DNA from: Thiotrichaceae bacterium
GTDB taxonomy: Bacteria > Pseudomonadota > Gammaproteobacteria > Beggiatoales > Beggiatoaceae
DNA length: 64,000 bases
NCBI GenBank assembly: GCA_011391085.1
Contig: JAABRD010000001.1
Location: 1-64,000, forward strand
Reading direction: 5' to 3'
The notes under the pieces are model-generated. The model was not told the origin of the DNA. It did not search any database and saw nothing but the letters and a program-made list of their open reading frames with translations. This document shows, piece by piece, positions 1 through 64,000 of the stretch (position 1 is the first letter of the stretch; each line of letters begins with the position of its first letter). A program made the position numbers and the translations under genes.

Positions 1-2493
1 ATCTTGACTGACTTGGTATTGGTCAATCACCCAGTCTAACGCACTCCGATTCCCCAGCCGATACTCAAACGCTTCCGAAGGGATTCCCGTCAAGGTCAAA
101 GACTCGTTATAACTCAAACGGGTCTTGTCCTTCGACAACTTCAGTTTCGCGACTCGCCAGTTCAAGGGTTCCTTGGTCACTAACCGCAACGGATATTCGG
201 GTTGCGTCTCATAGTGTAAATGCAATTCCGCTAACTGCTGACCTGCCTTGGCAAACGCCCAGAAGTTTGGGGCGTAAGGGACTCGCGGCAGTTCCCGTTT
301 CAGATTCGCCGCGTACTTCTCCCGATAACCAGGGTGATGCAACAGGCCATAGACGTAGTAGAAAATGTCCCACTTCGTCAGTTTGCGACTCCGATAGTGT
401 TGGCGAAACGTCTTTAAAGCCCAGTCCGTAATGTTCTCTTGACGGTTAGTGCCGTCTTCGGAATAGGTGTAGAAAGGAAAGCATTGAGTCTTCTCTAACA
501 AATCTAAGCAAGGAATAAGATTCACCATTACCGTCTGAAATGGTTTACTGCTACCCACACCACTGACACCAATCACACGATTCTCAGTTTCAGTAGCGGG
601 AGTGGGGAAACAGGAGGGGAACACATAAACCTCCTCATTCATCACCCTATCTAAAAATAGGTTTGACTTGATAAATGGACGATATAAGGAGGTTCTCACT
701 TTGTCCTCCTGAAATTCTGCAAACTTACCCCGTTGCAAGTCTAATTTTAAATCACGACTCCAACTCAGTTTGGTATCGTCATAGACCACAAAGTCATCCA
801 CACTGATTGGCTTCTCGTCATGGCGTGACCAGCGAAAGACTTCTTGATTATAAAACTCCATTGTGCGTCGCATGTTATTCACCAGCGTCTCACGAGTGAA
901 GTTATAAGCCCAGGCATCACGGCTGGTTGCGACACCACGACTGTAAATCTTGAAAATCACTCCCTCAACTTCCTGTTTCGACGCTTTCTCGGCCTTCGTT
1001 CCTAATGGAATCAAACTCTCAAAGTCAGCGTGTAAGCCTTCCGTCAGCCAGAGATGGTTTTTATCCGGCCGAATCGTTTGCCAAGGAATGGCTTTAAAAC
1101 GGGTTGCCATGAGAAAGTCAAGTTTATCTGGTTTCTTCAGAACGTCGCCAATCTGGGCATAGTAAATACCCTTCTCCCCCGTTTGACTCTTGACCAACAA
1201 GTTAATACTGACTCCGACTTTAATTCCGAACACATTTTGCACCCCAAGCGTCTTTCTGACATTTCCGCCTAAATCGAGATGGTAAAGTTTCGTAAAGTCC
1301 TGCGCCAAATGTTTCCGCATCCCATCAAACGCAATGCTGTCCAAAAAACTGTTATTGGTGACAAATGCTACAATTCCTTCTTGACTCTCCCGCAGTCGCC
1401 AGGTGGCCCACTGAAATGCTTTGACATACGCATCTGACAACGCATTTTTATTCGTAGCGTGTGAATCCTTCGCATACGTTTCCGCAATCAATTTGTCCAA
1501 CGCCGGGTACTTGCGATTTTTGTTATTGTCATTTTCGTTCTGTTGACCGACGTTATACGGTGGGTTGCCTAGAATGACAAAAATCGGCGCTTCCTGTTGA
1601 CGGAACACTCGCTGGGTATTGGCCGGGCCAAACAATTCTTGTTGCTTCTCCTCGACCAGTTCAAACGTATCCACTAAACAAATTCCTTCAAAGGGCAGAT
1701 ACTCCCCAGTTCGTTCATAAAAGGCATGTTCGATATTCATGCAGGCAATGTAATAAGGCAACAACATCACTTCGTTGCAATGTAATTCTTCTTGATACTT
1801 CCGTTTCAATGCCAGTGGGTTGATCTCTCGTAACACCCGTAGGATGAAATTGCCCGTACCCACAAACGGATCCAAAATCTGCACGCCCGGACTAGACAGG
1901 GAACGATTAAATTCCTGCTGTAAAATCTCCTCCACCGACCTGACCATAAACTCGACAATCGGTTGCGGAGTATACACTATGCCATGCGTATCGGCCACTT
2001 TGACGGCAAAGCCTTGGAAAAACTTCTCATAAATGACATTGAGAAATTCTTGCTTGCGATGATATTCTTCAATGGTTGCGGCGGCCCGTTCAATGGCCAA
2101 GTAAAAATGGTCGAGACTCTTGAGGAACGCATGCCGACTGAACGATTTGGCGGTCAACTGGGCAATGACGGTCTCAATTTCCCGTGCAATGACGTTCTTG
2201 TCCCGAAAATCTTGATTCCCAAACACGGTCCGAAATAACCGTTCGGTCAACAAATGTTGCACCAACATCTCCAAGATGGCGGCATCGGCCAAGTTTGGAT
2301 TGATCGAATGGTGGCAGAGTTTCCGAAATTTGTCAAATGCTTCTTGAAACGGTTTATTGGTCTGTAATTCCTTGGTAAGGATACCGACCAACACCGTTCC
2401 CAAGTCGGCCACTTGTTCTTTAAATTTCAGCAACAACCGTAACTGAGTGTAGTAGGTTTGGATAACGTGAGGAAAGGATGTAGGGTTAGGCAT
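1..2493 (-). CDS. Type ISP-like N6-adenine DNA methyltransferase with target-recognition domain (C-terminus outside window)
   Basis: The minus strand is open without a stop from an ATG at 2493 to the left edge, about 830 codons. It should transfer a methyl group from SAM to adenine. Seen: a lead-in 'YTPQPIVEFMVRSVEEIL', the SAM-binding motif I 'LDPFVGTGNFILRVLREI' and the catalytic motif IV 'LGNPPYNVG', as in the Eco57I / type ISP group. The C-terminal half ('FYYVYGLLHHPGYREKY', 'LPRVPYAPNFWAF', 'ALDWVIDQYQVSQD') matches the specificity domain of type ISP enzymes. Complete type ISP enzymes carry a nuclease and helicase in front of the methylase; here the protein begins directly with a methylase-type helical N-terminus, and the upstream recB is divergent and unrelated. 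It is therefore an orphan methylase or part of a split system. The expected last ~45 residues lie beyond the window. A paralogous C-terminal stump lies just upstream (2596-2757). Confidence 0.85.
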   Translation of the reverse strand, partial: MPNPTSFPHVIQTYYTQLRLLLKFKEQVADLGTVLVGILTKELQTNKPFQEAFDKFRKLCHHSINPNLADAAILEMLVQHLLTERLFRTVFGNQDFRDKNVIAREIETVIAQLTAKSFSRHAFLKSLDHFYLAIERAAATIEEYHRKQEFLNVIYEKFFQGFAVKVADTHGIVYTPQPIVEFMVRSVEEILQQEFNRSLSSPGVQILDPFVGTGNFILRVLREINPLALKRKYQEELHCNEVMLLPYYIACMNIEHAFYERTGEYLPFEGICLVDTFELVEEKQQELFGPANTQRVFRQQEAPIFVILGNPPYNVGQQNENDNNKNRKYPALDKLIAETYAKDSHATNKNALSDAYVKAFQWATWRLRESQEGIVAFVTNNSFLDSIAFDGMRKHLAQDFTKLYHLDLGGNVRKTLGVQNVFGIKVGVSINLLVKSQTGEKGIYYAQIGDVLKKPDKLDFLMATRFKAIPWQTIRPDKNHLWLTEGLHADFESLIPLGTKAEKASKQEVEGVIFKIYSRGVATSRDAWAYNFTRETLVNNMRRTMEFYNQEVFRWSRHDEKPISVDDFVVYDDTKLSWSRDLKLDLQRGKFAEFQEDKVRTSLYRPFIKSNLFLDRVMNEEVYVFPSCFPTPATETENRVIGVSGVGSSKPFQTVMVNLIPCLDLLEKTQCFPFYTYSEDGTNRQENITDWALKTFRQHYRSRKLTKWDIFYYVYGLLHHPGYREKYAANLKRELPRVPYAPNFWAFAKAGQQLAELHLHYETQPEYPLRLVTKEPLNWRVAKLKLSKDKTRLSYNESLTLTGIPSEAFEYRLGNRSALDWVIDQYQVSQD

Positions 2494-2595
2494 AATCAAC
2501 TTTGAGACCCTCTGTTAAGTGAGACTTCAATGGTCAAAGACTGGTAGTCCTAACCTTTTCTCAAAGATCAAGATTATGGTTTCGATACTACCAGA

Positions 2596-2757
2596 CTACT
2601 CAATTTTCGGCAACCCTTTCACAATCTCCACCGTCTTGACACTCACCGTCACCACCTGTCCAATCAGACGGGCAAGGTACTGTTCATCTTCTAACCGATT
2701 CGGATCATTGACAATGCCACTGCGTTTATCTTGACGGATTTGATACTGATCTATCAT
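2596..2757 (-). pseudogene. C-terminal stump of a second type ISP-like methylase
   Basis: A 53-codon frame on the minus strand starts 'MIDQYQIRQDKRSGIVNDPN' and ends 'VKTVEIVKGLPKIE'. The start aligns directly with the point where the large methylase leaves the window ('VIDQYQVSQD'), and the remainder is the typical extreme C-terminus of type ISP proteins. A TGA lies immediately before the ATG, and no homology to the methylase is visible further upstream. It is therefore read as the leftover of a tandem or earlier copy, not as a functional small gene. It also indicates what the missing C-terminus of the neighbouring gene should look like. Confidence 0.75.
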
Positions 2758-2974
2758 TCATTATGGGATTCATGCCACTCTATTTGGAAAAAACAGGTAC
2801 TGGCAGAAACCGAAATCCACATTAAAAGTGATAATTGGATGATATTTGCTATGTTCAGCAATTTCACTAAAATATGACCCCCCCTTGACCTAGATTACCA
2901 GAATGGGTAATATTCTTCAGTAGTCTAAAGCGACGCCTCGAACTCCAGAAAACGTTATTAATCTAACTCAATTT

Positions 2975-5900
2975 ATGATAAACTTACCCCCAAATATCCA
3001 AGTCCTGAACCCTTTCACTGTCCCCTTACAAGGCGTCAGTCTCATTGAAGCCAGCGCCGGGACGGGCAAGACATATACGGTCACTCTCTTATTTATCCGT
3101 CTGATTTTAGAAAAAAATCTAACCGTCGATAAAATTCTCGTGGTGACTTTTACAGAAGCGGCAACGGAAGAGTTACGTGACCGCATTCGCCGGCGGTTGC
3201 ACGAGGCTTTACTGGCTTTTGAAAACCACTACAGTGATGATGACGTGTTGTCTCAATTGATACAACAACATGAAAACCATGAGGAGGCTATCTTTCGGCT
3301 GAAAAATGCTTTGCGAGGATTTGATGAAGCGGCTATTTTTACCATTCATAGTTTCTGTCGACAAATGTTGTCTAACAACGCCTTTGAAAGTGGTTTGTTA
3401 TTTGACACGGAATTGATTAGCGACCCCTCACCCTTGTTAAAAGAAATCGTGGAAGACTTTTGGCGGCAAATGTTTTATCATGCCTCCTCCTTGTTTATCA
3501 CGTATGCCTTAGAAAATGGGTATAAGAAACCCGCCAGCTTATTGAATACGCTGAAGCATGGGCAATATGTCGGGCAACCTTTTTTAAAAATCATTCCGCA
3601 ACTGTCTCCTCCAGTGACAGCAGCCCAGGAATTGGCATTTCAAGAATTGTTTCGGGAAGTCCAACAAGTTTGGAAAAAGTGCGCAGAGGAGATAGAAACA
3701 TTGTTATGTGCAGATGCCAATCTAAATCGCAACAAATACCGAGAAGCGTCGATTTCTCAATGGTGTAAACAGCTAGACAATTTTTTTGGCGCCCCCATGC
3801 AATCAGTCAAGTTACCAGAACGGTTTGAAAAATTTACGCGCCGTGAACTGGCCGCCAGTGTCAAAAAGGGAAAAATGCCTCCTCACCATGATTTTTTTGC
3901 AATCAGTGACAAATTATTCGACTGTACTCAACAGTTATCTGACAGTTTCAGACGACAATTATTGAGTTTAAAAGTCGAATTGTTTAAAGAGGCAGAACAG
4001 AAGTTAGCCTGGAAAAAATTGCAACATCGCATTCAGTCTTTTGATGACTTGTTGATTAACTTGTATCACGCTTTACAAGGAAGCAGTGGCGTTCGGTTAA
4101 CCCATTTGATTCGCAAAAAATATCATGCGGCGTTGATTGACGAATTTCAGGATACTGACCCTGTGCAATACGAGATATTTCACCGTCTGTACGGGACGGG
4201 AGAACATACGTTATTTCTGATTGGCGACCCTAAACAAGCCATTTATAGTTTTCGGGGCGCCGATATTTTTACTTATCTAGTTGCCAGTCGCAAAGCCACG
4301 CATCGTCATACGTTGACCATCAACTGGCGTTCCGAACCGAATTTAATTGGCAGTGTCAATCAATTATTTCGACAAAATCCGCGCCCGTTTCTATTTGAAG
4401 ATATTGTGTTTCATTCGGCCCACGCGCCTGTGTCGCGTCCGCAGGCACCGTCGCGGTTGCAAATCGAAGGTCAACATTTGCCTCCTTTGCAAATTTGGTT
4501 TGTCTCCAAACAACAAGCCGAAACGCCTGCCGATAAGCCGATTAACAAGAGTTGGGGAGACCAACATATTCCTCTGGCAGTGGGTTACGAAATTGCGCGA
4601 TTACTCAAATTAGCCCAACAGGGAGAAGCAACTCTGGGTACGCAACCGTTGATTGCAGGAGATATTGCCATTTTGGTGAGAACCAATGCCCAAGCACGGT
4701 TAATGCAAAAAACGTTGACGCAGTTACACATTCCCAGCGTGTTATACAGCCGCGAAAGTCTGTTCGCTTCCCATGAAGTGATGGAAATCGAACGAGTGTT
4801 ATTAGCCATTGCCGAAGCCAGTCAGGAACCTTTATTGAAAGCCGCACTCACTACCGATATGTGGGGGTTCAAAGGAGATGAATTATATGAGTTGATGACC
4901 CATGACGAGACTTGGCAAACCTATCTGCATCGCTTCCAAAAGTATTATTCTCTCTGGCAACACGTTGGTTTTATTCAAATGTTTCGAACCCTGTTGTTAG
5001 AAGAAAACATGCAAGAACGCTTGCTACGTTATCCTGACGGCGAAAGACGGTTGACCAATGTGTTACATGCCGCAGAAGTGTTACAACAAGCCTCGGTTAG
5101 CCAAAAATTAGGCATCCGCGGCCTCTGTCAATGGCTATCCCAACAACGTCAATTGGAAGGGGAAGTGACTCCAGAACAACAATTACGCTTGGAAAGTGAT
5201 GAAAAATTGGTGAAAATCGTCACCATTCATAAAAGCAAGGGTCTCGAATATCCCATTGTCTTCTGCCCGTTTGTGTGGTATGGTCACTTGTATACCACGA
5301 AAGAGGAACAATTTACTTTTCACAATGACAAAGAAGAATTGACATTAGATTTGGGGTCCGACACGCAAGAAGAACATCGGCACCACGCTAAATATGAGGA
5401 ACAAGCAGAGAACTTGCGCCTGTTTTATGTTGCTGTGACTCGCGCTAAACATCGCTGCTATTTAGTTTGGGGGGCCTTGCGAGATGCAGATACTTCGGCA
5501 CTTGCGCATTTATTGCACCCAAATTTAGCGTCCGTGGAAAAAACGGAGGATGACAACACGTTGTGGTCACAGTTAAAACAGTTAGAAAGTGACGCTTACG
5601 GCACCCTGCAAGTGTCTCTGTTGCCCTTGGAGAATCCGTATTACCAACGCCCGGCCACGTCCTCTGAAACTCTTCTAGCGCGTCCCTTTTTAGGAAATCT
5701 TGCGAAAGATTGGAAAGTGTCTAGTTTCAGTTCTCTCACGGCCACTACACAAGACCATGAAGATATAGCAGACCGTCCGGATTATGACGAAATCACGTCT
5801 TATGAAACGTTGCTAGAAGACGATTGGAGTCCTGACAAACAGAATATCTTCAGTTTTCCTCGCGGTGCCAGGGCCGGGAACTTCATTCATGCGCTGTTTG

Positions 5901-6586
5901 AAAACTTGGATTTTACCAAACCTGACAAAGAGGTGATCAAAACACAATTGCAAGCCTTTGGCTATGATGTAAAACGTTGGCAAACCGTGATTGCGACTTG
6001 GATTGACGACGTTCTCCACACGCCTTTAGAACCGCAACGACGTGATTTTACACTCTCTCGAATTGGCAATGAAATGCGTCTCAACGAGTTGGAATTTTAC
6101 TATCCACTGGCTACCACCGTGACACAAGAAGGGTTGCACACGCTATTTGGTGACTCTCATTTGCAACCGGACGATGACTTGCGTGTCGCCTGGCAAGAAC
6201 AAATAGGACGCCTCTCATTCTCCCCTGTGCGCGGTTTTATGAAGGGGTTTATTGACTTGATATTTCAGTTTGAAGGACGTTATTATCTGGTTGACTACAA
6301 ATCCAATTTTTTGGGCAGTCGTCCGAATAACTATCATCATAGTCAATTGGAGGAGATCATGACCCGCAAAGCCTATTTTTTGCAATACCATATTTACACG
6401 ATTGCGTTGCACCGTTACCTCTCTGTTCGGATTCCTAACTATCGTTATGAACAACATTTTGGCGGAGTCTATTATTTATTTGTACGTGGGATGCAACCGC
6501 ATCAGGGGGCGAATTATGGGATTTATAGGGATTTGCCGAAGGGGGAGTTGGTTGACAAGTTGTCGACGTATCTATATAATGGATAG
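2975..6586 (+). CDS. recB: Exodeoxyribonuclease V subunit beta (RecB helicase-nuclease)
   Basis: 1203 residues, the normal RecB length. RecB is the 3'-5' helicase and nuclease subunit of RecBCD, which processes double-strand breaks and degrades foreign linear DNA. Seen: UvrD-type motif I 'EASAGTGKTYTV' (residues 25-36), 'VVTFTEAATEELRDRIRR' (motif Ia), motif II 'ALIDEFQDTDPVQYEIF', motif III 'LIGDPKQAIYSFRGADI', motif V 'VTIHKSKGLEYPIVF', motif VI 'LRLFYVAVTRAKHRCYLVWG', and the C-terminal RecB nuclease with Asp1094 ('FIDLIF') and 'VDYKSN' (Asp1107, Lys1109), followed by 'LQYHIYTIALHRYL'. All motifs are intact. The ATG at 2975 precedes 'INLPPNIQVLNPFTVPL', typical of RecB N-termini; no strong Shine-Dalgarno is visible. 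recC and recD are not in the window. Confidence 0.95.
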   Translation: MINLPPNIQVLNPFTVPLQGVSLIEASAGTGKTYTVTLLFIRLILEKNLTVDKILVVTFTEAATEELRDRIRRRLHEALLAFENHYSDDDVLSQLIQQHENHEEAIFRLKNALRGFDEAAIFTIHSFCRQMLSNNAFESGLLFDTELISDPSPLLKEIVEDFWRQMFYHASSLFITYALENGYKKPASLLNTLKHGQYVGQPFLKIIPQLSPPVTAAQELAFQELFREVQQVWKKCAEEIETLLCADANLNRNKYREASISQWCKQLDNFFGAPMQSVKLPERFEKFTRRELAASVKKGKMPPHHDFFAISDKLFDCTQQLSDSFRRQLLSLKVELFKEAEQKLAWKKLQHRIQSFDDLLINLYHALQGSSGVRLTHLIRKKYHAALIDEFQDTDPVQYEIFHRLYGTGEHTLFLIGDPKQAIYSFRGADIFTYLVASRKATHRHTLTINWRSEPNLIGSVNQLFRQNPRPFLFEDIVFHSAHAPVSRPQAPSRLQIEGQHLPPLQIWFVSKQQAETPADKPINKSWGDQHIPLAVGYEIARLLKLAQQGEATLGTQPLIAGDIAILVRTNAQARLMQKTLTQLHIPSVLYSRESLFASHEVMEIERVLLAIAEASQEPLLKAALTTDMWGFKGDELYELMTHDETWQTYLHRFQKYYSLWQHVGFIQMFRTLLLEENMQERLLRYPDGERRLTNVLHAAEVLQQASVSQKLGIRGLCQWLSQQRQLEGEVTPEQQLRLESDEKLVKIVTIHKSKGLEYPIVFCPFVWYGHLYTTKEEQFTFHNDKEELTLDLGSDTQEEHRHHAKYEEQAENLRLFYVAVTRAKHRCYLVWGALRDADTSALAHLLHPNLASVEKTEDDNTLWSQLKQLESDAYGTLQVSLLPLENPYYQRPATSSETLLARPFLGNLAKDWKVSSFSSLTATTQDHEDIADRPDYDEITSYETLLEDDWSPDKQNIFSFPRGARAGNFIHALFENLDFTKPDKEVIKTQLQAFGYDVKRWQTVIATWIDDVLHTPLEPQRRDFTLSRIGNEMRLNELEFYYPLATTVTQEGLHTLFGDSHLQPDDDLRVAWQEQIGRLSFSPVRGFMKGFIDLIFQFEGRYYLVDYKSNFLGSRPNNYHHSQLEEIMTRKAYFLQYHIYTIALHRYLSVRIPNYRYEQHFGGVYYLFVRGMQPHQGANYGIYRDLPKGELVDKLSTYLYNG

Positions 6587-6681
6587 TGGACAATGGATAG
6601 TGGATAATGGAAAATGGATACCGGACTAGAGGCTTCAGCCGGTGGCAGGGGCACGTCACCGGCTGAAGCCTCTAGTCCGGC
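6579..6681. repeat. GTGGATA heptamer tract followed by a GGACTAGAGGC hairpin
   Basis: Directly after the recB stop there are degenerate heptamers (ATGGATAGTGGACAATGG and similar), then an inverted pair of the dispersed ~20-bp repeat (CCGGACTAGAGGCTTCAGCC ... GGCTGAAGCCTCTAGTCCGG). The hairpin could act as a terminator or REP-like element, but no T-run follows. Confidence 0.8.
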
Positions 6682-6758
6682 TGGTTTGTTTCAGGTTTCG
6701 TTGAAATGACGGCCTTTTTGATAACTTTTCCTAGAATACCAGAAAAGGAGATAAATTG

Positions 6759-7259
6759 ATGCAAACGAGAATAGTGATTATAATCGATGATGGCCAGGGA
6801 GTGGGGTCCGTTTCCCAAGTAGATTGGAAAATGGACAAACTGAGACCCGTATTGGAAAACATTGAGAACATGCACTCTGAGGTGAATGTTATTATGATGG
6901 ATTTGGGGGATGAAAGCAACGCCATTGAAGCCCATCATCGCCATACTGTTGACTATTTGAAAAAACCTGTGAACATGGAAATGTTACTACAAAAGGTCCA
7001 GGAAAAGGTCCAGGAGGTGTTGACACGCAAAGATGGTATTATTGAAGCACTGGAAGAATGGGTAGAAACTCATCCAGAGGAGGCTAATCAGCCACAACGT
7101 GCCACCCTGACTAAAACGGGCGAAATGCAAGTGTGGTCAGCAAAGCAGGTGTTAGAGGAGATCAAGAAGAATACTCCTTTTGGGAGAAAGGAGTATAAAA
7201 ACCTAATTAAACTCACTACTGATTTACTGACACGGGGGAAACTCAAATCAGATGGCTAA
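6759..7259 (+). CDS. Degenerate receiver-like protein, coupled to the caspase-like gene
   Basis: 166 residues from the ATG at 6759; AAGGAG at 6745-6750 lies 8 nt upstream, which favours this ATG over the TTG at 6756. The first ~95 residues look like a CheY-type receiver: 'VIIIDDGQG' in place of the acidic pocket, 'VIMMDLGDESNAIEA' at the phospho-Asp strand, and 'TVDYLKKPVNMEMLLQKV' with the Lys-Pro of the last strand. The acidic pocket and phospho-Asp context are poor, so it may not be phosphorylated. The C-terminal part ('SAKQVLEEIKKNTPFGRKEY') is a small helical module I do not recognise. The stop codon overlaps the next ATG by 8 bp, so the two genes are translationally coupled, and this protein is likely a sensor or adaptor for the peptidase. 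A highly diverged functional receiver is the main alternative. Confidence 0.6.
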   Translation: MQTRIVIIIDDGQGVGSVSQVDWKMDKLRPVLENIENMHSEVNVIMMDLGDESNAIEAHHRHTVDYLKKPVNMEMLLQKVQEKVQEVLTRKDGIIEALEEWVETHPEEANQPQRATLTKTGEMQVWSAKQVLEEIKKNTPFGRKEYKNLIKLTTDLLTRGKLKSDG

Positions 7260-7899
7260 CAGCAAGACGATGATTCTTGTGAGACCCCGCGGTGGCCAAC
7301 CTTATCCAGACCCTACTAAGTCCACCTATCCTTGGGCTTCTCTCATCAAAGAACAATTTGAAACTCAGGGTTGGAGAGTCTGTGATTTAGGGGAAAACCT
7401 GGCGGTGACTACTCAGGTGGAATCCACTTTACAAACTGTCGATAGCACCGTCTTTGTGTTCTATGGACATGGTTCAGAAGACTGTATGGAAGGTCAAACT
7501 GGGGAACCTCTAGTTCATCTAGGCAATGTGAACTTGTTAAAAAACAAGATAGTTTATGTAGTGGGTTGTTGGACCGCGAAGGTGCTTGGTAAAACCGCAG
7601 AACGTTTTGTCCGTTGCTATTGCGGCTATGACAACGAGATTATTTTAAGACTTGATAATTTCTATCTACAAAAAACCGGAGAATGTGTCAATGCAGGACT
7701 CCTTGAAATGTTAGCAGGAGGTACGATTGAACAAGCACGACAACGGATAGTAGCGGAATATAACTATTGGATTGACCATTTTACGATAGGCGATGGAAAT
7801 GTGGGCTTGTTAAGTGTTCAATTTGCGGCGGACTTGCGCCATAATCGTGACGCTTTACGATTATTTGGAGATACCACAGCAAAATTTCCCACCGGCTAA
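7252..7899 (+). CDS. Clan CD (caspase/gingipain-like) cysteine peptidase
   Basis: 215 residues. Seen: 'STVFVFYGHGSEDCMEG' with His73, followed about 30 residues later by 'KIVYVVGCWTAKVLG' with Cys106. A hydrophobic strand ending in His-Gly, then a second strand ending in Cys, is the catalytic His/Cys arrangement of clan CD peptidases (caspase, CHAT, gingipain C25). It is compact, with no fused repeat or NTPase domain, and no signal peptide is seen, so it is probably cytoplasmic. It overlaps the receiver-like gene by 8 bp. Similar peptidases are effectors in bacterial conflict and programmed-death systems; the family call rests on motif spacing alone. The substrate is unknown. Downstream comes a repeat tract and then the V-ATPase genes, which look unrelated. 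Confidence 0.6.
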   Translation: MANSKTMILVRPRGGQPYPDPTKSTYPWASLIKEQFETQGWRVCDLGENLAVTTQVESTLQTVDSTVFVFYGHGSEDCMEGQTGEPLVHLGNVNLLKNKIVYVVGCWTAKVLGKTAERFVRCYCGYDNEIILRLDNFYLQKTGECVNAGLLEMLAGGTIEQARQRIVAEYNYWIDHFTIGDGNVGLLSVQFAADLRHNRDALRLFGDTTAKFPTG

Positions 7900-7950
7900 A
7901 GCCTCTAGTCCGGTCTCCATTATTCATTATTCATTATTCATTATTCATTC
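7893..7950 (+). repeat. Single GGACTAGAGGC repeat arm plus ATTATTC heptamers
   Basis: The end of the peptidase gene runs into one copy of the ~20-bp dispersed repeat (CCGGCTAAAGCCTCTAGTCC). It is followed by four to five head-to-tail copies of TTATTCA that end at the ATG of the next gene (7951). No Shine-Dalgarno is visible between them. Confidence 0.8.
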
Positions 7951-8268
7951 ATGGAAACCACTTTAAAACGTTTACTCACTGTAGAAACCGAATCTGAACA
8001 ACTGGTTGCCAAGGCCAATGCGGAACGGGAACGCATTATTCAGCAAGCTTTGGAAGACAGTCATCAGAAAGAACAACAATTTCAAAATCGAGTTCCAGAA
8101 TTACATACCCACTGGTTAGAAAAAGCCCAAGTGCGGGCGCAACAAACGATTGCCGAATTGCAAAAACGTTATGCCGAAAGAAAAGCCCGCTTGCAAAGTT
8201 TGGCTGAAGAAAATCAGCAACTGGCTTTGGAAGCCGCTGTGCAAGTGTTTATGCGGGTGGGGAAGTGA
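7951..8268 (+). CDS. V-type ATPase peripheral-stalk subunit (G/H-like)
   Basis: 105 residues, almost entirely one charged helix: 'ETESEQLVAKANAERERIIQ', a long Glu/Gln/Arg-rich middle and 'AELQKRYAERKARLQSLAEE'. This is the usual look of the small coiled-coil stalk subunit (H/G) that stands at the head of bacterial and archaeal A/V-type ATPase operons, where it pairs with subunit E and connects the catalytic head to subunit I. The family has weak sequence conservation, so the call leans on the genes for subunits C and I immediately downstream. The ATG at 7951 is abutted by TTATTCA heptamers and lacks a clear ribosome binding site. A hairpin (8279-8311) separates it from subunit C. Confidence 0.7.
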   Translation: METTLKRLLTVETESEQLVAKANAERERIIQQALEDSHQKEQQFQNRVPELHTHWLEKAQVRAQQTIAELQKRYAERKARLQSLAEENQQLALEAAVQVFMRVGK

Positions 8269-8278
8269 GGAATTGACA

Positions 8279-8311
8279 AGGACTGGCAGTCCTTAAAGGA
8301 CTGCCAGTCCT
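8279..8311. repeat. Palindrome AGGACTGGCAGTCC / GGACTGCCAGTCCT
   Basis: Two 14-nt arms with a 4-5 nt loop lie between the V-ATPase stalk and C genes. A related single arm (AGACTGGTAGTCCTAACC) is at about 2535-2552, so this is another dispersed repeat family. No T-run follows the hairpin on either strand. Confidence 0.7.
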
Positions 8312-8382
8312 AACCTTGCCCCAAACTGTGTAAAATAGATTACCATCATAAATACAATACTCCCCATTATTCATTCCTCCAA

Positions 8383-9408
8383 ATGACCAATTATGCCTAT
8401 GTCAATGCGCGAGTTTCCATTCTCGCGGGTCGCTTATTGTCGGAAAGCCGTTTAACCAAATTATTAAATCAGCCGGTGGGTCAACAACGCACTGGTCATT
8501 CTGAATTTGACGAGTGGTTAAATGACCTCAAAGTGGATTCTACACAATTAGAACAACTCTGGCTAATGAAAATGTTGGCAGACTTTGAAGTCTTGATACG
8601 TCCGTTAGCTGGCGGTGAACGAGAATTATTACTTTACTGGTTACGCAAATGCGAAATTGCTAACATCAAAACGATTGTACGTGGTAAAATTGCGGGTCAA
8701 AATGCAAATGTTCTCCGTGGTCAATTGATGGAATTAGGGAATTTTGCCACGTTACCTGTTGAACAACTGTTACGCACGGAAGACGTCAGTGAGTTATTGC
8801 GTCAGTTGGAAACCAGTTCGTATGGAAATATTGCCCGGCAAGCGCGACGAGTGTTTGAAAAAGAACATCAACTGTATTCTTTGGACGCTGCGATTGACCG
8901 TCATTATCTCTCCGGATTGGTGCAACGGGTTCGCAGTCTCACCAGTCGGCAACGGGAACCGTTATTACCGCTGTTTAGTTTATTTATGGACCGTTTTAAC
9001 TTGTTATGGTTGCTACGTTATCGGTTCTCCTACCACTTATCGGCAGCAGAAACGTATTATCTGTTAATTCCCACTCCATATCGTCTGAATCGAAACCGTT
9101 TGCAAAGTTTAGCTGAATTGAATACACTTCCAGAAGTGTTGGCCCAGTTGCCAGAACCGCTATCAAGTTGGTTGGCCCAAACTGACAATGTGTTTGCAGT
9201 GGATCAACACCTCCTGTTGCAAATTCGACAAATCGCGGAACAAACTTTACGGTGGCGCAGTTTCACGTTGGCTAAAATCTTCGCTTACGTGCTATTACGT
9301 GAAATGGAAATGCGTCGAGTGATGGCCATTGTGAAAGGGAAGCGATTGCAGTTGACCACGCCAATGGTTTCCGCCGCGGCGGAATATTCGACGGCGTTGA
9401 TGGCTTGA
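8383..9408 (+). CDS. V-type ATPase subunit C (AC39/d family)
   Basis: 341 residues, normal for the family. Subunit C is the wedge that sits on the membrane ring and links it to the central stalk. Seen: the characteristic start 'MTNYAYVNARVSILAGRLL', an all-helical composition, the mid-protein signature 'LYSLDAAIDRHYLSGLVQRV', and 'FSLFMDRFNLLWLLRYRFSY', where the family has a conserved D-x-x-N-L-x-x-x-x-R segment. No membrane spans, as expected for a peripheral protein. It sits 114 nt after the stalk gene and 140 nt before subunit I, all on the same strand; each gap is filled by repeats. The ATG at 8383 is preceded by an ATTATTCATTC heptamer remnant. Confidence 0.88.
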   Translation: MTNYAYVNARVSILAGRLLSESRLTKLLNQPVGQQRTGHSEFDEWLNDLKVDSTQLEQLWLMKMLADFEVLIRPLAGGERELLLYWLRKCEIANIKTIVRGKIAGQNANVLRGQLMELGNFATLPVEQLLRTEDVSELLRQLETSSYGNIARQARRVFEKEHQLYSLDAAIDRHYLSGLVQRVRSLTSRQREPLLPLFSLFMDRFNLLWLLRYRFSYHLSAAETYYLLIPTPYRLNRNRLQSLAELNTLPEVLAQLPEPLSSWLAQTDNVFAVDQHLLLQIRQIAEQTLRWRSFTLAKIFAYVLLREMEMRRVMAIVKGKRLQLTTPMVSAAAEYSTALMA

Positions 9409-9436
9409 TGAATGAATGAACAATGAAAGAATTAAC

Positions 9437-9548
9437 GGTGGAGTGGAGGCTTTAGCCGGGTGACGTGCTACTACCACCGGCTAAAGCCTCTAGTCCACCG
9501 TAGTTTTTTCACTATCCACTATCCACTATCCACTATCCGCTATCCACT
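9437..9548 (+). repeat. GGACTAGAGGC hairpin plus ACTATCC heptamers before subunit I
   Basis: An inverted pair of the dispersed repeat (9437-9499) is followed by five to six heptamers (ACTATCC, one variant GCTATCC) whose last copy touches the ATG at 9549. As at 7951 and 48494, no Shine-Dalgarno is visible. Confidence 0.8.
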
Positions 9549-11441
9549 ATGCTAAAACCTCTCCCCATGCAACATCTCTCCCTCAAACTGCTTACCGAAG
9601 ACGTGCCGCAGGCGGCCCAGGTATTGGCAGAATGTGGGGTATTTAATCCAGAAACGACAGACGCTGTGGCGGTAGAATTACCTGAACCACTGGGTGAAGA
9701 ATTTCGCCAAGAGTTTCATAGTGCCAAAGGTCGATTGGAGAAAATTATTGCATTGATGTCTTTTCAACCGCCTGAGACACCAGAATTTTACCCGGTCTCG
9801 TTGGCAGAACTGCGTACAGTTAACACGCAGTTGGGGGAACTTTGGTCACAATTTTCAGCCCTCGAAGAACAATTGCATCAGTGTACTGAACAACAAACGG
9901 CTTTAAAACAATTGTTGGAAACACTTCAGAAATTTGCGGACCTCGATGTGGACCTGAGTATTTTTCAAAGTGAAAAACGCTTTTTAAATTTGCATCTGGG
10001 GACAACTCCCGCTGAACATTTTCAACATTTGCAAGAAGCGGTAGCGTTGGCAGAACATTTTGTCTCTATGTTCCACCGTGATGACAATACCGCTTATGTG
10101 GTGGTGGCAGGTCCGTTAGAACATCAAGAACAAGTGCGGGGGGTGTTAGAACATGCGAATTTTCAAGCACTTTCAATTCCGCCCCAGTTTCATCAGCATC
10201 CGCAACAAGTTCATGCGGAGTTAACCGCCGATTTAAAACGCTTGCAACAGAATATTCAAGAAGTCTTGAAACGTGAAACAGAGTTGGCCACACAACGTCA
10301 TTCTTGGTTAGTCAAGGCTTATCATATCTTGAACCGGGCCGCGGCTTTTGCACGATTGACGGAAACGTCACGGAAGCGTGGCGAGTTGGCTTTGATTGAA
10401 GGTTGGGTGCCTCAAGAACAGTTGACAAACTTGGAAACCTTGTTGAGGCGTCATTTGGAACGACCTTTTGTGTTGACCACTCGCAAACCTTCTCCTGCTG
10501 AATATCCGCAGGTGCCTTCAGTGACTCGTCACCCTGCCTGGTTAGCTTCATACATGACGTTGGTGAAAAACTATGGCACCCCTCGTTATGGAGAATTTGA
10601 CCCGACGCTGTGGTTTGCCACCACCTTTGTCTTAATGTTTGGCACCATGTTTGGTGACGTGGGACATGGGGCGTTAATTGCGTCGGCGGGCTGGTATTGG
10701 CGCGATAAGTGGAAGACCTTTATGCCCTTTTTTCTGGCCGCGGGTACTTCCTCTCTTGTTTTTGGTATACTGTACGGCAGTGTCTTTGGGTTCGAAGACC
10801 TGTTCCCGGCTTTGTGGATGTCCCCCATTCACAACCCAGAATGGATGTTAACCATCGCCTTATATTGGGGGATGGGATTTATTTTGGTTGCCACCTTGAT
10901 TACCATTGTCAATCGTTGGCAAGAAGGTGACTATGTAAAGGCGTTGTTTAACACGTCGGGCGTGGCGGGTATCTTGTTGTATTTAGGAGGATTTTATGCG
11001 ATTCGACAATGGCTGGCAACGGATCAATTTGACACCGTCCAACAACTTGCGGTAGTATTACCCCTGTCATTGATTTTAGGTTATAAATGGCATGAAAACC
11101 AAATGCCCGTCGCCGAACGCATTTTGGTCACTTTGATTGAAGGACTCGAAGCGGTCTTAAACTATCTGGCTAACACGTTATCCTTTTTACGAGTGGCGGC
11201 TTTTAGTCTCAACCATGTTGCTTTGGCCATTGCCGTCTTCACCTTGGCGGACATGATAGGTTCCCCCACCAATTGGTTAGTTATCCTGTTGGGAAACCTC
11301 TTCATTGTGATATTGGAAGGGGCGATTGTCACCATTCAGGTGTTACGTTTAGAATATTATGAAGGCTTTTCGCGCTTCTTCAGTGGCGACGGGCGGACGT
11401 TTCGGCCCTTGACGAAAGGGATGACATTGAAAGAGAATTGA
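9549..11441 (+). CDS. V-type ATPase subunit I (a subunit, proton/sodium stator)
   Basis: 630 residues. The soluble N-terminal half (about 1-340) is rich in coiled coil ('ELWSQFSALEEQLHQCTEQQ') and forms the stator arm. The C-terminal half has about seven to eight membrane segments: 'FATTFVLMFGTMFGDVGHGA' carries the family's FGxxFGDxGxG signature, followed by 'LVFGILYGSVFGFEDL' and 'ANTLSFLRVAAFSLNHVALA'. The Arg in the last of these is the conserved charge that faces the c-ring. Domains and length are complete. Subunits A, B, D, E, F and K, which normally follow, are absent; the next gene is an unrelated substrate-binding protein, so the rest must be encoded elsewhere. A second in-frame Met (residue 7, before 'QHLSLKLLTEDVP') is an equally likely start. 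Confidence 0.93.
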   Translation: MLKPLPMQHLSLKLLTEDVPQAAQVLAECGVFNPETTDAVAVELPEPLGEEFRQEFHSAKGRLEKIIALMSFQPPETPEFYPVSLAELRTVNTQLGELWSQFSALEEQLHQCTEQQTALKQLLETLQKFADLDVDLSIFQSEKRFLNLHLGTTPAEHFQHLQEAVALAEHFVSMFHRDDNTAYVVVAGPLEHQEQVRGVLEHANFQALSIPPQFHQHPQQVHAELTADLKRLQQNIQEVLKRETELATQRHSWLVKAYHILNRAAAFARLTETSRKRGELALIEGWVPQEQLTNLETLLRRHLERPFVLTTRKPSPAEYPQVPSVTRHPAWLASYMTLVKNYGTPRYGEFDPTLWFATTFVLMFGTMFGDVGHGALIASAGWYWRDKWKTFMPFFLAAGTSSLVFGILYGSVFGFEDLFPALWMSPIHNPEWMLTIALYWGMGFILVATLITIVNRWQEGDYVKALFNTSGVAGILLYLGGFYAIRQWLATDQFDTVQQLAVVLPLSLILGYKWHENQMPVAERILVTLIEGLEAVLNYLANTLSFLRVAAFSLNHVALAIAVFTLADMIGSPTNWLVILLGNLFIVILEGAIVTIQVLRLEYYEGFSRFFSGDGRTFRPLTKGMTLKEN

Positions 11442-11472
11442 ATGTCATATAGAATGGAAAATAAAAAATAGG

Positions 11473-11670
11473 TACGGGACTAGAGGCTTCAGCCGGTGAT
11501 AAGTACCGAAGCAGAAATTTTACCGTATTTTCAATCGTCGCCCTCACCCCCGGCCCCTCTCCCAGAGGGAGAGGGGAGAAAACCACGGATTCCGCCGTTC
11601 CCCCCACGCCCTCTGGGAGAGGGGCCGGGGGTGAGGGCAACCTGAATATCACCCAGATTGCATCACTACC
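11473..11670. repeat. GGACTAGAGGC arm, CCCTCACCCCCGGCCCC hairpin and one transposon-like end
   Basis: 11473-11497 is one arm of the dispersed repeat. 11541-11637 is a large imperfect hairpin with CCCTCACCCCCGGCCCCTCT and its complement. 11647-11670 (TATCACCCAGATTGCATCAC then TACC) equals the right terminal inverted repeat of the elements at 40555 and 43289. No left end is visible, so this looks like a decayed copy. Confidence 0.7.
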
Positions 11671-11698
11671 GACTAACTATAGAGGTTAAAAATTTACG

Positions 11699-12844
11699 AT
11701 GATCCAACTTTTATTACAACCCCTAACTTTGATATTGTTGCTGTTATCACTTCCCCTCTCACTCACCATGGCAGAGGAAAAAACATACCGAGTCGGCTAT
11801 TTTGAACAAAAGCCCTTTAGTTATCAGCAAGCCGCTACAGTGGCGTCTCAAGATGAATATCTACAAACGTTTCAGCAAGTGTTGAAAGGCAAGCATTGGG
11901 AAACTCTCTTTGAACTTGCGCCAGAGGCTTACATCAGCATAGGCACCAACCTCAAGGAAGAGGGAGAAAAACAGGCGCAATTGTTGGTGTCAGGGGCTTA
12001 CGGTCAGTTGGATGCCATCATTGTAGATGGTCACCTGGCCACTCGTGCCATTCTCAAGATTACCAACAATAATCCGAACCTTCCCATTTTTGCAGAAGGT
12101 ATCAAGGAGCCGATTAAAGAAGGATTTATCCAGAGTGAAAATGATTCTGGAATCGACAATTTCACGGTTAGCATTACCCCTGGGCGTTACTCGAAGATGT
12201 TTAGAACTTTTTACAATGAAGTGCATTTCAAACGGCTTGGTTTACTGTATCATGACGAGGAAAACAAAAATACGCAGACTCATTTGGAGAATGCTGAGAT
12301 TGTTGCCCAAGAGAAGGAATTTATCGTCCTTCCTTATTCTCTGTCTAGTTCTCGTCCATCTACTCAGGGACAACCAAAAATACAGATGCAACAATGTTCT
12401 CAGGATAGCATCCCTTGTTGTTTAACCGCCCTTAACAGTCTTTTTATGCGGGGTATGGACGCTTTTTTTATTCCGTCGTTGGACTGTTTTGACTGGACTA
12501 AAAACGATGTCAAACCCTTAATGGATTTTTTGATAGACAAAAAAATACCGACTTTTACGCAACAGGATTCGAGGAGTGTGCAAGGTGGGGCAATGATGGG
12601 TTTCACATCGGCTGACCTTCTGGCAACGAGTGAACGCATAGCAGAAAAATTGTACGCAGTTCTTATGGAGGGCAAAAAACCAAGAGAACTTCAGATGGTG
12701 AGTCCCACCTGGCCCAGGATTGCGGTAAATGCGTCTGTGGCCTTGAAAATAGGTTTCAATTTGTCCTTTGAAATTCAGGGGGCGAGTGACGAAATTTATG
12801 AGGAGATTTGGACGCGGGAACGTATTCAAGTTGGTGGACGGTAA
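11699..12844 (+). CDS. Exported ABC-type substrate-binding-like protein with an overwritten C-terminus
   Basis: 381 residues with a Leu-rich signal peptide ('LLLLLSLPLSLTMA', cleavage after about residue 25), so periplasmic. 'RLGLLYHDEENKNTQTHLEN', 'FFIPSLDCFDWTKNDVKPLM', 'KKIPTFTQQDSRSVQGGAMM' and 'ADLLATSERIAEKLYAVLME' follow the layout of the ABC_sub_bind family (two lobes, hinge, 'Gxxx' loop before the last helix). Two or three Cys ('CSQDSIPCC') in the linker may form a disulfide. No permease or ATPase gene is adjacent. The last few codons and the stop lie in a 108-bp copy of part of the downstream nuclease gene (12827-12934), so the original C-terminus is lost. Ligand unknown. A sensor or orphan role is also possible. 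Confidence 0.7.
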   Translation: MIQLLLQPLTLILLLLSLPLSLTMAEEKTYRVGYFEQKPFSYQQAATVASQDEYLQTFQQVLKGKHWETLFELAPEAYISIGTNLKEEGEKQAQLLVSGAYGQLDAIIVDGHLATRAILKITNNNPNLPIFAEGIKEPIKEGFIQSENDSGIDNFTVSITPGRYSKMFRTFYNEVHFKRLGLLYHDEENKNTQTHLENAEIVAQEKEFIVLPYSLSSSRPSTQGQPKIQMQQCSQDSIPCCLTALNSLFMRGMDAFFIPSLDCFDWTKNDVKPLMDFLIDKKIPTFTQQDSRSVQGGAMMGFTSADLLATSERIAEKLYAVLMEGKKPRELQMVSPTWPRIAVNASVALKIGFNLSFEIQGASDEIYEEIWTRERIQVGGR

Positions 12845-12934
12845 ATGGCAGGAATGGAATATCTTTCCAGAGTATTACTTAATCAATGTGGAAAGCTTTG
12901 AGGATGTGATTGCGTCGGATTTGGATGAGTGGAT
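12827..12934 (+). pseudogene. 108-bp duplicated fragment of the downstream PD-(D/E)XK nuclease gene
   Basis: 12827-12934 matches 13558-13665 at 105 of 108 positions. In the nuclease frame it encodes 'KLVDGKWQEWNIFPEYYLIN' and on to 'DLDEWI'. The reading frame then breaks into the palindromic repeats at 12935-13030. The fragment overlaps the end of the substrate-binding gene in another frame and supplies its stop codon. Confidence 0.9.
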
Positions 12935-13030
12935 CGTCCCAAAACCCGTTTTGGGATGGTCGCGGTGGAGTCCCAAAACGTGTTTTGGACTCCACTATCG
13001 TCCTAAAACGTGTTTTGGGACTCCACCGCC
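12935..13030. repeat. GTCCCAAAACGTGTTTTGGGAC palindrome cluster
   Basis: Three consecutive palindromic units built on TCCCAAAAC(C/G)(C/T)GTTTTGGGA with GGTGGAGT spacers. The same family occurs at 40474-40536. The cluster lies between the duplicated nuclease fragment and the intact nuclease gene. Confidence 0.85.
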
Positions 13031-13111
13031 ACGACATGACCACAAATTAGATGGTGTTGCACACAAGGTATATAATAACCAACTAGAGTCCAATGAGGAG
13101 GAGATGTTAAT

Positions 13112-13975
13112 ATGAAGTATGAAACCAAACTGATTCGTTTTGACTGGGCTATCAAAACGGTATTGCGTGACAAAGCCAACTTTGATATTTTAGAAGGCTT
13201 TTTAAGTGCCCTGTTAGGCGAAGAGATTTTCATTGTGGAACTCTTGGAAAGTGAATCGAACCAAACGGACTTGGACGAAAAATCCAATCGTGTGGATTTG
13301 TTGGTTAAGGATAGTAACCAACGCCATTTCATCATCGAGATTCAAAATCAACGAGTGACGGCTTACTTAGAACGTCTGCTATTTGGTGTGTCAAAGGTGA
13401 TTGTGGAAAACTTGGAATTGGGTGGTGATTATCGGGACGTCAAAAAGGTGGTTTCCATCAGTATTCTGTATTTCAATTTAGGTTTAGGGGAGGATTATGT
13501 GTACCACGGAAACACGGAATTTGCCGGGACCCATAACCTCAAGCCCTTGAAATTTCGCAAGTTGGTGGACGGTAAATGGCAGGAACGGAATATCTTTCCA
13601 GAGTATTACTTAATCAATGTGGAAAGTTTTGAGGATGTGATTGCGTCGGATTTGGATGAATGGATTTATCTGCTGAAACACTCGACCACTCGCCCGGAGT
13701 TTAAAGCCAAACACATTGAGAAGGCACAGACGAAACTCACTTTATTGAAAATGAGTCCAGAGGAACGGCACCGTTATGAACACTTTTTGATGAATGCCGC
13801 GACGGATCGGGACGTGGTTCAAACGGCGCACCGCGATGGCAAACAAGAGGGAGAGATAGCTGCTAGATTGGAAGTAGCCCAGAAATTACGCAACGAAGGA
13901 ATGGATGTGGAAATGATTGCCAGGGTGACGGGTTTGGCCAGGGAAGTTGTGGATTCGTTGAAGGTAACGGACTAA
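13112..13975 (+). CDS. Rpn / PDDEXK-family transposase-like nuclease
   Basis: 287 residues. Starts 'MKYETKLIRFDWAIKTVLRD', typical of the PDDEXK_2 (Rpn-like) family, which is often annotated as putative transposase. Catalytic features: 'NRVDLLVKDSNQRHFIIEIQ' with Asp in 'VDLL' and Glu-x-Gln in 'EIQ', then 'YLERLLFGVSKVI'. 'KLVDGKWQERNIFPEYYLIN' and 'LDEWIYLLKHS' follow, and the tail ('AHRDGKQEGEIAARLEVAQK') is the usual helical end with a 'GMDVEMIARVTGL' motif. Upstream GAGGAGGAG at 13094-13102 gives a good ribosome binding site. Related proteins promote recombination through endonuclease activity in E. coli. They are mobile, multicopy genes, consistent with the partial copy just upstream. 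Confidence 0.85.
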   Translation: MKYETKLIRFDWAIKTVLRDKANFDILEGFLSALLGEEIFIVELLESESNQTDLDEKSNRVDLLVKDSNQRHFIIEIQNQRVTAYLERLLFGVSKVIVENLELGGDYRDVKKVVSISILYFNLGLGEDYVYHGNTEFAGTHNLKPLKFRKLVDGKWQERNIFPEYYLINVESFEDVIASDLDEWIYLLKHSTTRPEFKAKHIEKAQTKLTLLKMSPEERHRYEHFLMNAATDRDVVQTAHRDGKQEGEIAARLEVAQKLRNEGMDVEMIARVTGLAREVVDSLKVTD

Positions 13976-14004
13976 AGGCGGTTATTCTATGGTTAGCGGT
14001 ATGA

Positions 14005-14035
14005 GATTTGACAACTTTCAAAAAGTTGTCAAATC
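14005..14035. terminator. Perfect 13-bp hairpin between convergent genes
   Basis: GATTTGACAACTT and AAGTTGTCAAATC arms with a short loop sit 30 nt after the nuclease stop and immediately after the stop of the minus-strand gene. The position suggests a bidirectional terminator, though the T-runs are short. It could also be a repeat element. Confidence 0.55.
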
Positions 14036-16183
14036 TTACATAGGCAAGCAATAAGTTTCCCCCCTATAAGTCACGGCCAAAATCTCAGGAGAAAGTTGCA
14101 ATATTTTCAAGCACCTGTTGATATGTTTCTGGTGGTCATTAGCAGAAAAATTAACCAGCAGATACTTACCATTGCTTAGTTGACGGTATGCGAGACCCTT
14201 CTTCTGTTCGGCAGAGTCAAAAATATACTTTTGAATTTCTTTCTCTCTCCCCAGACCGATAAATGTTTCAGCAATTCCGGTGAAAACATTACGCCAGGTA
14301 TTCGTCCTAATTTCTACACCATTTAATTTGGCAGTAATATCAAATCCATAGGCCGAAGTGTTTTGACTCACCATTTCAATTTTCTCCCGCAACAGTTGCA
14401 AAATCTCGGTTTGAGACTTCACCACCGCGGGCTTTGAAGAGGTCACAGAAGGAGACGCAGTTTCCTTTGCATCACGACTTGGCGAAGCAACAGAGGTCGA
14501 TATGGGTGAGGGTAAGTAATAGGTTTCATCCCTGTAAGTCACGGCCAACACCTTGAGGGGAAGTTGCAGTTTTCTTAACCACTTGTTGATATGTCTTATG
14601 AGACCCCCAGCAGACCAGTCAATGCGCAGATATTTATCATTACTTAATTGACGGTACCGATAACCACTTTCCCGTTTTTCCGGAGAATCAGAGATGAAAA
14701 TGTGGTTTTGAATCTCCACCATCCTGCCCAAACCAATAAAAGTTTCGGCAAGGCCGGTAAGAATATCAGGCCAACTTTTAGCTTTGATTTCCACTCCATC
14801 TAACTTGACCTCTGTAAAGCGCGATTCACGGGACGGAGACGAAAAGGTTTCCGTGACCTGTTCAATTTTCTCCCGCAACAGTTGCAAAATTTCGGTTTGA
14901 GACTTCACCACCGCGGGCTTTGAAGAGGTGACAGAAGGAGACGCAGTTTCCTTTGCATCACGACTTGGCGAAGCAACAGAGGTCGACACGGGTGAGGGCA
15001 AGTAATAGGTTTCATCCTTGTAGGTCAAGGCCAAAACTTTGAGGGGAACTTGTAGTTTTTTTAACCACTTGTTGATATATCTCCTGTAAGTCTTAGCTGA
15101 CCAATCAACCCGTAGATATTTGCCGTTGCTTAATTGACGGTATTGATAACCATCTTCCTCTTTTTCCGGAGAATCAAAAATGTGACCTTGGATTTCTTGT
15201 TCTCTACCTAGACTGACAAATACTTCAGCTATTCCAGTAAAGGTGTTACGCCAACTATTCGCTTTTATTTCCACATCATTTAGGGTGGCAGCAATGTCAA
15301 ATCTGTGGGTTGGATTCGCTTGACTCACCATTTCAATTTTCTCCCGCAACAGTTGCAAAATCTCAGTTTGAGATTTCACTACCATAGGCCCTGAGAAGGC
15401 GACAGGAACAGAAAATGAGGTTTCACGAGGTGCCGACGCAACCGTCGTCGGCACAGGTGATGTCGACGAAACCACCTGTTGAACCGACAAAATTCGTTGA
15501 TACAACTCCTCAAAATGAGACTCCGCCAATTGACGTTCGTCAGGAGGAAGTTTCAATTCAATCGCCATTTCCAACCCATCTCTATCTCGCGTAAATCCCC
15601 TTTGCATGATTTGACGCAACTTTGATTCTAACTTGAGAAACTGAACCACTTCCCAAACAGTTTGATTGGCCTGAGAACTCCTCCACACCGCTGGCGCCAA
15701 CAATTTTTCTAAATGGTCCGCCGCGTAAGATGTAGTCAAATCAATGGTCATCACTAACCTATCAGTGGCCACACCCTCCTGCTTGTTGTCAAAAAATAAC
15801 CACTGCTTGCCATTCGTGAGAATCGCCCAACGCAAGCCCATCGAATTGACATAATTGACGGCTTGGGTGCGGTCATTGTTGCTAAATTCCTTCCCCAAGG
15901 TTTTCACTTCTACGATAAAACAATCCTTATCATCGAGACGCATGGTAAAATCAGGAATATAGCCGCCAGCCCCGCCACCGCTATTGCGTTCCGCGATGAC
16001 CTCGAAAGGATTCCAGATGTTATAACCGAGTGCCGAGAAGAGGCGCAACACGATGACTTGACGGGTTTGGGCTTCATTCAAACCCGCTGTTTCCCAATTT
16101 GCTAGAGTTGTTACGATGTCGTTGATGACGTGTGTTAGGTTCATATTAGTGAAGTTAACTGAATTTTCGGCCATGACAAACAT
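14036..16183 (-). CDS. HsdR_N-like PD-(D/E)XK protein with three tandem copies of an unknown ~120-residue module
   Basis: 715 residues from the first ATG; ATGs at 16174 and 16144 are alternatives and none has a well-spaced Shine-Dalgarno. The N-terminal ~140 residues resemble the type I restriction R-subunit nuclease: 'AGGYIPDFTMRLDDKDCFIV' then 'EVKTLG', giving Asp78, Glu92 and Lys94 in PD-(D/E)XK spacing, plus 'AQTRQVIVLRLFSALGYNIW' before it. There is no helicase. After a helical linker come three copies of one module (about 269-396, 426-558, 588-715), each running 'KSQTEILQLLREKIE', 'VEIK..SWR..FTGIAE.F', 'YRQLSN.KYLR', 'HINKWL..LQ' and 'AVTYRDETYYLP'. Linkers 1 and 2 ('SVASPSRDAKETASPSVTSS') are nearly identical, so the duplication is recent. 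I do not recognise the module. The gene follows the SLOG gene on the same strand, with a stop-to-ATG gap of about 60 nt. Confidence 0.8.
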   Translation of the reverse strand: MFVMAENSVNFTNMNLTHVINDIVTTLANWETAGLNEAQTRQVIVLRLFSALGYNIWNPFEVIAERNSGGGAGGYIPDFTMRLDDKDCFIVEVKTLGKEFSNNDRTQAVNYVNSMGLRWAILTNGKQWLFFDNKQEGVATDRLVMTIDLTTSYAADHLEKLLAPAVWRSSQANQTVWEVVQFLKLESKLRQIMQRGFTRDRDGLEMAIELKLPPDERQLAESHFEELYQRILSVQQVVSSTSPVPTTVASAPRETSFSVPVAFSGPMVVKSQTEILQLLREKIEMVSQANPTHRFDIAATLNDVEIKANSWRNTFTGIAEVFVSLGREQEIQGHIFDSPEKEEDGYQYRQLSNGKYLRVDWSAKTYRRYINKWLKKLQVPLKVLALTYKDETYYLPSPVSTSVASPSRDAKETASPSVTSSKPAVVKSQTEILQLLREKIEQVTETFSSPSRESRFTEVKLDGVEIKAKSWPDILTGLAETFIGLGRMVEIQNHIFISDSPEKRESGYRYRQLSNDKYLRIDWSAGGLIRHINKWLRKLQLPLKVLAVTYRDETYYLPSPISTSVASPSRDAKETASPSVTSSKPAVVKSQTEILQLLREKIEMVSQNTSAYGFDITAKLNGVEIRTNTWRNVFTGIAETFIGLGREKEIQKYIFDSAEQKKGLAYRQLSNGKYLLVNFSANDHQKHINRCLKILQLSPEILAVTYRGETYCLPM

Positions 16184-16243
16184 ATAGATGGAAACGAAAC
16201 TGTCGTCCAAATTGTTAAGAGTTTGAGAATATTAAGACCCTCC

Positions 16244-16720
16244 TTAGCAGTCGCATTTATCCAATAGTAGCTTTTGCACATCATCCGATTTTGCCACTGT
16301 GTAAAATTCTTGCTGAGGGACAACATAGACTAAGATTTTCTTGCCTCTTTTCAACAGTTCCATGACATTGTTAAAAGACCCTGGACTCTTTCCATCCCAG
16401 ATTACCAAACCATAATCCGCCTGCGCCGCCATTTCTTTATCTTTTTGTGTATAGAAATCTCTCCCTTTCAGTTTTGGGTCAACAAAGACATGCTTGATAG
16501 TCCAATTCCCAAGATTATGCCGGTGCGAATGACCAGAACAAAAGACCATGACGTTTGGGTAATGTATTTCAGATAGGTATTTCTGTACCGCTTTGTCCAC
16601 GCCGTTGGCATCGCCCACCAGGATGGTGAACTGCTGGTCAACAATGTTCTGTAAGCGGCAACAAATTTCTTGATTGAGTCGACTAATTTTTCTGGAACCA
16701 GAAATGAATACGGTAGTCAT
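16244..16720 (-). CDS. SLOG-superfamily nucleotide/ligand-binding protein
   Basis: 158 residues. 'MTTVFISGSRKISRLN' followed by 'FTILVGDANGVDKAVQKYL' is the Rossmann-like SLOG pattern: an N-terminal strand with a SGSR loop, then a G-D-A-x-G-x-D loop that contacts the ligand. The second half has 'KEMAAQADYGLVIWDGKSPG' and 'NNVMELLKRGKKILVY', the usual 'bad/ok to release' strand-helix end. SLOG proteins bind or generate nucleotide-derived ligands and are common sensors or effectors in conflict systems. The ATG overlaps the stop of the phosphoribosyltransferase by 4 bp (ATGA), so the two are translationally coupled. A housekeeping lysine decarboxylase/LOG role is less likely because the PGGxGTxxE motif is absent. 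Confidence 0.75.
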   Translation of the reverse strand: MTTVFISGSRKISRLNQEICCRLQNIVDQQFTILVGDANGVDKAVQKYLSEIHYPNVMVFCSGHSHRHNLGNWTIKHVFVDPKLKGRDFYTQKDKEMAAQADYGLVIWDGKSPGSFNNVMELLKRGKKILVYVVPQQEFYTVAKSDDVQKLLLDKCDC

Positions 16721-17298
16721 CTGTTACTCCGAGTTTTCGTCATGGTTAGGATAGATACATTATTTACTTTGGCCTGTTCGTATAAGATAGCAGTTGCGAC
16801 CGACAAAGTTGAACCGGAACGATATAAATCGTCAAGTAATAGAACGTTCTTACCTGCCAAATGATGAACATTACCCAAAAACATGTTTTCTTTCAATTGT
16901 TCCTTTCTTTCCTGTGGATTCTCAATATTTTTGAGTTCTCTCCCGCCTACTTGTTTTTCCAGCACATTTTCCAACACTGATACTTTTAGTCTTGCACCTA
17001 ATTCTCGCGCTATCTCAACGACGGGTTGGGTAAGTCTATGTTTATTAGTTGACGGAATCGGAATAATTGCATCCATCGTTTCAAGCCCCTTAAATTTCGT
17101 AAGCAATCGATCAACAATCTTTCCGACGGCTGATTTATCCCCGTTATATTTCAATTGATAAACAAGTTCGCCCATTTCACTTCTGGTCGTCTTCCAACGA
17201 TTATGTCCATATTCATCTACCCCCATATAGAGGCTGTCTAGTGTATGTACATCATAAGCAAAACCTTTCTTCCAGTTTCCTTTTAGTTCAATAGACAT
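16717..17298 (-). CDS. ComF-like phosphoribosyltransferase
   Basis: 193 residues. 'NVLLLDDLYRSGSTLSVATA' is the type I phosphoribosyltransferase PRPP loop (two acidic residues, then S-G-S-T). 'MDAIIPIPSTNKHR' and 'QPVVEIARELGARL' match the ComF layout. The N-terminus ('AYDVHTLDSLYMGVDEYGHN') lacks the zinc-binding Cys pairs of true ComF, so it is a shorter, divergent member. AAGGAAA lies about 8 nt before the ATG at 17298. It is the first gene of a PRTase-SLOG-nuclease operon. In that setting it likely makes or processes a nucleotide-type signal rather than serving competence; the reaction is unknown. Confidence 0.8.
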   Translation of the reverse strand: MSIELKGNWKKGFAYDVHTLDSLYMGVDEYGHNRWKTTRSEMGELVYQLKYNGDKSAVGKIVDRLLTKFKGLETMDAIIPIPSTNKHRLTQPVVEIARELGARLKVSVLENVLEKQVGGRELKNIENPQERKEQLKENMFLGNVHHLAGKNVLLLDDLYRSGSTLSVATAILYEQAKVNNVSILTMTKTRSNR

Positions 17299-17325
17299 GT
17301 TTAGTTTCCTTATAAAAATGCAAAG

Positions 17326-17586
17326 TTAACGCTTTGGACTCCTGAATGACAAAGTGGATTCATCGTGTTCACTTGAAGTTCTCCTCTGCCAAAAATTTGC
17401 CGCATTCTCATATACCTCTTCAGTGGTTAACCCTTCAAAAAGACGGTCTTGAATGGCCAGATAATCCTCTGTGTGGGGCTGATAAAACGACAAAAACCGC
17501 ACAGTGTTGGCGGCACCGAGTTGCTGGTACAATATCCATAAGGCCGTTTGACGTAATTCCAAGTCACTATATTCTTTAACTTTCAT
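17326..17586 (-). CDS. Small toxin-antitoxin-associated protein (hypothetical)
   Basis: 86 residues: 'MKVKEYSDLELRQTALWILY', then 'LGAANTVRFLSFYQPHTEDY' and 'LFEGLTTEEVYENA'. The 'LRQ.AL..L...LG...TVRFL' pattern recurs in small proteins found next to toxin-antitoxin genes, often before an mRNA-interferase or PIN toxin, but I cannot name the family. It starts 6 nt after the end of the yoeB-like stump and reads in the same direction. The next gene, the phosphoribosyltransferase, is upstream-independent with its own ribosome binding site; no toxin partner follows. Probably an orphan antitoxin-like protein. Confidence 0.55.
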   Translation of the reverse strand: MKVKEYSDLELRQTALWILYQQLGAANTVRFLSFYQPHTEDYLAIQDRLFEGLTTEEVYENAANFWQRRTSSEHDESTLSFRSPKR

Positions 17587-17592
17587 GGTTCA

Positions 17593-17634
17593 TCACCGTT
17601 CAAACGCACTGGCCTCAAACACAATATTTCTCAT
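17593..17634 (-). pseudogene. N-terminal stump of a YoeB/RelE-type toxin
   Basis: A 13-codon frame 'MRNIVFEASAFER' followed by TGA. The start is the typical beginning of YoeB/Txe-type mRNA interferases ('MRN I x FEA x AFE'). Its ATG overlaps the restored end of the antitoxin, as in intact modules. The rest of the toxin gene is missing; the sequence goes straight into the next small gene. Confidence 0.7.
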
Positions 17635-17874
17635 GCCATTCTGCCGGAGTGATAGTTATCAAATTTTCTCGTTTTTCTACCTGAGTCATCGCTTCCAATA
17701 GATGTTGACGATTGGCTTCCGTTGTGACAGTAAATAGTCAGTCGTGTCTTGTTCCTCTTCGGGCAGCAGAAAGACTATCACTTCTGCCAAAGCATTGTCA
17801 GGTAATTCGGGGGAAGAAATTTCTAGTTTACCTCCCGCTTTGATTCGTGTCTGTTGTCGAATAGCATTTATCAT
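17615..17874 (-). pseudogene. Frameshifted antitoxin of a YoeB-type module
   Basis: The gene opens 'MINAIRQQTRIKAGGKLEIS', passes through 'SPELPDNALAEVIVFLLPEE' and, in its own frame, stops early after 'NIYWKR'. Shifting frame by one at about 17735-17740 restores a convincing end, 'LFTVTTEANRQHLLEAMTQV' then 'TITPAEWHEKYCV' and TGA at 17615-17617. The restored product has a length of about 86 residues and the conserved 'TEANRQHLLEA' helix that clamps the toxin. A one-base loss in 'GACTATTTAC' explains it. With the toxin also truncated, the module is dead unless the shift is a sequencing error. Confidence 0.75.
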
Positions 17875-17903
17875 GATGATTGAGTTCTATAGTGGATTGA
17901 TTA

Positions 17904-17930
17904 TATAGTAATGTTCCCATAAATTTGTAC
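17904..17930 (+). repeat. Solo TATAGTAATRTT...TTTGTAC terminal repeat
   Basis: TATAGTAATGTTCCCATAAA and on to TTTGTAC resembles the 27-bp terminal inverted repeats of the element at 47467-47583. No partner arm is visible nearby. Confidence 0.5.
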
Positions 17931-17963
17931 ACATCCTCTGGAACGCAATAAGAATTATTGCGA

Positions 17964-18008
17964 ACGGAAGAAACTAAGTTTCTTTTTAAGAAACTTAGTT
18001 TCTTCCGT
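17964..18008. repeat. AAGAAACTTAGTTTCTT inverted repeat
   Basis: Twenty-nt arms (ACGGAAGAAACTAAGTTTCT and complement) with a 5-nt loop lie 7 nt after the serA stop on the serA strand. The position allows a role as the serA terminator. Related copies are at 38440-38475, 54181-54211 and around 43274 and 43467. Confidence 0.8.
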
Positions 18009-18014
18009 ACCGTC

Positions 18015-19178
18015 TTATAAGGTCCGCACCGTCAACACCCCTTCCACTGCACTAATACTCTCAACCACCGTTTGCGGGATAACATTTCCCACATCAACCA
18101 GGGTACAAGCCAACTCTCCGCGAGATTTGTTGACCATGTTGATAATATTGAGACCGCCTTTTGCAATCGCCGAGGAAATGCGTTCAATCATGTGAGGCAC
18201 ATTGGCATTGACGACGAGGAGACGAAAGCCTTCGGCGCGAGGCATTTCCATGTCTGGAAAATTTACCGAATTTCGCACCGTCCCAAATTCCAAATAGTCT
18301 CGCACTTGGTCTGCAACCATGATGGCGCAATTCTCTTCCGCTTCTTCTGTGGAGGCACCCAAGTGAGGTAACACCGTCACTTTTTCGTGATTGAGGAGGA
18401 GGTTAGTGGGAAAATCACAGATGTAACCTTTCACCTTGCCAGCTTTGATGGCTTCACAAACAGCGGTGTCCTCAACAATACCTTCACGCGAAAAGTTCAG
18501 TATAAACAATCCTTTGCGGGCGTTCCGTAACCGTTCTGCATTAATCAAGTGACGAGTGGCATCGAGTAAAGGAACGTGTACGGTGACAAATTCGCATTGA
18601 GACAATACATCCTCCACACTCAAGGCTTGTTTGACACTGGAGGACAGTTGCCAGGCGTTTCTTACCGTGATATTCGGGTCGTAACCGACCACTTGCATTC
18701 CCAAGGCTTGGGCCGCGTTAGCCACTTTGACACCAATAGCCCCTAATCCAATGACGCCTACGGTGCGGTTGACCAGTTCCATGCCAACAAATTGTTTCTT
18801 ACCTGCTTCCACTTGTTTGGAAATTTCAGCATCGGTGCCTTTCAGTCCTTGGGCATACGCCCAGGCGGGGAAGAGGTTCCGGGCGGTGCCTAACATGCAA
18901 CCTAAGACCAGTTCTTTTACCGCATTGGCATTAGCACCGGGGGCATTGAAGACCACGATGCCTTTGGCACTCATTTTGTCCACGGGGATGTTATTAACGC
19001 CCGCCCCAGCCCGTCCTACCGCCTTCAGGGTGGGCGGAATCTCCCAGTCGTGCATCTTGAAGGAACGTAACAACACGGCATCGGGATGTTGAATTTCCGA
19101 AGCAATTTCGTATCGGTCCCGCGGCAGACGTTCTAGTCCTGACACGGAGATGTTATTTAACGTGAGAATCTTATACAT
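18015..19178 (-). CDS. serA: D-3-phosphoglycerate dehydrogenase
   Basis: 387 residues, the short SerA form with one ACT domain. Oxidises 3-phosphoglycerate to 3-phosphohydroxypyruvate with NAD+, the first step of serine synthesis. Seen: substrate-loop 'AVGRAGAGVNNIPVDKMSAK', NAD Rossmann motif 'VGVIGLGAIGVKVANAAQAL', catalytic Arg region 'FILNFSREGIVEDTAV', Glu in the 'GKVKGYICDFPTN' region and His in 'VTVLPHLGASTEEAEENCA'. The C-terminus ('RLLVVNANVPHMIERISSAI' ... 'GVLTVRTL') is an ACT domain, the usual site of serine feedback. It lies 5 nt after serC, so the two form an operon covering two successive steps. Confidence 0.95.
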   Translation of the reverse strand: MYKILTLNNISVSGLERLPRDRYEIASEIQHPDAVLLRSFKMHDWEIPPTLKAVGRAGAGVNNIPVDKMSAKGIVVFNAPGANANAVKELVLGCMLGTARNLFPAWAYAQGLKGTDAEISKQVEAGKKQFVGMELVNRTVGVIGLGAIGVKVANAAQALGMQVVGYDPNITVRNAWQLSSSVKQALSVEDVLSQCEFVTVHVPLLDATRHLINAERLRNARKGLFILNFSREGIVEDTAVCEAIKAGKVKGYICDFPTNLLLNHEKVTVLPHLGASTEEAEENCAIMVADQVRDYLEFGTVRNSVNFPDMEMPRAEGFRLLVVNANVPHMIERISSAIAKGGLNIINMVNKSRGELACTLVDVGNVIPQTVVESISAVEGVLTVRTL

Positions 19179-19183
19179 TCTTG

Positions 19184-20263
19184 TTAGCCCTTCTGTTTAG
19201 CAAAGTCATTCATAAAATTCACCAGTGCCTTCACGCCTTCTTCTGGCATGGCGTTGTAAATACTAGCCCGCATTCCGCCAACGGAACGGTGCCCTGCGAG
19301 AGTGACGAGACCGGCGGATTTGGCACCCTTTAAAAAGGTGTCGTTGAGGTTGCTATCAGCCATCGTGAAAGGGATATTCATCCAAGAACGGTAGGCCAGG
19401 TCGACGGGATTTTTGTAAAATCCTTCCGACCCATCAATTGCCGCATATAACATCTCCGCCTTGCGTTGGTTACGTCTTCCCATCTCCTCCAAACCGCCCA
19501 GATTTTTTAGCCATTTAAACACCAGTCCGGCAATATACCAGGCATACGTGGGAGGAGTGTTGTACATCGATTCGTTTTCAATCTGCGTCTTATAAGACAA
19601 CATGGTGGGGCTACCAGGCATCACCAGATCCGTCAAGTCATCGCGAACGATGACAATAGTGAGTCCCGCAGGCCCAATATTTTTCTGGGCGCCTGCATAA
19701 ATCAACGCGAATTTGGAAACATCGAGGGGACGCGACAAGATCGTGGAGGACATATCAGCCACGAGAGGGACATCGACTTCTGGAATCGTGTGAAATTCCA
19801 AGCCATTGATGGTTTCATTAGGTGTGTAATGCAAATAAGCGGCTTGGACGTTGCATTTCCATTCCCGGCGCGGCGCCACCGTGGTATATTTATTGGGTTT
19901 GCTGTCGGTTGCAACATTGACTTGACAATATTTTTTCGCTTCCGCAACGGCTTTTTCGGACCAGAGACCAGTATTGAGGTAGTCCACTTGATTGCTGCCA
20001 CGCAAGAGGTTTAACGGCACCATGGCAAACTGGGTGGAGGCACCGCCTTGGAGGAAGAGAACTTTGTAGTTCTTAGGAATGCTGAGAAGTTCTCGTAAAT
20101 CTGCCTCTGCTTGTTGGGCAATAGAAATATATTCTTTGCCGCGGTGACTCATTTCCATGACTGACATCCCACTGCCTTGCCAATCGATTAATTCTTCTTT
20201 GGCTTGTTCTAATACCGCTTCGGGTAACATGGCAGGACCTGCACTAAAGTTATAAACTCGCAT
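19184..20263 (-). CDS. serC: Phosphoserine aminotransferase
   Basis: 359 residues, full length. PLP enzyme that converts 3-phosphohydroxypyruvate plus glutamate to O-phosphoserine; SerC also acts in pyridoxal phosphate synthesis. Seen: 'VYNFSAGPAMLPEAVLEQAK' start, 'EMSHRGKEYISI', 'FLQGGASTQFAMVPLNLL', 'DMSSTILSRPLDVSKFALIY' and the PLP-Lys in 'YAGAQKNIGPAGLTIVIV', ending in 'GHRSVGGMRASIYNAMPEEG'. The ATG at 20263 has AAAGGAG 6 nt upstream. It heads a serC-serA operon. A hairpin with a T-run in the leader (20296-20325) may attenuate transcription. Confidence 0.96.
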   Translation of the reverse strand: MRVYNFSAGPAMLPEAVLEQAKEELIDWQGSGMSVMEMSHRGKEYISIAQQAEADLRELLSIPKNYKVLFLQGGASTQFAMVPLNLLRGSNQVDYLNTGLWSEKAVAEAKKYCQVNVATDSKPNKYTTVAPRREWKCNVQAAYLHYTPNETINGLEFHTIPEVDVPLVADMSSTILSRPLDVSKFALIYAGAQKNIGPAGLTIVIVRDDLTDLVMPGSPTMLSYKTQIENESMYNTPPTYAWYIAGLVFKWLKNLGGLEEMGRRNQRKAEMLYAAIDGSEGFYKNPVDLAYRSWMNIPFTMADSNLNDTFLKGAKSAGLVTLAGHRSVGGMRASIYNAMPEEGVKALVNFMNDFAKQKG

Positions 20264-20295
20264 AGTTCTCCTTTAATTTAGTTGTTAAGTTGAGT

Positions 20296-20325
20296 AAAAA
20301 AAATTCCTGTCTTTTGGGGACAGGA
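20296..20325 (-). terminator. Terminator-like hairpin in the serC leader
   Basis: On the minus strand, TCCTGTC and GACAGGA arms with a C-rich/A-rich loop are followed by a run of seven to eight T, ending about 32 nt before the serC ATG. It reads into serC, so it is either the terminator of an unseen upstream transcript or an attenuator. No antiterminator pairing was established. Confidence 0.6.
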
Positions 20326-20478
20326 GTGGTTACTATAACATATTTGTTGTCAAGGGGGAAGGGTGACTTGAAAAAAATTATTTTGTTTGTAATTCAAATG
20401 GTTGTGATACAAGTTGACATTTGAGAGAGTCAAGGTTTAAGGAAGGTATGGTATAAATGAATGGCAAACAGTGATGTT

Positions 20479-20512
20479 AAACCTGACAGGTGCTCTGCGA
20501 CCTGTCAGGTTT
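20479..20512. repeat. AACCTGACAGGT inverted repeat
   Basis: Perfect 12-bp arms with an 8-nt loop, followed by TTTTGTT on the plus strand. It abuts the mqsR stump, so it may mark the insertion or deletion that removed the toxin. It could function as a terminator. Confidence 0.7.
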
Positions 20513-20517
20513 TGTTC

Positions 20518-20578
20518 CTGTACATCATTTACGATGGATGACGAAGGTCATTTAATCGTTTCATTTAAAGAAAGGTGA
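20518..20578 (+). pseudogene. C-terminal stump of an MqsR-type toxin
   Basis: The frame ending at 20578 reads 'FTMDDEGHLIVSFKER' and stops 6 nt before mqsA. This matches the C-terminal strand of MqsR ('...LIVSFKEK'). Just before it, 'CTG TAC ATC' would give 'LYI' if two bases are missing. The rest of mqsR is absent and replaced by a hairpin. Confidence 0.65.
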
Positions 20579-20584
20579 ACTTAT

Positions 20585-20995
20585 ATGAAAAGGAAAAAGT
20601 GCCCTTTCTGCAAGGGCGGCTTTTTAGAAAGGAAAACCATTAGGGAAACCTACACCTATAAAGGTCACTCCTTGGAAGTGAATCAACCGGGTGAATTTTG
20701 CAACGCTTGTGAAGAAGGTATCCTCAATGGTGCAGACCTGAAAGCGACGGAAAGATTTATTCGGGATTTTCAGGCGCAGGTGGATGGTTTATTGACTTCT
20801 GGGGATATTCGAAAAATTCGCCATCAATTGAAATTGACTCAGAAACAAGCAGCCGAAATTTTTGGAGGTGGACCGAATGCGTTTAGTCGTTATGAACGCG
20901 GCGAAGCTGCCCCATTACGTTCTACTATCCATTTGTTGCGCTTACTCAATAAGCATCCCGAATTGTTGAAAGAAATGGTGAGTTCAACTCATTAG
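20585..20995 (+). CDS. mqsA: MqsA-type antitoxin (orphan)
   Basis: 136 residues. The N-terminal zinc-binding domain has 'CPFCKGG' and 'FCNACEEGIL' (two Cys pairs), which in intact modules bind MqsR. The C-terminal domain is a Xre-type helix-turn-helix: 'IRKIRHQLKLTQKQAAEIFG' and 'FSRYERGEAAPLRSTIHLLR', which represses its own operon and may regulate others. Length is normal. Directly upstream is only a stump of the toxin gene, so this is an antitoxin without partner, possibly kept as a regulator. AAAGAAAGG before the ATG (about 10 nt) is a moderate ribosome binding site, overlapping the stump's stop. Confidence 0.88.
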   Translation: MKRKKCPFCKGGFLERKTIRETYTYKGHSLEVNQPGEFCNACEEGILNGADLKATERFIRDFQAQVDGLLTSGDIRKIRHQLKLTQKQAAEIFGGGPNAFSRYERGEAAPLRSTIHLLRLLNKHPELLKEMVSSTH

Positions 20996-21008
20996 TAATA
21001 GAATAGTT

Positions 21009-21064
21009 CAGGAGTCCAAAGCGTAGCTTTGCCAGGTCACGGACAAAGCTACGCTTTTTCCTCA
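21009..21064. repeat. GGAGTCCAAAGCTACGCTTTGGACTCC-type palindrome
   Basis: An imperfect palindrome 20 nt after mqsA (AGGAGTCCAAAGCGTAGCTT ... AAAGCTACGCTTTTTCCT). It ends in a short T-run and could terminate mqsA. Family members are at 32528-32562, 47431-47459, 56403-56432 and 62510-62533. Confidence 0.75.
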
Positions 21065-21178
21065 TAGGTTTTACATCATTACCTTTGACGATTTCAACCG
21101 GGTTTCCAATTCCTGTAGGCGTTTCTCTAACTGTGTACGTGCGGTTGCTTAAAGCCTCTAGTCCGCCGGCCGGCGTAC

Positions 21179-22282
21179 CTATTTTGGCAACGTAAAATAA
21201 AACAAACTCCCTTCTCCTTTCACACTTTCCACCCCCACTTCACCTCCCAACTTTTCGGCAATTTGTTGCACAATGCTTAACCCTAAGCCATGTCCTTCAG
21301 CACGTCCTTGGTGTAACCGGGTAAAGGGTGTAAATAACTTCATTTGTTCTTCTTCACCCAATCCAGGACCATTATCACGAACCCAAAAGCGTATCAGATT
21401 TTCTCCCTCAGATTCTCCACCTAGTTCTAAACATGGAGGTTGTCCTCCATATTTCAACCCATTGCTAATGTAGTTCGCCCAGATTTCTTCTACCCATGGC
21501 CCGTAACCTTGTGCAATGGGCCATTGGTCTGGAAAATGTATTTCGCCATGAAATCCCTTTACCATCTGAAACAGGCGTTTTTCTACCACCTGATTAACAA
21601 TTAGGTTCATGTCTAACGGTTGGGGTTCCACATTGCCCTGTTTGGCCCCTGCCAATAACAACAGCGCATCAATAATGTCGTTCATCTTTCGACCTGCTTG
21701 GGCTATGTTTTGTAAATATTCGAGGGTAGCAGGGTCAAAAGGACCTTGGTCTTCTAACAAGAATTCGCTGAAATTAATGACGGCGTTCAACGGGTTTTTT
21801 AAGTCATGGGCGACCGTTCTGGCAAACGTATTGAGTTCTATATTCCGTTTCTCTAGTACCACAGCATGGTCTCTACCGGTTTGCAATTCCTCTTGCAACT
21901 GTTGTTGTTGCTGGCGTAGTTTGACATGCGTGACCACCCGGGCTAACACTTCTTCTGTTTGAATCGGTTTGGTCACGTAATCCACGGCACCTAGCATCAA
22001 TCCTTTCACTTTATCGGCGGTGTCACTGAGGGCCGTCATAAAAATGATAGGAATGTCTTTGGTGTTCTCGTGTGACTTGAGATGCGCACAGACTTCAAAG
22101 CCATTCATACCGGGCATCATGATGTCTAGCAATATCAAGTCTGGTTGAGTATATTCAGCCCGTTGGATACCTTGTGGTCCATCTTGGGCAATCAACACTT
22201 TGAAGCCTTCGTCTTTTAAAATTTTGCGCAACACTTTGATGGTGTCTGGAGTGTCTTCTATCAGTAAAATGGTGCCAGTCAT
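21179..22282 (-). CDS. Response regulator-histidine kinase fusion
   Basis: 367 residues from the ATG at 22282; the longer frame upstream only translates heptamer repeats. Receiver at 1-120: 'TILLIEDTPDTIKVLRKILK', phospho-Asp in 'LILLDIMMPGMNGFEV', 'DYVTKPIQTEEVLARV'. After a coiled coil ('VTHVKLRQQQQQLQEELQTG') come the HisKA dimer helix with phospho-His in 'TVAHDLKNPLNAVINFSEFL' and the HATPase ('WANYISNGLKYGG', 'VRDNGPGLGEEEQ', 'GHGLGLSIVQQIAEKLGGEV', 'GSLFYFTLPK'). Soluble, with no transmembrane segment. A REC-kinase of this order usually sits in the middle of a phosphorelay; the bacteriophytochrome immediately upstream on the same strand is a natural partner. Confidence 0.9.
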   Translation of the reverse strand: MTGTILLIEDTPDTIKVLRKILKDEGFKVLIAQDGPQGIQRAEYTQPDLILLDIMMPGMNGFEVCAHLKSHENTKDIPIIFMTALSDTADKVKGLMLGAVDYVTKPIQTEEVLARVVTHVKLRQQQQQLQEELQTGRDHAVVLEKRNIELNTFARTVAHDLKNPLNAVINFSEFLLEDQGPFDPATLEYLQNIAQAGRKMNDIIDALLLLAGAKQGNVEPQPLDMNLIVNQVVEKRLFQMVKGFHGEIHFPDQWPIAQGYGPWVEEIWANYISNGLKYGGQPPCLELGGESEGENLIRFWVRDNGPGLGEEEQMKLFTPFTRLHQGRAEGHGLGLSIVQQIAEKLGGEVGVESVKGEGSLFYFTLPK

Positions 22283-22284
22283 AA

Positions 22285-22456
22285 CTTCGTTAATGGATAA
22301 TGGATAGTGGATAATGGATAAATGACTCACCTTACGCAAAGAATAGTAAGTACCTGTGCATAACAAACCTGGTATTTCAGGTAGGGTGGATTAAGCGAAG
22401 CGTATCCACCAACATTAACAACGACTGGTGGATACGCTTCGCTTAATCCACCCTAC
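22285..22456. repeat. TATCCAY heptamers and a GTAGGGTGGATTAAGCG hairpin
   Basis: On the minus strand four heptamers (TTATCCA, CTATCCA) run toward the ATG at 22282. 22381-22456 is a long hairpin (GTAGGGTGGATTAAGCGAAG ... CTTCGCTTAATCCACCCTAC) just after the phytochrome gene; it may separate the two genes. Confidence 0.8.
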
Positions 22457-22471
22457 AGACTACAGACTTAG

Positions 22472-25400
22472 TTAATGAATATACCGCTTCACTATTTCAC
22501 AAATCTCCTGGTCTTTCAAGTCATCCGCTAATTGCCAAATTTTTCTGGCAAAGGGTGCCAACGTCTGTTCTGCTTGTTCCAATTGTTGGACGTATTCAAC
22601 GATACCATCCAGGTCCCCTTGCATGGCCAAATCTAACAGTTGGCCGGCTTGTTCAGACGACGGGCCGCGTTCTGGTTGACCGTCTGGGACCGTCTCTTCT
22701 GAGGCTGTTATCATAGATTCCTGGGAATCACTGGATTGTTCACAAATCCAGGTGATGTGCAGATGTTTTTGCATTTTCTCTAACAACACTTCACTCCGAA
22801 ACGGCTTGGCTAGAAAGTCGTCGCAACCTACTTCCCGGCTTTGCGATTGATGATAGTCAAACGCACTGGCCGATAACATAATGATGACCAGTTCTGTCAG
22901 TTCCGGCATCTTGCGCAGTTGCCGAGTGGCTTCAAAACCATCCATGACTGGCATGACTAAATCGGTTAACACTATATTGGGAATCCATTCGCGGGCCAGT
23001 TCGACTGCTTCTTTACCATTGCCGGCTTCGCGCACTTCGAATCCCAGCGGCGTTAGCAGTTTGACTAGAAGGGAACGGTTCTCTTTTCTATCGTCCACCG
23101 CCAACACTTTGCAAGGGGATTGGTCAGGTCGACGTTCATAACCGACAATCACTGGGGGCGTCTCTCGTTTCATGTCCACGTCCGTCGTCGCTGCTTTCAA
23201 AGGTAAGACCATCCAAAAGGTCGTCCCTTCGCCCAGTTGACTGTTAACATGCAATTGTCCGCCCATCATTTCCACTAATTTTTTAGTGATAGATAAACCT
23301 AAGCCAGTGCCTTGCGCCCGATATTGTTCATCACCGACTTGTTTGAACGGCTGAAAGAGTTGGGTAAGGTCTTCAGAAGTCATGCCAATGCCGGTGTCTT
23401 CTATCTGAAAGCGAAGGGTATAGGGTGAAGATGGGTCTTCGCTACCGATTTTGAAACACACGCCTCCTTTTTTGGTGAATTTGACGGCATTGCCCAGTAA
23501 GTTGATAATCACCTGGCGCAATCTCTTCTGGTCGACATGAACCCCCTTGGGGAGGCTAGAAAGAGGTTCATAGACGAAGGCAATCTCCTTTTGTTGGGTC
23601 CGCATTTGGAAGAGTTCCACAATCTCGGCGAGAAATTGACCCAGATGGAAATCCGTGGGATAGAGTTCAATCTTCTCCGCCTCAATTTTGGAGAGGTCCA
23701 AAATATCGTTAATCAAAGTGAGAAGGTAGTCACCATTGCGGTAGATGATGTCTATGTATTCGTGGTGTTCCTTGGGTAAGCCTTTCTCTTGCTTGAAGAT
23801 TTGGGCGAATCCTAAGACCGCATTCAGGGGAGTCCGCAATTCGTGACTCATGTTGGCCAAAAAGGTACTCTTGGCACGGTTGGCGACTTCGGCAGCATCT
23901 CTGGCTTGTTTCAATTCCTCTTGGGCGATTTCATTGGCGGCAATGTGTTTGATGCTACTTAGATTGGTAGCCGTTTCTATCTCGCTAGGATGCCAAGCGT
24001 AAGATTTCAGGGACACGATTTGTTTCCAACTGTCAAAGGATTTGCGGGGGGAGATACGAACACCTTGGCCATCCAGAGGAACGGGTTGGCCTTGGGCATC
24101 CAGACTGACAGGTTTATTGGGGTCGCCTCCCCATTCTACGGTTTCAATCACTTCGGGACGGCACCATAAAATGTAGTCTGGCGAGTGGTCCGCAATGGAT
24201 AGAACTAACAAACCGCAGGCGGTGTCTTTGTAAGAATGGGCGGGTGGATAAATCGAGGACAAACTGTTGGTAGCAAAAACGGTTTCCTGCGTGTAAGTTG
24301 GCAACCAGTTTAGTAATGCCTGAAGATGTGCTTCCGTGGGTGTGTCACCTAACAACGTAAGTTGATTTTGGAAGGCAATGACGGCCCCCTGGGCGTTGAC
24401 GGCTTTTAACAAAGCCGATTGATGTTTCCTCAAAATGTCGACAAACGGTTCGGCATGAACGGAGAGGGCATCTAACAATTCCGATTGGTAGGCTTTGAGT
24501 CCCAAAGCAAATTCGTACTCTTGATTTTTAGACAAGAGAGTGAGTTGCACGGAAATGACTTGCCCAAGCAGTTCGCAGAGTTGACGCATTTCATAATTGA
24601 GAAAGCGTGGCGAATCGTGATGGCCTGCAATCAGTCCCCACAGTTTATCTTCGCGGAGGAGGGAGATACTGAAACTGGTGGTGACGCCCATGTTTTTTAA
24701 ATATTCAATGTGCATGGGGGAGACGGCACGGAGGGCGGAGAAACTCAAATCTAGCGGCGTTCCCGTGGCTGAGTAAAGCGTGGGGAGAATTTGGCTAGGT
24801 TGCGAATACACGTCCACAATGAGACGCAAGGGGTTACGCAAATACAGTTCACGGGCTTGTTTGGGAATGTCACTGGCGGGGTAATGTAAGTTCAGATAAG
24901 GTATCAAATCCTCTCGCCTATCTTCGGCTACCACACAACCATTCCACTGTTCGTCAAATTGATAAATCATCACTCGTGTCACACCAATGAGGCGCCGAAT
25001 TTCCTGGGCCACCGTTTGTAACAAATTGGGTAGGGAGGAGATGGTTTGAAATTGGGCAATCATGGTTTTGGCAACGTGAGAATGCCAATGACGTTGGCCC
25101 AGGGAGGAGGTCAGCGGAGAGAGTTGCGGGTCCCGACCGGTGTCTAGGGACGGCTCTAATTCTAAGATTAATGCTTGTTGTGGATTACGATGGACAATGC
25201 CGTTAAAAGAAACCGGTTGACCCTGAACCGTTATCATAAGAGGTAATGGATTGACGAAGTGTAACGAGGTCTTCGAGGATAACGCACTGGTCAGGGGTTG
25301 TAATTGACTAGGGTCAAATAGTGTCGTCACAGACTGATTCAACAGATTGTCAGGGTGTCGTCCCAGTAATGTCGTGGTATTGTCACTGACTTGTAAAATA

Positions 25401-25504
25401 GTCAATGAATCATTCAACACCAATAAGGCACCATGAGATTGAATATGGCCGAGGATGTGTATCGGTTCTTTTTCGCAATGGCTGAGGTCGATGGTATTTA
25501 TCAT
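22472..25504 (-). CDS. Bacteriophytochrome hybrid histidine kinase
   Basis: 1010 residues from the ATG at 25504. A red/far-red photoreceptor. PAS_2: 'LSHCEKEPIHILGHIQSHGA', with Cys10 at the biliverdin-attachment position of bacteriophytochromes. GAF: 'TRVMIYQFDEQWNGCVVAED' and 'YLNLHYPASDIPKQARELYL', the chromophore-pocket signature. PHY: ends 'ISPRKSFDSWKQIVSLKSYA' (the Pro-Arg-x-Ser-Phe tongue). HisKA: 'FLANMSHELRTPLNAVLGFA'. HATPase: 'LLGNAVKFTKKGGV', 'EDTGIGMTSEDL', 'GTGLGLSITKKLVEMMGGQL'. C-terminal receiver: 'VLAVDDRKENRSLLVKLLTP', 'IVLTDLVMPVMDGFEATRQL', 'DDFLAKPFRSEVLL'. The last ~90 residues are a helical tail. No heme oxygenase gene (for biliverdin) is nearby. Likely feeds the downstream REC-kinase. 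Confidence 0.93.
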   Translation of the reverse strand: MINTIDLSHCEKEPIHILGHIQSHGALLVLNDSLTILQVSDNTTTLLGRHPDNLLNQSVTTLFDPSQLQPLTSALSSKTSLHFVNPLPLMITVQGQPVSFNGIVHRNPQQALILELEPSLDTGRDPQLSPLTSSLGQRHWHSHVAKTMIAQFQTISSLPNLLQTVAQEIRRLIGVTRVMIYQFDEQWNGCVVAEDRREDLIPYLNLHYPASDIPKQARELYLRNPLRLIVDVYSQPSQILPTLYSATGTPLDLSFSALRAVSPMHIEYLKNMGVTTSFSISLLREDKLWGLIAGHHDSPRFLNYEMRQLCELLGQVISVQLTLLSKNQEYEFALGLKAYQSELLDALSVHAEPFVDILRKHQSALLKAVNAQGAVIAFQNQLTLLGDTPTEAHLQALLNWLPTYTQETVFATNSLSSIYPPAHSYKDTACGLLVLSIADHSPDYILWCRPEVIETVEWGGDPNKPVSLDAQGQPVPLDGQGVRISPRKSFDSWKQIVSLKSYAWHPSEIETATNLSSIKHIAANEIAQEELKQARDAAEVANRAKSTFLANMSHELRTPLNAVLGFAQIFKQEKGLPKEHHEYIDIIYRNGDYLLTLINDILDLSKIEAEKIELYPTDFHLGQFLAEIVELFQMRTQQKEIAFVYEPLSSLPKGVHVDQKRLRQVIINLLGNAVKFTKKGGVCFKIGSEDPSSPYTLRFQIEDTGIGMTSEDLTQLFQPFKQVGDEQYRAQGTGLGLSITKKLVEMMGGQLHVNSQLGEGTTFWMVLPLKAATTDVDMKRETPPVIVGYERRPDQSPCKVLAVDDRKENRSLLVKLLTPLGFEVREAGNGKEAVELAREWIPNIVLTDLVMPVMDGFEATRQLRKMPELTELVIIMLSASAFDYHQSQSREVGCDDFLAKPFRSEVLLEKMQKHLHITWICEQSSDSQESMITASEETVPDGQPERGPSSEQAGQLLDLAMQGDLDGIVEYVQQLEQAEQTLAPFARKIWQLADDLKDQEICEIVKRYIH

Positions 25505-25844
25505 ATTTTTTGATAGAATGAGAAATGGAAATACGGTCACCGGAGTAGAGGCTTTAGCCGGTGGAGCCGGTGGAGTAGAGGCTTTAGCCTCAATGCCATT
25601 AAGTTAAGGAAAAAAGTCCCCCGAATTAAAATACAGGTGGACTAGAGGCTTCAGCCGGTGGGTGCAGAACATAATTGAAATCGCAGTGCCCCACCCCCCG
25701 GCTAAAGCCTCTAGTCCACCACAACTTTAATTTTTGGGCCACTTCAACTCCTTAACTTAATGGCATTGCGGCTAAAGCCTCTAGTCCACCGCTATTCCAC
25801 CGGGGCATTTTTCCCGCGGTAGCGTGGGAACGAGAAAATCATTG
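25505..25844. repeat. Repeat-filled intergenic region with a MITE-like element (25592-25769)
   Basis: No gene. It holds two direct GGAGTAGAGGC arms (25542-25590), then a 178-bp element bounded by AATGCCATTAAGTTAAGG and CCTTAACTTAATGGCATT. The element contains an inner inverted pair of the GGACTAGAGGC repeat around GGGTGCAGAACATAATTGAA. A near-identical element is at 27737-27913. Confidence 0.85.
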
Positions 25845-27599
25845 TCAGTAGCGATAATAGTTATGCGGATTATACAAGAAGTAAAACCCCTTGGGACGCG
25901 CCGGCGGCAATTGCACATAGCGTTGCCCCTGTTCATCGGTTTTGGCACGCAATTTTGAGACTCTGACCTTCATCAGATCTTCGCCATCATCATCATCGTC
26001 ATCTTCTTCGTCATTGGGGTTTCCTGTTGGGGGTTGCAGAATATAGGAAGAGTCGCGAATATCTTGCACGACCGTGTCGACCCATTTGAGGTTAACCGCG
26101 TCATCTGCAAATTCACTCCAATCTCCGTTCGAGTTGTGTTCATACATTTGGGTCACAAACTCGCCCATGCTAAGACCCATTTTTTCCGCAACGGGTTGAA
26201 GAATACGTTGTGTCCATTTTTGGGTATCTTCCAGTTGTTCTTCCAATTGGACTTTGTTACCAAAAGCAAACGTCCAAATTTGATGGTGAACGATGACCGC
26301 ATTGGGGTAGGCAAAGGAACGTTTGGCTAAGGTGGTGAGAACGGCACACATGCTGGCGGCCATCGTTTTGACCACTACATAGACCGGTGCTTGGCTATTT
26401 TGCATGGCTTCCAAAATGTGTCCGCCTTCCTGAACGTCTCCCCCTTCACAATAGTCAATGACGAGGAAAATTGGATGTTCGGTGCTTTTGTTGTTGAAGT
26501 AATGAATGCGTTCCAACACGTAAGACGCCATGCCTGGGAGAATAATCCAGTCGGGCAGTTCAATGCGGCGATCACTGATAGTCAAGTGCCCATTTTGATA
26601 CGGGTCTTTCAAATACTCGACAGGCTTGTTGACCTGACTCTCCCATTCTTGTTTGCGGTTTCGTTCCTCAATCTTTTCGGTGAGTTCCTCCAAATTGAGG
26701 GATTTTTTGGCCTTTTCAAATTCCAGTTTGCTTTTTTCAAATTCCAGTTTGGTGGAGGCCAGATGGATTTCCAATTCTTGGCGTTTATTTTTCTCCTCCA
26801 AAACAGCATTTTTAGTAGCCAGCATCGCACGTTCGCTTTCTAAATCGGCCTTCAACTTGGTTTGTTTGAGTTCGATAATGGTGTTTTCGAGTTCCAAACG
26901 AACTTTTTGGGCTTCCAATTCAGCCCGCAGTTGAATTTGCCGGGCAGTTTGTAGATCATTTTCCAACAGCAACTTGTCTTTTTCAGCAGACAGTTTGGCT
27001 AAGGTTTGACGATTTTGTTCATGTCGAACGTCATTTTCCAAAGCGAGTTTGTCTTTTTCCAGTTGCAGTTCTAACAACGTACCTTTGTTTTTTTCAGCCT
27101 GGAGGAGGTTTTGTTGAGACAGATTGGCAACTTCTAATTTGAGTGCCTCTATTTCAACTTGTAATGCCTCCAATGCTTCCAAAGCCTCAGATTTGACGGC
27201 AGTCTGAGGGTCAGAGAGGGCCGGTTCAAGGGAGGCATCTGGGGGGGATGCGGACTGATTGACAACCGTTGGTGAAGGTTGAATCTCAATACTGAGAGGG
27301 GTAGCAGGCCAGATGGGTCTGGGGGGAATAGGAAGTGGGGGGGATGAATCAGGTGTCTGGTTATTTGAGGAGGTAACAGGCAACTGGTCCATGGAAGTAG
27401 GCGAGGGTGCTGACACTACCGGCGAAGGTGCATTTTCCGAAGCAGGATAAATCACCAGTGGAATTTGCGCCTCGCTTGGCGTGGTGACAAAGGGCACCGT
27501 CAAGTTATTAGGAAGTGCTTCTTCTTGGGCAATGACTAAGGGAGTGAAACTGTGTAAACAACATCCTATCATCATTGCTAAATTTTGGGATTTTGTCAT
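25845..27599 (-). CDS. Exported ClpP/SDH-like serine protease-fold protein with long coiled coil
   Basis: 584 residues. An N-terminal signal peptide ending near 'FTPLVIAQ' (about residue 25) points to the periplasm or outer side. Then a Pro/Ser-rich linker (26-120), an extended charged coiled coil (about 130-330: repeats of 'LELEKDKLALEN'-type heptads), and a ClpP/crotonase-like domain (about 345-530). The nucleophile is likely the Ser in 'VKTMAASMCAVLTTLAKRSF', with His in 'NAVIVHHQIWTFAFGN' and an Asp downstream; 'PIFLVIDYCEGGDVQEGGHI' is the Gly-rich strand of the fold. The C-terminus has an acidic 'DEEDDDDDDGEDL' stretch. Secreted ClpP-like proteins of this sort are seen in Proteobacteria; the substrate is unknown. 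No ATPase partner is adjacent. It has its own heptamer-bearing leader. Confidence 0.78.
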   Translation of the reverse strand: MTKSQNLAMMIGCCLHSFTPLVIAQEEALPNNLTVPFVTTPSEAQIPLVIYPASENAPSPVVSAPSPTSMDQLPVTSSNNQTPDSSPPLPIPPRPIWPATPLSIEIQPSPTVVNQSASPPDASLEPALSDPQTAVKSEALEALEALQVEIEALKLEVANLSQQNLLQAEKNKGTLLELQLEKDKLALENDVRHEQNRQTLAKLSAEKDKLLLENDLQTARQIQLRAELEAQKVRLELENTIIELKQTKLKADLESERAMLATKNAVLEEKNKRQELEIHLASTKLEFEKSKLEFEKAKKSLNLEELTEKIEERNRKQEWESQVNKPVEYLKDPYQNGHLTISDRRIELPDWIILPGMASYVLERIHYFNNKSTEHPIFLVIDYCEGGDVQEGGHILEAMQNSQAPVYVVVKTMAASMCAVLTTLAKRSFAYPNAVIVHHQIWTFAFGNKVQLEEQLEDTQKWTQRILQPVAEKMGLSMGEFVTQMYEHNSNGDWSEFADDAVNLKWVDTVVQDIRDSSYILQPPTGNPNDEEDDDDDDGEDLMKVRVSKLRAKTDEQGQRYVQLPPARPKGFYFLYNPHNYYRY

Positions 27600-28144
27600 A
27601 GTGGGTTTCTCTGAAAATGGATAATGAATAATGAATAATAGGTCGTTCGGAGGGCCGAAGCAATGTGGGAAAAAAGTACCGACGGACTAGAGGCTTTAGC
27701 CGGTAAGGGCACCGTTGGACTAGAGGCTTCAGCCGCAATGCCATTAAGTTAAGAAAAAAAGTCCCCCGAATTAAAATACAGGTGGACTAGAGGCTTCCGC
27801 CGGTGGGTGCAGAACATAATTGAAATCGCAGTGCCCCACCCCCCGGCTGAAGCCTCTAGTCCACCACAACTTTAATTTTGGGGCCACTTCAACTCCTTAA
27901 CTTAATGGCATTGAGGCTTCCGCCGGTGGGTGCAGAACATAATTGAAATCGCAGTGCCCCACCCCCCGGCTGAAGCCTCTAGTCCACCTATCGATTAGTT
28001 TTAGGGGCTTTTTTTCTTAACTTAATGGCATTCCACCGGCGGAAGCCTCTATTCCATCGTTGCCACCGGCGGAAGCCTCTATTCCATCGTTGCCACCGGC
28101 GGAAGCCTCCAGTCCACCGGTCTCTTATCGTTATTCATTATTCA
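27600..28144. repeat. Repeat-filled intergenic region: heptamers, second MITE-like copy and GGCGGAAGCCTC arms
   Basis: No gene in about 545 bp. TTATTCA heptamers (minus strand) lead into the ClpP-like gene. 27737-27913 is a near-identical copy of the element at 25592-25769, followed at 27914-28034 by a partial third copy sharing its right end. 28034-28120 holds three direct GGCGGAAGCCTC arms with TTCCATCGTTGCCACC spacers. Heptamers at 28125-28140 lie at the 3' end of the next gene in reversed orientation. Confidence 0.85.
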
Positions 28145-29899
28145 TTAAGGTAATGGTGGTATTACAAACGGTTGTGCATCATTAGATACTAAAAGTTTGG
28201 TCATATCTTTGACCGGTATAGGAGGACTAAAAAAGTATCCTTGAATTAATTCACATTGGCGTTGATGTAAAAAGGTGAGTTGTTCTGTCGTTTCTACGCC
28301 TTCGGCCACGACAGAAAGTTGTAGGCTATGGGCCATCGCAATGATGGCGGTAGTAATGGCGGCGTCATCTTTGTTCGTGCCAATATCTTTGACAAAGGAA
28401 CGATCTACTTTGAGGATGTTGACGGGAAAACGTTTTAGGTAGCTTAGGGAAGAGTAACCTGTGCCAAAATCATCAATTGCAATATGTACCCCCATTCCTT
28501 GTAATTCAGAGAGTGTGGCAAATACGCTATTTTTCTTGTCATGATCTTCTTCCATTAGCAGACTTTCGGTCAGTTCCAGTTCCAAATAAGTAGGGTTGAG
28601 ACGAGTTTCTATTAGAATATCTTTGATGGCTTGCAGTAAATTCGGTTGTTGAAATTGGCGACTGGAAACATTAACGGCTATGCGAACTTTGGGCAGGCCG
28701 GCGGTTTGCCAGGCTTGATTTTGCAGACAGGCGGTGCGCAGGACCCATTCGCCAATCGGAATAATCAGTCCCATTTCTTCAGCCACGGAGATAAATTGAC
28801 CAGGGGGAACAAAACCAAGTTCTGGATGTTGCCAACGAATCAAGGCTTCCATACCTGCAATGCGACCTGTGGTCAAAGAGATTTGGGGTTGATAGTATAG
28901 ACACAGTTCATTGCGTTCCAAAACCTTACGCAGTTGATTTTCTAAAATGAGTCGCTTAATGGCCACCGTATTCATTTCGGTGGTGAAAAATTGATAGGTG
29001 TTTTTACCTTGGGATTTAGCACGGGATAAGGCTGCATTGGCATTTTTGAGGAGAGTTGCTGCCTCTTCACCGTCGCTGGGAAACACGCTAATACCGACGC
29101 TGGCCGTGATGACGATTTCGTGATTATCAAAGGTCATCGATTTGCTAATGCGGTCCAAAATCCGTTGGGCGGTGTCACTGACTTGTTTGACTGGGTCATC
29201 AGCTTCTTCAAAGACGACAAATTCATCGCCGCTGAGACGGGCGACGGTGGCCCCTTCAGAAATGAGACCAGTCAAACGTTGGGCAACTTCGCGGAGGAGG
29301 TTGTCTCCCACTTCATGGCCCAGGGACTCGTTAATCATTTGGAAATTGTCTAAATCCAGGGTTAAGACCGTAACACCTTGATGATTGCGGTTAGCACGTC
29401 CCAAGGTTTGCCGCATACGTTCCATGAGGAGGTTACGGTTGGGAAGCCCGGTTAACGTATCGTAATTAGCTAAGTAAACGAGTTTTTCTTCGGTTTCGAC
29501 GAGGCGCCGATAACGGTTGAGACGAGTGATCGTGCGAATGCGGGCCCGTAATTCGGCGCGGTCAAACGGTTTACTCATGAAGTCGTCGGCGCCTACTTGG
29601 AGTCCACGCAAACGGGATTCGCGGTCATCGAGGGCGGTGACCATAACCACAGGTAATTCCGCCAAGCGTGGATTGGCCCGGAGGTGTGAACAGACTTCAA
29701 AGCCGTCCATCCCGGGCATCATAACGTCCAATAACATGAGGTCCGGAACTAATTCGGTGGCTTTTTCCAAAGCGTCTTCTCCACATTCGGCAAACACGAG
29801 GTTGTAACCTTCAGAAGAGAGTAAGGCTTCTACAGTGTAACGTGAGACGATTTCGTCATCGACAATTAAGATGGTGCTTTTATCGGTTTTATCGGCCAT
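28145..29899 (-). CDS. REC-GGDEF-EAL response regulator (c-di-GMP metabolism)
   Basis: 584 residues. Receiver at 1-125 ('ILIVDDEIVSRYTVEALLSS', phospho-Asp in 'LMLLDVMMPGMDGFEVCSHL', 'DDFMSKPFDRAELRAR'). GGDEF at about 150-310: 'YDTLTGLPNRNLLMERMRQT' and the active-site loop 'VARLSGDEFVVF', i.e. SGDEF in place of GGDEF, a variant that can still be active. EAL at about 325-575: 'GMEALIRWQHPELG', 'VNVSSRQF', 'LELELTESLLME', 'IAIDDFGTGYSSLSYLKRFP' and 'VAEGVETTEQLTFL', all catalytic positions present. It therefore should degrade and perhaps make c-di-GMP under control of phosphorylation. The receiver is very similar to the single-domain receiver 69 bp upstream, so the two probably take their phosphate from the same kinase. 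Confidence 0.93.
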   Translation of the reverse strand: MADKTDKSTILIVDDEIVSRYTVEALLSSEGYNLVFAECGEDALEKATELVPDLMLLDVMMPGMDGFEVCSHLRANPRLAELPVVMVTALDDRESRLRGLQVGADDFMSKPFDRAELRARIRTITRLNRYRRLVETEEKLVYLANYDTLTGLPNRNLLMERMRQTLGRANRNHQGVTVLTLDLDNFQMINESLGHEVGDNLLREVAQRLTGLISEGATVARLSGDEFVVFEEADDPVKQVSDTAQRILDRISKSMTFDNHEIVITASVGISVFPSDGEEAATLLKNANAALSRAKSQGKNTYQFFTTEMNTVAIKRLILENQLRKVLERNELCLYYQPQISLTTGRIAGMEALIRWQHPELGFVPPGQFISVAEEMGLIIPIGEWVLRTACLQNQAWQTAGLPKVRIAVNVSSRQFQQPNLLQAIKDILIETRLNPTYLELELTESLLMEEDHDKKNSVFATLSELQGMGVHIAIDDFGTGYSSLSYLKRFPVNILKVDRSFVKDIGTNKDDAAITTAIIAMAHSLQLSVVAEGVETTEQLTFLHQRQCELIQGYFFSPPIPVKDMTKLLVSNDAQPFVIPPLP

Positions 29900-29967
29900 T
29901 CTGATAATGAATAATGAGTAATGAATTAATGAATACCGTTTAGGTAGCTATGTTTCATTATCAATCA

Positions 29968-30357
29968 TTACGGCGGTGGTTGAGTGAAGGTATTTACAAG
30001 GTTGTGTAATTCAGCACGATTAAACGGTTTACAGATGACTTCTGTGGCACCAATTTCCAAACACCGGAGACGGGCGGTGGGGTCGTCCCAGGCGGTGACC
30101 ATCACAACTGGCAAGTTGGCCAAGTGGGGGTTAGGATTGGCCCGCAGGCGCCGGCAGACTTCAAAACCATTCATGCCTGGCATCATCACATCTAGTAAAA
30201 TCAAATCTGGTTTCATGGCCTCCGCTTTTTCTAAGCCTTGAATGCCATTTTCGGCAAAAACTAAGGTGAAATTATCAGATTCGAGGAGGGCTTCCATAGT
30301 ATAACGAGAGACGATTTCGTCATCTACAATTAAAATGGTAATTTTTTTATCAGTCAT
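29968..30357 (-). CDS. Single-domain response regulator (CheY-like)
   Basis: 129 residues, receiver only. 'ITILIVDDEIVSRYTMEALL' gives the acidic pair, 'LILLDVMMPGMNGFEVCRRL' the phospho-Asp, 'VVMVTAWDDPTARL' the Thr switch and 'ATEVICKPFNRAELHNLVNT' the Lys-Pro. All functional positions are present. It resembles the receiver of the following REC-GGDEF-EAL gene closely (shared 'VDDEIVSRYT.EALL' and 'FNRAEL/FDRAEL'), which suggests duplication. It is likely a phosphate shuttle or sink in the same pathway. The stop-to-start gap to the next gene is 68 nt with TTATTCA heptamers, so they may be separately translated from one transcript. Confidence 0.92.
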   Translation of the reverse strand: MTDKKITILIVDDEIVSRYTMEALLESDNFTLVFAENGIQGLEKAEAMKPDLILLDVMMPGMNGFEVCRRLRANPNPHLANLPVVMVTAWDDPTARLRCLEIGATEVICKPFNRAELHNLVNTFTQPPP

Positions 30358-30864
30358 GGTGAGTGTTTCTGTGTTTAAATAATCTAGGATTTGGTGAATG
30401 AATGAAATGACAACCCCATTATACTATGCTAAGGTATAAGTGGTTTATTACAAAAGTTATAGTATTTTTTCCAATCAAGACGGAACTGTAATATTATGTG
30501 ATGTGTCTGAAATGAGAAATATCCAAAATTAAGGGAAAATCCTCGAATACGTTCATCATTCCATATATATCATAATACATCATAGTTCTACAGTTTCGAA
30601 TCATTCAGAAAAATATTGTATAATTCGTTGTCACAGTGACTTACCCACTCACTTTATGCCACTGCGCTACAAAAATTAAGTTTCTTTAAGAAGCATTGCA
30701 TCAGGTGAGTTACCAATGAACATAATACGTGCAATCTTATTCTGAATTATCCGTCTCAGAATATTTAAGAAGGTTTTATTCTTCAGGTCTTTTTTTATTC
30801 TAACATTCTGAAAATTCTAAAGTTAGACAATCATTCACTAAGGAAAATAGGAAAACCATTAACA
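30358..30864. other. AT-rich intergenic region without a recognisable gene
   Basis: About 507 bp between divergent genes. I see no coding frame, no repeat-family member apart from a stretch similar to ATTCTGAAAATTCTAAA (30803-30822, shared with 60257-60352), and no tRNA-like fold. It is unusual in this window for lacking the GGACTAGAGGC repeats. It presumably contains the two divergent promoters, but I could not assign convincing boxes. Confidence 0.6.
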
Positions 30865-31071
30865 ATGAAGACGTTACAACTAAATATCCCCGATGATGTG
30901 ATGGTACGCATTGAAAAACTTGCCGCAGAACAAGGGGGGCCCAACTATGTCAGTGTCAATTCAAATGAAGTTCAGGGACGTGATGCCCTGTTGACGGACT
31001 TACTTATTTTGGGTTTGGATGAACTTGACGTGGGTGAATCTCAGTTTCCTGATGATATAGAAGACCCATAG
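30865..31071 (+). CDS. Small acidic hypothetical protein
   Basis: 68 residues: 'MKTLQLNIPDDVMVRIEKLA' then an acidic tail ending 'LGLDELDVGESQFPDDIEDP'. The start, a short strand followed by a helix with 'DD.M.RIEKLA', looks like a ribbon-helix-helix or antitoxin-type N-terminus ('IPDDVM..IEKLAAEQG'). That is only a resemblance; no family is recognised. AAGGAAAATAGG sits 14-25 nt before the ATG, a rather distant ribosome binding site. No toxin-like gene follows; the downstream AEC transporter is convergent. Codon use and an acidic composition support a real gene, but it could be an orphan antitoxin. Confidence 0.5.
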   Translation: MKTLQLNIPDDVMVRIEKLAAEQGGPNYVSVNSNEVQGRDALLTDLLILGLDELDVGESQFPDDIEDP

Positions 31072-31106
31072 TTTACACGAACGGAGAAGTCTGCGCTAGT
31101 GACAAG

Positions 31107-31137
31107 GGAGAGGCAAACTTGCGTATGCCTCTTCCTT
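31107..31137. terminator. Hairpin between convergent genes
   Basis: AGAGGCA and TGCCTCT arms (extended by GG/CC with one bulge) around a 9-10 nt loop lie 36 nt after the small acidic gene and 3 nt from the end of the transporter gene. The T-runs are weak, so this is only a probable bidirectional terminator. Confidence 0.45.
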
Positions 31138-31139
31138 GC

Positions 31140-32018
31140 TTATCGTAAGGCAAAACCCAAGGCAATGGGTAATGTGATAAAACTCATCAAGTTACCAATC
31201 ATCACGATGGCCGCGACTTTATGAGGTTCCTGTTGATATTGTTCAGCTAAGATATAATTGAACACGGCCGGCGGAAGTACGGCAAAGATCAGAAGAATAT
31301 GTGCTTGTAATGGCGTTAATTCCAGCCACGGACGAATGAGTAAAAATACTAATAATCCCAATAACGGACGTAGTATTGCCCCCACCATCCCAATTTTCCA
31401 ATGCGTTAAATCAATATCCCCCAATCTAACTCCTAGAGAAAACAACATCAGAGGGATAGCACAATCGCCTAGCATGTTAATTGGTTTCATCAGCAAATCA
31501 GGGACTTTGAAATGACAAAAACTCACCCACAGTCCCACCACCGTCGCTTGTATCATAGGCAATTTGAGGATGTTCCACCAGCGGGTCTGGTGACTCAAAA
31601 TATAAGTACCTACCGTAAAATGTAAGCCAGTCGCAATGACGAATAATAACACCGCGGCGGGTAAAGCAGACTCTCCAAACGCAAAGAAAAGGATAGGAAT
31701 CCCCATGTTTCCCGTATTAGTGAACATCATAGGCGGAACCATCGTTTTCGGATGGAGATTAAACCAGCGAGTGACCGGCCAGGCCAGGAGGCCAGAACCA
31801 AGGACAATACAAACAGCGGCTATAGCCAACTGTTGGTAATGGCTAGGGTCAAAAGATTTATTAGACAAGACGCTAAAGGTCAAAGCCGGTGCAAAAATAT
31901 CGATAGCAATCCGATTCGTGATACTCATGTCAGTGGGACGGTAACGACCATATAAATAACCGACCAAGACAATAGCGAAGATGGGGAAAAGAATTTCAAA
32001 GATTCGGTAAATTAACAT
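31140..32018 (-). CDS. AEC-family (auxin efflux carrier-like) transporter
   Basis: 292 residues from the ATG at 32018; the longer upstream frame only translates a repeat ('SLSPAKASSPGRSIQAGLEA'). About ten hydrophobic segments in two halves of five: 'IFEILFPIFAIVLVGYLYGR', then 'LTFSVLSNKSF', 'NTGNMGIPILFFAFGE', a central loop, and 'GDCAIPLMLFSLGVRLGDID' with 'PPAVFNYILAEQYQQEPH'. The Asn/Gly 'NTGNMGIP' and 'P..VFNYILA' motifs are hallmarks of the Mem_trans (PF03547) family, which exports carboxylates and similar anions in bacteria. The substrate cannot be told. Encoded alone. Confidence 0.88.
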   Translation of the reverse strand: MLIYRIFEILFPIFAIVLVGYLYGRYRPTDMSITNRIAIDIFAPALTFSVLSNKSFDPSHYQQLAIAAVCIVLGSGLLAWPVTRWFNLHPKTMVPPMMFTNTGNMGIPILFFAFGESALPAAVLLFVIATGLHFTVGTYILSHQTRWWNILKLPMIQATVVGLWVSFCHFKVPDLLMKPINMLGDCAIPLMLFSLGVRLGDIDLTHWKIGMVGAILRPLLGLLVFLLIRPWLELTPLQAHILLIFAVLPPAVFNYILAEQYQQEPHKVAAIVMIGNLMSFITLPIALGFALR

Positions 32019-32035
32019 AATTTCAGTGGTTCCGG

Positions 32036-32095
32036 CTAAAGCCTCTAGTCCGGCTTGAATACTCCGCCCCGGACTAGAGGCTTTAGCCGGTGAAA
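32036..32095. repeat. Inverted pair of the GGACTAGAGGC repeat
   Basis: GGCTAAAGCCTCTAGTCCGG and CCGGACTAGAGGCTTTAGCC arms around a 15-20 nt loop, located between two divergent genes. It overlaps a false upstream extension of the transporter frame. Confidence 0.85.
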
Positions 32096-32106
32096 GGGAA
32101 AGTGAT

Positions 32107-32517
32107 ATGCGAAATTTTCTAGTCATATTTATGTTCATTGCCAGCATCTTCATGACCGGCTGGATATTAGCCAAAATAGCCGCAAAAATCTATGCAGGAC
32201 TATTATGGTTCCGAATAATCCAACAAATCGATATAAAAACGCTGTTAAGACAACATTTAGATGAACTTTACAAAGCAGAAAATCGACCACGCCGACTACG
32301 TTGGTTAAGTGATCCAGAAATGGAATTTTTGCAAAAAACCGTGAGAGAAACTTACAAGAGGGAATTTCCCAAAACCGCCACGGTTCGTTTTTTAGAAATC
32401 ACCTTTTTCTCCTTTTTTATAGGCGGGATTTTTCTCTTCTATATTACGCTTATCTTATTGTTTCATAAAACGTCGTTGGGAGATATTATCACTTATATAT
32501 TTCAAGGGGAGTGTTAA
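32107..32517 (+). CDS. Small inner-membrane protein of unknown function
   Basis: 136 residues. Two hydrophobic stretches: 'FLVIFMFIASIFMTGWILA' near the N-terminus and 'FFSFFIGGIFLFYITLILLF' near the C-terminus, with a basic, soluble middle ('LDELYKAENRPRRLRWLSDP', 'VRETYKREFP'). The middle domain should face the cytoplasm. I do not recognise the family. It stands alone between a repeat and a palindrome. The ATG at 32107 lies just after GGGAAAGTGAT, a modest ribosome binding site. It could be a small regulatory membrane protein; nothing in the context says more. Confidence 0.55.
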   Translation: MRNFLVIFMFIASIFMTGWILAKIAAKIYAGLLWFRIIQQIDIKTLLRQHLDELYKAENRPRRLRWLSDPEMEFLQKTVRETYKREFPKTATVRFLEITFFSFFIGGIFLFYITLILLFHKTSLGDIITYIFQGEC

Positions 32518-32527
32518 GTCTTCATTT

Positions 32528-32562
32528 TCAGGAATCCAAAGCTACGCTTTGGACTCCTGGAA
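32528..32562. repeat. GGAATCCAAAGCTACGCTTTGGACTCC palindrome
   Basis: Copy of the family seen at 21009 and 47431, placed right after the small membrane protein gene, where it could serve as terminator (CTTTGGACTCCTGGAAAA without T-run). Confidence 0.75.
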
Positions 32563-32692
32563 AATAATTAAATTATCATTAATAATCCATCCCTCTCTTT
32601 ACTTCTCCCACGCCTCATGGATAATTCGATAGTGGCTATCTTTAAACAGCTAAACCATTCCATTATCCACTCTCCATTATTCTCACGACGCC

Positions 32693-35600
32693 ATGTTAAT
32701 AGATAATCCCCAACATACCAATTTCTTTACAACATGTTTGTCTCTATTCGGAGTGGTAGGCTTCGCCGGTAATTTTCGTCAAGTCAATCCGGCTTGGAAA
32801 AAGGTATTAGGATATACCAATAATGACATTTATAAAAGTCTGTACCTAGACCTGGTACACCCCCGCGATAAGGCCAAGACCGAGGCCACGCTAGAAACGT
32901 TATCCGCATCCACTAATTTCGTCAGTTTTACCAATCGCTTTCGTCGCCAGGATGGGACGTATCGCGATATTCTATGGGAAGCCACCCGTTCCGAAACCGA
33001 ACCCGTCTTTCATCTGGTAGGGGTGGACTTGAGTGCTTACAATGCCGAAGTGCAACAGGAGGTGAAATTAGCCAAGGAGGATTTTGAATATATCATGGAA
33101 AACAAGCGGGAAGGGGTATTGGATTGGAACTTATTGACCAACCAAGTCCATTATTCCCCGCGTTGGCATAACATGGTAGGCTTTATGGCTGACGAGTTAG
33201 GCACTCAAATTGAATTGTGGTACTCTCGCATTCATCCCAATGATTATTCAAAGGTCATCAAGGAGGTTGAGTTATGTGTTAAGGATAAAACACATCCCGT
33301 GTATGACAAAACCCATCGGATTCAACATAAAGATGGATCCTATCGTTGGGCCCACAGTCAAGGCACGGTGTTGCGGGATAACACGGGGCAAGGGTATCGC
33401 TTCCTGATTTCGTTCATTGACATCACAGAACGCAAGCGCATGGAAGACGCCCTTTATACCAGTGAAAAATTTGCCAAACTCTTCTTGTGTCAAGCCGAAG
33501 CAGTGTTATTGGTCACGCCAACGGGGCGCATTTTAGACGCCAATCCCGCGGCCAGCCAGTTATATGATTATACCCGTGAAGAACTGTTAAGTTTCACTCG
33601 CGCCCCGATTTTCATAGACGGTGAAAAATTGTTTGCCGGGTTGAATCAGCATTCTCAACAGAGTGGCTATCAGAAGAAAAAAAATGGCACCATGTTCCCC
33701 GTGGAGATGATGGTAGGAACGTTGGAATGGCAAGGCAAAAAATTATTTATTTTCTCGGTACGTGATATGACTTCCACCCGCAAAGCTTTAGAAGCGTTGG
33801 CCGAGAGTGAAATGAGGTATCGGATGTTGTTTGATTCCCAACCCGAAGCCTTGATTATCTGCGAAGCCCATCAACAAAGGGTTGTGGAAGTCAATACGGC
33901 GGCCATTATTATGTATGGATACAAACGCGATGAATGGGAACAATTGGGCATCGATATGTTAGTGGCGCATCCTCAAGAGAGTTTGACGACACGGTTAAAG
34001 GACCAGAAGTTACCCAATGTGCCATTTGAGTGGCATGTGAAAAAAGATGGTTCACGTTTCCCTGTCGAAATCGCCTGGAGTAGCTATAAATTCAAGGGAC
34101 GGAACTTGATGTGTTTTGCGATTCGTGACGTAACCGCCCGCAAGCAGAAGGAGGAAGAGTTATATAGAATGCAACTCTTGCACAGTGCCATTTTTCAAGG
34201 GACACCGGTCTTTGTGATGGCTTTGACTCTGGAAGGAAAAATTTTGACGTTGAACGATGCCTTTTTACAAATTATTGGTTATCCGTTGGAAGACTGGCTA
34301 GACCAAGATTACCTGGAGGCCCTAGTGCCGCGCAATGACCAGTTATTTGTTGCCGATGCCTTTAATACGCTGGTTCTCAAACGGCAAGAAGTCGTCTGGC
34401 AAGAAAGTGCCATCAAGTTGAAAAACAAACCGCCGTTGCCCGTAGAATGGCATTATCGTGCCGTCCAAAATCTCGATGGGAAAGTGACGATGATTGTGGC
34501 TGTGGGTATCAATCTCAGCGAACGAAAACAGGGGCAACAACAGTTGCGACTGTTTAAACGGATGGTAGAAAACACGGGGGAGGCAATGATGGTGCGCAAA
34601 CCCGAAGGACGCCTGGTCTATTACAATCAAGCGTATGAACAGTTGTTCAACTGCACTTCTCAATGCCTGCAAGCGTTGGATTTCAATGATTTTGCCCAAC
34701 GTTGCACCCCTGACACGCGACAGTTGTTTGAACAAGAAATTACGCCTCAGCTACGCGAAGGTAAAACTTGGGAAGGGGTGTTGGACCTGTTAGACAGTGA
34801 AGGACTGCATCTATCGGTGTGGCACCGTTTGGAAGCGATTCGCGATGAACAAGGGAACTTGTTGCTATTTTTTGGACTGATGCACGATGTCACCGAGAAA
34901 CAGGCATTAGAGGCCAAATTACATGCGGATTGGGAACAATATGAAACGATTTTTCATGCAGCCCCTGTGGCGATTATTTATAAGGATAAGAAGAATCGCA
35001 TTGTCAAGGTGAATCGTTACACAGCGCAACTTTGGAATAGCCCCGCGGAGAAATTGGTGGGACGGTCATTTACTGACCTCGAATCTCAATTAACTACCCT
35101 CTCCGCCCCCAAGGGCGGGTCCAAGTCGCCTTCTTTGCATCGCTATCAAGACCGTTATTATCAAATGTTGAGAATGCCTTATCAAGATTTGGAAGGGCAA
35201 TCATTGGGAAGCATTCTTTTCCTAGTCGATGTCACAGAACGGGTCTTGGCAGAACAGGCATTGCAACGGGAACGCGACCAGTATCAGACAATTTTCAACG
35301 CGGCGCCTTTGGCCATGATGTATAAGGACCGCACTGACCATTTGATCTGCGCCAACCATTATGCGGCCCAACGTTGGAATATTTCTCAAAACCAGTTGGC
35401 AGGCCTGTCCTTATATGACGTTGCCCCTGAATATGCCGAAAAATATCATGCCGATGACATAGAAATTCTGGAAACAGGTGAACCACAGTTTGGCACCCTT
35501 GCCGAATATGCGGAAGGCTTCTATTGGCGAGTAGATAAGATTCCGTACCGAGATACCACAGGGAATATCTTGGGTATCCTGGTGTTTGCCGTGGACGTCA

Positions 35601-37198
35601 CAGAACACATTCGTACCACCCAACAATTACGTCATCAATGTCATCAATATGAGACCATTTTTCACGCGGCCCCTTTTGCGATTTGGTATAAAGACCGCAA
35701 TGATAGATTGCTACTGGTCAATCGGTATGTTGCCAAACTGTGGGAAACGACGCCGGAGAAATTGGAAGGGATGTCATTCCACGATTTGGAACCCGAATAT
35801 GCGAACCGCTATCAGCCCAGTGACTTGAAAGTGATTTACTCTGGGAAACCTGAATTGGGAATTACCGAAGAATATTTTCAAGTCGATTGGCTAGTGCATA
35901 AGCTACCTTATCGCACCGAAACAGGTTACATTGCTGGCTTAATTATTTTTGCCATGGACGTGACCGAACAAGTGCAAACCGAACGCGGGTTGCGTCACCA
36001 AATCCAAGTGTTGGAGAAGAAGGAAGCCAGTTTGCGGCAGGGGATTCAAAATTTACCCATTATGGTGTATGCGATCAATGGTGAAGGGAATCTGGCCTTG
36101 TGGAATCGCAAATGCGAACAGGTGACAGGTTATCGGGCGTCTAACATCATTGACAATCCCAAAGCCTGGGAACTGTTGTACCCAGATACCGAATATCGCG
36201 AAAAAATGCTAGGCACCGCCACCGAATTGCTGAAACACCATGAGAATTGGCAACATTGGCAATGGACGTTGACCTGTCAAAACGGCATCAAGAAAAAAGT
36301 AGCTTGGTCCATGAACAATCAAGCGGAGGACCCCAAGGCCGAGGAGTTAGAATTAGAATGGGTAGTTGGCGAAGATATCACCGAACATGAACAAACGTTG
36401 CAAGATTTATTAGGCAGTGAAAAACGGTTACAAATGGCCATTGAAAATTTGCCCATGATGATCGATGCCCTGGATGAAGATGGCAATCTGGTGGTCTGGA
36501 ATCAAGAATGTGAACGAGTGATTGGCTATGCGAAAGCCGAAATTGTTGGCAATCCGCGTGCTTGGGAATTACTCTACCCAGACGCCGAGTATCGTGAACA
36601 GGTCTTTCAAACTCAAAAGGATATGTTAGACCGCTATGGTGGCATTCGGCACTGGGAACTGAACGTCACTTGCAAAGATGGTAGTTCTCGCAAGATTTCT
36701 TGGTCCGTATCCAACGAAGTCAAAATGAGTGGGTTTGCCTTATGGTTCATTGGTCAAGATGTGACGGAACAAGAACAGATGTTAGAACGCTTCTGCGACA
36801 GTGAAGAACGGTTATGGTTGTTAATCCAACACATCCCAATCATGTTAAAAGTGTATGATGAACAAGGACGATTGATTTTATGGAATCGCCATTGTGAAGA
36901 AGTGACGGGATATAGTGCTGCGGAAGTGACGCATCTGACGGAAGAGAGGAACTTATTGTATCCATTGTCTAACGCCAGTGAGTGGCCTGAAAGACAGTGG
37001 CTTAACGAAACCTTTTTACGCCGCGAAACGGAGATTACTTGCCAAGGCGGAACTCGTAAAACCATTGCCTGGTCAAATGTGTCCAAACAATTTTCGATTC
37101 CAGGTTGGCATACTTGGTTAATTGGGGAAGATGTGACGGGATTTCGCAAACGGCAACGAATGGTGGTGCGAGAGGAGGCGTGGTTGGAGGCAGCTTGA
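32693..37198 (+). CDS. Protein of twelve tandem PAS domains with no output domain
   Basis: 1501 residues and, by my count, twelve PAS/PAC units about 115-130 residues long: 1-118, 120-255, 256-370, 371-490, 491-615, 616-745, 746-860, 861-985, 986-1105, 1106-1245, 1246-1375, 1376-1501. Each ends in the usual D-[VI]-T-E-like coil ('ISFIDITERKRMEDAL', 'VDVTERVLAEQAL', 'GQDVTEQEQMLERF'). Units 7, 8 and 9 are close relatives ('YETIFHAAP.AI.YKD'), as are units 10, 11 and 12 ('NLPIMVYAINGEGNLALWN'), so the array grew by duplication. There is no kinase, GGDEF, EAL or other effector; after the last PAC the sequence stops at 'RKRQRMVVREEAWLEAA'. It is soluble. It could be a scaffold, a truncated kinase, or a sensor acting in trans. 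Heptamers flank both ends in inverted orientation. Confidence 0.85.
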   Translation: MLIDNPQHTNFFTTCLSLFGVVGFAGNFRQVNPAWKKVLGYTNNDIYKSLYLDLVHPRDKAKTEATLETLSASTNFVSFTNRFRRQDGTYRDILWEATRSETEPVFHLVGVDLSAYNAEVQQEVKLAKEDFEYIMENKREGVLDWNLLTNQVHYSPRWHNMVGFMADELGTQIELWYSRIHPNDYSKVIKEVELCVKDKTHPVYDKTHRIQHKDGSYRWAHSQGTVLRDNTGQGYRFLISFIDITERKRMEDALYTSEKFAKLFLCQAEAVLLVTPTGRILDANPAASQLYDYTREELLSFTRAPIFIDGEKLFAGLNQHSQQSGYQKKKNGTMFPVEMMVGTLEWQGKKLFIFSVRDMTSTRKALEALAESEMRYRMLFDSQPEALIICEAHQQRVVEVNTAAIIMYGYKRDEWEQLGIDMLVAHPQESLTTRLKDQKLPNVPFEWHVKKDGSRFPVEIAWSSYKFKGRNLMCFAIRDVTARKQKEEELYRMQLLHSAIFQGTPVFVMALTLEGKILTLNDAFLQIIGYPLEDWLDQDYLEALVPRNDQLFVADAFNTLVLKRQEVVWQESAIKLKNKPPLPVEWHYRAVQNLDGKVTMIVAVGINLSERKQGQQQLRLFKRMVENTGEAMMVRKPEGRLVYYNQAYEQLFNCTSQCLQALDFNDFAQRCTPDTRQLFEQEITPQLREGKTWEGVLDLLDSEGLHLSVWHRLEAIRDEQGNLLLFFGLMHDVTEKQALEAKLHADWEQYETIFHAAPVAIIYKDKKNRIVKVNRYTAQLWNSPAEKLVGRSFTDLESQLTTLSAPKGGSKSPSLHRYQDRYYQMLRMPYQDLEGQSLGSILFLVDVTERVLAEQALQRERDQYQTIFNAAPLAMMYKDRTDHLICANHYAAQRWNISQNQLAGLSLYDVAPEYAEKYHADDIEILETGEPQFGTLAEYAEGFYWRVDKIPYRDTTGNILGILVFAVDVTEHIRTTQQLRHQCHQYETIFHAAPFAIWYKDRNDRLLLVNRYVAKLWETTPEKLEGMSFHDLEPEYANRYQPSDLKVIYSGKPELGITEEYFQVDWLVHKLPYRTETGYIAGLIIFAMDVTEQVQTERGLRHQIQVLEKKEASLRQGIQNLPIMVYAINGEGNLALWNRKCEQVTGYRASNIIDNPKAWELLYPDTEYREKMLGTATELLKHHENWQHWQWTLTCQNGIKKKVAWSMNNQAEDPKAEELELEWVVGEDITEHEQTLQDLLGSEKRLQMAIENLPMMIDALDEDGNLVVWNQECERVIGYAKAEIVGNPRAWELLYPDAEYREQVFQTQKDMLDRYGGIRHWELNVTCKDGSSRKISWSVSNEVKMSGFALWFIGQDVTEQEQMLERFCDSEERLWLLIQHIPIMLKVYDEQGRLILWNRHCEEVTGYSAAEVTHLTEERNLLYPLSNASEWPERQWLNETFLRRETEITCQGGTRKTIAWSNVSKQFSIPGWHTWLIGEDVTGFRKRQRMVVREEAWLEAA

Positions 37199-37202
37199 TT
37201 TT

Positions 37203-37290
37203 ATAATAGCGGATAGTGGATAGCGGACTTAGTGGATAGTGGATAGCGGATAGCGGTGTCGCCCCTTGGTGGACTAGAGGCTTTAGCCGG
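37203..37290. repeat. GGATAGTGGATAGCG heptamers and a GGACTAGAGGC arm
   Basis: Six or seven GTGGATA/GCGGATA heptamers follow the 12-PAS gene, reversed relative to those before its start. One copy of GGACTAGAGGCTTTAGCCGG ends the tract. Confidence 0.8.
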
Positions 37291-37372
37291 AGAATGTGCC
37301 ACGATTCCTGGACCACCACTGGTCACTGACCAAAGAAGAGAAATTTATCATGAACTGTGAGAGTGTAAATCA

Positions 37373-37837
37373 ATGACAATAGAGAAACAACAGATTTATT
37401 TAGACCGCGTTGGACAATTTTTCGCACAGGTGAAAACTTGGATACCTAATGAATTTAAATGGGTTGAAACGACCCAGCGGATAACCGACAACACGGGTGA
37501 GTATGAGGTACCAGTGTTGTCCATGTCCCTGAAACAGCCACCTGCCCCCGACATTGATGACGGTGCCATAGCGGACTTGTTTCCCCAAGGTACATCGGTA
37601 TTAATGGGGGAAGGATTGATTAAAATGAAGGGGATGTTTGGGGAAGAGTGGATTATCTACATGCGAACAGAGGACATGGTAATGATAAATCGTTTTGGTC
37701 GAGAACGTCCCCTGTACAAATGGGTGACTGTGGATGGCTGGTATTGGATAGAAGACACTCACCGGAACCGGGCGCATTTGATGAACCATGAGATTTTTTT
37801 AGAATTGGTGACTTGGGTTAGTGAATATGAGTTCTAG
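37373..37837 (+). CDS. Hypothetical protein preceding a HEPN-like gene
   Basis: 154 residues, not recognised. It is soluble, mostly strand-like in character and rich in Trp and Tyr toward the C-terminus ('YKWVTVDGWYWIEDTHRNRA'). Segments of note: 'IPNEFKWVETTQRITDNTGE' and 'GTSVLMGEGLIKMKGMFGEE'. Its end overlaps the start of the HEPN-like gene by 11 bp, so the two are made together. In such pairs the first gene is often an antitoxin or immunity protein; that is inference. ATG at 37373 has a weak GAGAG upstream. Confidence 0.65.
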   Translation: MTIEKQQIYLDRVGQFFAQVKTWIPNEFKWVETTQRITDNTGEYEVPVLSMSLKQPPAPDIDDGAIADLFPQGTSVLMGEGLIKMKGMFGEEWIIYMRTEDMVMINRFGRERPLYKWVTVDGWYWIEDTHRNRAHLMNHEIFLELVTWVSEYEF

Positions 37838-38423
37838 TACCTTGTCTAACCCGTTACCTGCTGTTTGGGAAGCTTTTCAGGCTTCAAAGGATGCTTTTAA
37901 AATGGTAGAACGAGTCATGCGGCCACTACAGTCTAAGGATGTTGATTGTCAGCGCGAATTATTTTTCTACCAACGCCGGTTACTCAAACAGTTATTATTT
38001 GACACACATCCTAACGTGATCGATTTGCTTCGGCAAAGTGAAGAGGAAAGCCAAGATTTGTTTATTTTAGGGTTGTGGGCAACGTTTGAACGGTTTCTGA
38101 GAACTTATTTGCAGCACAAAGGGGAGGCAATCAAACAACATGTTCAGCCGTTTACATTGGGAGATTCGTTGTATCGACACTTTCACAAGGAGGCAGAATA
38201 TTGGAAGCCTGTCGAGATTTTGGATTTTTTAAAGGATAGTTTGTTTGTCACCACGGCAGAGAAAAATCAGATGGGTTTGGCAAAACAAATTTTGGAGTAT
38301 CGAGATTGGGTAGCCCATGGCAAAAATCCCAATAGGTTGCCTTCCGCAAAAGAATTGAAGCCGAAAACCGCTTATGATACTTTAAACGAAATTATCAACA
38401 CGTTGTTACAGCACTACCCCTAG
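37827..38423 (+). CDS. HEPN-like protein (candidate RNase) with R-x4-H motif
   Basis: 198 residues from the ATG at 37827 (a GTG lies 6 nt earlier). All-helical. 'LFILGLWATFERFLRTYLQH' looks like the first long helix of HEPN proteins. Near the end, 'ILEYRDWVAHGKNPNRLPSA' contains Arg-Asp-Trp-Val-Ala-His, i.e. R-x4-H followed by Gly, the catalytic signature of HEPN RNases. Overlap with the previous unknown gene suggests a toxin-antitoxin or abortive-infection pair. An R-x4-H can occur by chance, but here the position in the last helices and the 'HGKNPN' follow-up agree with the MAE_18760/RiboL-PSP-type HEPN layout. Confidence 0.65.
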   Translation: MSSSTLSNPLPAVWEAFQASKDAFKMVERVMRPLQSKDVDCQRELFFYQRRLLKQLLFDTHPNVIDLLRQSEEESQDLFILGLWATFERFLRTYLQHKGEAIKQHVQPFTLGDSLYRHFHKEAEYWKPVEILDFLKDSLFVTTAEKNQMGLAKQILEYRDWVAHGKNPNRLPSAKELKPKTAYDTLNEIINTLLQHYP

Positions 38424-38439
38424 TTGCCAAAGAAAGCCG

Positions 38440-38475
38440 AGAAACCAAGTTGTCTTACAGACAACTTAGTTTCTT
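38440..38475. repeat. AGAAACCAAGTTGTCTTACA inverted repeat
   Basis: A member of the AAGAAACTTAGTTTCTT family with arms AGAAACCAAGTTGTCT / AGACAACTTAGTTTCTT, between convergent genes (HEPN-like and acyltransferase); a possible shared terminator. Confidence 0.7.
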
Positions 38476-38486
38476 AAACTCACCTT

Positions 38487-39131
38487 CTATTCCCAACTCG
38501 CAAATTGCCCTTCTTCTGCCAGACCACGCATAACGTCATCAAGGTGTTGCATATAGTTAGCCTTGTCACCAGTCCAAGGTAAGGCATCTCCAACGAAAAT
38601 GTCACAGAAAAAGGGAACGAGGAGGATTTCGCCTTTAGGCAAAGATTTACCGAGACCGTGTAAAAAGATAGGTATCACGGGCACGTCCGGACGTGTTTGG
38701 GCGAGTCGGGCAATCCCATTTTTAAATTTACTTAACCGTTCTGGTTCACCGCGAGTCCCTTCGGGAAATAAAATCAAAATGTGACCTTGGTCTAGGGCCT
38801 GGTAAATGCCTTGTAATGTTTCTGTACCTTCTCTGGGACGGGTTCTCTCCAGCGGCAGAATGCCAATGAGGTTTAAAGCAAACCAAGCCAAGAAACGGTT
38901 TCGCAAAAAATAATCCGCCGCTGCCACTGGGTGGAGGTATGGCAATTGGGCAAGAGGGAAGAGACTCATTAACACCAACGTGTCTAAATGACTGTTATGA
39001 TTGGCAACAATGATGGCAGGTCCCTTGCACGGGAGGCGTTCCCAGTGACGAATGTTGAGGCCAATGATAATGAGAATTAGCGGACGTACTATGAGAGTGA
39101 AGAAGCACCAACGGAGTAAGCGAGTGAACAT
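38487..39131 (-). CDS. plsC: 1-acyl-sn-glycerol-3-phosphate acyltransferase (PlsC family)
   Basis: 214 residues. Transfers an acyl group to lysophosphatidate or a related acceptor at the inner membrane. Seen: an N-terminal hydrophobic anchor ('FFTLIVRPLILIIIGLNI'), motif I 'IIVANHNSHLDTLVLMSLFP' (NHxxxxD, catalytic His and Asp), motif III 'ILILFPEGTRGEPERLSKFK' (EGTR) and 'GIARLAQTRPDVPVIPIFLH' (motif IV Pro). Length is normal. A TTATTCA-type heptamer stretch precedes the ATG at 39131. It stands alone; other acyltransferases with the same motifs (lyso-ornithine lipid) cannot be excluded, so the symbol is used for the family. Confidence 0.85.
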   Translation of the reverse strand: MFTRLLRWCFFTLIVRPLILIIIGLNIRHWERLPCKGPAIIVANHNSHLDTLVLMSLFPLAQLPYLHPVAAADYFLRNRFLAWFALNLIGILPLERTRPREGTETLQGIYQALDQGHILILFPEGTRGEPERLSKFKNGIARLAQTRPDVPVIPIFLHGLGKSLPKGEILLVPFFCDIFVGDALPWTGDKANYMQHLDDVMRGLAEEGQFASWE

Positions 39132-39409
39132 GTTTTTGGAATAATGAATAATGAAAAAAATTATATCGGAGTAGAGGCTTCAGCCGGTGGCAGGGGCACG
39201 TCTCCGGCTGAAGCCTCTAGTCCGGCATCGGTGGCAAGGGCACGTCTCCGGCTAAGGTGGACTAGAGGCTTCAGCCGGTGGCAGGGGCACGTCTCCGGCT
39301 AAGGTGGACTAGAGGCTTCAGCCGGTGGCAGGGGCACGTCTCCGGCTGAAGCCTCTAGTCCGGTATCGGTGGCAAGGGCACGTCTCCGGCTGAAGCCTCT
39401 AATCCGGTA
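39132..39409. repeat. Array of GGCTTCAGCCGGTGGCAGGGGCACGT units
   Basis: About 240 bp built from GTGGCAGGGGCACGTCTCCGGC units flanked by GGACTAGAGGC arms in both orientations. The unit GGACTAGAGGCTTCAGCCGG + TGGCAGGGGCACGTCTCCGG recurs four to five times (39170-39398). The same unit (TGGCAGGGGCACGTCACCGG) is at about 6641, after recB. No gene is present. Confidence 0.85.
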
Positions 39410-40456
39410 TCAATGGTTCATTATGGGTTGTTCATTGACAATTTCAAACAAAATCTCTGCCACTTGGGCATTGACTCGTTCATTGGGATGGGCATCCACG
39501 CGGCTGACAACCAGGTCCATTGGTGGACGATTGACAAAGTAAGGCGTCAAGTCCAGCGCGTTAATTCCAACACTTTGAAAAAAATCGGACACCTTTTTTA
39601 ACAGAGGTTGACTCAAATCGATAGAAATCAAGTTAGGAAATAGAATTGGAAGTAGCGAAATTTTCTGATCGCGAGTATAATTGACCAGCGTTTGCAACTC
39701 CTTCTGATGAATTTGCCACGCATCACCTTCCGCGTAGAAGTAGCGGAGTCGTTGCCAATAAATGTCTTCGGGACTACGGTTGTGATAACGATACCATTCC
39801 CAATAGAAAAAATTGAGGAAGTAAGAATGTTGAATCAACCAGGCAAACGCCGCTGGTGGGGGTTGAATCAATTCTGCAAAGCTAAATTTCTGTTGAATCT
39901 GACTCCGATTGGCCGCGGCACGAATGTCGTCAATGAAATAAGACAGAATAATGATGGCAGGCTTTTGTGGATGAGACAAAACCGCTTGAACTTCTTCGGT
40001 GGTACTCCAACCCACTTGGGCAATATTTAAAACTTTCCAGCCGTCCCCCAATTTGGTTTGGAGGCGGTTAGAAAAACGATCTTGGTAATTTGGAATCCCT
40101 TGCCCTGCGACAAAAGAATCGCCTACCACAAAGACCACTTGTTGACTTTCCAAGTCTTCTGGGGAATAATCCACATCTCGATAGCCAAGACGATTGATGG
40201 GATGCCAATAGGTTTCAAACCACCGTTGATTGGCCAGTGTGAAACTGAAGCTATCTGAATGTATAATGAAAATCGCCGAAAAGATTTCCACGCAGAGGAG
40301 GAGAAAAGTCAAGGTGAATGTAAAAACAGAGAGGTTGATGGCATAGTTTCGAAGCGTGGACGGCGTCTGCCAAAGGTTTCTAAAAACCACGGTAGTAACT
40401 ATCATCAATACGATGAGGAAAACAAATAAGGTTGTGTAAATAATGGTTAGATTCAT
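39410..40456 (-). CDS. Membrane-anchored SGNH/GDSL-fold hydrolase
   Basis: 348 residues. Two N-terminal membrane segments ('LFVFLIVLMIVTTVVF' and 'LSVFTFTLTFLLLCVEIF'), then a periplasmic SGNH domain. 'VFVVGDSFVAGQGIPNYQDR' carries the GDS(F) nucleophile block; 'LNIAQVGWSTTEEV' has a Gly at the second block and 'VDAHPNERVNAQVAEIL' supplies Asp-x-x-His-Pro-N at block V. Such proteins are acetyl-transfer or esterase enzymes acting on lipids, polysaccharides or cell-wall glycans. It is divergent from a second SGNH protein at 40741, and a transposon-like element lies between them. Confidence 0.78.
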   Translation of the reverse strand: MNLTIIYTTLFVFLIVLMIVTTVVFRNLWQTPSTLRNYAINLSVFTFTLTFLLLCVEIFSAIFIIHSDSFSFTLANQRWFETYWHPINRLGYRDVDYSPEDLESQQVVFVVGDSFVAGQGIPNYQDRFSNRLQTKLGDGWKVLNIAQVGWSTTEEVQAVLSHPQKPAIIILSYFIDDIRAAANRSQIQQKFSFAELIQPPPAAFAWLIQHSYFLNFFYWEWYRYHNRSPEDIYWQRLRYFYAEGDAWQIHQKELQTLVNYTRDQKISLLPILFPNLISIDLSQPLLKKVSDFFQSVGINALDLTPYFVNRPPMDLVVSRVDAHPNERVNAQVAEILFEIVNEQPIMNH

Positions 40457-40469
40457 GGTGTATAATGTA

Positions 40470-40536
40470 TCAGGTTGGAGTCCCTAAACAGGTTTTGGGA
40501 CCTCGGTGGAGTTCCAAAATACGTTTTGGGACTCCG
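40470..40536. repeat. GTCCCAAAAC/GTTTTGGGAC palindromes
   Basis: Two degenerate palindromic units (GAGTCCCTAAACAGGTTTTG, GAGTTCCAAAATACGTTTTG) separated by GGACCTCGGTG, of the same family as 12935-13030. Confidence 0.75.
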
Positions 40537-40554
40537 TACTTGCAATTATTTTTG

Positions 40555-40719
40555 GGTAGTGATGCAATCTGGGTGAAATATCGTGCGGTTTCTCTTCGTC
40601 TTGAACTGTGATTTAGATGATTAAATGAGGGCTATGAAAGGAGGCTCTGACTAATCAGAGTCCATCTGAAAATCATTCTAATCATAGTTCAGACATTTCA
40701 CCCACATTGCATCACTACC
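40555..40719. mobile_element. 165-bp MITE-like element with 22-bp ends and 8-bp target duplication
   Basis: Ends GGTAGTGATGCAATCTGGGTGA and TCACCCACATTGCATCACTACC are inverted copies with one mismatch. The element is flanked by TATTTTTG at 40547-40554 and again at 40720-40727: a perfect 8-bp direct repeat. The interior has no coding frame but a second inverted pair (GAACTGTGATTTAGATGATT / AATCATTCTAATCATAGTTC). A second copy is at 43289-43451. Non-autonomous; 8-bp duplications suggest a parent element of an IS family that makes 8-bp duplications. Confidence 0.88.
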
Positions 40720-40740
40720 TATTTTTGAAATAAACAACAG

Positions 40741-41964
40741 ATGATAAAAAAATCCGCCCATTTCATTTTCACTCTCAGTATCCAATTCTTAATCACTCTG
40801 ATTTTACTAGAAATGGGTCTGCGAGTATTAGCCCCCTTTAATCATAACATACGGGTGTTACTTTATCACCCAGGCATCTTGGGACCCTATGAAAATATTC
40901 AGACCTTGGAAGATTTATTGAATACCAGACCCAGAGGATTCAAACCCTTTGCCAAACGAGATGGTTTTGTGCTTAATTCGCGGTCCTTTCGTACCCAAGA
41001 ATATTCGTTTCAAAAAGCGTCTGGTCATCATAGAATCGTTGCCATTGGCGATTCTTTCACCGCTGCCAGTGGTGGAGTGCCTCATTCCAAACATTGGGCT
41101 GTGTTGTTAGAACGGCAATGGCAAACTAGACTAGCACATCCGTTAGAAGTTATCAAATTAGGTGTCGGTGGCGTAGGCCCCCGTTTTGAATTACGTCTAT
41201 GGCAATTAGAAGGGGCAAAATTACGGGCTGACGTGGTTATTTTGGCCTTTTGCATTGGCAATGATTTTACCGATGAACAGGCGGAGTTATTGCCGTATTC
41301 CCTTACCGATATTCTTGCTGAACAGAGTGATGTGTTTAGATTATTCCGAAATCTCTATCGCCTAACAGGCGTGGTGCATTCGGCGGATATTTTAGTCAAA
41401 GAGGAACGTCTTGCGAGTGACACTTCTAAAGGAGGATATGAGTTGACGGATTACATTTATAATCCTCAGCAACCGACTTTTTCACGTCCCGCCTTTTTAC
41501 AGACGGTGGCCTCTCGTATGGCTATCACCCATGTTGTCAACCGTCCCCTATTTTCTCGTTTATTTGCCAACGTGACTCCTGTGTTGCAATGGTTGCAGGA
41601 CAGTGTGAAACAATCTGGGGCAAAATTGGTGGTGCTACTGATTCCAGATGAGTATCAAGTTTATCCTTCTCTCCTACAAGAAGCCACCTATCAAGCTGGA
41701 CAATGGCCAGAGGAGTATGATATAGGGTTGCCCCAACGGCAGTTAATCGAATTTTTTAAGGCCCAACAAATTGCCTATTTGGATTTGTTACCACAGTTTC
41801 AGGAAGCGGCCAAAACTCAGGTTTTATATCGTTTACAAGATACGCATTGGAATGTGGAAGGGAATCAACTGGCGACGGAAGAGTTGGGGAAGTATTTGTT
41901 TTTAAATTCTGTTTCGCTTCCACCGGCTAAAGCCTCCAGTCCACCTACCGGCGAGACAAGGTAA
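40741..41964 (+). CDS. Exported SGNH-fold protein with AlgJ/AlgX-like DTHW motif
   Basis: 407 residues. An N-terminal hydrophobic segment ('HFIFTLSIQFLITLILLEMG', then 'LRVLAPFN') anchors or exports it. 'RIVAIGDSFTAASGGVPHSK' is the GDSF block, 'IKLGVGGVGPRFELRLWQLE' the second Gly block, 'VVILAFCIGNDFTDEQ' the third (Asn-Asp), and 'LYRLQDTHWNVEGNQLATEE' the DTHWN block of polysaccharide O-acetylation proteins such as AlgJ/AlgX. It likely modifies an exported glycan or lipid. The last ~14 residues ('SLPPAKASSPPTGETR') are translated from a dispersed repeat, so the gene end has been altered by repeat insertion. It is divergent from the SGNH gene at 39410. Confidence 0.78.
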   Translation: MIKKSAHFIFTLSIQFLITLILLEMGLRVLAPFNHNIRVLLYHPGILGPYENIQTLEDLLNTRPRGFKPFAKRDGFVLNSRSFRTQEYSFQKASGHHRIVAIGDSFTAASGGVPHSKHWAVLLERQWQTRLAHPLEVIKLGVGGVGPRFELRLWQLEGAKLRADVVILAFCIGNDFTDEQAELLPYSLTDILAEQSDVFRLFRNLYRLTGVVHSADILVKEERLASDTSKGGYELTDYIYNPQQPTFSRPAFLQTVASRMAITHVVNRPLFSRLFANVTPVLQWLQDSVKQSGAKLVVLLIPDEYQVYPSLLQEATYQAGQWPEEYDIGLPQRQLIEFFKAQQIAYLDLLPQFQEAAKTQVLYRLQDTHWNVEGNQLATEELGKYLFLNSVSLPPAKASSPPTGETR

Positions 41965-42149
41965 ACTAGTGGTGGACTAGAGGCTCCAGCCGGTGGGGCG
42001 CGGAACAGAATTGAAATCGCGGCGTCCCGTTCCGGCTAAAGCCTCTAGTCCAACTGCCTGCCGGCTAAAGCCTCCACTCCACCGGGATTTTCCTTAACTT
42101 AATGGTATTGCGGCTAAAGCCTCTAGTCCAACTGCCTGCTGGCTAAATA
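41965..42149. repeat. GGACTAGAGGC arms with AATGGTATTG element end
   Basis: About 185 bp of the dispersed repeat in both orientations around GGGGCGCGGAACAGAATTGA, ending in TTCCTTAACTTAATGGTATT, the right terminus of the 177-bp MITE-like family. This is a diverged or partial copy. Confidence 0.75.
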
Positions 42150-43247
42150 CTACAATGCCCCTTTTTGCACTTCCTTCAACACCGTCCCCAAATTAATGTA
42201 GGCATCCGCATCCTCTGGGTCTAATAACACCGCTTGTCGATAACTAGCCACCGCTTCCGTCAACTTGCCTTGATCCCACAACACATTCCCTAAATTCTTC
42301 TGGGCGATGGCAAACCTGGGGTCTAATTCCAAGGTCCGGCGATAATAATTCTCGGCTTGGGTAAATTGGCCTTGTTTCTCGAAGACGAGACCTAAGTTGT
42401 TATGGGCTTCCACATAATTGGGTTGCAGGGTGATGGCACGTTGCAAACTGTCTCTGGCTTCAGTCAGTTTCTCTTGGTCACTCAAGGCATTGCCTAAGTT
42501 ATAATGCAATTCTGGGGAATTGGGACTTAATAGCAAAGCGCGTTGGAAAAAGTCGGTGGCTTCGGCAAATTTGCCTTCTTGATAAGAGAGGTTGCCTAAG
42601 TTATTATAGACTTCCGTGAAATTGGGATTTAATGCCAAGGCGCGGTGAAAACTGTTCCTGGCTTCGGTGAACTTGCCTTGACTTATCAAAGTCATTCCCA
42701 AGTTGTTGTGGGCCTCGGCAAACCGTGGTTGTAACATCAATGCCCGTTGGAAATTCTCCGTTGCTTCGGTGAAGCGATTTTGTTCCAAACAGGCTTTGCC
42801 GAGACTATTCAGGGCTTCAGGATAATTGGGTTTTAAGGCGATAGCATGTTGATAAGAAGCCATCGCTTCCGCCAACTTGCCTTGTTCCCTGAAAGTTAGA
42901 CCCAGGTTGTAATGGAAACCTGCTTCATTCGGATTCAGTGCTAGGGCCCGTTGAAAACATTCCACCGCGGAGGTCCATTGTTTCTGATTACGCAACACGT
43001 TTCCTAAACTGTTGTGATAAGTCGGCACCGTGTGATTGTAGCGAATGGCTTGTTGAATGAGGTTAATCGCCTCGTCCACCCGTTTGTGCTGATAAGACAA
43101 CAGTCCCAATAAATGCAGGGCATCGCTGTGATTGGGCTGGGTTTGCAAGATTTGGCGATATAACGCTTCGGCTTGTTGCAAGTCACCAGCTTGATGATAT
43201 TGAGTAGCCATTTGCATGGCTTGGGGAAGAGTTAGAGTTTGGTTCAT
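42150..43247 (-). CDS. TPR-repeat protein
   Basis: 365 residues made almost wholly of ten 34-residue tetratricopeptide repeats. Repeated cores include 'AEALYRQILQTQPNHSDALH', 'AVECFQRALALNPNEAGFHY', 'EAMASYQHAIALKPNYPEAL', 'ATENFQRALMLQPRFAEAHN' and 'EARDSLQRAITLQPNYVEAH'. There is no signal peptide and no second domain. TPR arrays bind peptide partners. The adjacent upstream gene on the same strand is a SPINDLY-type glycosyltransferase with near-identical TPRs ('AEALYRQ.LQ.QP.HSDALHLLGL'), so this may be its truncated paralogue or a partner. A MITE-like element separates them. Confidence 0.85.
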   Translation of the reverse strand: MNQTLTLPQAMQMATQYHQAGDLQQAEALYRQILQTQPNHSDALHLLGLLSYQHKRVDEAINLIQQAIRYNHTVPTYHNSLGNVLRNQKQWTSAVECFQRALALNPNEAGFHYNLGLTFREQGKLAEAMASYQHAIALKPNYPEALNSLGKACLEQNRFTEATENFQRALMLQPRFAEAHNNLGMTLISQGKFTEARNSFHRALALNPNFTEVYNNLGNLSYQEGKFAEATDFFQRALLLSPNSPELHYNLGNALSDQEKLTEARDSLQRAITLQPNYVEAHNNLGLVFEKQGQFTQAENYYRRTLELDPRFAIAQKNLGNVLWDQGKLTEAVASYRQAVLLDPEDADAYINLGTVLKEVQKGAL

Positions 43248-43288
43248 GATTTGCGAGTAGTAAGGTAAGGATAGAAACTAAGTTTTTG

Positions 43289-43451
43289 GGTAGTGATGCA
43301 ATCTGGGTGATATTCATAGAATTTCCCTCACCCCCGGCCCCTCTCCCAGAGGGAGAGGGGGGAACGGCGGCACCAGTGGTTTTCTCCCCTCTCCCTCTGG
43401 GAGAGGGGCCGGGGGTGAGGGTAAACATATCACCCACATTGCATCACTACC
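43289..43451. mobile_element. 163-bp MITE-like element, second copy, 8-bp target duplication
   Basis: Same 22-bp ends as 40555-40719. Flanked by AGTTTTTG at 43281-43288 and 43452-43459, a perfect 8-bp duplication. The interior differs: it is a hairpin of the widespread CCCTCACCCCCGGCCCCTCT repeat. It sits inside an AAGAAACTTAGTTTCTT repeat, whose halves remain at about 43273 and 43467. Confidence 0.88.
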
Positions 43452-43471
43452 AGTTTTTGGTCTGGAAGAAA

Positions 43472-45850
43472 CTAAGTTTCTGGAGTGCAAAATGAAATTT
43501 TGCACCAATTTTTCCACATTTGCCGATACGCCTCCTCCAACTGACGAGTGAATACCGGTGCGTCCATCAGGGGAGAGGCTTGCATTCGTTGCCGCATGGT
43601 GTGCCGTAACTGCTGTAAATAGTTTAATCGATTAGCCAGTTGAATGCAAATTTTAACATATTCCTCTGGCGTCGTCGCAATCAGGTCTGTTAATCCTAGC
43701 GTGGACAAGATACTTAATCCTAAGCGGGATACGTGTCTTTTACCGACTAAGGTGACCACGGGAATGCCCATCCAAAGGGCTTCGCAAGTGGTGGTGCCGC
43801 CATTGCATGGATAGGTATCTAGGGCAATATCAACTTGATGATAAATTTTGAGATATTCAGGAACGGGGGCAAAATTCTTGATTATCACTCGGTCTGTGGC
43901 AATACCGACGCTATTCAAACGGGTCTCAAAAGATTGACGGGCCGTGGCATCTGCTAGGCTGATATTTTGCATCAGTAATTTGGCATGAGGTAACGCTTGT
44001 AAAATTGCTGCCCAGAGTTCTAACAGAGGAGGAGTCACTTTGCTGTAGCTGTTTAGGCAACCGAAGGTCACGTAGCCAGTTTGCAATGCAGGTAACTCAT
44101 TGACAGGTGGGCTGTTTTGGTGGGGTTGGTAACAATAGAAACAGGCCGGTAACTTGATAGGCATTTCGGAAGACAATGTTTCATTGGCTGGTACGTCTAT
44201 ATAATTATCGGTCAGCCGATAATCCATGGCAAATAAACCGGTGGTGCTTGGATACCCCAGATAAGTGACTTGCACGGGGGCGGGTCTTCTAGCAAAGACG
44301 GCGAGTTGATTGTTGGCGGTATGTCCCGCTAAGTCCACCAAGATGTCAATGTTATCGCGGCGGATCTGTTCTACCAACTCAAGGTCGGAAAATTTAGCAC
44401 AACTGTTCCATTGGTCCGCATATTGTTGAAACCGTTGTGTCACGTCATCAAACAGCGTGTTGCTGTAATAACAGTAAATTTCAAACTGCTGACGATTGTG
44501 ATGTGCTAAAATCGGTTCCATAAAGTAGGCTACCGAATGTTGCCGAAAGTCGGGGGACACATATCCTATCTTTAATTTACGTGACGGTTCGCAAGCATTG
44601 AGGAAAGGTTGAATAAATTTTGCCAAAGGAATAGCATGTTGTTCGTTGACTTTTTGGTGTTCCGCAAACAGCGTTTCCTCATCTGGCACGGCAGAGTAGT
44701 TACTTATCAAACAAATACTTTGTTGAAAGATGGTGTTTGATTTTAACGTCAACGCCCGCCGATAATAGGCAATGGCCTCCTCTAACTGTCCCATATCTGA
44801 GGCAACGGCGCCCAAGTGGGCGTAAGCTTCAGCAAAGTTTGGGTCTGACGCGAGAATCGTTTGAAAACAAGCCATCGCTTCCGAAATTTGGCCATGCGTC
44901 AAGAGAATGATGCCCAAATTGTTACGCAAGGCAATATCTTTGGGATTTTTGGCCAATGCTTGGCGGTACCAATTCAATGCCTGTTCAAATTGATTTTCTT
45001 CCCACAACACCTTGCCAATATTATTATGGGCGACGGTATCATGGGGATTGATTTCCAAGAGTTTTTGATAACAAGCGACGGCGTCATGGAGTTTTCCCTG
45101 TTGTTCAAACACACTGGCCAATAGATACAGTGCTATGTTATATTTGGAATTCACGTTCAAGGCACGTTGCAAATATTCCACAGCTTCTGGAAATTGACGG
45201 CGGCGGAGACAGAGTTCACTCAAATTACAAAGTGCCTCTATCAGGGACGAATTGATAGTCAAGGCGCGTTGGAAACATTCTTTTGCCTCCTCTTCAGAAC
45301 CCAGAAATTTTAGGGTATTGCCCAAATTATTATGGGCTTCGGCAAAATTAGGCTGGATAGCTATTGCACGTTGGTAACTTGCCATGGCCTTGTTAAATTG
45401 ACTTTGTTGATGGAAAATTCGGCCTAACGTGTAATATGCCTGCGCAAACTCTGGACGCAGAGTGACCGCCTGTTGCAAATGGGCTTCGGCTTGTTCAAGT
45501 TGACCTTGGTCTTTTAACACATTTCCAAAATTGTAATGGGCTTCGGCAAACTGAGGGTCTAAGGTCAACGCTTGTTGAAAAGACTTCTCGGCGGCCTGCC
45601 ACAGGCGTTGTTTCCCCAAGACATTCCCTAGACTATTATAATAATCGGGAGTGGTGCTATTGACCTGAATGGCTTGTTCAATCAATGTTTGGGCCTCCTC
45701 ATATTTTTGAAAATGGGCCAGCACTTGCCCTAACAAATGTAGGGCGTCACTGTGCTGAGGTTGCATTTGCAACACTTGGCGGTAAAGAATTTCGGCTGGT
45801 TGCCAGTCGCCGGCTTGATGATGTTGAACGGCTTGCTGTAAAAGTGTCAT
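43472..45850 (-). CDS. TPR-fused SPINDLY/O-GlcNAc transferase-like glycosyltransferase (GT41)
   Basis: 792 residues. The N-terminal ~390 residues are about eleven TPRs ('AEILYRQVLQMQPQHSDALH', 'AEKSFQQALTLDPQFAEAHY', 'AMASYQRAIAIQPNFAEAHN'). The C-terminal ~390 residues are a GT41 domain: 'RKLKIGYVSPDFRQHSVAYF' (with the conserved His), 'IDILVDLAGHTANNQLAVFA', 'PVQVTYLGYPSTTGLFAMDY', 'YVTFGCLNSYSKVTPPLLEL' and the UDP-binding 'PCNGGTTTCEALWMGIPVVT'. It should transfer a sugar from UDP-sugar to protein Ser/Thr or another acceptor in the cytoplasm. Length and motifs are complete. The ATG is preceded by TTATCCA heptamers. Confidence 0.92.
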   Translation of the reverse strand: MTLLQQAVQHHQAGDWQPAEILYRQVLQMQPQHSDALHLLGQVLAHFQKYEEAQTLIEQAIQVNSTTPDYYNSLGNVLGKQRLWQAAEKSFQQALTLDPQFAEAHYNFGNVLKDQGQLEQAEAHLQQAVTLRPEFAQAYYTLGRIFHQQSQFNKAMASYQRAIAIQPNFAEAHNNLGNTLKFLGSEEEAKECFQRALTINSSLIEALCNLSELCLRRRQFPEAVEYLQRALNVNSKYNIALYLLASVFEQQGKLHDAVACYQKLLEINPHDTVAHNNIGKVLWEENQFEQALNWYRQALAKNPKDIALRNNLGIILLTHGQISEAMACFQTILASDPNFAEAYAHLGAVASDMGQLEEAIAYYRRALTLKSNTIFQQSICLISNYSAVPDEETLFAEHQKVNEQHAIPLAKFIQPFLNACEPSRKLKIGYVSPDFRQHSVAYFMEPILAHHNRQQFEIYCYYSNTLFDDVTQRFQQYADQWNSCAKFSDLELVEQIRRDNIDILVDLAGHTANNQLAVFARRPAPVQVTYLGYPSTTGLFAMDYRLTDNYIDVPANETLSSEMPIKLPACFYCYQPHQNSPPVNELPALQTGYVTFGCLNSYSKVTPPLLELWAAILQALPHAKLLMQNISLADATARQSFETRLNSVGIATDRVIIKNFAPVPEYLKIYHQVDIALDTYPCNGGTTTCEALWMGIPVVTLVGKRHVSRLGLSILSTLGLTDLIATTPEEYVKICIQLANRLNYLQQLRHTMRQRMQASPLMDAPVFTRQLEEAYRQMWKNWCKISFCTPET

Positions 45851-46125
45851 AATGGGATAATGGATAATGAAACAAACGAAGGTGGACTAGAGGCTTTAGC
45901 CGGCGAAGGTGGACTAGAGGCTTTAGCCGGCGCCTTAGAAGGTGGACTAGAGGCTTTAGCCGGTGGGGGCGGAACAGAATTGAAATTGCAGTGCCCCACC
46001 CACCGGCTAAAGCCTCTAGTCCACCTGTATTTTAATTCGTTCGCCACTTCAACTCCTTAACTTAATGGCATTGCGGCTAAAACCTCTAGTCCGGTTTCCC
46101 GGCTAAAGCCTCCAGTCCGGCTTTT
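45851..46125. repeat. Repeat cluster: GGACTAGAGGC arms and a partial MITE-like element
   Basis: Three direct GGTGGACTAGAGGCTTTAGCCGGYG units (45881-45961), then the inner part and right end of the 177-bp element (TCCTTAACTTAATGGCATTG at about 46054-46072), then two reversed arms. No gene in about 310 bp. Confidence 0.85.
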
Positions 46126-46164
46126 ATTATTCATCACATTTAAAACCTAACCAATAAATTGAAT

Positions 46165-47415
46165 ATGCGAACCTTAATAACTTTATTTTTACTTAACTTA
46201 TCATTCTCTAGTGTAGCCCAACCCGTCCAAATAATGGATTTACAATTTTTGAAAACATCCCAACAAAATCTGCGGCTGGTATTTGATTTAAGTGCGCCAG
46301 TTACGCATAATATCTTCACTCTCACGTCGCCTTATCGCTTGGTGATAGATTTTAAAAATGTGGCATTGGGCGAGAAAAAACTCGCTTTTGATAACCAAAC
46401 GCTAGTCACCGATATTCGCAGTGCGGCCCGTAATAAGGGGTTACGACTGGTGTTAGAACTGTCCGCCCCAGTCCATAGCAAAAGTTTTTTGCAAAAACCG
46501 ACTGGTAAATTTGGTCATCGTTTAATTATAGAGATAAATACGTTGACAGGCAATGATTCCACCAGCACGGATTCTCTAGTCACAAGTCTTCCCAATGCGA
46601 CCACTTCCTCATTTTCGCCTCCCCAGTTGGTGTCTTCGGCATTTCAGTCGTTGCTAAATCTATCTTCCACCACCACCTCTTCACCACCACCAGATTCTGC
46701 CAATGACATTGTGATCGCGATTGATGCCGGGCATGGGGGGATCGATTCTGGTACCGTGGGACAAGGAGGCACGTTGGAGAAAGAAGTGGATTTCGAAATT
46801 GCTAAAGAACTGGCAACCTTGATAACAGAGGATACCGGAATGCGTCCCGTATTAATTCGCGATGGCGACTACTTTTTAGAACTGCGCCGACGTGTGGAAC
46901 TGGCACGAGAAGCCCATGCTGACTTGTTTATCTCCCTCCACGCCGATGCCTATCCCAGTAGTAACCGCGTACATGGTTCAAGTGTTTATATGTTATCCAG
47001 TAGCGGTGCCAGCAGTGAAGCGGCGCAATGGTTGGCAGAACGCGAAAACTCCGCGGACCTAGCGGGTGGAATTAAGTTAAGTGACAAGGATGAACTGCTT
47101 GCTTCCGTACTGATTGACCTGTTGCAAACGGGTACTCTACAAGCCAGTGCCCAGGTGGGAAATAGTGTCTTGAAATCTTTAAAGAACGTTGGTAAGAATC
47201 ATTTTAATTATGTCCAACAAGCCAACTTCATGGTGTTACGGTCTCGCGAGATTCCTTCGATTCTGATAGAAACGGCCTTTCTGTCGAATCCAGAAGATGA
47301 AAAGAAACTCAATGATCCGGCCTATCGTCTTAGCATTGCCCAAGCCATTTTAGAGGGGGTGCAAGAATATTTTGCGGCCCATCCACCGTTGAATAAGACG
47401 TTGGCAAATCGGTGA
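46165..47415 (+). CDS. amiC: N-acetylmuramoyl-L-alanine amidase (AMIN + Amidase_3)
   Basis: 416 residues from the ATG at 46165. Signal peptide 'MRTLITLFLLNLSFSSVAQP', so periplasmic. AMIN domain (about 20-125: 'LRLVFDLSAPVTHNIFTLTS', 'RLVIDFKNV'), which targets the septum or outer structures. A Ser/Thr-rich linker follows, then Amidase_3 (about 185-405) with zinc ligands in 'IAIDAGHGGIDSGTVGQGGT' (His), 'LEKEVDFEIAKELA' (Glu), 'HADLFISLHADAYPS' (His) and the catalytic Glu in 'PSILIETAFLSNPEDEKKL'. It cleaves the amide between N-acetylmuramic acid and L-Ala during cell separation. Gene order here lacks mutL, its usual neighbour. amiB is an alternative name. Confidence 0.9.
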   Translation: MRTLITLFLLNLSFSSVAQPVQIMDLQFLKTSQQNLRLVFDLSAPVTHNIFTLTSPYRLVIDFKNVALGEKKLAFDNQTLVTDIRSAARNKGLRLVLELSAPVHSKSFLQKPTGKFGHRLIIEINTLTGNDSTSTDSLVTSLPNATTSSFSPPQLVSSAFQSLLNLSSTTTSSPPPDSANDIVIAIDAGHGGIDSGTVGQGGTLEKEVDFEIAKELATLITEDTGMRPVLIRDGDYFLELRRRVELAREAHADLFISLHADAYPSSNRVHGSSVYMLSSSGASSEAAQWLAERENSADLAGGIKLSDKDELLASVLIDLLQTGTLQASAQVGNSVLKSLKNVGKNHFNYVQQANFMVLRSREIPSILIETAFLSNPEDEKKLNDPAYRLSIAQAILEGVQEYFAAHPPLNKTLANR

Positions 47416-47430
47416 TGACAAGATACACCA

Positions 47431-47459
47431 GGAGTCCAAAGCTACGCTTTGGACTCCTG
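47431..47459. repeat. AGGAGTCCAAAGCTACGCTTTGGACTCCT palindrome
   Basis: Near-perfect 29-bp palindrome 16 nt after the amidase gene; a plausible terminator but without a T-run. Best-preserved member of its family in the window. Confidence 0.85.
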
Positions 47460-47466
47460 AGTTAAA

Positions 47467-47583
47467 TATAGTAATATTCCTCATCACTTGTACCCCCCCT
47501 GCCCCCCGCACGCGGGGGGAGTCACTCCCCCCCGTGTACGGGGGGGCAGGGGGGGGGTACAAATGAGAAGCAATATTACTATA
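47467..47583. mobile_element. 117-bp MITE-like element with 27-bp imperfect ends
   Basis: Ends TATAGTAATATTCCTCATCA... and ...AATATTACTATA are inverted and mostly alike; the interior is a long C/G-tract hairpin (CCCCCCCTGCCCCCCGCACG ... CGTGTACGGGGGGGCAGGGG). No coding capacity. A solo arm of the same end is at 17904-17930. Confidence 0.65.
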
Positions 47584-47606
47584 CTAAATGTTTAAGAGGC
47601 ATACAA

Positions 47607-48362
47607 ATGAAATTTGATGATTTTGATAAAAAAATGCGCGTGTTTGAAACCGCGTCAGACTATTGTGTGTTACCAGGTTTATACATGGTAGCAAGATTAG
47701 ATGGACATGGTTTCACACGCTTGACCAAACAAGTGTATCAGTTTGAAGCACCTTATGATATACGATTTCGTGACTACATGATAGAGGTGGTCAAACATCT
47801 GATGGATTGCGGTTTTAGAGTGATTTATGGATATACTCAAAGCGATGAAATTTCTTTATGGTTTCATCCACAAGAGGAGGCTTTTCAAAGAAAATTGAGG
47901 AAATATCATTCGATTTTGGCGGGCGAGGCCAGTGCCAAATTTTCTTTATTATTGGGACAACCTGGCATCTTTGATGGTCGTCTATCACAATTGCCTTCGC
48001 TAGAATGGGTGAGTGACTATTTCTTGTGGCGTCAAGAAGATGCGCATCGAAATGCCCTCAACTCGCATTGCTATTGGTTATTGCGAAAACAGGGGAAATC
48101 TGTGCGAGAGGCGACGGACGCCTTGTTGGGATTATCGGTATCTGCCAAAAATGAGTTATTATTTAGTCATGGCATTAACTTCAATGAGTTACCCACTTGG
48201 CAAAAGCGTGGCGTCGGTTTATACTGGGAAGAGTATGATAAACAGGGATACAATCCCGTGACCGGCGAATCTGTGTTGACCAAAAGGAGACGTATCCAAT
48301 GTGACCTAAACTTGCCGATGAAGGAAAATTATCGGGAGTTTTTGTTGAACCTTGGTTTTTAG
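47607..48362 (+). CDS. Thg1-like protein (3'-5' nucleotidyltransferase)
   Basis: 251 residues. 'YMVARLDGHGFTRLTKQVYQ' is the R-x-D-G-x-x-F metal-binding motif, and 'VIYGYTQSDEISLWF' holds the second acidic motif (S-D-E); 'HSILAGEASAKFSLL' follows as in Thg1. Thg1 adds a guanine 5' to tRNA-His; bacterial Thg1-like proteins instead repair 5'-truncated tRNAs by templated 3'-5' addition. Length and motifs indicate an active enzyme. 'KRRRIQCDLNLPMKENYREF' at the end is typical of the bacterial group. AAGAGG sits 8 nt before the ATG. No tRNA-His is in the window. Which activity applies cannot be decided from sequence alone. Confidence 0.9.
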   Translation: MKFDDFDKKMRVFETASDYCVLPGLYMVARLDGHGFTRLTKQVYQFEAPYDIRFRDYMIEVVKHLMDCGFRVIYGYTQSDEISLWFHPQEEAFQRKLRKYHSILAGEASAKFSLLLGQPGIFDGRLSQLPSLEWVSDYFLWRQEDAHRNALNSHCYWLLRKQGKSVREATDALLGLSVSAKNELLFSHGINFNELPTWQKRGVGLYWEEYDKQGYNPVTGESVLTKRRRIQCDLNLPMKENYREFLLNLGF

Positions 48363-48393
48363 CGGATAGCCAGATAGTGATTTACTCACCGTA

Positions 48394-48451
48394 CCGGAGT
48401 AGAGGCTTTAGCCGGTGACGTACCGCGAGTTCCGGCTGAAGCCTCTACTCC
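48394..48451. repeat. Inverted pair of GGAGTAGAGGC repeat
   Basis: ACCGGAGTAGAGGCTTTAGC and TCCGGCTGAAGCCTCTACTCC arms around a 16-nt loop, followed at 48469-48487 by TATTCATTATTCATTATAA heptamers before the ATG of the next gene. Confidence 0.8.
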
Positions 48452-48493
48452 TACGTTAACAATTATCATCTATTCATTATTCATTATAACATT

Positions 48494-49579
48494 ATGAACG
48501 ACACCACAGAGTTAATTAACACCGTTGCCTCTGAACCTCCAAAACCCAAACGTAGAAACAAATTCTGGTGGTTGATCCTACCAGGAATAGCGGGCATCGT
48601 AGCTGTCATAAGCTACCTGGGATGGCAACAATTCACTCAGTCGCAACAAGATTTGCAACGACAAGTCAAGGAGTTGCAAAATCAAGTGACTACGTTGGAG
48701 GGAAAATTTCAGGCATTGTTATCGACAGAGGAGAAACGCACGCCTTCTGAACAGATAGAAGCGCAACTGCTGTCGTTTTCGAAACAACTGCAACAGTTGG
48801 GCAACCAACAAAATACGTTGGCAAACCAAGTTCGTCAACCGCATCCGCGGGACGAGGATTGGATTTTCGCAGAAACGATGTATTTGCTGACTCTGGCACA
48901 GTATCATTTGCAGTTTACGCAAGCAGTTGACAATGCCTTGCCGATATTAAAGGAGGCAGAAACCAATCTGGAGAGTTTGAATCAACCTGCGGTGCTAGAC
49001 ATCAGAACCAAATTGGTTGCCAAAATCCGGGAATTAAGTCAGGCGAAAATGCCTCCAATTGACCAATTGGCCACACGTTTAACTGAATTTGCCACCCTGG
49101 CACAAACTTTACCCTTGATACAAGGTTCTCGTCATCTGGTAAAGTCCTCTGCCACCACGTCTAACCAGGCATCGCCGGTGGCAGACACCTGGCAAGACTG
49201 GGTTGGTGTGGTGTGGAATCAAATCAAACAATTGGTAGTCATCCGTTACAACACTGAAGCAGATAGAGGCTTGTTATCCGTGGAACAACGTGAATTTGTG
49301 ATGCACAATTTACGTTTGAATTTGGACCTAGCGCGGGTTTCACTATGGCGTCGTGACACGCACAACTTTACTGCCTCCCTACAAACGGCGCGGGACTGGT
49401 TAACGCGCTATTATGACCCAAATGACAGCGATGTGAAAAAGGTGCAAGAGGACCTGGCCCAGATGCAAACCGAAGTGTTAACACCCAAGTTACCAGATGT
49501 TACCGAAATACTGCAACAGTTACAACAAATGGTGTCTAATTCTACTTCCCAATCTGAATCCACGGAGACTACCCCATGA
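48494..49579 (+). CDS. hemX: HemX family protein
   Basis: 361 residues. One N-terminal membrane anchor ('FWWLILPGIAGIVAVISYLG') preceded by a short basic tail, then a periplasmic coiled coil ('QQDLQRQVKELQNQVTTLEG') and a helical domain with 'DWIFAETMYLLTLAQYHLQF' and 'LLSVEQREFVMHNLRLNLDL', as in HemX, sometimes mislabelled uroporphyrinogen-III methyltransferase. No methyltransferase motif is present. The protein is thought to work with HemY in heme synthesis or trafficking. The end overlaps hemY by 4 bp (ATGA). hemC and hemD, which usually precede it, are not here; the Thg1-like gene takes that position. Confidence 0.88.
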   Translation: MNDTTELINTVASEPPKPKRRNKFWWLILPGIAGIVAVISYLGWQQFTQSQQDLQRQVKELQNQVTTLEGKFQALLSTEEKRTPSEQIEAQLLSFSKQLQQLGNQQNTLANQVRQPHPRDEDWIFAETMYLLTLAQYHLQFTQAVDNALPILKEAETNLESLNQPAVLDIRTKLVAKIRELSQAKMPPIDQLATRLTEFATLAQTLPLIQGSRHLVKSSATTSNQASPVADTWQDWVGVVWNQIKQLVVIRYNTEADRGLLSVEQREFVMHNLRLNLDLARVSLWRRDTHNFTASLQTARDWLTRYYDPNDSDVKKVQEDLAQMQTEVLTPKLPDVTEILQQLQQMVSNSTSQSESTETTP

Positions 49580-50763
49580 AATGGCTTATCACGTTATTGC
49601 TAATCTTGATTGTGGCTGTGATATTTACATTATCGGCCCTGATTGACCCTGGTTTCGTCATTATCGGCCGCGGCGGGTGGACGTTGGAAACAACGTTGTC
49701 GATGTTTCTAATTGGACTGGTAGTGAGTTGGTTCCTACTACATCATCTGCTACGCCTGTTAAAGTTCCTCTGGCAATTACCTTCTCGGTTTGGGAAACGC
49801 AGTAGCTGGCAGTTGCAACAACAGGCCCAGACTTCGTTATTACGCGGTGTATTGGCACTGCTAGAACGAGATTGGCAAACCGCAGAACAATCTTTTTTAA
49901 AGGCCGTGTCACCTAACGAATTGTCGATGTTACACTACTTGGGGGCTTCTTATGCAGCTTCTCAAGTGCGAGACCATTCGCGAATGATAAACTATCTGAA
50001 TGAAATAGCGGTCAAGGAGGCACCAGAACAATTGGCGGTGACGTTGTTCACTGCACAGTTACACTGGCAACAACGAAATTTGCCAGCGGCATTGCAAGTC
50101 ACGTTGCGGGCCCATTCTCTGTCGCCTAAAAACGAGAATCTGATCATGTTGTTATCCTTGTATTTACAATTGGCAGATTGGCCGGCATTATTGGAACTGT
50201 TGCCAGAAGTGCGCAAACGTAAGACGTTGCCTGTTGAACAAATTCAACGTTTAGAAAATCGGGCCAGTGTCGCGTTGATTCAATATACGTTGCGAACCAA
50301 TCCTAAGCAAGCGGCCAACTGGTGGTCGCAAATCCCCAAAGCCATTCGGTTGCGTCCTGTGGTATTGAAGGTCTATATTCAACATTTGATTGGTGTAAAG
50401 GAGATGACTGCTGCTGAATCATTGTTAAAGGAGGCTTTGAAATATCATTGGGATGCCGATTTAATTCGGTTATATGGAGACGTGGAAACGCCTCATATTG
50501 TTCAACAAATCAGTTATGCAGAGGGGCTGTTAAAAAGTCACGAGAAGGACCCGGACTTGTTATTGATGTTAGGGCGTCTCTGTATGCGCAATCGGTTATG
50601 GGGTAAGGCACAACAGTATTTGGAAGCCAGTTCTCATCTAGCCCCAAGTCCGGTGACTTATAAGGTGTTGGGGGAGTTATATACACAATTGGAAGAACAG
50701 GGGAAGGCGGGGGAATATTATCGGCGGGGGTTGTTGTTGGCGTTGGAAACTAGCGGTGTCTGA
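49576..50763 (+). CDS. hemY: HemY family protein with TPR domain
   Basis: 395 residues. Two membrane segments at the N-terminus ('WLITLLLILIVAVIFTLSAL' and 'LSMFLIGLVVSWFLLHHLLR'), with 'LIDPGFVIIGRGGWTLETTL' between them, as in HemY. Then a TPR-rich cytoplasmic or periplasmic part ('AHSLSPKNENLIMLLSLYLQ', 'HEKDPDLLLMLGRLCMRNRL', 'VTYKVLGELYTQLEEQGKAG'). Full length. HemY of this type has no enzymatic motif; it is linked to porphyrin metabolism through its operon. It is translationally coupled to hemX and is unrelated to the protoporphyrinogen oxidase also called HemY. Confidence 0.9.
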   Translation: MKWLITLLLILIVAVIFTLSALIDPGFVIIGRGGWTLETTLSMFLIGLVVSWFLLHHLLRLLKFLWQLPSRFGKRSSWQLQQQAQTSLLRGVLALLERDWQTAEQSFLKAVSPNELSMLHYLGASYAASQVRDHSRMINYLNEIAVKEAPEQLAVTLFTAQLHWQQRNLPAALQVTLRAHSLSPKNENLIMLLSLYLQLADWPALLELLPEVRKRKTLPVEQIQRLENRASVALIQYTLRTNPKQAANWWSQIPKAIRLRPVVLKVYIQHLIGVKEMTAAESLLKEALKYHWDADLIRLYGDVETPHIVQQISYAEGLLKSHEKDPDLLLMLGRLCMRNRLWGKAQQYLEASSHLAPSPVTYKVLGELYTQLEEQGKAGEYYRRGLLLALETSGV

Positions 50764-50779
50764 ATTGTGACTTGCTTGT

Positions 50780-50817
50780 GTAGGTTGGACAAAGTGAAAG
50801 CGAAGTTCAACCTACCC
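50780..50817. repeat. GTAGGTTGGA...TTCAACCTACC inverted repeat
   Basis: TGTAGGTTGGAC and GTTCAACCTACC arms with a 14-nt A/G-rich loop, between hemY and the Septu-like operon; a plausible bidirectional terminator. Confidence 0.55.
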
Positions 50818-50829
50818 TCTACTTTGTGT

Positions 50830-51492
50830 TCAAGTATTTTCTGGCAAGAGTTGTTGTTTCATCATCTCAAACGCGGTGAAATATTGAAAAACCGGTTCGA
50901 TGTCTTGTCCCTTTTCTAGTCGTTTGAGTTTGGGTTCCAGATAAGAACGTCGTGAATCCTTCACAGTTCCCAGATTCAATCCCAAGGCGATAATCATGTC
51001 CTCAATGTTCGTAACCAACTGTTCGTCTTTAATCTTAGGATGAGCGTAAAAAACGCCTTCTTTACGGTCATAAGCTAACAGTTTATAAGGGTCATAATCG
51101 GGCGAATCAGGTTTTAGAATCTCATCTACGGGGGCATCTAATTTTGAAGTATTGACTTTATCCAACACGGCAAAGAAATTCTCCCAACTCCAACCTTTAG
51201 TTGTTTTCAAACTATGGTCAAAATGGTCTAGCTGTGCAGAAAAACTGTGTTCTTTTTTGGATTTGGAATCAGCAATGACATATCTTCCGTTTGTGAAATT
51301 ATGAGGTCCATATCTTTCTTCACTCGCAATGAAAGTTTCTGTATAAGCACATAACCCTTTTTGACAATAGAGCAAACTGACCAATACATCTGTGTAGTAT
51401 TTATGGTTAGAACTGTTATACTTAGGATGGTCTTTGATTATTCTTGTCAAAATTGGCCACCCACTGGGCATATTTAGTGGCAAGAATTTCAC
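50830..51492 (-). CDS. ptuB: HNH nuclease-like protein, PtuB-type
   Basis: 220 residues from a GTG that starts 2 nt after the ATPase stop. Homing-type HNH features: 'VSLLYCQKGLCAYTETFIAS' (Cys pair), 'SFSAQLDHFDHSLKTT' (central Asp-His), then 'GWSWENFFAVLDKVNTSK' (the W-x-N...N-x-x-K half). In Septu/retron defences PtuB carries such an HNH and is directed by the ATPase PtuA. The second Cys pair of the zinc knuckle is incomplete ('CQKGLC' then 'KVN' instead of CxxC), so the zinc site may be atypical. Function is inferred from operon context: last gene of a three-gene unit with PtuA. Confidence 0.75.
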   Translation of the reverse strand: MKFLPLNMPSGWPILTRIIKDHPKYNSSNHKYYTDVLVSLLYCQKGLCAYTETFIASEERYGPHNFTNGRYVIADSKSKKEHSFSAQLDHFDHSLKTTKGWSWENFFAVLDKVNTSKLDAPVDEILKPDSPDYDPYKLLAYDRKEGVFYAHPKIKDEQLVTNIEDMIIALGLNLGTVKDSRRSYLEPKLKRLEKGQDIEPVFQYFTAFEMMKQQLLPENT

Positions 51493-51494
51493 TT

Positions 51495-52874
51495 TTATCG
51501 ATCTTTCTCATGGAGTCTCCAAGCCAGTTTTTGTGCCCATTTCTCAAATTCGATTAGCAACCTTTTTCCCTCCTCAGTATCCAACTGATTCTCCTGTTTT
51601 AGCTTGTCAAGTTGAGCTTGTAGCCGAGAAGTCCTCATCAAAGCCTTGTTTCGGTACTGTTCATTACCTTCCACGGCTAAATCAAAAATGCGCAGCAAAA
51701 TGGTATCCCATCGTAAATAGCGAGGGTCAAGAAAATAATTGTCTATATGCCGTTCGCCCGTGTAATAAAGTTCTTGATAAACAGCACCTTGGTCATCAAA
51801 TTTCAGTTCCACTATTTCCCACGGTTCAAACGCCGAGGCTAAAATAGGTGAGTGAGTAGCAAACCAGAACTGCGCTTTGGGCGCGAGTTCGGTACAGTAA
51901 TTAATAATTTCAGTTTGAACATCAGGATATAAGGACCTCTCTGGTTCGTCTATCAAAATGATAGCATGGTCAGTGTTGAGTTGAAACAGTGGAGTTAACA
52001 TCAAAATCACTTGTTTCGTGCCCGTACTCCAGCTACCATAAGGAATTTCACTACCCTTCAAGGATTCAATCTGAATAAATTTCAAATCCTCGATAGATTC
52101 AAATTCAACCGTTGTTTTGACGTTCAGACCAAACTTGTGCAACAGTGGATTTAACTGTTGCGCTAATTTTTCCAGAGGATTAGGATTTTCCAGTTTCCAA
52201 GCTTTATCCGATTCAATAATTTTCTTAATCTCTGGTTTTTCCAGGCCGGTGGCAATAGCGACGGTAAGTTCTTGTCTAAATTTTAGGCTATATTGTACTT
52301 CCTTGACCTTGTAAGCATAGATATTTTTTAAAACATCATCCCAGACTTCTAATATATTGTCTTGTTCAAAATCAAAATAGCGACGCATTTCCGTCTTGAC
52401 CGGCGTCGTATTATTTACAGTTGATTCCACTTTTAAAGCGTCAAGAGGATTAATACGTTTAGAAGATTCCTGAGGAGGCAACAACTTGGTCATTTCCGCT
52501 GGAAAATATATGAACCAGGTGTAACGTTGACGATGTTCACGATAAAGTGTCTTGATTTCCTCTTCAGATTTCCCAGAGGTAGAATCTTTTGCCGACAGCG
52601 ATAGTTTGCCATCTCTGATTTTTAGAGTGAGTTCCACCCCTGGCTCTAACTCCATTGTAGCCATAATTTGTTTCATCTTTGGGTCGAGATAGTTCTTCTC
52701 CAATAGGGATAAACACACCTTCAACAAAGTGGTCTTGCCGGTCCCACTTTGACCAATTAAACAAACTTTATCCAACGCCTGCCCTGCTTTTTCATGTCCT
52801 TTGGGATAAGTCAAGTCTAAGGTCAAATGGTCAAATTGATGGTAATTTGTTATTTCTAGTCGACTAATTTTCAT
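51495..52874 (-). CDS. ptuA: ABC/SMC-type ATPase, PtuA-like
   Basis: 459 residues. 'KISRLEITNYHQFDHLTLDL' start, Walker A 'VCLIGQSGTGKTTLLKVCLS', a family insert with coiled coil, ABC signature-like 'SYGSWSTGTKQVILMLTPLF', Walker B 'HAIILIDEPERSLYPDVQTE' and H-loop 'APKAQFWFATHSPILASAFE'. This is the ATPase of Septu-type (PtuAB) systems and relatives (OLD-like without TOPRIM). With the HNH gene it should recognise phage interference and cut nucleic acid. Its ATG overlaps the stop of a small upstream gene (ATGA). No reverse transcriptase is nearby, so it is not a retron. Confidence 0.82.
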   Translation of the reverse strand: MKISRLEITNYHQFDHLTLDLTYPKGHEKAGQALDKVCLIGQSGTGKTTLLKVCLSLLEKNYLDPKMKQIMATMELEPGVELTLKIRDGKLSLSAKDSTSGKSEEEIKTLYREHRQRYTWFIYFPAEMTKLLPPQESSKRINPLDALKVESTVNNTTPVKTEMRRYFDFEQDNILEVWDDVLKNIYAYKVKEVQYSLKFRQELTVAIATGLEKPEIKKIIESDKAWKLENPNPLEKLAQQLNPLLHKFGLNVKTTVEFESIEDLKFIQIESLKGSEIPYGSWSTGTKQVILMLTPLFQLNTDHAIILIDEPERSLYPDVQTEIINYCTELAPKAQFWFATHSPILASAFEPWEIVELKFDDQGAVYQELYYTGERHIDNYFLDPRYLRWDTILLRIFDLAVEGNEQYRNKALMRTSRLQAQLDKLKQENQLDTEEGKRLLIEFEKWAQKLAWRLHEKDR

Positions 52875-53071
52875 GGTTTTATGTGCTTCAATCCATCCAA
52901 CTCTGCTACAGAAAACTCTTCTGCAATAGCCCTTAAATCTTTCTGAACTTGAGGATCATCAGTCATCAACCGAATTTGAACCGCAAAATATTTGTCTTTG
53001 TTGAATGTGAGTCGCATTATGGTTTTCTGAGGATCGAAATTTCCTCTTGGTTTGAGATTGTGTGCATACAT
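52871..53071 (-). CDS. Small unknown first gene of the Septu-like operon
   Basis: 66 residues from the ATG at 53071 (GGTGAG about 10 nt upstream); a longer in-frame start at 53155 lies in sequence with no ribosome binding site. Sequence 'MYAHNLKPRGNFDPQKTIMR' then 'LTFNKDKYFAVQIRLMTDDP' and 'LRAIAEEFSVAELDGLKHIK'. It looks like a small alpha-beta fold with an acidic C-terminal helix; I do not recognise it. Its stop overlaps the ATPase start by 4 bp, so it is co-translated with PtuA. It could be a regulator or an added sensor component. Confidence 0.6.
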   Translation of the reverse strand: MYAHNLKPRGNFDPQKTIMRLTFNKDKYFAVQIRLMTDDPQVQKDLRAIAEEFSVAELDGLKHIKP

Positions 53072-53238
53072 GACGCTTATCTCACCACTTGATTTTATAA
53101 GGCGGCCAAACGAGGTACTGGAATAGAAAATTAAGACATGGGGAAACGACGACACAAAAGATAACAGTTCTTACACTGTTAATCATTGAGATACCCGAAC
53201 AGGGGCTATAAAGATGGGGGATTACTGCGAGAAAAAAT

Positions 53239-53315
<77 letters not shown>

Positions 53316-53329
53316 TTCACTTGTCATCA

Positions 53330-53358
53330 TATATAAGGTCTAATCAGAAACTTTACAA
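53330..53358 (-). promoter_or_regulatory. Promoter of the initiator tRNA gene
   Basis: On the minus strand, TTGTAA (53353-53358) and TATATA (53330-53335) are separated by exactly 17 nt. They lie 15 nt before the tRNA 5' end, as for a sigma-70 promoter with a short leader. Confidence 0.65.
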
Positions 53359-53362
53359 GACA

Positions 53363-53395
53363 CTTTTTGAAAATTTTTTCAAATTTTTCAAAAAG
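53363..53395. terminator. AT-rich hairpin after the membrane protein gene
   Basis: CTTTTTGAAAA and its inverted partner around TTTTTTCAAATT form an A/T-rich stem on the minus strand downstream of the gene ending at 53474. A terminator is possible; stability is low. Confidence 0.35.
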
Positions 53396-53473
53396 CCTTG
53401 TCTTCTGCGCCTGACAGGATATGTCTTAAAATTGCATGGAAAATTCTAAAACCATTTTTATATAGATTATCAT

Positions 53474-54136
53474 CTATTTTCCATGCAAATAATGTTTATC
53501 ACTAAAGCTACTCACCCATTGCGGGTAATAAACGACCAGGACAGTGACCAAGAGTCCATTGGTAAAGGCTTCAGGAAATAGCATGACAATCATAAATATG
53601 GGTTCGTCACCTAAATTTATCAAGGTGTAGGCCCCACTACTTAGTAAAATTCCCAATCCCACTAGGCGACTGGCTAACATGGCTAACGCACTTCCTGCAA
53701 AAGCCACCACATAAATATAAATAAACAGGTGTTTAGGTAGCCATCTGTAGGCTAACCAGTACATTCCATAGCTGATCCAAACGGGGATGATACCATTGCA
53801 CAAGGTATTGAGGGAATAACTGGCCCATTCTGATTTGCCTTCTAAGGTCAATCCCAATTGGGCAAGGCTAGTGGCCAAAATCGCAAATGGCCAGCCAAAC
53901 ATCAGGGTAAGAGTGGTGACTAACAATAAATGAAATTCCATCCCTGCCGTGAGACCTGCGCTTTGATGCCAAATTAGCCATAAAATCACACAACTCGCTA
54001 ATAAGACATGGGTATCTTCAGAATTTTTGAAATGATACCAGGGCGCCTCTCGGACCGCCCAGAGAAGTATGATAAGGTATAAAATATGACTTGTCCATAG
54101 CCAAGCAGTTGGTAACAGGGAAGCGGGAAAGTTCAT
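53474..54136 (-). CDS. Polytopic membrane protein, COG3235 / CbiM-like
   Basis: 220 residues with about six membrane segments ('WTSHILYLIILLWAVREAPW', 'LLASCVILWLIWHQSA', 'LLLVTTLTLMFGWPFAILAT', 'IPVWISYGMYWLAYRWL', 'LFIYIYVVAFAGSALAMLAS', 'FPEAFTNGLLVTVLVVYYP'). 'SAGLTAGMEFHLLLVTTLTL' and 'DEPIFMIVMLFPEAFTNGLL' fit the uncharacterised group related to the CbiM-type energy-coupling membrane proteins (cobalt/nickel uptake). No ATPase or T-component gene is nearby, so transport of metal is only inferred. Encoded alone, between two hairpins. Confidence 0.7.
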   Translation of the reverse strand: MNFPASLLPTAWLWTSHILYLIILLWAVREAPWYHFKNSEDTHVLLASCVILWLIWHQSAGLTAGMEFHLLLVTTLTLMFGWPFAILATSLAQLGLTLEGKSEWASYSLNTLCNGIIPVWISYGMYWLAYRWLPKHLFIYIYVVAFAGSALAMLASRLVGLGILLSSGAYTLINLGDEPIFMIVMLFPEAFTNGLLVTVLVVYYPQWVSSFSDKHYLHGK

Positions 54137-54180
54137 GTGCTACTATCTATAAATATCAGAAATTACGCAACCATGTCAAA

Positions 54181-54211
54181 GAAACTAAATTTCTTTAAGA
54201 AACTTAGTTTC
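54181..54211. repeat. GAAACTAAATTTCTTTAAGAAACTTAGTTTC inverted repeat
   Basis: Member of the AAGAAACTTAGTTTCTT family, between two minus-strand genes; its position allows a terminator role for the upstream LprI-domain gene, 39 nt after its stop. Confidence 0.7.
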
Positions 54212-54249
54212 TCATCGCCAATCAGGTAACTTACGTTGATCTGGTTTTG

Positions 54250-55653
54250 TTATTCCTGAATCGCATTCAGAATCACTTCTAACTCCGCCACTCTCTCGCG
54301 AGTCATTTTTTCCAAACAACTCCATAAGTCACTTGGAATATTCTTACCCTTCAAAGTCGTTTGCCAGGCACAATTTTTATCGCGAAATTCAAGCCAGGCT
54401 TTTTGGGCCCCCACGAAACTGGTTAAGTTAACAGGTCCTTCTACCTCACTTTCACCTTCTATTTTTAAAGCTTCTTTTAGGCGTTTATATACCTCATTCA
54501 ATTGCTTATCTTGAATTTTATAAGCGACCTGGGACTCCGATTCAACTTTCGGTGGCACCACTGGTGGTGGAGAAGTGACCACTTGGGCTGGCAATGGAGT
54601 TGTGATAATTGGAATAGCAGGTATCCCGATTTGATCTAAATTGATGATTTCTTTCATCAAATTTGGGTTCGCCTCCCACAGAAAACCTACCAATTTGGCC
54701 CGATTCAATGCCTCAATTGGTGATAGATTGCCTCCTCCATTGGCTGGTTTAGGTTCAAAGAGGTACTTCACACTCTCCATATTTTTGAAATGGCAAAGCG
54801 TTTGCCCACTGTATTCCTGAATACCCGCTTCACAATCGACCTGTTCATCTTTAAACAAATCTTTATAGAGGATACCCACTTTAGCACCGCCAGGGGCCCT
54901 GGCTTGTTCATCAAAGATTTCAAGCCGGGCAATTTTCCGCGTGGTTGGGTCTGGAAATATTCTCAATTGCAACTGATTTTGACGATAAAACATCAACACG
55001 TCTATGACCTCTTGCTTATCCTCATTCAGATGCGTCGCCTTTTGGACCGTATAGCCAGACAAGGCCTCTGTTAAAGTAGCCTCGTTAAAATCACTCTCAG
55101 GCGTCAAGGTCCCAACGCTTTGCGGGGTCACAAACAAAATTTTAGATTCCCCTTGAGAAGCCAATAGAGTAAAGCTATCTGCCTGTTTGGTAAAGAAGAA
55201 AAAAACTCCCTCCCAATTACTCAGTATCAGATCATCAGAAATTCTGACAAATTCCCGACTTTTACCCAACCAACTTTCCTCTTTACAACGGATTGTCACC
55301 ACTTCCACTTCAGTTTGGGTGATTCCCAGCCGAGTGGGTTTGACCTTGTAACCCACCAAAAAATATCCTTCCGCATTTTGCATGGATACGTCATAAGAAA
55401 ATTCTGGACATGTCTGCAACTGCGTCATCCCTTCTCGCAACGTAGCCTTTTTCCGCGAACTAAATTCCACCAGCTTGCCTATCCAGTTTTTCGCCTGGGC
55501 TTCATTCATAGCGGGATAACCGATGATTTGGTAACTGATGACTTTCCATACCCCGACCATGGGAAAATCTTTGGTAGGCGAAGTGGCATACACTTCGTGA
55601 GAGAGAAGGATACTTAACCAAGAAATTAACACCATGTTGAAAGATTTTTTCAT
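54250..55653 (-). CDS. Exported protein with C-terminal LprI (DUF1311) domain
   Basis: 467 residues from the ATG at 55653. Signal peptide 'MKKSFNMVLISWLSILLSHE' (cleavage near 'VYA'), so periplasmic. The central ~330 residues are not recognised; they contain 'FPMVGVWKVISYQIIGYPAM' at the start and scattered Cys ('DCEAGIQEYSGQTLCHF'). The C-terminal ~85 residues match the lysozyme-inhibitor LprI/DUF1311 layout: 'LNEVYKRLKEALKIEGESEV', 'VGAQKAWLEFRDKNCAW', 'CLEKMTRERVAELEVIL'. A Pro/Val-rich linker ('PPPVVPPKVESES') separates the parts. Function probably concerns the envelope. Encoded alone. Confidence 0.7.
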   Translation of the reverse strand: MKKSFNMVLISWLSILLSHEVYATSPTKDFPMVGVWKVISYQIIGYPAMNEAQAKNWIGKLVEFSSRKKATLREGMTQLQTCPEFSYDVSMQNAEGYFLVGYKVKPTRLGITQTEVEVVTIRCKEESWLGKSREFVRISDDLILSNWEGVFFFFTKQADSFTLLASQGESKILFVTPQSVGTLTPESDFNEATLTEALSGYTVQKATHLNEDKQEVIDVLMFYRQNQLQLRIFPDPTTRKIARLEIFDEQARAPGGAKVGILYKDLFKDEQVDCEAGIQEYSGQTLCHFKNMESVKYLFEPKPANGGGNLSPIEALNRAKLVGFLWEANPNLMKEIINLDQIGIPAIPIITTPLPAQVVTSPPPVVPPKVESESQVAYKIQDKQLNEVYKRLKEALKIEGESEVEGPVNLTSFVGAQKAWLEFRDKNCAWQTTLKGKNIPSDLWSCLEKMTRERVAELEVILNAIQE

Positions 55654-55777
55654 AAATATAATGACCTTTGATTGATAGATAAGTATGATATTAAAGACAA
55701 CGTTGGGTAGAGTCAAGACTTGAAGGCGGTCAAATTTTTTTACGTTATATCTGTTTCAAAAAGAGGATAATTCATCT

Positions 55778-56425
55778 ATGAAACCCTTTTCTAAATGGAC
55801 CATTGAAGCTGTTGAAGAACAATTTAACCTGACTTGTTCACAAGAACATCCACGTATGACCGAGTGGCTAACTCTTCATGCAGTGCCAGAGGAAGATAAG
55901 CAGAGATTGCCATTGCAAGCGTTGCAACAAAAATTGCTTAATCACGTCTATGATTGGAATGAACAAGAACTCATTGTCTATTTTATAGCCCCCCTGTTAC
56001 ATCTGGTCGACTTTGAACAAGAACATTACCATCCCTTTTTTCAAAGAGAAATCTCCGTCAAATACCATAATGAAATATTGTCAGGCGTGGTTGACTGTGT
56101 CATCGCCCAAGGCAAACGTTCCCCCAAACGCCCGTTCTTCTTTCTCCAAGAATATAAAAAAGAACATGATTCCTCCAATGATCCGTTGGGACAACTGATG
56201 ATTGCTATGGTGGCGGCCCAACAGTTGAATCAACACCAACATCCCGTATATGGTGCTTATGTGATAGGACGCTACTGGCATTTTGTCCTCCTCGATGGCT
56301 TAGAATACGCGGTACACACGGGTTTCAACGCCTCCAAAGAGGAGATTCAAGCCATCTTTGGAGTATTGAAAAATACCAAAGCGATTATTGATAAGATACT
56401 TCAGGAGTCCAAAGCTACGCTTTGA
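55778..56425 (+). CDS. PD-(D/E)XK nuclease-like hypothetical protein
   Basis: 215 residues. Starts 'MKPFSKWTIEAVEEQFNLTC', and the core is 'LSGVVDCVIAQGKRSPKRPF' followed by 'FFLQEYKKEH' — Asp, then Glu-x-Lys: the PD-(D/E)XK arrangement of a nuclease or nuclease-derived protein. Then 'DPLGQLMIAMVAAQQLNQHQ' and 'GAYVIGRYWHFVLLDGLEYA' (strand-rich). The family is common in Bacteroidetes and cyanobacteria and mostly unassigned. The last residues ('LQESKATL') come from a GGAGTCCAAAGC repeat (56403-56432), which supplies the stop. AAAGAGG lies 14 nt before the ATG. Role unknown. Confidence 0.68.
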   Translation: MKPFSKWTIEAVEEQFNLTCSQEHPRMTEWLTLHAVPEEDKQRLPLQALQQKLLNHVYDWNEQELIVYFIAPLLHLVDFEQEHYHPFFQREISVKYHNEILSGVVDCVIAQGKRSPKRPFFFLQEYKKEHDSSNDPLGQLMIAMVAAQQLNQHQHPVYGAYVIGRYWHFVLLDGLEYAVHTGFNASKEEIQAIFGVLKNTKAIIDKILQESKATL

Positions 56426-56432
56426 ATTCCTG
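56403..56432. repeat. AGGAGTCCAAAGCTACGCTTTGAATTCCT palindrome
   Basis: Overlaps the 3' end of the preceding gene; same family as 47431-47459. Confidence 0.8.
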
Positions 56433-56470
56433 GATTTGATGAATTTTATGGAAAAGAGAGAAAATCACAG

Positions 56471-57265
56471 ATGACAAACACCCCCCCTGAACATCCCAAT
56501 ACTTGGGCAGAACGTAGTTTCACACTGGCCAATTTAGGCCGTTTGGAAGAGGCCCTAGCTATTCTTGATCAACTCTTGCAATTGCAACCGTCTGCGCCAC
56601 TGGCCTGGTATAATCGTGGGGTACTATTGGCCAAATTAGAACGTTACCACGATGCTATCACTAGCTATGACCGTGCCTTAACACAGCAACCGCAATTATA
56701 TTTTGTTTGGAACAACCGCGGGAATGCGTATCTGGAATTGGGGCGTTATCAAGAAGCGGTTGCTGGTTATGATCAAGCCATTGAATTACAACCTCAAGAC
56801 CCTCTCCCTTGGTATAATCGAGGTTATGCCTGGCTTAAACGCGGCCAGTTTGAAACGGCTTTGACGAATTTTGAGAAAGCGATTGAGATTGACCCTGATT
56901 ACGCCTTGGCCTGGTATTATCGAGGCAATACTTTTCTCAAACTGGGTCACTATGAGAAAGCCATCGGTTGCTATGACAAAACCATCGACCTTGCCCCAGA
57001 TTACCACGCTGCCTGGCATAACCGTGGTCATGCGTTGTTTCAACTGCGACGGGAGGAGGAGGCCCTTGATAGTTATGATCAAGCCTTGCAACTCCAACCC
57101 GATGATGCTGACACTTGGTATAATCGCGGTAATCTGTTATGTCAGTTAACTTGTTATGAGGAGGCTTTGACCTGTTATAATCAAGCCCTTCAGTATCAGC
57201 CGAACCATCAGCCAGCCAAACGGAATCGAGAATGGGTGTTAGCAGAATGGCGGGTAAAGAACTAA
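56471..57265 (+). CDS. TPR-repeat protein
   Basis: 264 residues consisting of seven 34-residue TPRs: 'EALAILDQLLQLQPSAPLAW', 'DAITSYDRALTQQPQLYFVW', 'EAVAGYDQAIELQPQDPLPW', 'TALTNFEKAIEIDPDYALAW', 'KAIGCYDKTIDLAPDYHAAW', 'EALDSYDQALQLQPDDADTW', 'EALTCYNQALQYQPNHQPAK'. Repeated 'W.N(R)G' motifs between helices are of the type found in many cyanobacterial and sulfur-bacterial TPRs. No other domain and no signal peptide. It lies upstream of the STAND gene, whose TPRs belong to another type (42-residue units), so the two are not obviously related. Confidence 0.85.
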   Translation: MTNTPPEHPNTWAERSFTLANLGRLEEALAILDQLLQLQPSAPLAWYNRGVLLAKLERYHDAITSYDRALTQQPQLYFVWNNRGNAYLELGRYQEAVAGYDQAIELQPQDPLPWYNRGYAWLKRGQFETALTNFEKAIEIDPDYALAWYYRGNTFLKLGHYEKAIGCYDKTIDLAPDYHAAWHNRGHALFQLRREEEALDSYDQALQLQPDDADTWYNRGNLLCQLTCYEEALTCYNQALQYQPNHQPAKRNREWVLAEWRVKN

Positions 57266-57272
57266 ACTCATG

Positions 57273-57356
57273 GTGGACTAGAGGCTTTAGCCGGAGGGCA
57301 TGGCACAGTGATTTCAATTCGGTTCTGCACCCACCGGCTGAAGCCTCTAGTCCACC
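57273..57356. repeat. GGACTAGAGGC inverted pair
   Basis: GGTGGACTAGAGGCTTTAGC and GGCTGAAGCCTCTAGTCCAC arms around GGGCATGGCACAGTGATTTC, a variant of the MITE-like family's centre. Confidence 0.75.
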
Positions 57357-57453
57357 TGTGTTTTGATTGAGGGTTGGCTTTTTCTTTAATTTTAGTGGCA
57401 GCGACATCCACTCAACCTGAAATGCTAGATTTCGTTATGCACCAGTACATTAT

Positions 57454-60237
57454 ATGAACTCACAACCTACTATTGTTATTCTTACGGCCTTACCCTTAGA
57501 ATATGAGGCCGTTGTTGCTTATTTGCCACAGCGGCGGAAGGAAATTAAGTCTGATAATACCATCTATGAGATTGGTGACTATGTCACGCCCAAAGCATCT
57601 TGGCAAGTCGTGGTTGGGAAATTGGCTGCGCAAGGTAATTATCAAGCGGCCCGTGAAACCGAATGGGCCATTACTCATTTTGCCCCGACCTATATGTTCT
57701 TTGTCGGCATCGCGGGCGGTCTAAAAGATGTCCACTTAGGGGATGTCGTGGCCGCTAGTTTGGTGCGTGGCTATGAAAGTGGCAAAACCGAAGAAGATAA
57801 ATGGAAACCACGGGTATCGGTAGAACATTCGTCTCATGCACTCCTACAATTAGCACAAAATCTAGCCAATGAAAGTCAATGGTTAAAGAAACTCTTTACG
57901 CCCGCACAGTCTGCCCCTAAAGCCTGGGTTTGCCCGATAGCTTCTGGTGAAAAGGTGGTAGCTTCACGGGCATTTTTAGCCCAGTTACAGGAGACTTGCA
58001 GTGATGCGGTGGCAGTAGAAATGGAAGCGTTGGGCTTTTTAGGGACGTTTCGGGCGAAACCGCAGGTGCAAGGGATTGTCATTCGGGGGATTTCGGATTT
58101 AGTGGTGGACAAATCCCAAAGTGATGCCAAAGGTTGGCAACCCATCGCGGCCCGCAATGCCGCGGCCTTTGCATTTGCTATGTTAGATGAACTTTCGCCG
58201 GTTACCACTACGTCCGTGCCCGTCATCGCATCTGTCACGTCGTCCCAACCGCAACCCCTGTTCCGCCTCCCTCTCCCCCGCAATGACTATTTCACGGGCC
58301 GCGAAGACATTCTCACGCAGATTCACGAGACCTTACCCCAAGGTCCAGTCGCTGTATGTGGTTTAGGCGGGCTGGGCAAGACGCAAGTGGCGGTGGAGTA
58401 TGCTTATCAACATCAAGGGGAGTATACTTATGTCTTTTGGTTATCTGCCAATGATAACGTAGTCCTACAAACGGGCGTGGAGGCGATTGCGAAGGATTTA
58501 GGTTTGACTGGGCAATTGTCCCCTGACCAAGTGCGGGCGTGGGTCAAAGAGAAGTTCAGTCACCCACCGAATTGGTTATTGGTGGTGGATAATGCCGATG
58601 AACTGATTCAGATTCAGCAGGTCTTCAAGGAATTTTTACCGTTGCCTTTAACGACGGGCCAGGTGTTATTGACCACGCGCCAACAGGCACCGCCTCCGCC
58701 CTTGAAACGAGTGACTTTGGAGACTTTGACGGATGACCAAGGTGCTGAATTATTACTCCGTCGCACCCATGACCTGGAGTCCAAATCTTCAGATTTGGAG
58801 AATGCCCGTACCCTCAGTCACACTCTACAAGGCTTACCCTTAGCCTTAGCCCAAGCGGCGGCTTATCTGTATCAACGACGTTGCGGTTATCAGAAGTATT
58901 TGACCTTATATCAACAAAATGCTACCCGTTTATTAAAGGAACGAGGGAACTTAATATTTGACCAAGACCATCCGTTGCCCGTGGCCACGACTTGGCAAGT
59001 GTCCTTAGCCCAAATTCAACAGCAACAACCCCGGGCGTTGGAGTTATTGCATTATTGCGCCTTCTTATCGTCCACGGGGATTCCAGAGGAGGTATTGTTA
59101 AAGGTGTTAGACATTGAGGAGTTTGATTTGGAGGATTGGTTAAACCCCATTCTGAGTTATTCTCTCTTAACTCGTGACTCGAACTCTCAGCAAGTTCAGA
59201 TTCATAGTCTGGTACAAACGATATTGCGGTCGGAACTGGGGGAAGAGAAGGGACGGGCGTTGGTGGAACAATTGGTAGGCGTGGTGAAGGACTTGTTTCC
59301 TGATTCTGATGTTATTGACAACTGGCCTCACTGTGAACGTTTAGTGCCCAGTGCCTTAGCTTGTGCAGAGGGGATTCAGCGTTATCAGATAGAGAGTGAG
59401 ATTGCGGCACTGTTGCTGAATCAAACGGGGTATTATCTACACCAAAGAGGTGACTATGCAACCACCTTACCGTTGTATCAACGGGCCCTAGAGATAACAG
59501 AACGAGTGCTGGGGACCTACCATCCCTTAACCGCGACTAGCCTGAACAATCTGGCGGAATTATATCGGGCCACCGACCAGTATGAACAGGCGTTGCCGTT
59601 GTATAAACAGGCCCTAAAGATTCATGAACGAGTGCTGGGGACCGACCATCCCTCAACCGCGACTAGCCTGAACAATCTGGCGGCGTTGTATGATGCCACC
59701 CGCCAGTATGAACAGGCGTTGTCGTTGTATCAACAGGCCCTAGAGATAAGAGAACGAGTGCTGGGGAAAGACCATCCTGACACCGCGACTAGCCTGAACA
59801 ATCTGGCGTTGTTGTATGATGCCACCGGCCAGTATGAACAGGCGTTGCCGTTGTATAAACGGGCACTAGAGATAAGAGAACGAATGTTGGGGAAAGACCA
59901 TCCCTCAACCGCGATTAGCCTGAACAATCTGGCGTTGTTGTATGATGCCACCGGCCAGTATGAACAGGCGTTGCCGTTGTATAAACGGGCACTAGAGATA
60001 AAAGAACGAGTGCTGGGGACAGACCATCCCTCAACCGCGACTAGCCTGAACAATCTGGCGGGGTTGTATAGAACAACCGGCCAGTATGAACAGGCGTTGC
60101 GGTTGTCTGAACGGGCTTTGACTATCTTCAAGAATAGATTGGGGGAACAGCATCCGACTACGCAGATTGTGGCAGGGAATTATCAGGAGTTGCTTAGACA
60201 GATGGCTAGTCAGGGTGGGGCGGGCAAGGAGAGTTAA
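57454..60237 (+). CDS. STAND protein: nucleoside-phosphorylase-like domain + NB-ARC NTPase + TPR
   Basis: 927 residues, cytoplasmic. 1-250: PNP_UDP_1-like domain ('MFFVGIAGGLKDVHLGDVVA', 'AVAVEMEALGFLGTF', 'VIRGISDLVVDKSQSD'); the Glu, Gly-rich and 'RGISD' positions are kept, so it may still cleave a nucleoside or NAD-like substrate. 270-620: NB-ARC NTPase, P-loop 'VCGLGGLGKTQVAVEYAYQH' (about 305-311), Walker B-like 'NWLLVVDNADELIQI', sensor 'GQVLLTTRQQ', GLPLA 'LQGLPLALAQAAAYLYQRRC'. 660-925: TPRs in 42-residue units. At DNA level the units repeat at exactly 126 bp (59503, 59629, 59755, 59881, 60007). This is an NLR-like architecture: TPR sensor, NTPase switch, enzymatic effector. Anti-phage or cell-death role is inferred; the known family is PNP-NB-ARC/NACHT STAND proteins. 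Confidence 0.87.
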   Translation: MNSQPTIVILTALPLEYEAVVAYLPQRRKEIKSDNTIYEIGDYVTPKASWQVVVGKLAAQGNYQAARETEWAITHFAPTYMFFVGIAGGLKDVHLGDVVAASLVRGYESGKTEEDKWKPRVSVEHSSHALLQLAQNLANESQWLKKLFTPAQSAPKAWVCPIASGEKVVASRAFLAQLQETCSDAVAVEMEALGFLGTFRAKPQVQGIVIRGISDLVVDKSQSDAKGWQPIAARNAAAFAFAMLDELSPVTTTSVPVIASVTSSQPQPLFRLPLPRNDYFTGREDILTQIHETLPQGPVAVCGLGGLGKTQVAVEYAYQHQGEYTYVFWLSANDNVVLQTGVEAIAKDLGLTGQLSPDQVRAWVKEKFSHPPNWLLVVDNADELIQIQQVFKEFLPLPLTTGQVLLTTRQQAPPPPLKRVTLETLTDDQGAELLLRRTHDLESKSSDLENARTLSHTLQGLPLALAQAAAYLYQRRCGYQKYLTLYQQNATRLLKERGNLIFDQDHPLPVATTWQVSLAQIQQQQPRALELLHYCAFLSSTGIPEEVLLKVLDIEEFDLEDWLNPILSYSLLTRDSNSQQVQIHSLVQTILRSELGEEKGRALVEQLVGVVKDLFPDSDVIDNWPHCERLVPSALACAEGIQRYQIESEIAALLLNQTGYYLHQRGDYATTLPLYQRALEITERVLGTYHPLTATSLNNLAELYRATDQYEQALPLYKQALKIHERVLGTDHPSTATSLNNLAALYDATRQYEQALSLYQQALEIRERVLGKDHPDTATSLNNLALLYDATGQYEQALPLYKRALEIRERMLGKDHPSTAISLNNLALLYDATGQYEQALPLYKRALEIKERVLGTDHPSTATSLNNLAGLYRTTGQYEQALRLSERALTIFKNRLGEQHPTTQIVAGNYQELLRQMASQGGAGKES

Positions 60238-60256
60238 GGGTAGAAGGGGGAGGTTG

Positions 60257-60352
60257 TCTGAATCAGAATTTACAGAATTTTAGAATTAGCAGAATAAAAC
60301 CCTAACCTAACCCATTCTGAAAATTCTTAAATTCTGAAAATTCTGATTCAGA
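60257..60352. repeat. TCTGAATCAGAATTT...AAATTCTGATTCAGA inverted repeat
   Basis: Two ~35-nt arms rich in ATTCTGA around CCCTAACCTAACCC, 20 nt after the STAND gene stop. Possibly a terminator or a repeat-element pair. Confidence 0.75.
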
Positions 60353-60493
60353 CCATTAGATGGGGAAAGTTGGTTGCCCGCCGCTTTATCCGTGTATCCC
60401 CCCAAAGCCGCTGTACTAATCAGTTCAGTAGGGTGCGTCAAGTTTTACATACATACCAAATTTGCCAGTCAAGAGGAGAACAATATCTAAGCG

Positions 60494-60739
60494 ATGGGAA
60501 AATATACCAAATTAGTCGCAGCCATTTGCAACAATCCCAAGACAGTACGTTTTGACGAAGCCTGTAAAGTAGCGGAAAGTCTAGGCTTTACCTACTCTGG
60601 TGGCAAAGGCGCGCATCGCGTATTTAAACGTCTGGGGGAAACGACACAGTTAAATTTCCAAAACCGTCAAGGCTATATTTTACCCTATCAAGCTAAACAA
60701 TTGATAGCCATGATAGCCAAATATGGAGATACCGAATGA
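60494..60739 (+). CDS. hicA: HicA toxin (mRNA interferase)
   Basis: 81 residues: 'MGKYTKLVAAICNNPKTVRF', 'DEACKVAESLGFTYSGGKGA', 'HRVFKRLGETTQLNFQNRQG'. The double-stranded-RNA-binding-like fold with catalytic His in 'GGKGAHRVF' is the HicA signature. It is a ribosome-independent mRNA interferase neutralised by HicB. The stop overlaps the hicB start by 4 bp. AGGAG is 17 nt upstream of the ATG, a poor spacing. The sequence is intact, so this should be a functional module, the first of two adjacent hic pairs. Confidence 0.88.
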   Translation: MGKYTKLVAAICNNPKTVRFDEACKVAESLGFTYSGGKGAHRVFKRLGETTQLNFQNRQGYILPYQAKQLIAMIAKYGDTE

Positions 60740-61038
60740 AATATTATCCACTAGAACTCTTTTGGAGTGAAGAAGATGAAGGTTATATTGCCCTCGTGCC
60801 CGATTTACCCGGTTGTAATGCCTGGGGTGCCACTGAAATGGAAGCGATTGAACAAGTACATGATGCCATAGAAGCCTGGCAAGCCGCTTGCAAACAAGCT
60901 GGTGAACCTGTACCAGAACCCTCAAATCGTTTGGAGGAGACTCAGACTATTTCCCAGACCGTGTCCGCTAAGTTAGCTAAACTGGCTAAACAACAAGGTA
61001 TCAGCATTCCCCAGTATTTGGAAGCAAACGTAACCTGA
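60736..61038 (+). CDS. hicB: HicB antitoxin
   Basis: 100 residues. N-terminal partial RNase-H-like fold: 'YPLELFWSEEDEGYIALVPD', 'LPGCNAWGATEMEAIEQVHD' — the HicB consensus (LPGC..WG.T..EA). The C-terminal part ('SQTVSAKLAKLAKQQGISIP', then 'QYLEANVT') looks like a small helix or RHH DNA-binding tail for autorepression. It neutralises HicA and represses the operon. Overlap with hicA is ATGA. Intact, no sign of decay. Confidence 0.88.
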   Translation: MKYYPLELFWSEEDEGYIALVPDLPGCNAWGATEMEAIEQVHDAIEAWQAACKQAGEPVPEPSNRLEETQTISQTVSAKLAKLAKQQGISIPQYLEANVT

Positions 61039-61042
61039 AAAG

Positions 61043-61107
61043 GTAGGGTGCGTCCTACGCACCATTCTTTCGTCTGCGGGGGATTCGGTGCGTGGGACGC
61101 ACCCTAC
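61043..61107. repeat. GTAGGGTGCGTCCTACGCACC inverted repeat
   Basis: Long-armed hairpin (GTAGGGTGCGTCCTACGCAC / GTGCGTGGGACGCACCCTAC) 4 nt after hicB and 40 nt before the next gene. The same motif is at 62003-62026 (GTAGGACGCACCCTACCC). A dispersed repeat often seen between proteobacterial genes; possible terminator. Confidence 0.75.
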
Positions 61108-61145
61108 ACAGGCCATTAAATCCTAACCATTTAGAGAACCCAATT

Positions 61146-61484
61146 ATGAAAGTAGCGAATTTAGTGCTAAGATGTTACGCAAGATATGACGAAGGACAAT
61201 GGGTAGCAATCTGCCTAGACTTTGATTTGGCGGCCCAAGCGGAGAATGTGGAAGGTGCCCAAGCCAAACTGGAAAGCATGATTAAAGAATATCTCTTTGA
61301 TGCCTTGGTGGGAGAAGACCAAGCGTATGCAGAACCATTCCTGTCCCGCCAAGCACCCCTCTTAGAATGGCTAAGATATTACTTCTACCTCTTCAGACAC
61401 CATGTTATGCCGGTCCACCACCATGACTATTACCTGTTTCGTGAACCTTTACCTTTGACGCCCTATCTTCATAGACCATTATGA
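61146..61484 (+). CDS. HicB-like antitoxin of a second hic module
   Basis: 112 residues from the ATG at 61146; a frame starting at 61092 only reads the repeat. 'KVANLVLRCYARYDEGQWVA' and 'DFDLAAQAENVEGAQAKLES' give the partial RNase-H-like HicB fold, here with 'CLDFDLAAQAE' in place of 'PDLPGC'. The C-terminal half ('LEWLRYYFYLFRHHVMPVHH') is unlike HicB and rich in aromatic and basic residues. Its stop overlaps the next gene (ATGA), which is HicA-like, so the pair is in antitoxin-toxin order, the reverse of the module before it. Confidence 0.7.
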   Translation: MKVANLVLRCYARYDEGQWVAICLDFDLAAQAENVEGAQAKLESMIKEYLFDALVGEDQAYAEPFLSRQAPLLEWLRYYFYLFRHHVMPVHHHDYYLFREPLPLTPYLHRPL

Positions 61485-61711
61485 GTACCCACTATCCGCC
61501 GCTGACCTGTGAACAAATGAAAACTATCCTCAGAAACCTGGGCTTCCAGAAAAGAGTTACTCAGGGAATGGGTACTTCACACGAACAATGGATAAAAGAG
61601 ATGGCAGGGCGACGTTATAAAGTAACGGTTGACTGTCCTAAAGCACCATTTAGTCAGTTTCTCATTGGTTCTATGGCTAGACAAGCGGGCGTCACTAAGA
61701 GGGTGTTTTAA
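61481..61711 (+). CDS. HicA-like toxin of a second hic module
   Basis: 76 residues: 'MKTILRNLGFQKRVTQGMGT', then 'SHEQWIKEMAGRRYKVTVDC' and 'FSQFLIGSMARQAGVTKRVF'. 'GTSHEQW' supplies the His that in HicA follows a Gly-rich loop, and the strand after it ('YKVTVDC') matches the HicA fold. It is translationally coupled to the HicB-like gene. A more divergent member than hicA at 60494; no direct evidence of catalysis beyond the His. Intact. Confidence 0.7.
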   Translation: MSTHYPPLTCEQMKTILRNLGFQKRVTQGMGTSHEQWIKEMAGRRYKVTVDCPKAPFSQFLIGSMARQAGVTKRVF

Positions 61712-61823
61712 AAGCATATTGTATGATTAATTTTAGAAATCTTCTAATGGAGGACTTGAAAATGAATAAATAGTTCACATTTTGAATTTAAATCAACTAA
61801 TCAATTCATTTGAGAAGATAAAA

Positions 61824-61940
61824 ATGTCAACGACTTCTTATCCTAGTGACCTCACCGAAGCTCAATGGAAACTTATTGAACCCTTGTTGCCGCCACCCAA
61901 ACCGGGTGGGCGGCTCAAATTTGACAGAATTTTAGAATGA
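61824..61940 (+). pseudogene. N-terminal stump of an IS5-family transposase
   Basis: The frame starts 'MSTTSYPSDLTEAQWKLIEP' and 'LLPPPKPGGRLKF', the standard N-terminus of the IS5-group DUF4096 transposases, then runs into unrelated 'DRILE' and stops. No DDE domain or terminal repeat is seen. It is a deletion remnant. Confidence 0.85.
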
Positions 61941-62330
61941 ACTTAACCCCTCCCCAACCCTCCCCGCACGCAGGGAGGGAGTGATTCCCCCGGGTACGGG
62001 GGGTTAGCGTAGGACGCACCCTACCCATTGCGCTTAACTTAACGGCATTGCACCGGCTAAAGCCTCTAATCCACCGATTCACCGGCTAAAGCCTCTAGTC
62101 CAACGATTCACCGGCTAAAGCCTCTAATCCACCAGCGAAAGCCTCAATGCTATTAAGTTAAGGTACGGTGGAGTGGAGGCGTTAGCCGGCCGGCGGTAGG
62201 CGCCCCGCAATTTGAGTGAGGGGGTGATGCCTACGGCCGGCCGGCTAAAGCCTCCACTCCACCGGAGTTTTCCTTAACTTAATGGCATTGCGGCTAAAGC
62301 CTCTAGTTCAACGCTTTTTTGTAGCTACTA
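61941..62330. repeat. Repeat cluster: CCCTCCCCGCACGCAGGG hairpin, GTAGGACGCACCC and GGACTAGAGGC arms
   Basis: After the transposase stump: a C/G hairpin (61947-62006), GTAGGACGCACCCTACCC, two to three direct CCGGCTAAAGCCTCTARTCC arms, an inverted element centred on GGCCGGCGGTAGGCGCCCCG (62155-62265), and a right end TTCCTTAACTTAATGGCATT (62271-62291). No gene. Confidence 0.8.
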
Positions 62331-62570
62331 CAATGCTTTTCTGTGGTTGGTAATGATGAACCGTTTGAACTGTGATAGATGTGATAAATTAGTGAATATT
62401 TGTGAACAAATCAAACCCTCCCAAAGTAACCTCAGATAAAAAAATCGCAACTGGAGTGATTGACTTTTTAAAAGAACTTACTATATAATCTTGCTAACTT
62501 TCAGAAGTTCAAAGCGACGCTTTTGACTCCTAGTCCGGTCACTACCTAAAATTACGGAAATTAAATTCAA
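62331..62570. other. Short intergenic segment with no recognised gene
   Basis: About 240 bp, AT-rich, with one degenerate copy of the GGAGTCCAAAGC palindrome (62510-62533, TTCAAAGCGACGCTTTTGAC). No coding frame and no obvious RNA gene; it presumably holds the promoter of the P-type ATPase gene, which I could not place. Confidence 0.5.
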
Positions 62571-64000
62571 ATGTTACTAGATTTAGGCATCTTATTAGCA
62601 AGTTATGTGAGTGTGAGAGTATTTGAAAAATACCGGGACACACGTAAGGGTCCCTCCACGGCCCTGGTCAATCCGTTGCCACCGACTCCACTCGTGGAAT
62701 CGCAGACCGAGGATCCAACGGCAGTGGCGATTAGAAAACAAGAACATTATGTCAAATTGAGTACCCTAAATATCGGCATCGCAACGGTTCGACAATTTAT
62801 TTATCCGCAAGCCGCTTTGCTGAACATCGCCCTCTATACCTATCTTACCATACCTACTTTTAGACGGGCCGAAGAAGCCCTTCTGGAAAGAAATCAAGTG
62901 AACGGATATGTATTGGACGTACTGTCAATCTCTCTCACTCCTCTCATTGGACAGTATTTTGCGGGGTCAGTCGGTGCCTGGCTACATCATCAAGGACGCA
63001 AAATAACCATTAAAACTCAAGACCACTCTCTCAAAGTCATTGCCCATGCGTTTGAACAGCAACCACGGCAGGTTTGGAGGATTCAAGACGGAGTCGAAAT
63101 GGAGGTGCCATTAGCCAGCATTCAGGTGAATGACATTGTCGTTGTCAATGCGTGTGAAGTGGTGCCAGTCGATGGTTGCATCACGGAAGGGGCCGCCATG
63201 ATTGACCAACATGCTTTAACTGGTGAATCGCAATTGGCCGAAAAGATGGTAGGTGATGAAGTGTTTGCTTCCACCGCTGTCGTCAATGGCAGAATTTTAG
63301 TCCGGGTGAAACATACCGGCCAAGATACCACGATTGCTAAAATTGGTCAAATCTTAACTCATTCAACCCAGTTTAAAACTCATTTCCAAACGAAAAGCGA
63401 AGATTGGGCCGATAAGGCGGCTGTACCCTTGTTAGTCAGTAGTGTGTTAGTCTCTCCAGTCTTAGGAGTGGTTGGTACTATAGGAGTTTTATATTGCAAC
63501 ATCAGTGGACCTCTCCGACTGACAGGTTCCCTTGGCACCCTCAATCATATCAGTTTAGCGTCCTATCAAGGTATTCTGATTAAAGATGGACGGGCAATTG
63601 AATTTTTGAAACAGGTGGACACGGTCATCTTTGATAAAACTGGGACGTTGACCACGGAACAACCGGCCGTGGGACAAGTTATTACTTGTAGCAATTATCC
63701 TGCGGAGGAGATTTTAAAATATGCAGCCGCGGCTGAATGTAAGCTAAATCATCCCGTGGCCAAAGCCATTGTCAAACAAGCGATGGCCATGAATCTTATC
63801 TTACCAGAGATAGAGGACTCTAAATATCAAATGGGATTTGGCGTCTCGGTTCAGGTTGACCATCTCGTTATCAAAGTCGGTAGTTCTCGTTTTATGAAAC
63901 AGGAAGACATCCCTTTGCCAGATTCAATAAAACAGGCACAAACAGATGCCCATCGGGAAGGTCATTCGTTGGTCCTCGTGGCCATTAACGACCAAGTCAG
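62571..64000 (+). CDS. P1B-like P-type ATPase lacking a CPC motif (3' end outside window)
   Basis: The frame is open from the ATG at 62571 to the right edge, 476 codons. There is no N-terminal metal-binding (HMA) domain; about 90 residues precede the first membrane segments. Actuator loop 'MIDQHALTGESQLAEKMVGD' (TGES), phosphorylation site 'VDTVIFDKTGTLTTEQPAVG', and N-domain start 'AAAAECKLNHPVAKAIVKQA' (His-Pro motif of P1B ATPases). In the membrane helix where metal ATPases have CPC or CPx, this one has 'VLYCNISGPLRLTGSLGTLN': a single Cys followed by Asn-Ile-Ser-Gly. Metal or other substrate specificity is therefore open. Similar CPC-less pumps exist, but I cannot name the group. C-terminal half unseen. 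Confidence 0.83.
   Translation, partial: MLLDLGILLASYVSVRVFEKYRDTRKGPSTALVNPLPPTPLVESQTEDPTAVAIRKQEHYVKLSTLNIGIATVRQFIYPQAALLNIALYTYLTIPTFRRAEEALLERNQVNGYVLDVLSISLTPLIGQYFAGSVGAWLHHQGRKITIKTQDHSLKVIAHAFEQQPRQVWRIQDGVEMEVPLASIQVNDIVVVNACEVVPVDGCITEGAAMIDQHALTGESQLAEKMVGDEVFASTAVVNGRILVRVKHTGQDTTIAKIGQILTHSTQFKTHFQTKSEDWADKAAVPLLVSSVLVSPVLGVVGTIGVLYCNISGPLRLTGSLGTLNHISLASYQGILIKDGRAIEFLKQVDTVIFDKTGTLTTEQPAVGQVITCSNYPAEEILKYAAAAECKLNHPVAKAIVKQAMAMNLILPEIEDSKYQMGFGVSVQVDHLVIKVGSSRFMKQEDIPLPDSIKQAQTDAHREGHSLVLVAINDQV

What the first reader, a model, noticed from the sequence alone, without database searches (positions are those of the whole stretch)
50830..53071. Septu-like operon with an extra small first gene, next to an initiator tRNA
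A PtuA-type ATPase and PtuB-type HNH gene sit in a compact operon with a 66-residue unknown gene overlapping the ATPase start (ATGA). Standard Septu has two genes. The HNH appears to lack a full zinc knuckle. The operon lies directly downstream of the initiator tRNA gene, a typical integration site, though no integrase or repeat of the tRNA end is visible.
Basis: partly seen in the sequence, partly recalled or inferred. Interest (0 to 1): 0.65.

Follow-up and report, generated by a model that had tools for sequence, protein, structure and literature searches.

The report
Broken Septu pair plus orphan antitoxin
An ordinary two-gene bacterial anti-phage system (Septu), apparently with its nuclease gene knocked out of frame, sits behind a small gene that does not look like part of Septu but resembles the tail of antitoxins that normally pair with the MazF toxin.

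Summary
The three frames exist as described, beside an initiator-type tRNA, but the reading changes. (1) ptuA is a full-length Septu ATPase (PADLOC PDLC00274, E 1.7e-73); 62 relatives were fetched and 56 carry the same ptuB next door. (2) The missing zinc knuckle is no oddity: none of the 56 has a CxxC, all keep the HNH His and Asn; the solved E. coli Septu PtuB shows C..S there too. The AlphaFold model of a relative matches solved PtuB chains (Z up to 16.5). (3) ptuB in the window is frame-broken: the relatives' first residues (MRKIDK...) lie in another frame than the HNH core, so GTG 51492 is not the ancestral start. Recent mutation or assembly error; undecided. (4) The 66-residue protein is not a conserved Septu component: 0 of 62 relatives have it. 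Its last ~40 residues match the tail of antitoxins sitting in front of MazF/PemK genes (7 of 11 tail loci); it scores 45.5 bits against 9.8 for the best of 20,000 shuffles. It lacks the longer N-terminal part of those antitoxins and has no MazF beside it. No tRNA-end repeat was found. Verdict: new member of a known kind; the antitoxin-tail/ptuA adjacency is the unusual point and was seen once.

The parts
52871..53071 (-). 66-aa small gene; residues ~23-63 are a MazF-antitoxin-type tail; orphan (no mazF beside it)
   Evidence: tail profile hit G000:C53:52880-53002
51495..52874 (-). ptuA, Septu ATPase, 459 aa, full length; P-loop (res. 41-49), D309/E310 and T340-H341-S342-P343 among the invariant columns of 52 aligned sequences
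51434..51511 (-). 5' part of ptuB (relatives' residues 1-26, MRKIDK...) in a frame other than the HNH core; overlaps the end of ptuA by 17 nt (14 nt in L014-L018)
50830..51435 (-). HNH core of ptuB, lacking the zinc-knuckle cysteines; the annotated 220-aa ORF (51492-50830, GTG) begins with out-of-frame residues
53239..53315 (-). tRNA-Met(CAT), initiator-type by its GGG/CCC anticodon stem (criterion recalled)

Best explanation
A two-gene Septu locus (ptuA-ptuB, PtuA1/PtuB1 type with a knuckle-less HNH) lies behind an orphan antitoxin-like gene. In working relatives the PtuA ATPase would hold the PtuB nuclease in check and release it on infection, cutting DNA or tRNA (inferred from published Septu and retron-Eco7 work). 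Here ptuB is split between two frames, so as assembled the system is probably off (mutation, or assembly error). The small protein carries the conserved tail of antitoxins that sit in front of MazF; most likely it is a leftover or orphan antitoxin able to bind a MazF, not a Septu subunit. Shown: homologies, frame break in this sequence, absence of the small gene at relatives. Inferred: MazF binding, loss of defence.
For: PtuA: PDLC00274 in 52 of 52 aligned sequences, the window's among them. ptuB found beside ptuA in 56 of 62 loci; 52 of 53 members of A5 match PADLOC HNH_I-A and 50 of 53 PDLC00351; model of L017 pLDDT 96, the 11 best PDB matches are chains of Septu/retron PtuAB entries, Z 12.3-16.5 against 5.5 for the best Cas9. 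Frame break: two tblastn pieces in two frames with 7 of 7 relatives used as queries; in 55 of 56 relatives the MRKIDK-type start is in frame with the core, in none in another frame only, and L063 shows no such start. Small protein: a tail profile made without it scores it 45.5 bits, best of 20,000 shuffles 9.8; 7 of 11 tail loci outside the window have PemK/MazF downstream, six of them overlapping by 1-8 nt; the tail profile finds nothing better than E 4.2 in 62 ptuA loci.
Against: The small gene overlaps ptuA by ATGA much as tail antitoxins overlap mazF, so the two may be co-translated. Its codon use and SD-like site suggest a live gene, not debris. Of 12 columns invariant among the relatives the window keeps 11, and the one it differs at, like both others it misses of 33 columns conserved at 90%, is in the out-of-frame start; that fits a sequencing error or very recent break as well as decay. 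MazF binding by the tail is inferred from gene neighbourhood only.
Confidence: 0.75

Rival explanations
1. A real three-gene variant: the antitoxin-tail protein has been recruited as an antitoxin or regulator of PtuAB, taking the place that RT and msDNA have in retron-Eco7.
For: ATGA overlap with ptuA, antitoxin-type tail, coding-like codons. Partner swapping between antitoxins and toxins, in a network that includes a PtuAB-like pair, is published (PMC10440598, passages read); a three-gene operon with a PtuA-like ATPase, ptuXYZ, exists (PMC11980606, passages). Other toxin-antitoxin genes stand before ptuA in L019 and L022.
Against: Seen in one genome; 0 of 62 relatives; ptuB is broken here.
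Confidence: 0.08
2. The small gene is an orphan MazF antitoxin kept to neutralise MazF toxins arriving on mobile elements, and is only by chance next to ptuA.
For: The genome's only PF02452 match, at C48:21254, has a different-looking small gene before it; tail genes with no MazF seen nearby occur elsewhere (L077, L080, L119).
Against: No selection test was possible; the longer N-terminal part of the other antitoxins is absent.
Confidence: 0.3
3. The frame change in ptuB is a programmed frameshift, not a break.
For: The core keeps its conserved residues.
Against: In 55 of 56 relatives the start is in frame with the core; no classic slippery site was seen by eye.
Confidence: 0.05

Closest known systems
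Septu PtuAB of E. coli (8ee7/8eea)
   Same: PtuA and PtuB; PtuB fold (8eea_G Z 15.3); its first Cys pair also lacks the second Cys (LCCYSE)
   Different: 17% identity between 8eea_G and the L017 model; ptuB frame-broken in the window; antitoxin-like gene in front
Retron Ec78/Eco7 and Ec83 effectors (type I-A)
   Same: PtuB fold (9u9y_H Z 16.5)
   Different: no reverse transcriptase among the main frames between hemY and the CbiM-like gene and only the tRNA at Rfam gathering scores; the three retron-type PtuBs whose first pair is shown have CAYC
Antitoxins in front of PemK/MazF (PF02452)
   Same: C-terminal tail and, in six of seven, overlap with the next gene
   Different: only about 25 residues before the tail; the next gene is ptuA, not mazF
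ptuXYZ (PMC11980606)
   Same: PtuA-like ATPase in a three-gene operon with a toxin-antitoxin-type gene
   Different: its nuclease does not resemble PtuB and its third protein is a PIN'-YoeB toxin (passages)

Membership tests
Septu type I | PtuA-family ATPase | tested here: met
   PDLC00274 E 1.7e-73; motifs invariant in A4
Septu type I | PtuB-type HNH directly downstream | tested here: met
   PDLC00347 E 1.1e-12; 56 of 62 relatives; fold of relative L017
Septu type I | intact ptuB reading frame in this genome | tested here: not met
   two frames; assembly error not excluded
Septu type I | catalytic His and Asn of HNH (H75/N91 in Septu EcB88, PMC13096335, passages) | tested here: met
   H90 and N105 in the window and in 56 of 56 relatives; equivalence to H75/N91 inferred from motif and spacing
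Septu type I | phage protection | not testable with these tools
   -
Retron type I-A | reverse transcriptase and msr-msd RNA | tested here: not met
   main frames 48494-56422 scanned with Pfam, none an RT; Rfam gathering: only the tRNA in 50600-53700
MazF-type antitoxin | MazF-associated C-terminal tail | tested here: met
   45.5 bits against 9.8 for the best of 20,000 shuffles
MazF-type antitoxin | N-terminal DNA-binding/dimer domain | tested here: not met
   about 25 residues only; no Pfam match over cut-off, no NCBIfam, PADLOC or PHROGs match
MazF-type antitoxin | adjacent mazF | tested here: not met
   next gene is ptuA; the genome's only PF02452 match (E <= 0.01) is on contig C48
tRNA-inserted island | integrase and repeat of the tRNA 3' end | tested here: inconclusive
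   no tRNA-end repeat of 18 nt or more in 47000-56000; no integrase noticed in 48000-56000; shorter repeats and empty sites in kin not tested

The most novel reading that the evidence does not exclude
A MazF-antitoxin tail has been recruited in front of Septu as a third, protein brake on PtuAB: an antitoxin-controlled Septu, of which searches found no report.
Probability: 0.07. Interest if true: 0.6.

Novelty: new member of a known kind. Interest (0 to 1): 0.27.

Why it matters
It shows that the apparent third gene of a defence operon can be a neighbour of other origin, and that a PtuB without CxxC is a stable subfamily spread over several phyla. If the antitoxin tail did control PtuAB it would tie toxin-antitoxin partner swapping directly to Septu.

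Tried and rejected
Small gene as a conserved Septu subunit: rejected, 0 of 62. tRNA-borne island: no repeat; a hemY search in 42 genomes of the order gave 18 with a match, but the 21 loci scanned held no tRNA; this test is weak, since the loci end 1.5 kb from hemY, short even of the window's own tRNA, so no empty site was identified. Promoters and terminators: no more than in shuffles. Viral contigs: PtuB gave one locus, judged by eye a chance match (L011); PtuA, the small protein and the tail none. Plasmids: PtuB, PtuA, the small protein and the L083 antitoxin none; phages: PtuA none, the others not tried. PtuB in 369 class genomes: own genome only. PDLC00274 at E 1e-30 in 369 class and 398 phylum genomes: own genome only, with two places, but only the four best candidates a genome were scored, so absence is weakly shown. 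The scan took 80 pattern matches, possibly its limit, so 62 may be a lower bound. Tail profile: two weak hits inside long frames in the order, one weak partial hit in 369 class genomes, none counted; against PDB only short matches, mostly designed coiled-coil peptides. Six ptuA loci without a ptuB match (L019, L020, L026, L030, L031, L037) were not resolved; of the 56 ptuB copies, L025 and L035 look cut at a contig end and L056 and L066 look stopped early. Of the upstream genes of 61 relatives only 10 proteins were scanned with Pfam; two are TA toxins (YafQ in L019, HepT-like in L022), none an antitoxin tail. Paper search for Septu with Beggiatoa: 26 papers, the five listed off the subject; the NSMB 2024 PtuAB paper is not held, and that E. 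coli Septu works is recalled and from citations in the passages. Searches for a PtuA operon with an antitoxin gene: one known paper each.

Full report
Observation. The genome (5.77 Mb, 140 contigs) lies in the same family as genomes G770 and G772, whose hit coordinates equal those in the Candidatus Parabeggiatoa genomes behind L015 and L031.

ptuA. The 459-aa protein matches PADLOC PtuA PDLC00274 (E 1.7e-73). One scan of genome contigs gave 62 relatives from Beggiatoa-like bacteria, Desulfobacterales, Bacteroidota, Aminicenantes and others, 33-67% identical in the best segment. All 52 sequences of alignment A4, the window's included, match PDLC00274. The window protein aligns from residue 1 to 454 or 456 with L014 and L017 and has the P-loop, D309/E310 and THSP columns that are invariant in A4.

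ptuB. A match to the window PtuB lies right after ptuA in 56 of 62 relatives. In the 56, the position of the second Cys of CxxC is T (50), S (5) or K (1); none has a CxxC anywhere; C48, H90, N105 and N114 are in all 56. The genome's other PtuAB pair (C48, L076 2933-5022) has CIYC and matches PADLOC PtuA and PtuB models. Among solved PtuBs, the retron types shown have CAYC and E. coli Septu has LCCYSE, so loss of that Cys is not new; the second Cys pair of the solved chains was not compared. The AlphaFold model of relative L017 (pLDDT 96) finds Septu and retron PtuB chains first.

Frame break. In the nearest relatives, L014-L018, ptuB overlaps the end of ptuA by 14 nt and begins MRKIDK or MKKIDK. 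In the window that stretch is in one frame (51511 to 51434 at most) and the rest in another (from about 51435 to 50848), with 7 of 7 relatives used as queries. In 55 of 56 relatives such a start is in frame with the core; L063 shows none. The GTG start at 51492 only opens the second frame. Intact copies exist in the relatives. Of 33 columns conserved at 90% among the relatives the window differs at three, all in the out-of-frame start, so the break is recent or an assembly error; this could not be decided here. Damaged copies seem to occur elsewhere too (L056 and L066 stop early).

The small gene. Single-sequence searches in 42 genomes of the order and in the genomes of 29 of the 62 relatives hit only the C-terminal part, in three genomes of the same family and one of the Aminicenantes. 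A tail profile found 7 of 327 genomes around the latter, itself and six more. Counting each locus once there are 11 tail loci outside the window: L077-L080, L083, L116-L121. Seven have a PF02452 (PemK/MazF) gene next downstream (L078, L079, L083, L117, L118, L120, L121), six of them overlapping by 1-8 nt and L079 after a gap; L116 has what looks by eye like a MazF remnant without a Pfam match; L077, L080 and L119 show none. The N-terminal parts differ in kind by eye while the tail stays, so the tail is the likely toxin-binding element (inference). The window's protein scores 45.5 bits with a profile made without it; the best of 20,000 shuffles scores 9.8. In six-frame translations of the 62 relative loci no tail is found (best E 4.2); L072 holds no upstream sequence.

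Setting. Genes before ptuA in 61 relatives mostly differ from locus to locus by eye. Of 10 upstream proteins scanned, L019 has a YafQ toxin 183 nt before ptuA and L022 a HepT-like RNase 7 nt before it, so toxin-antitoxin neighbours recur, but not the same one. tRNA genes: in 4 of 60 loci scanned, 2 of them (both Chitinophaga) within 250 nt before ptuA.

Mechanism. From the abstract and passages read, Septu EcB88 and retron-Eco7 PtuAB act on tRNA-Tyr, and PtuAB of another E. [quoted passage not shown]). The target of this subfamily is unknown; I take nuclease release by PtuA as most likely. As assembled the window's copy probably does not work. The small protein, if made, most likely binds a MazF.

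Noticed in passing
L076 2933-5022 (own genome, contig C48): A second, apparently intact PtuAB pair with a CIYC zinc-type HNH and a 4-nt overlap of the two genes.
   Followed up: partly
L022 630-977 and L019 3548-3814: HepT-like RNase 7 nt and YafQ toxin 183 nt in front of ptuA relatives: toxin-antitoxin genes recur beside this Septu subfamily.
   Followed up: partly
L083, L116-L121, L077-L080: A MazF-antitoxin tail family carried by several kinds of N-terminal part; no convincing Pfam match in the seven members scanned nor NCBIfam match in the five of A1.
   Followed up: partly
window 47607-48362: Thg1-type tRNA-His guanylyltransferase gene (PF04446, E 2.3e-30) in a bacterial genome.
   Followed up: no
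window 55778-56425: Protein matching the PADLOC PD_DExK model (E 2.5e-15).
   Followed up: no
window 48396-48451: 20-nt inverted repeat, 95% complementary, 16-nt loop, between genes.
   Followed up: no
L019 from 5449: ptuA relative followed by a second ATPase-like frame (by eye) instead of a recognisable ptuB.
   Followed up: no
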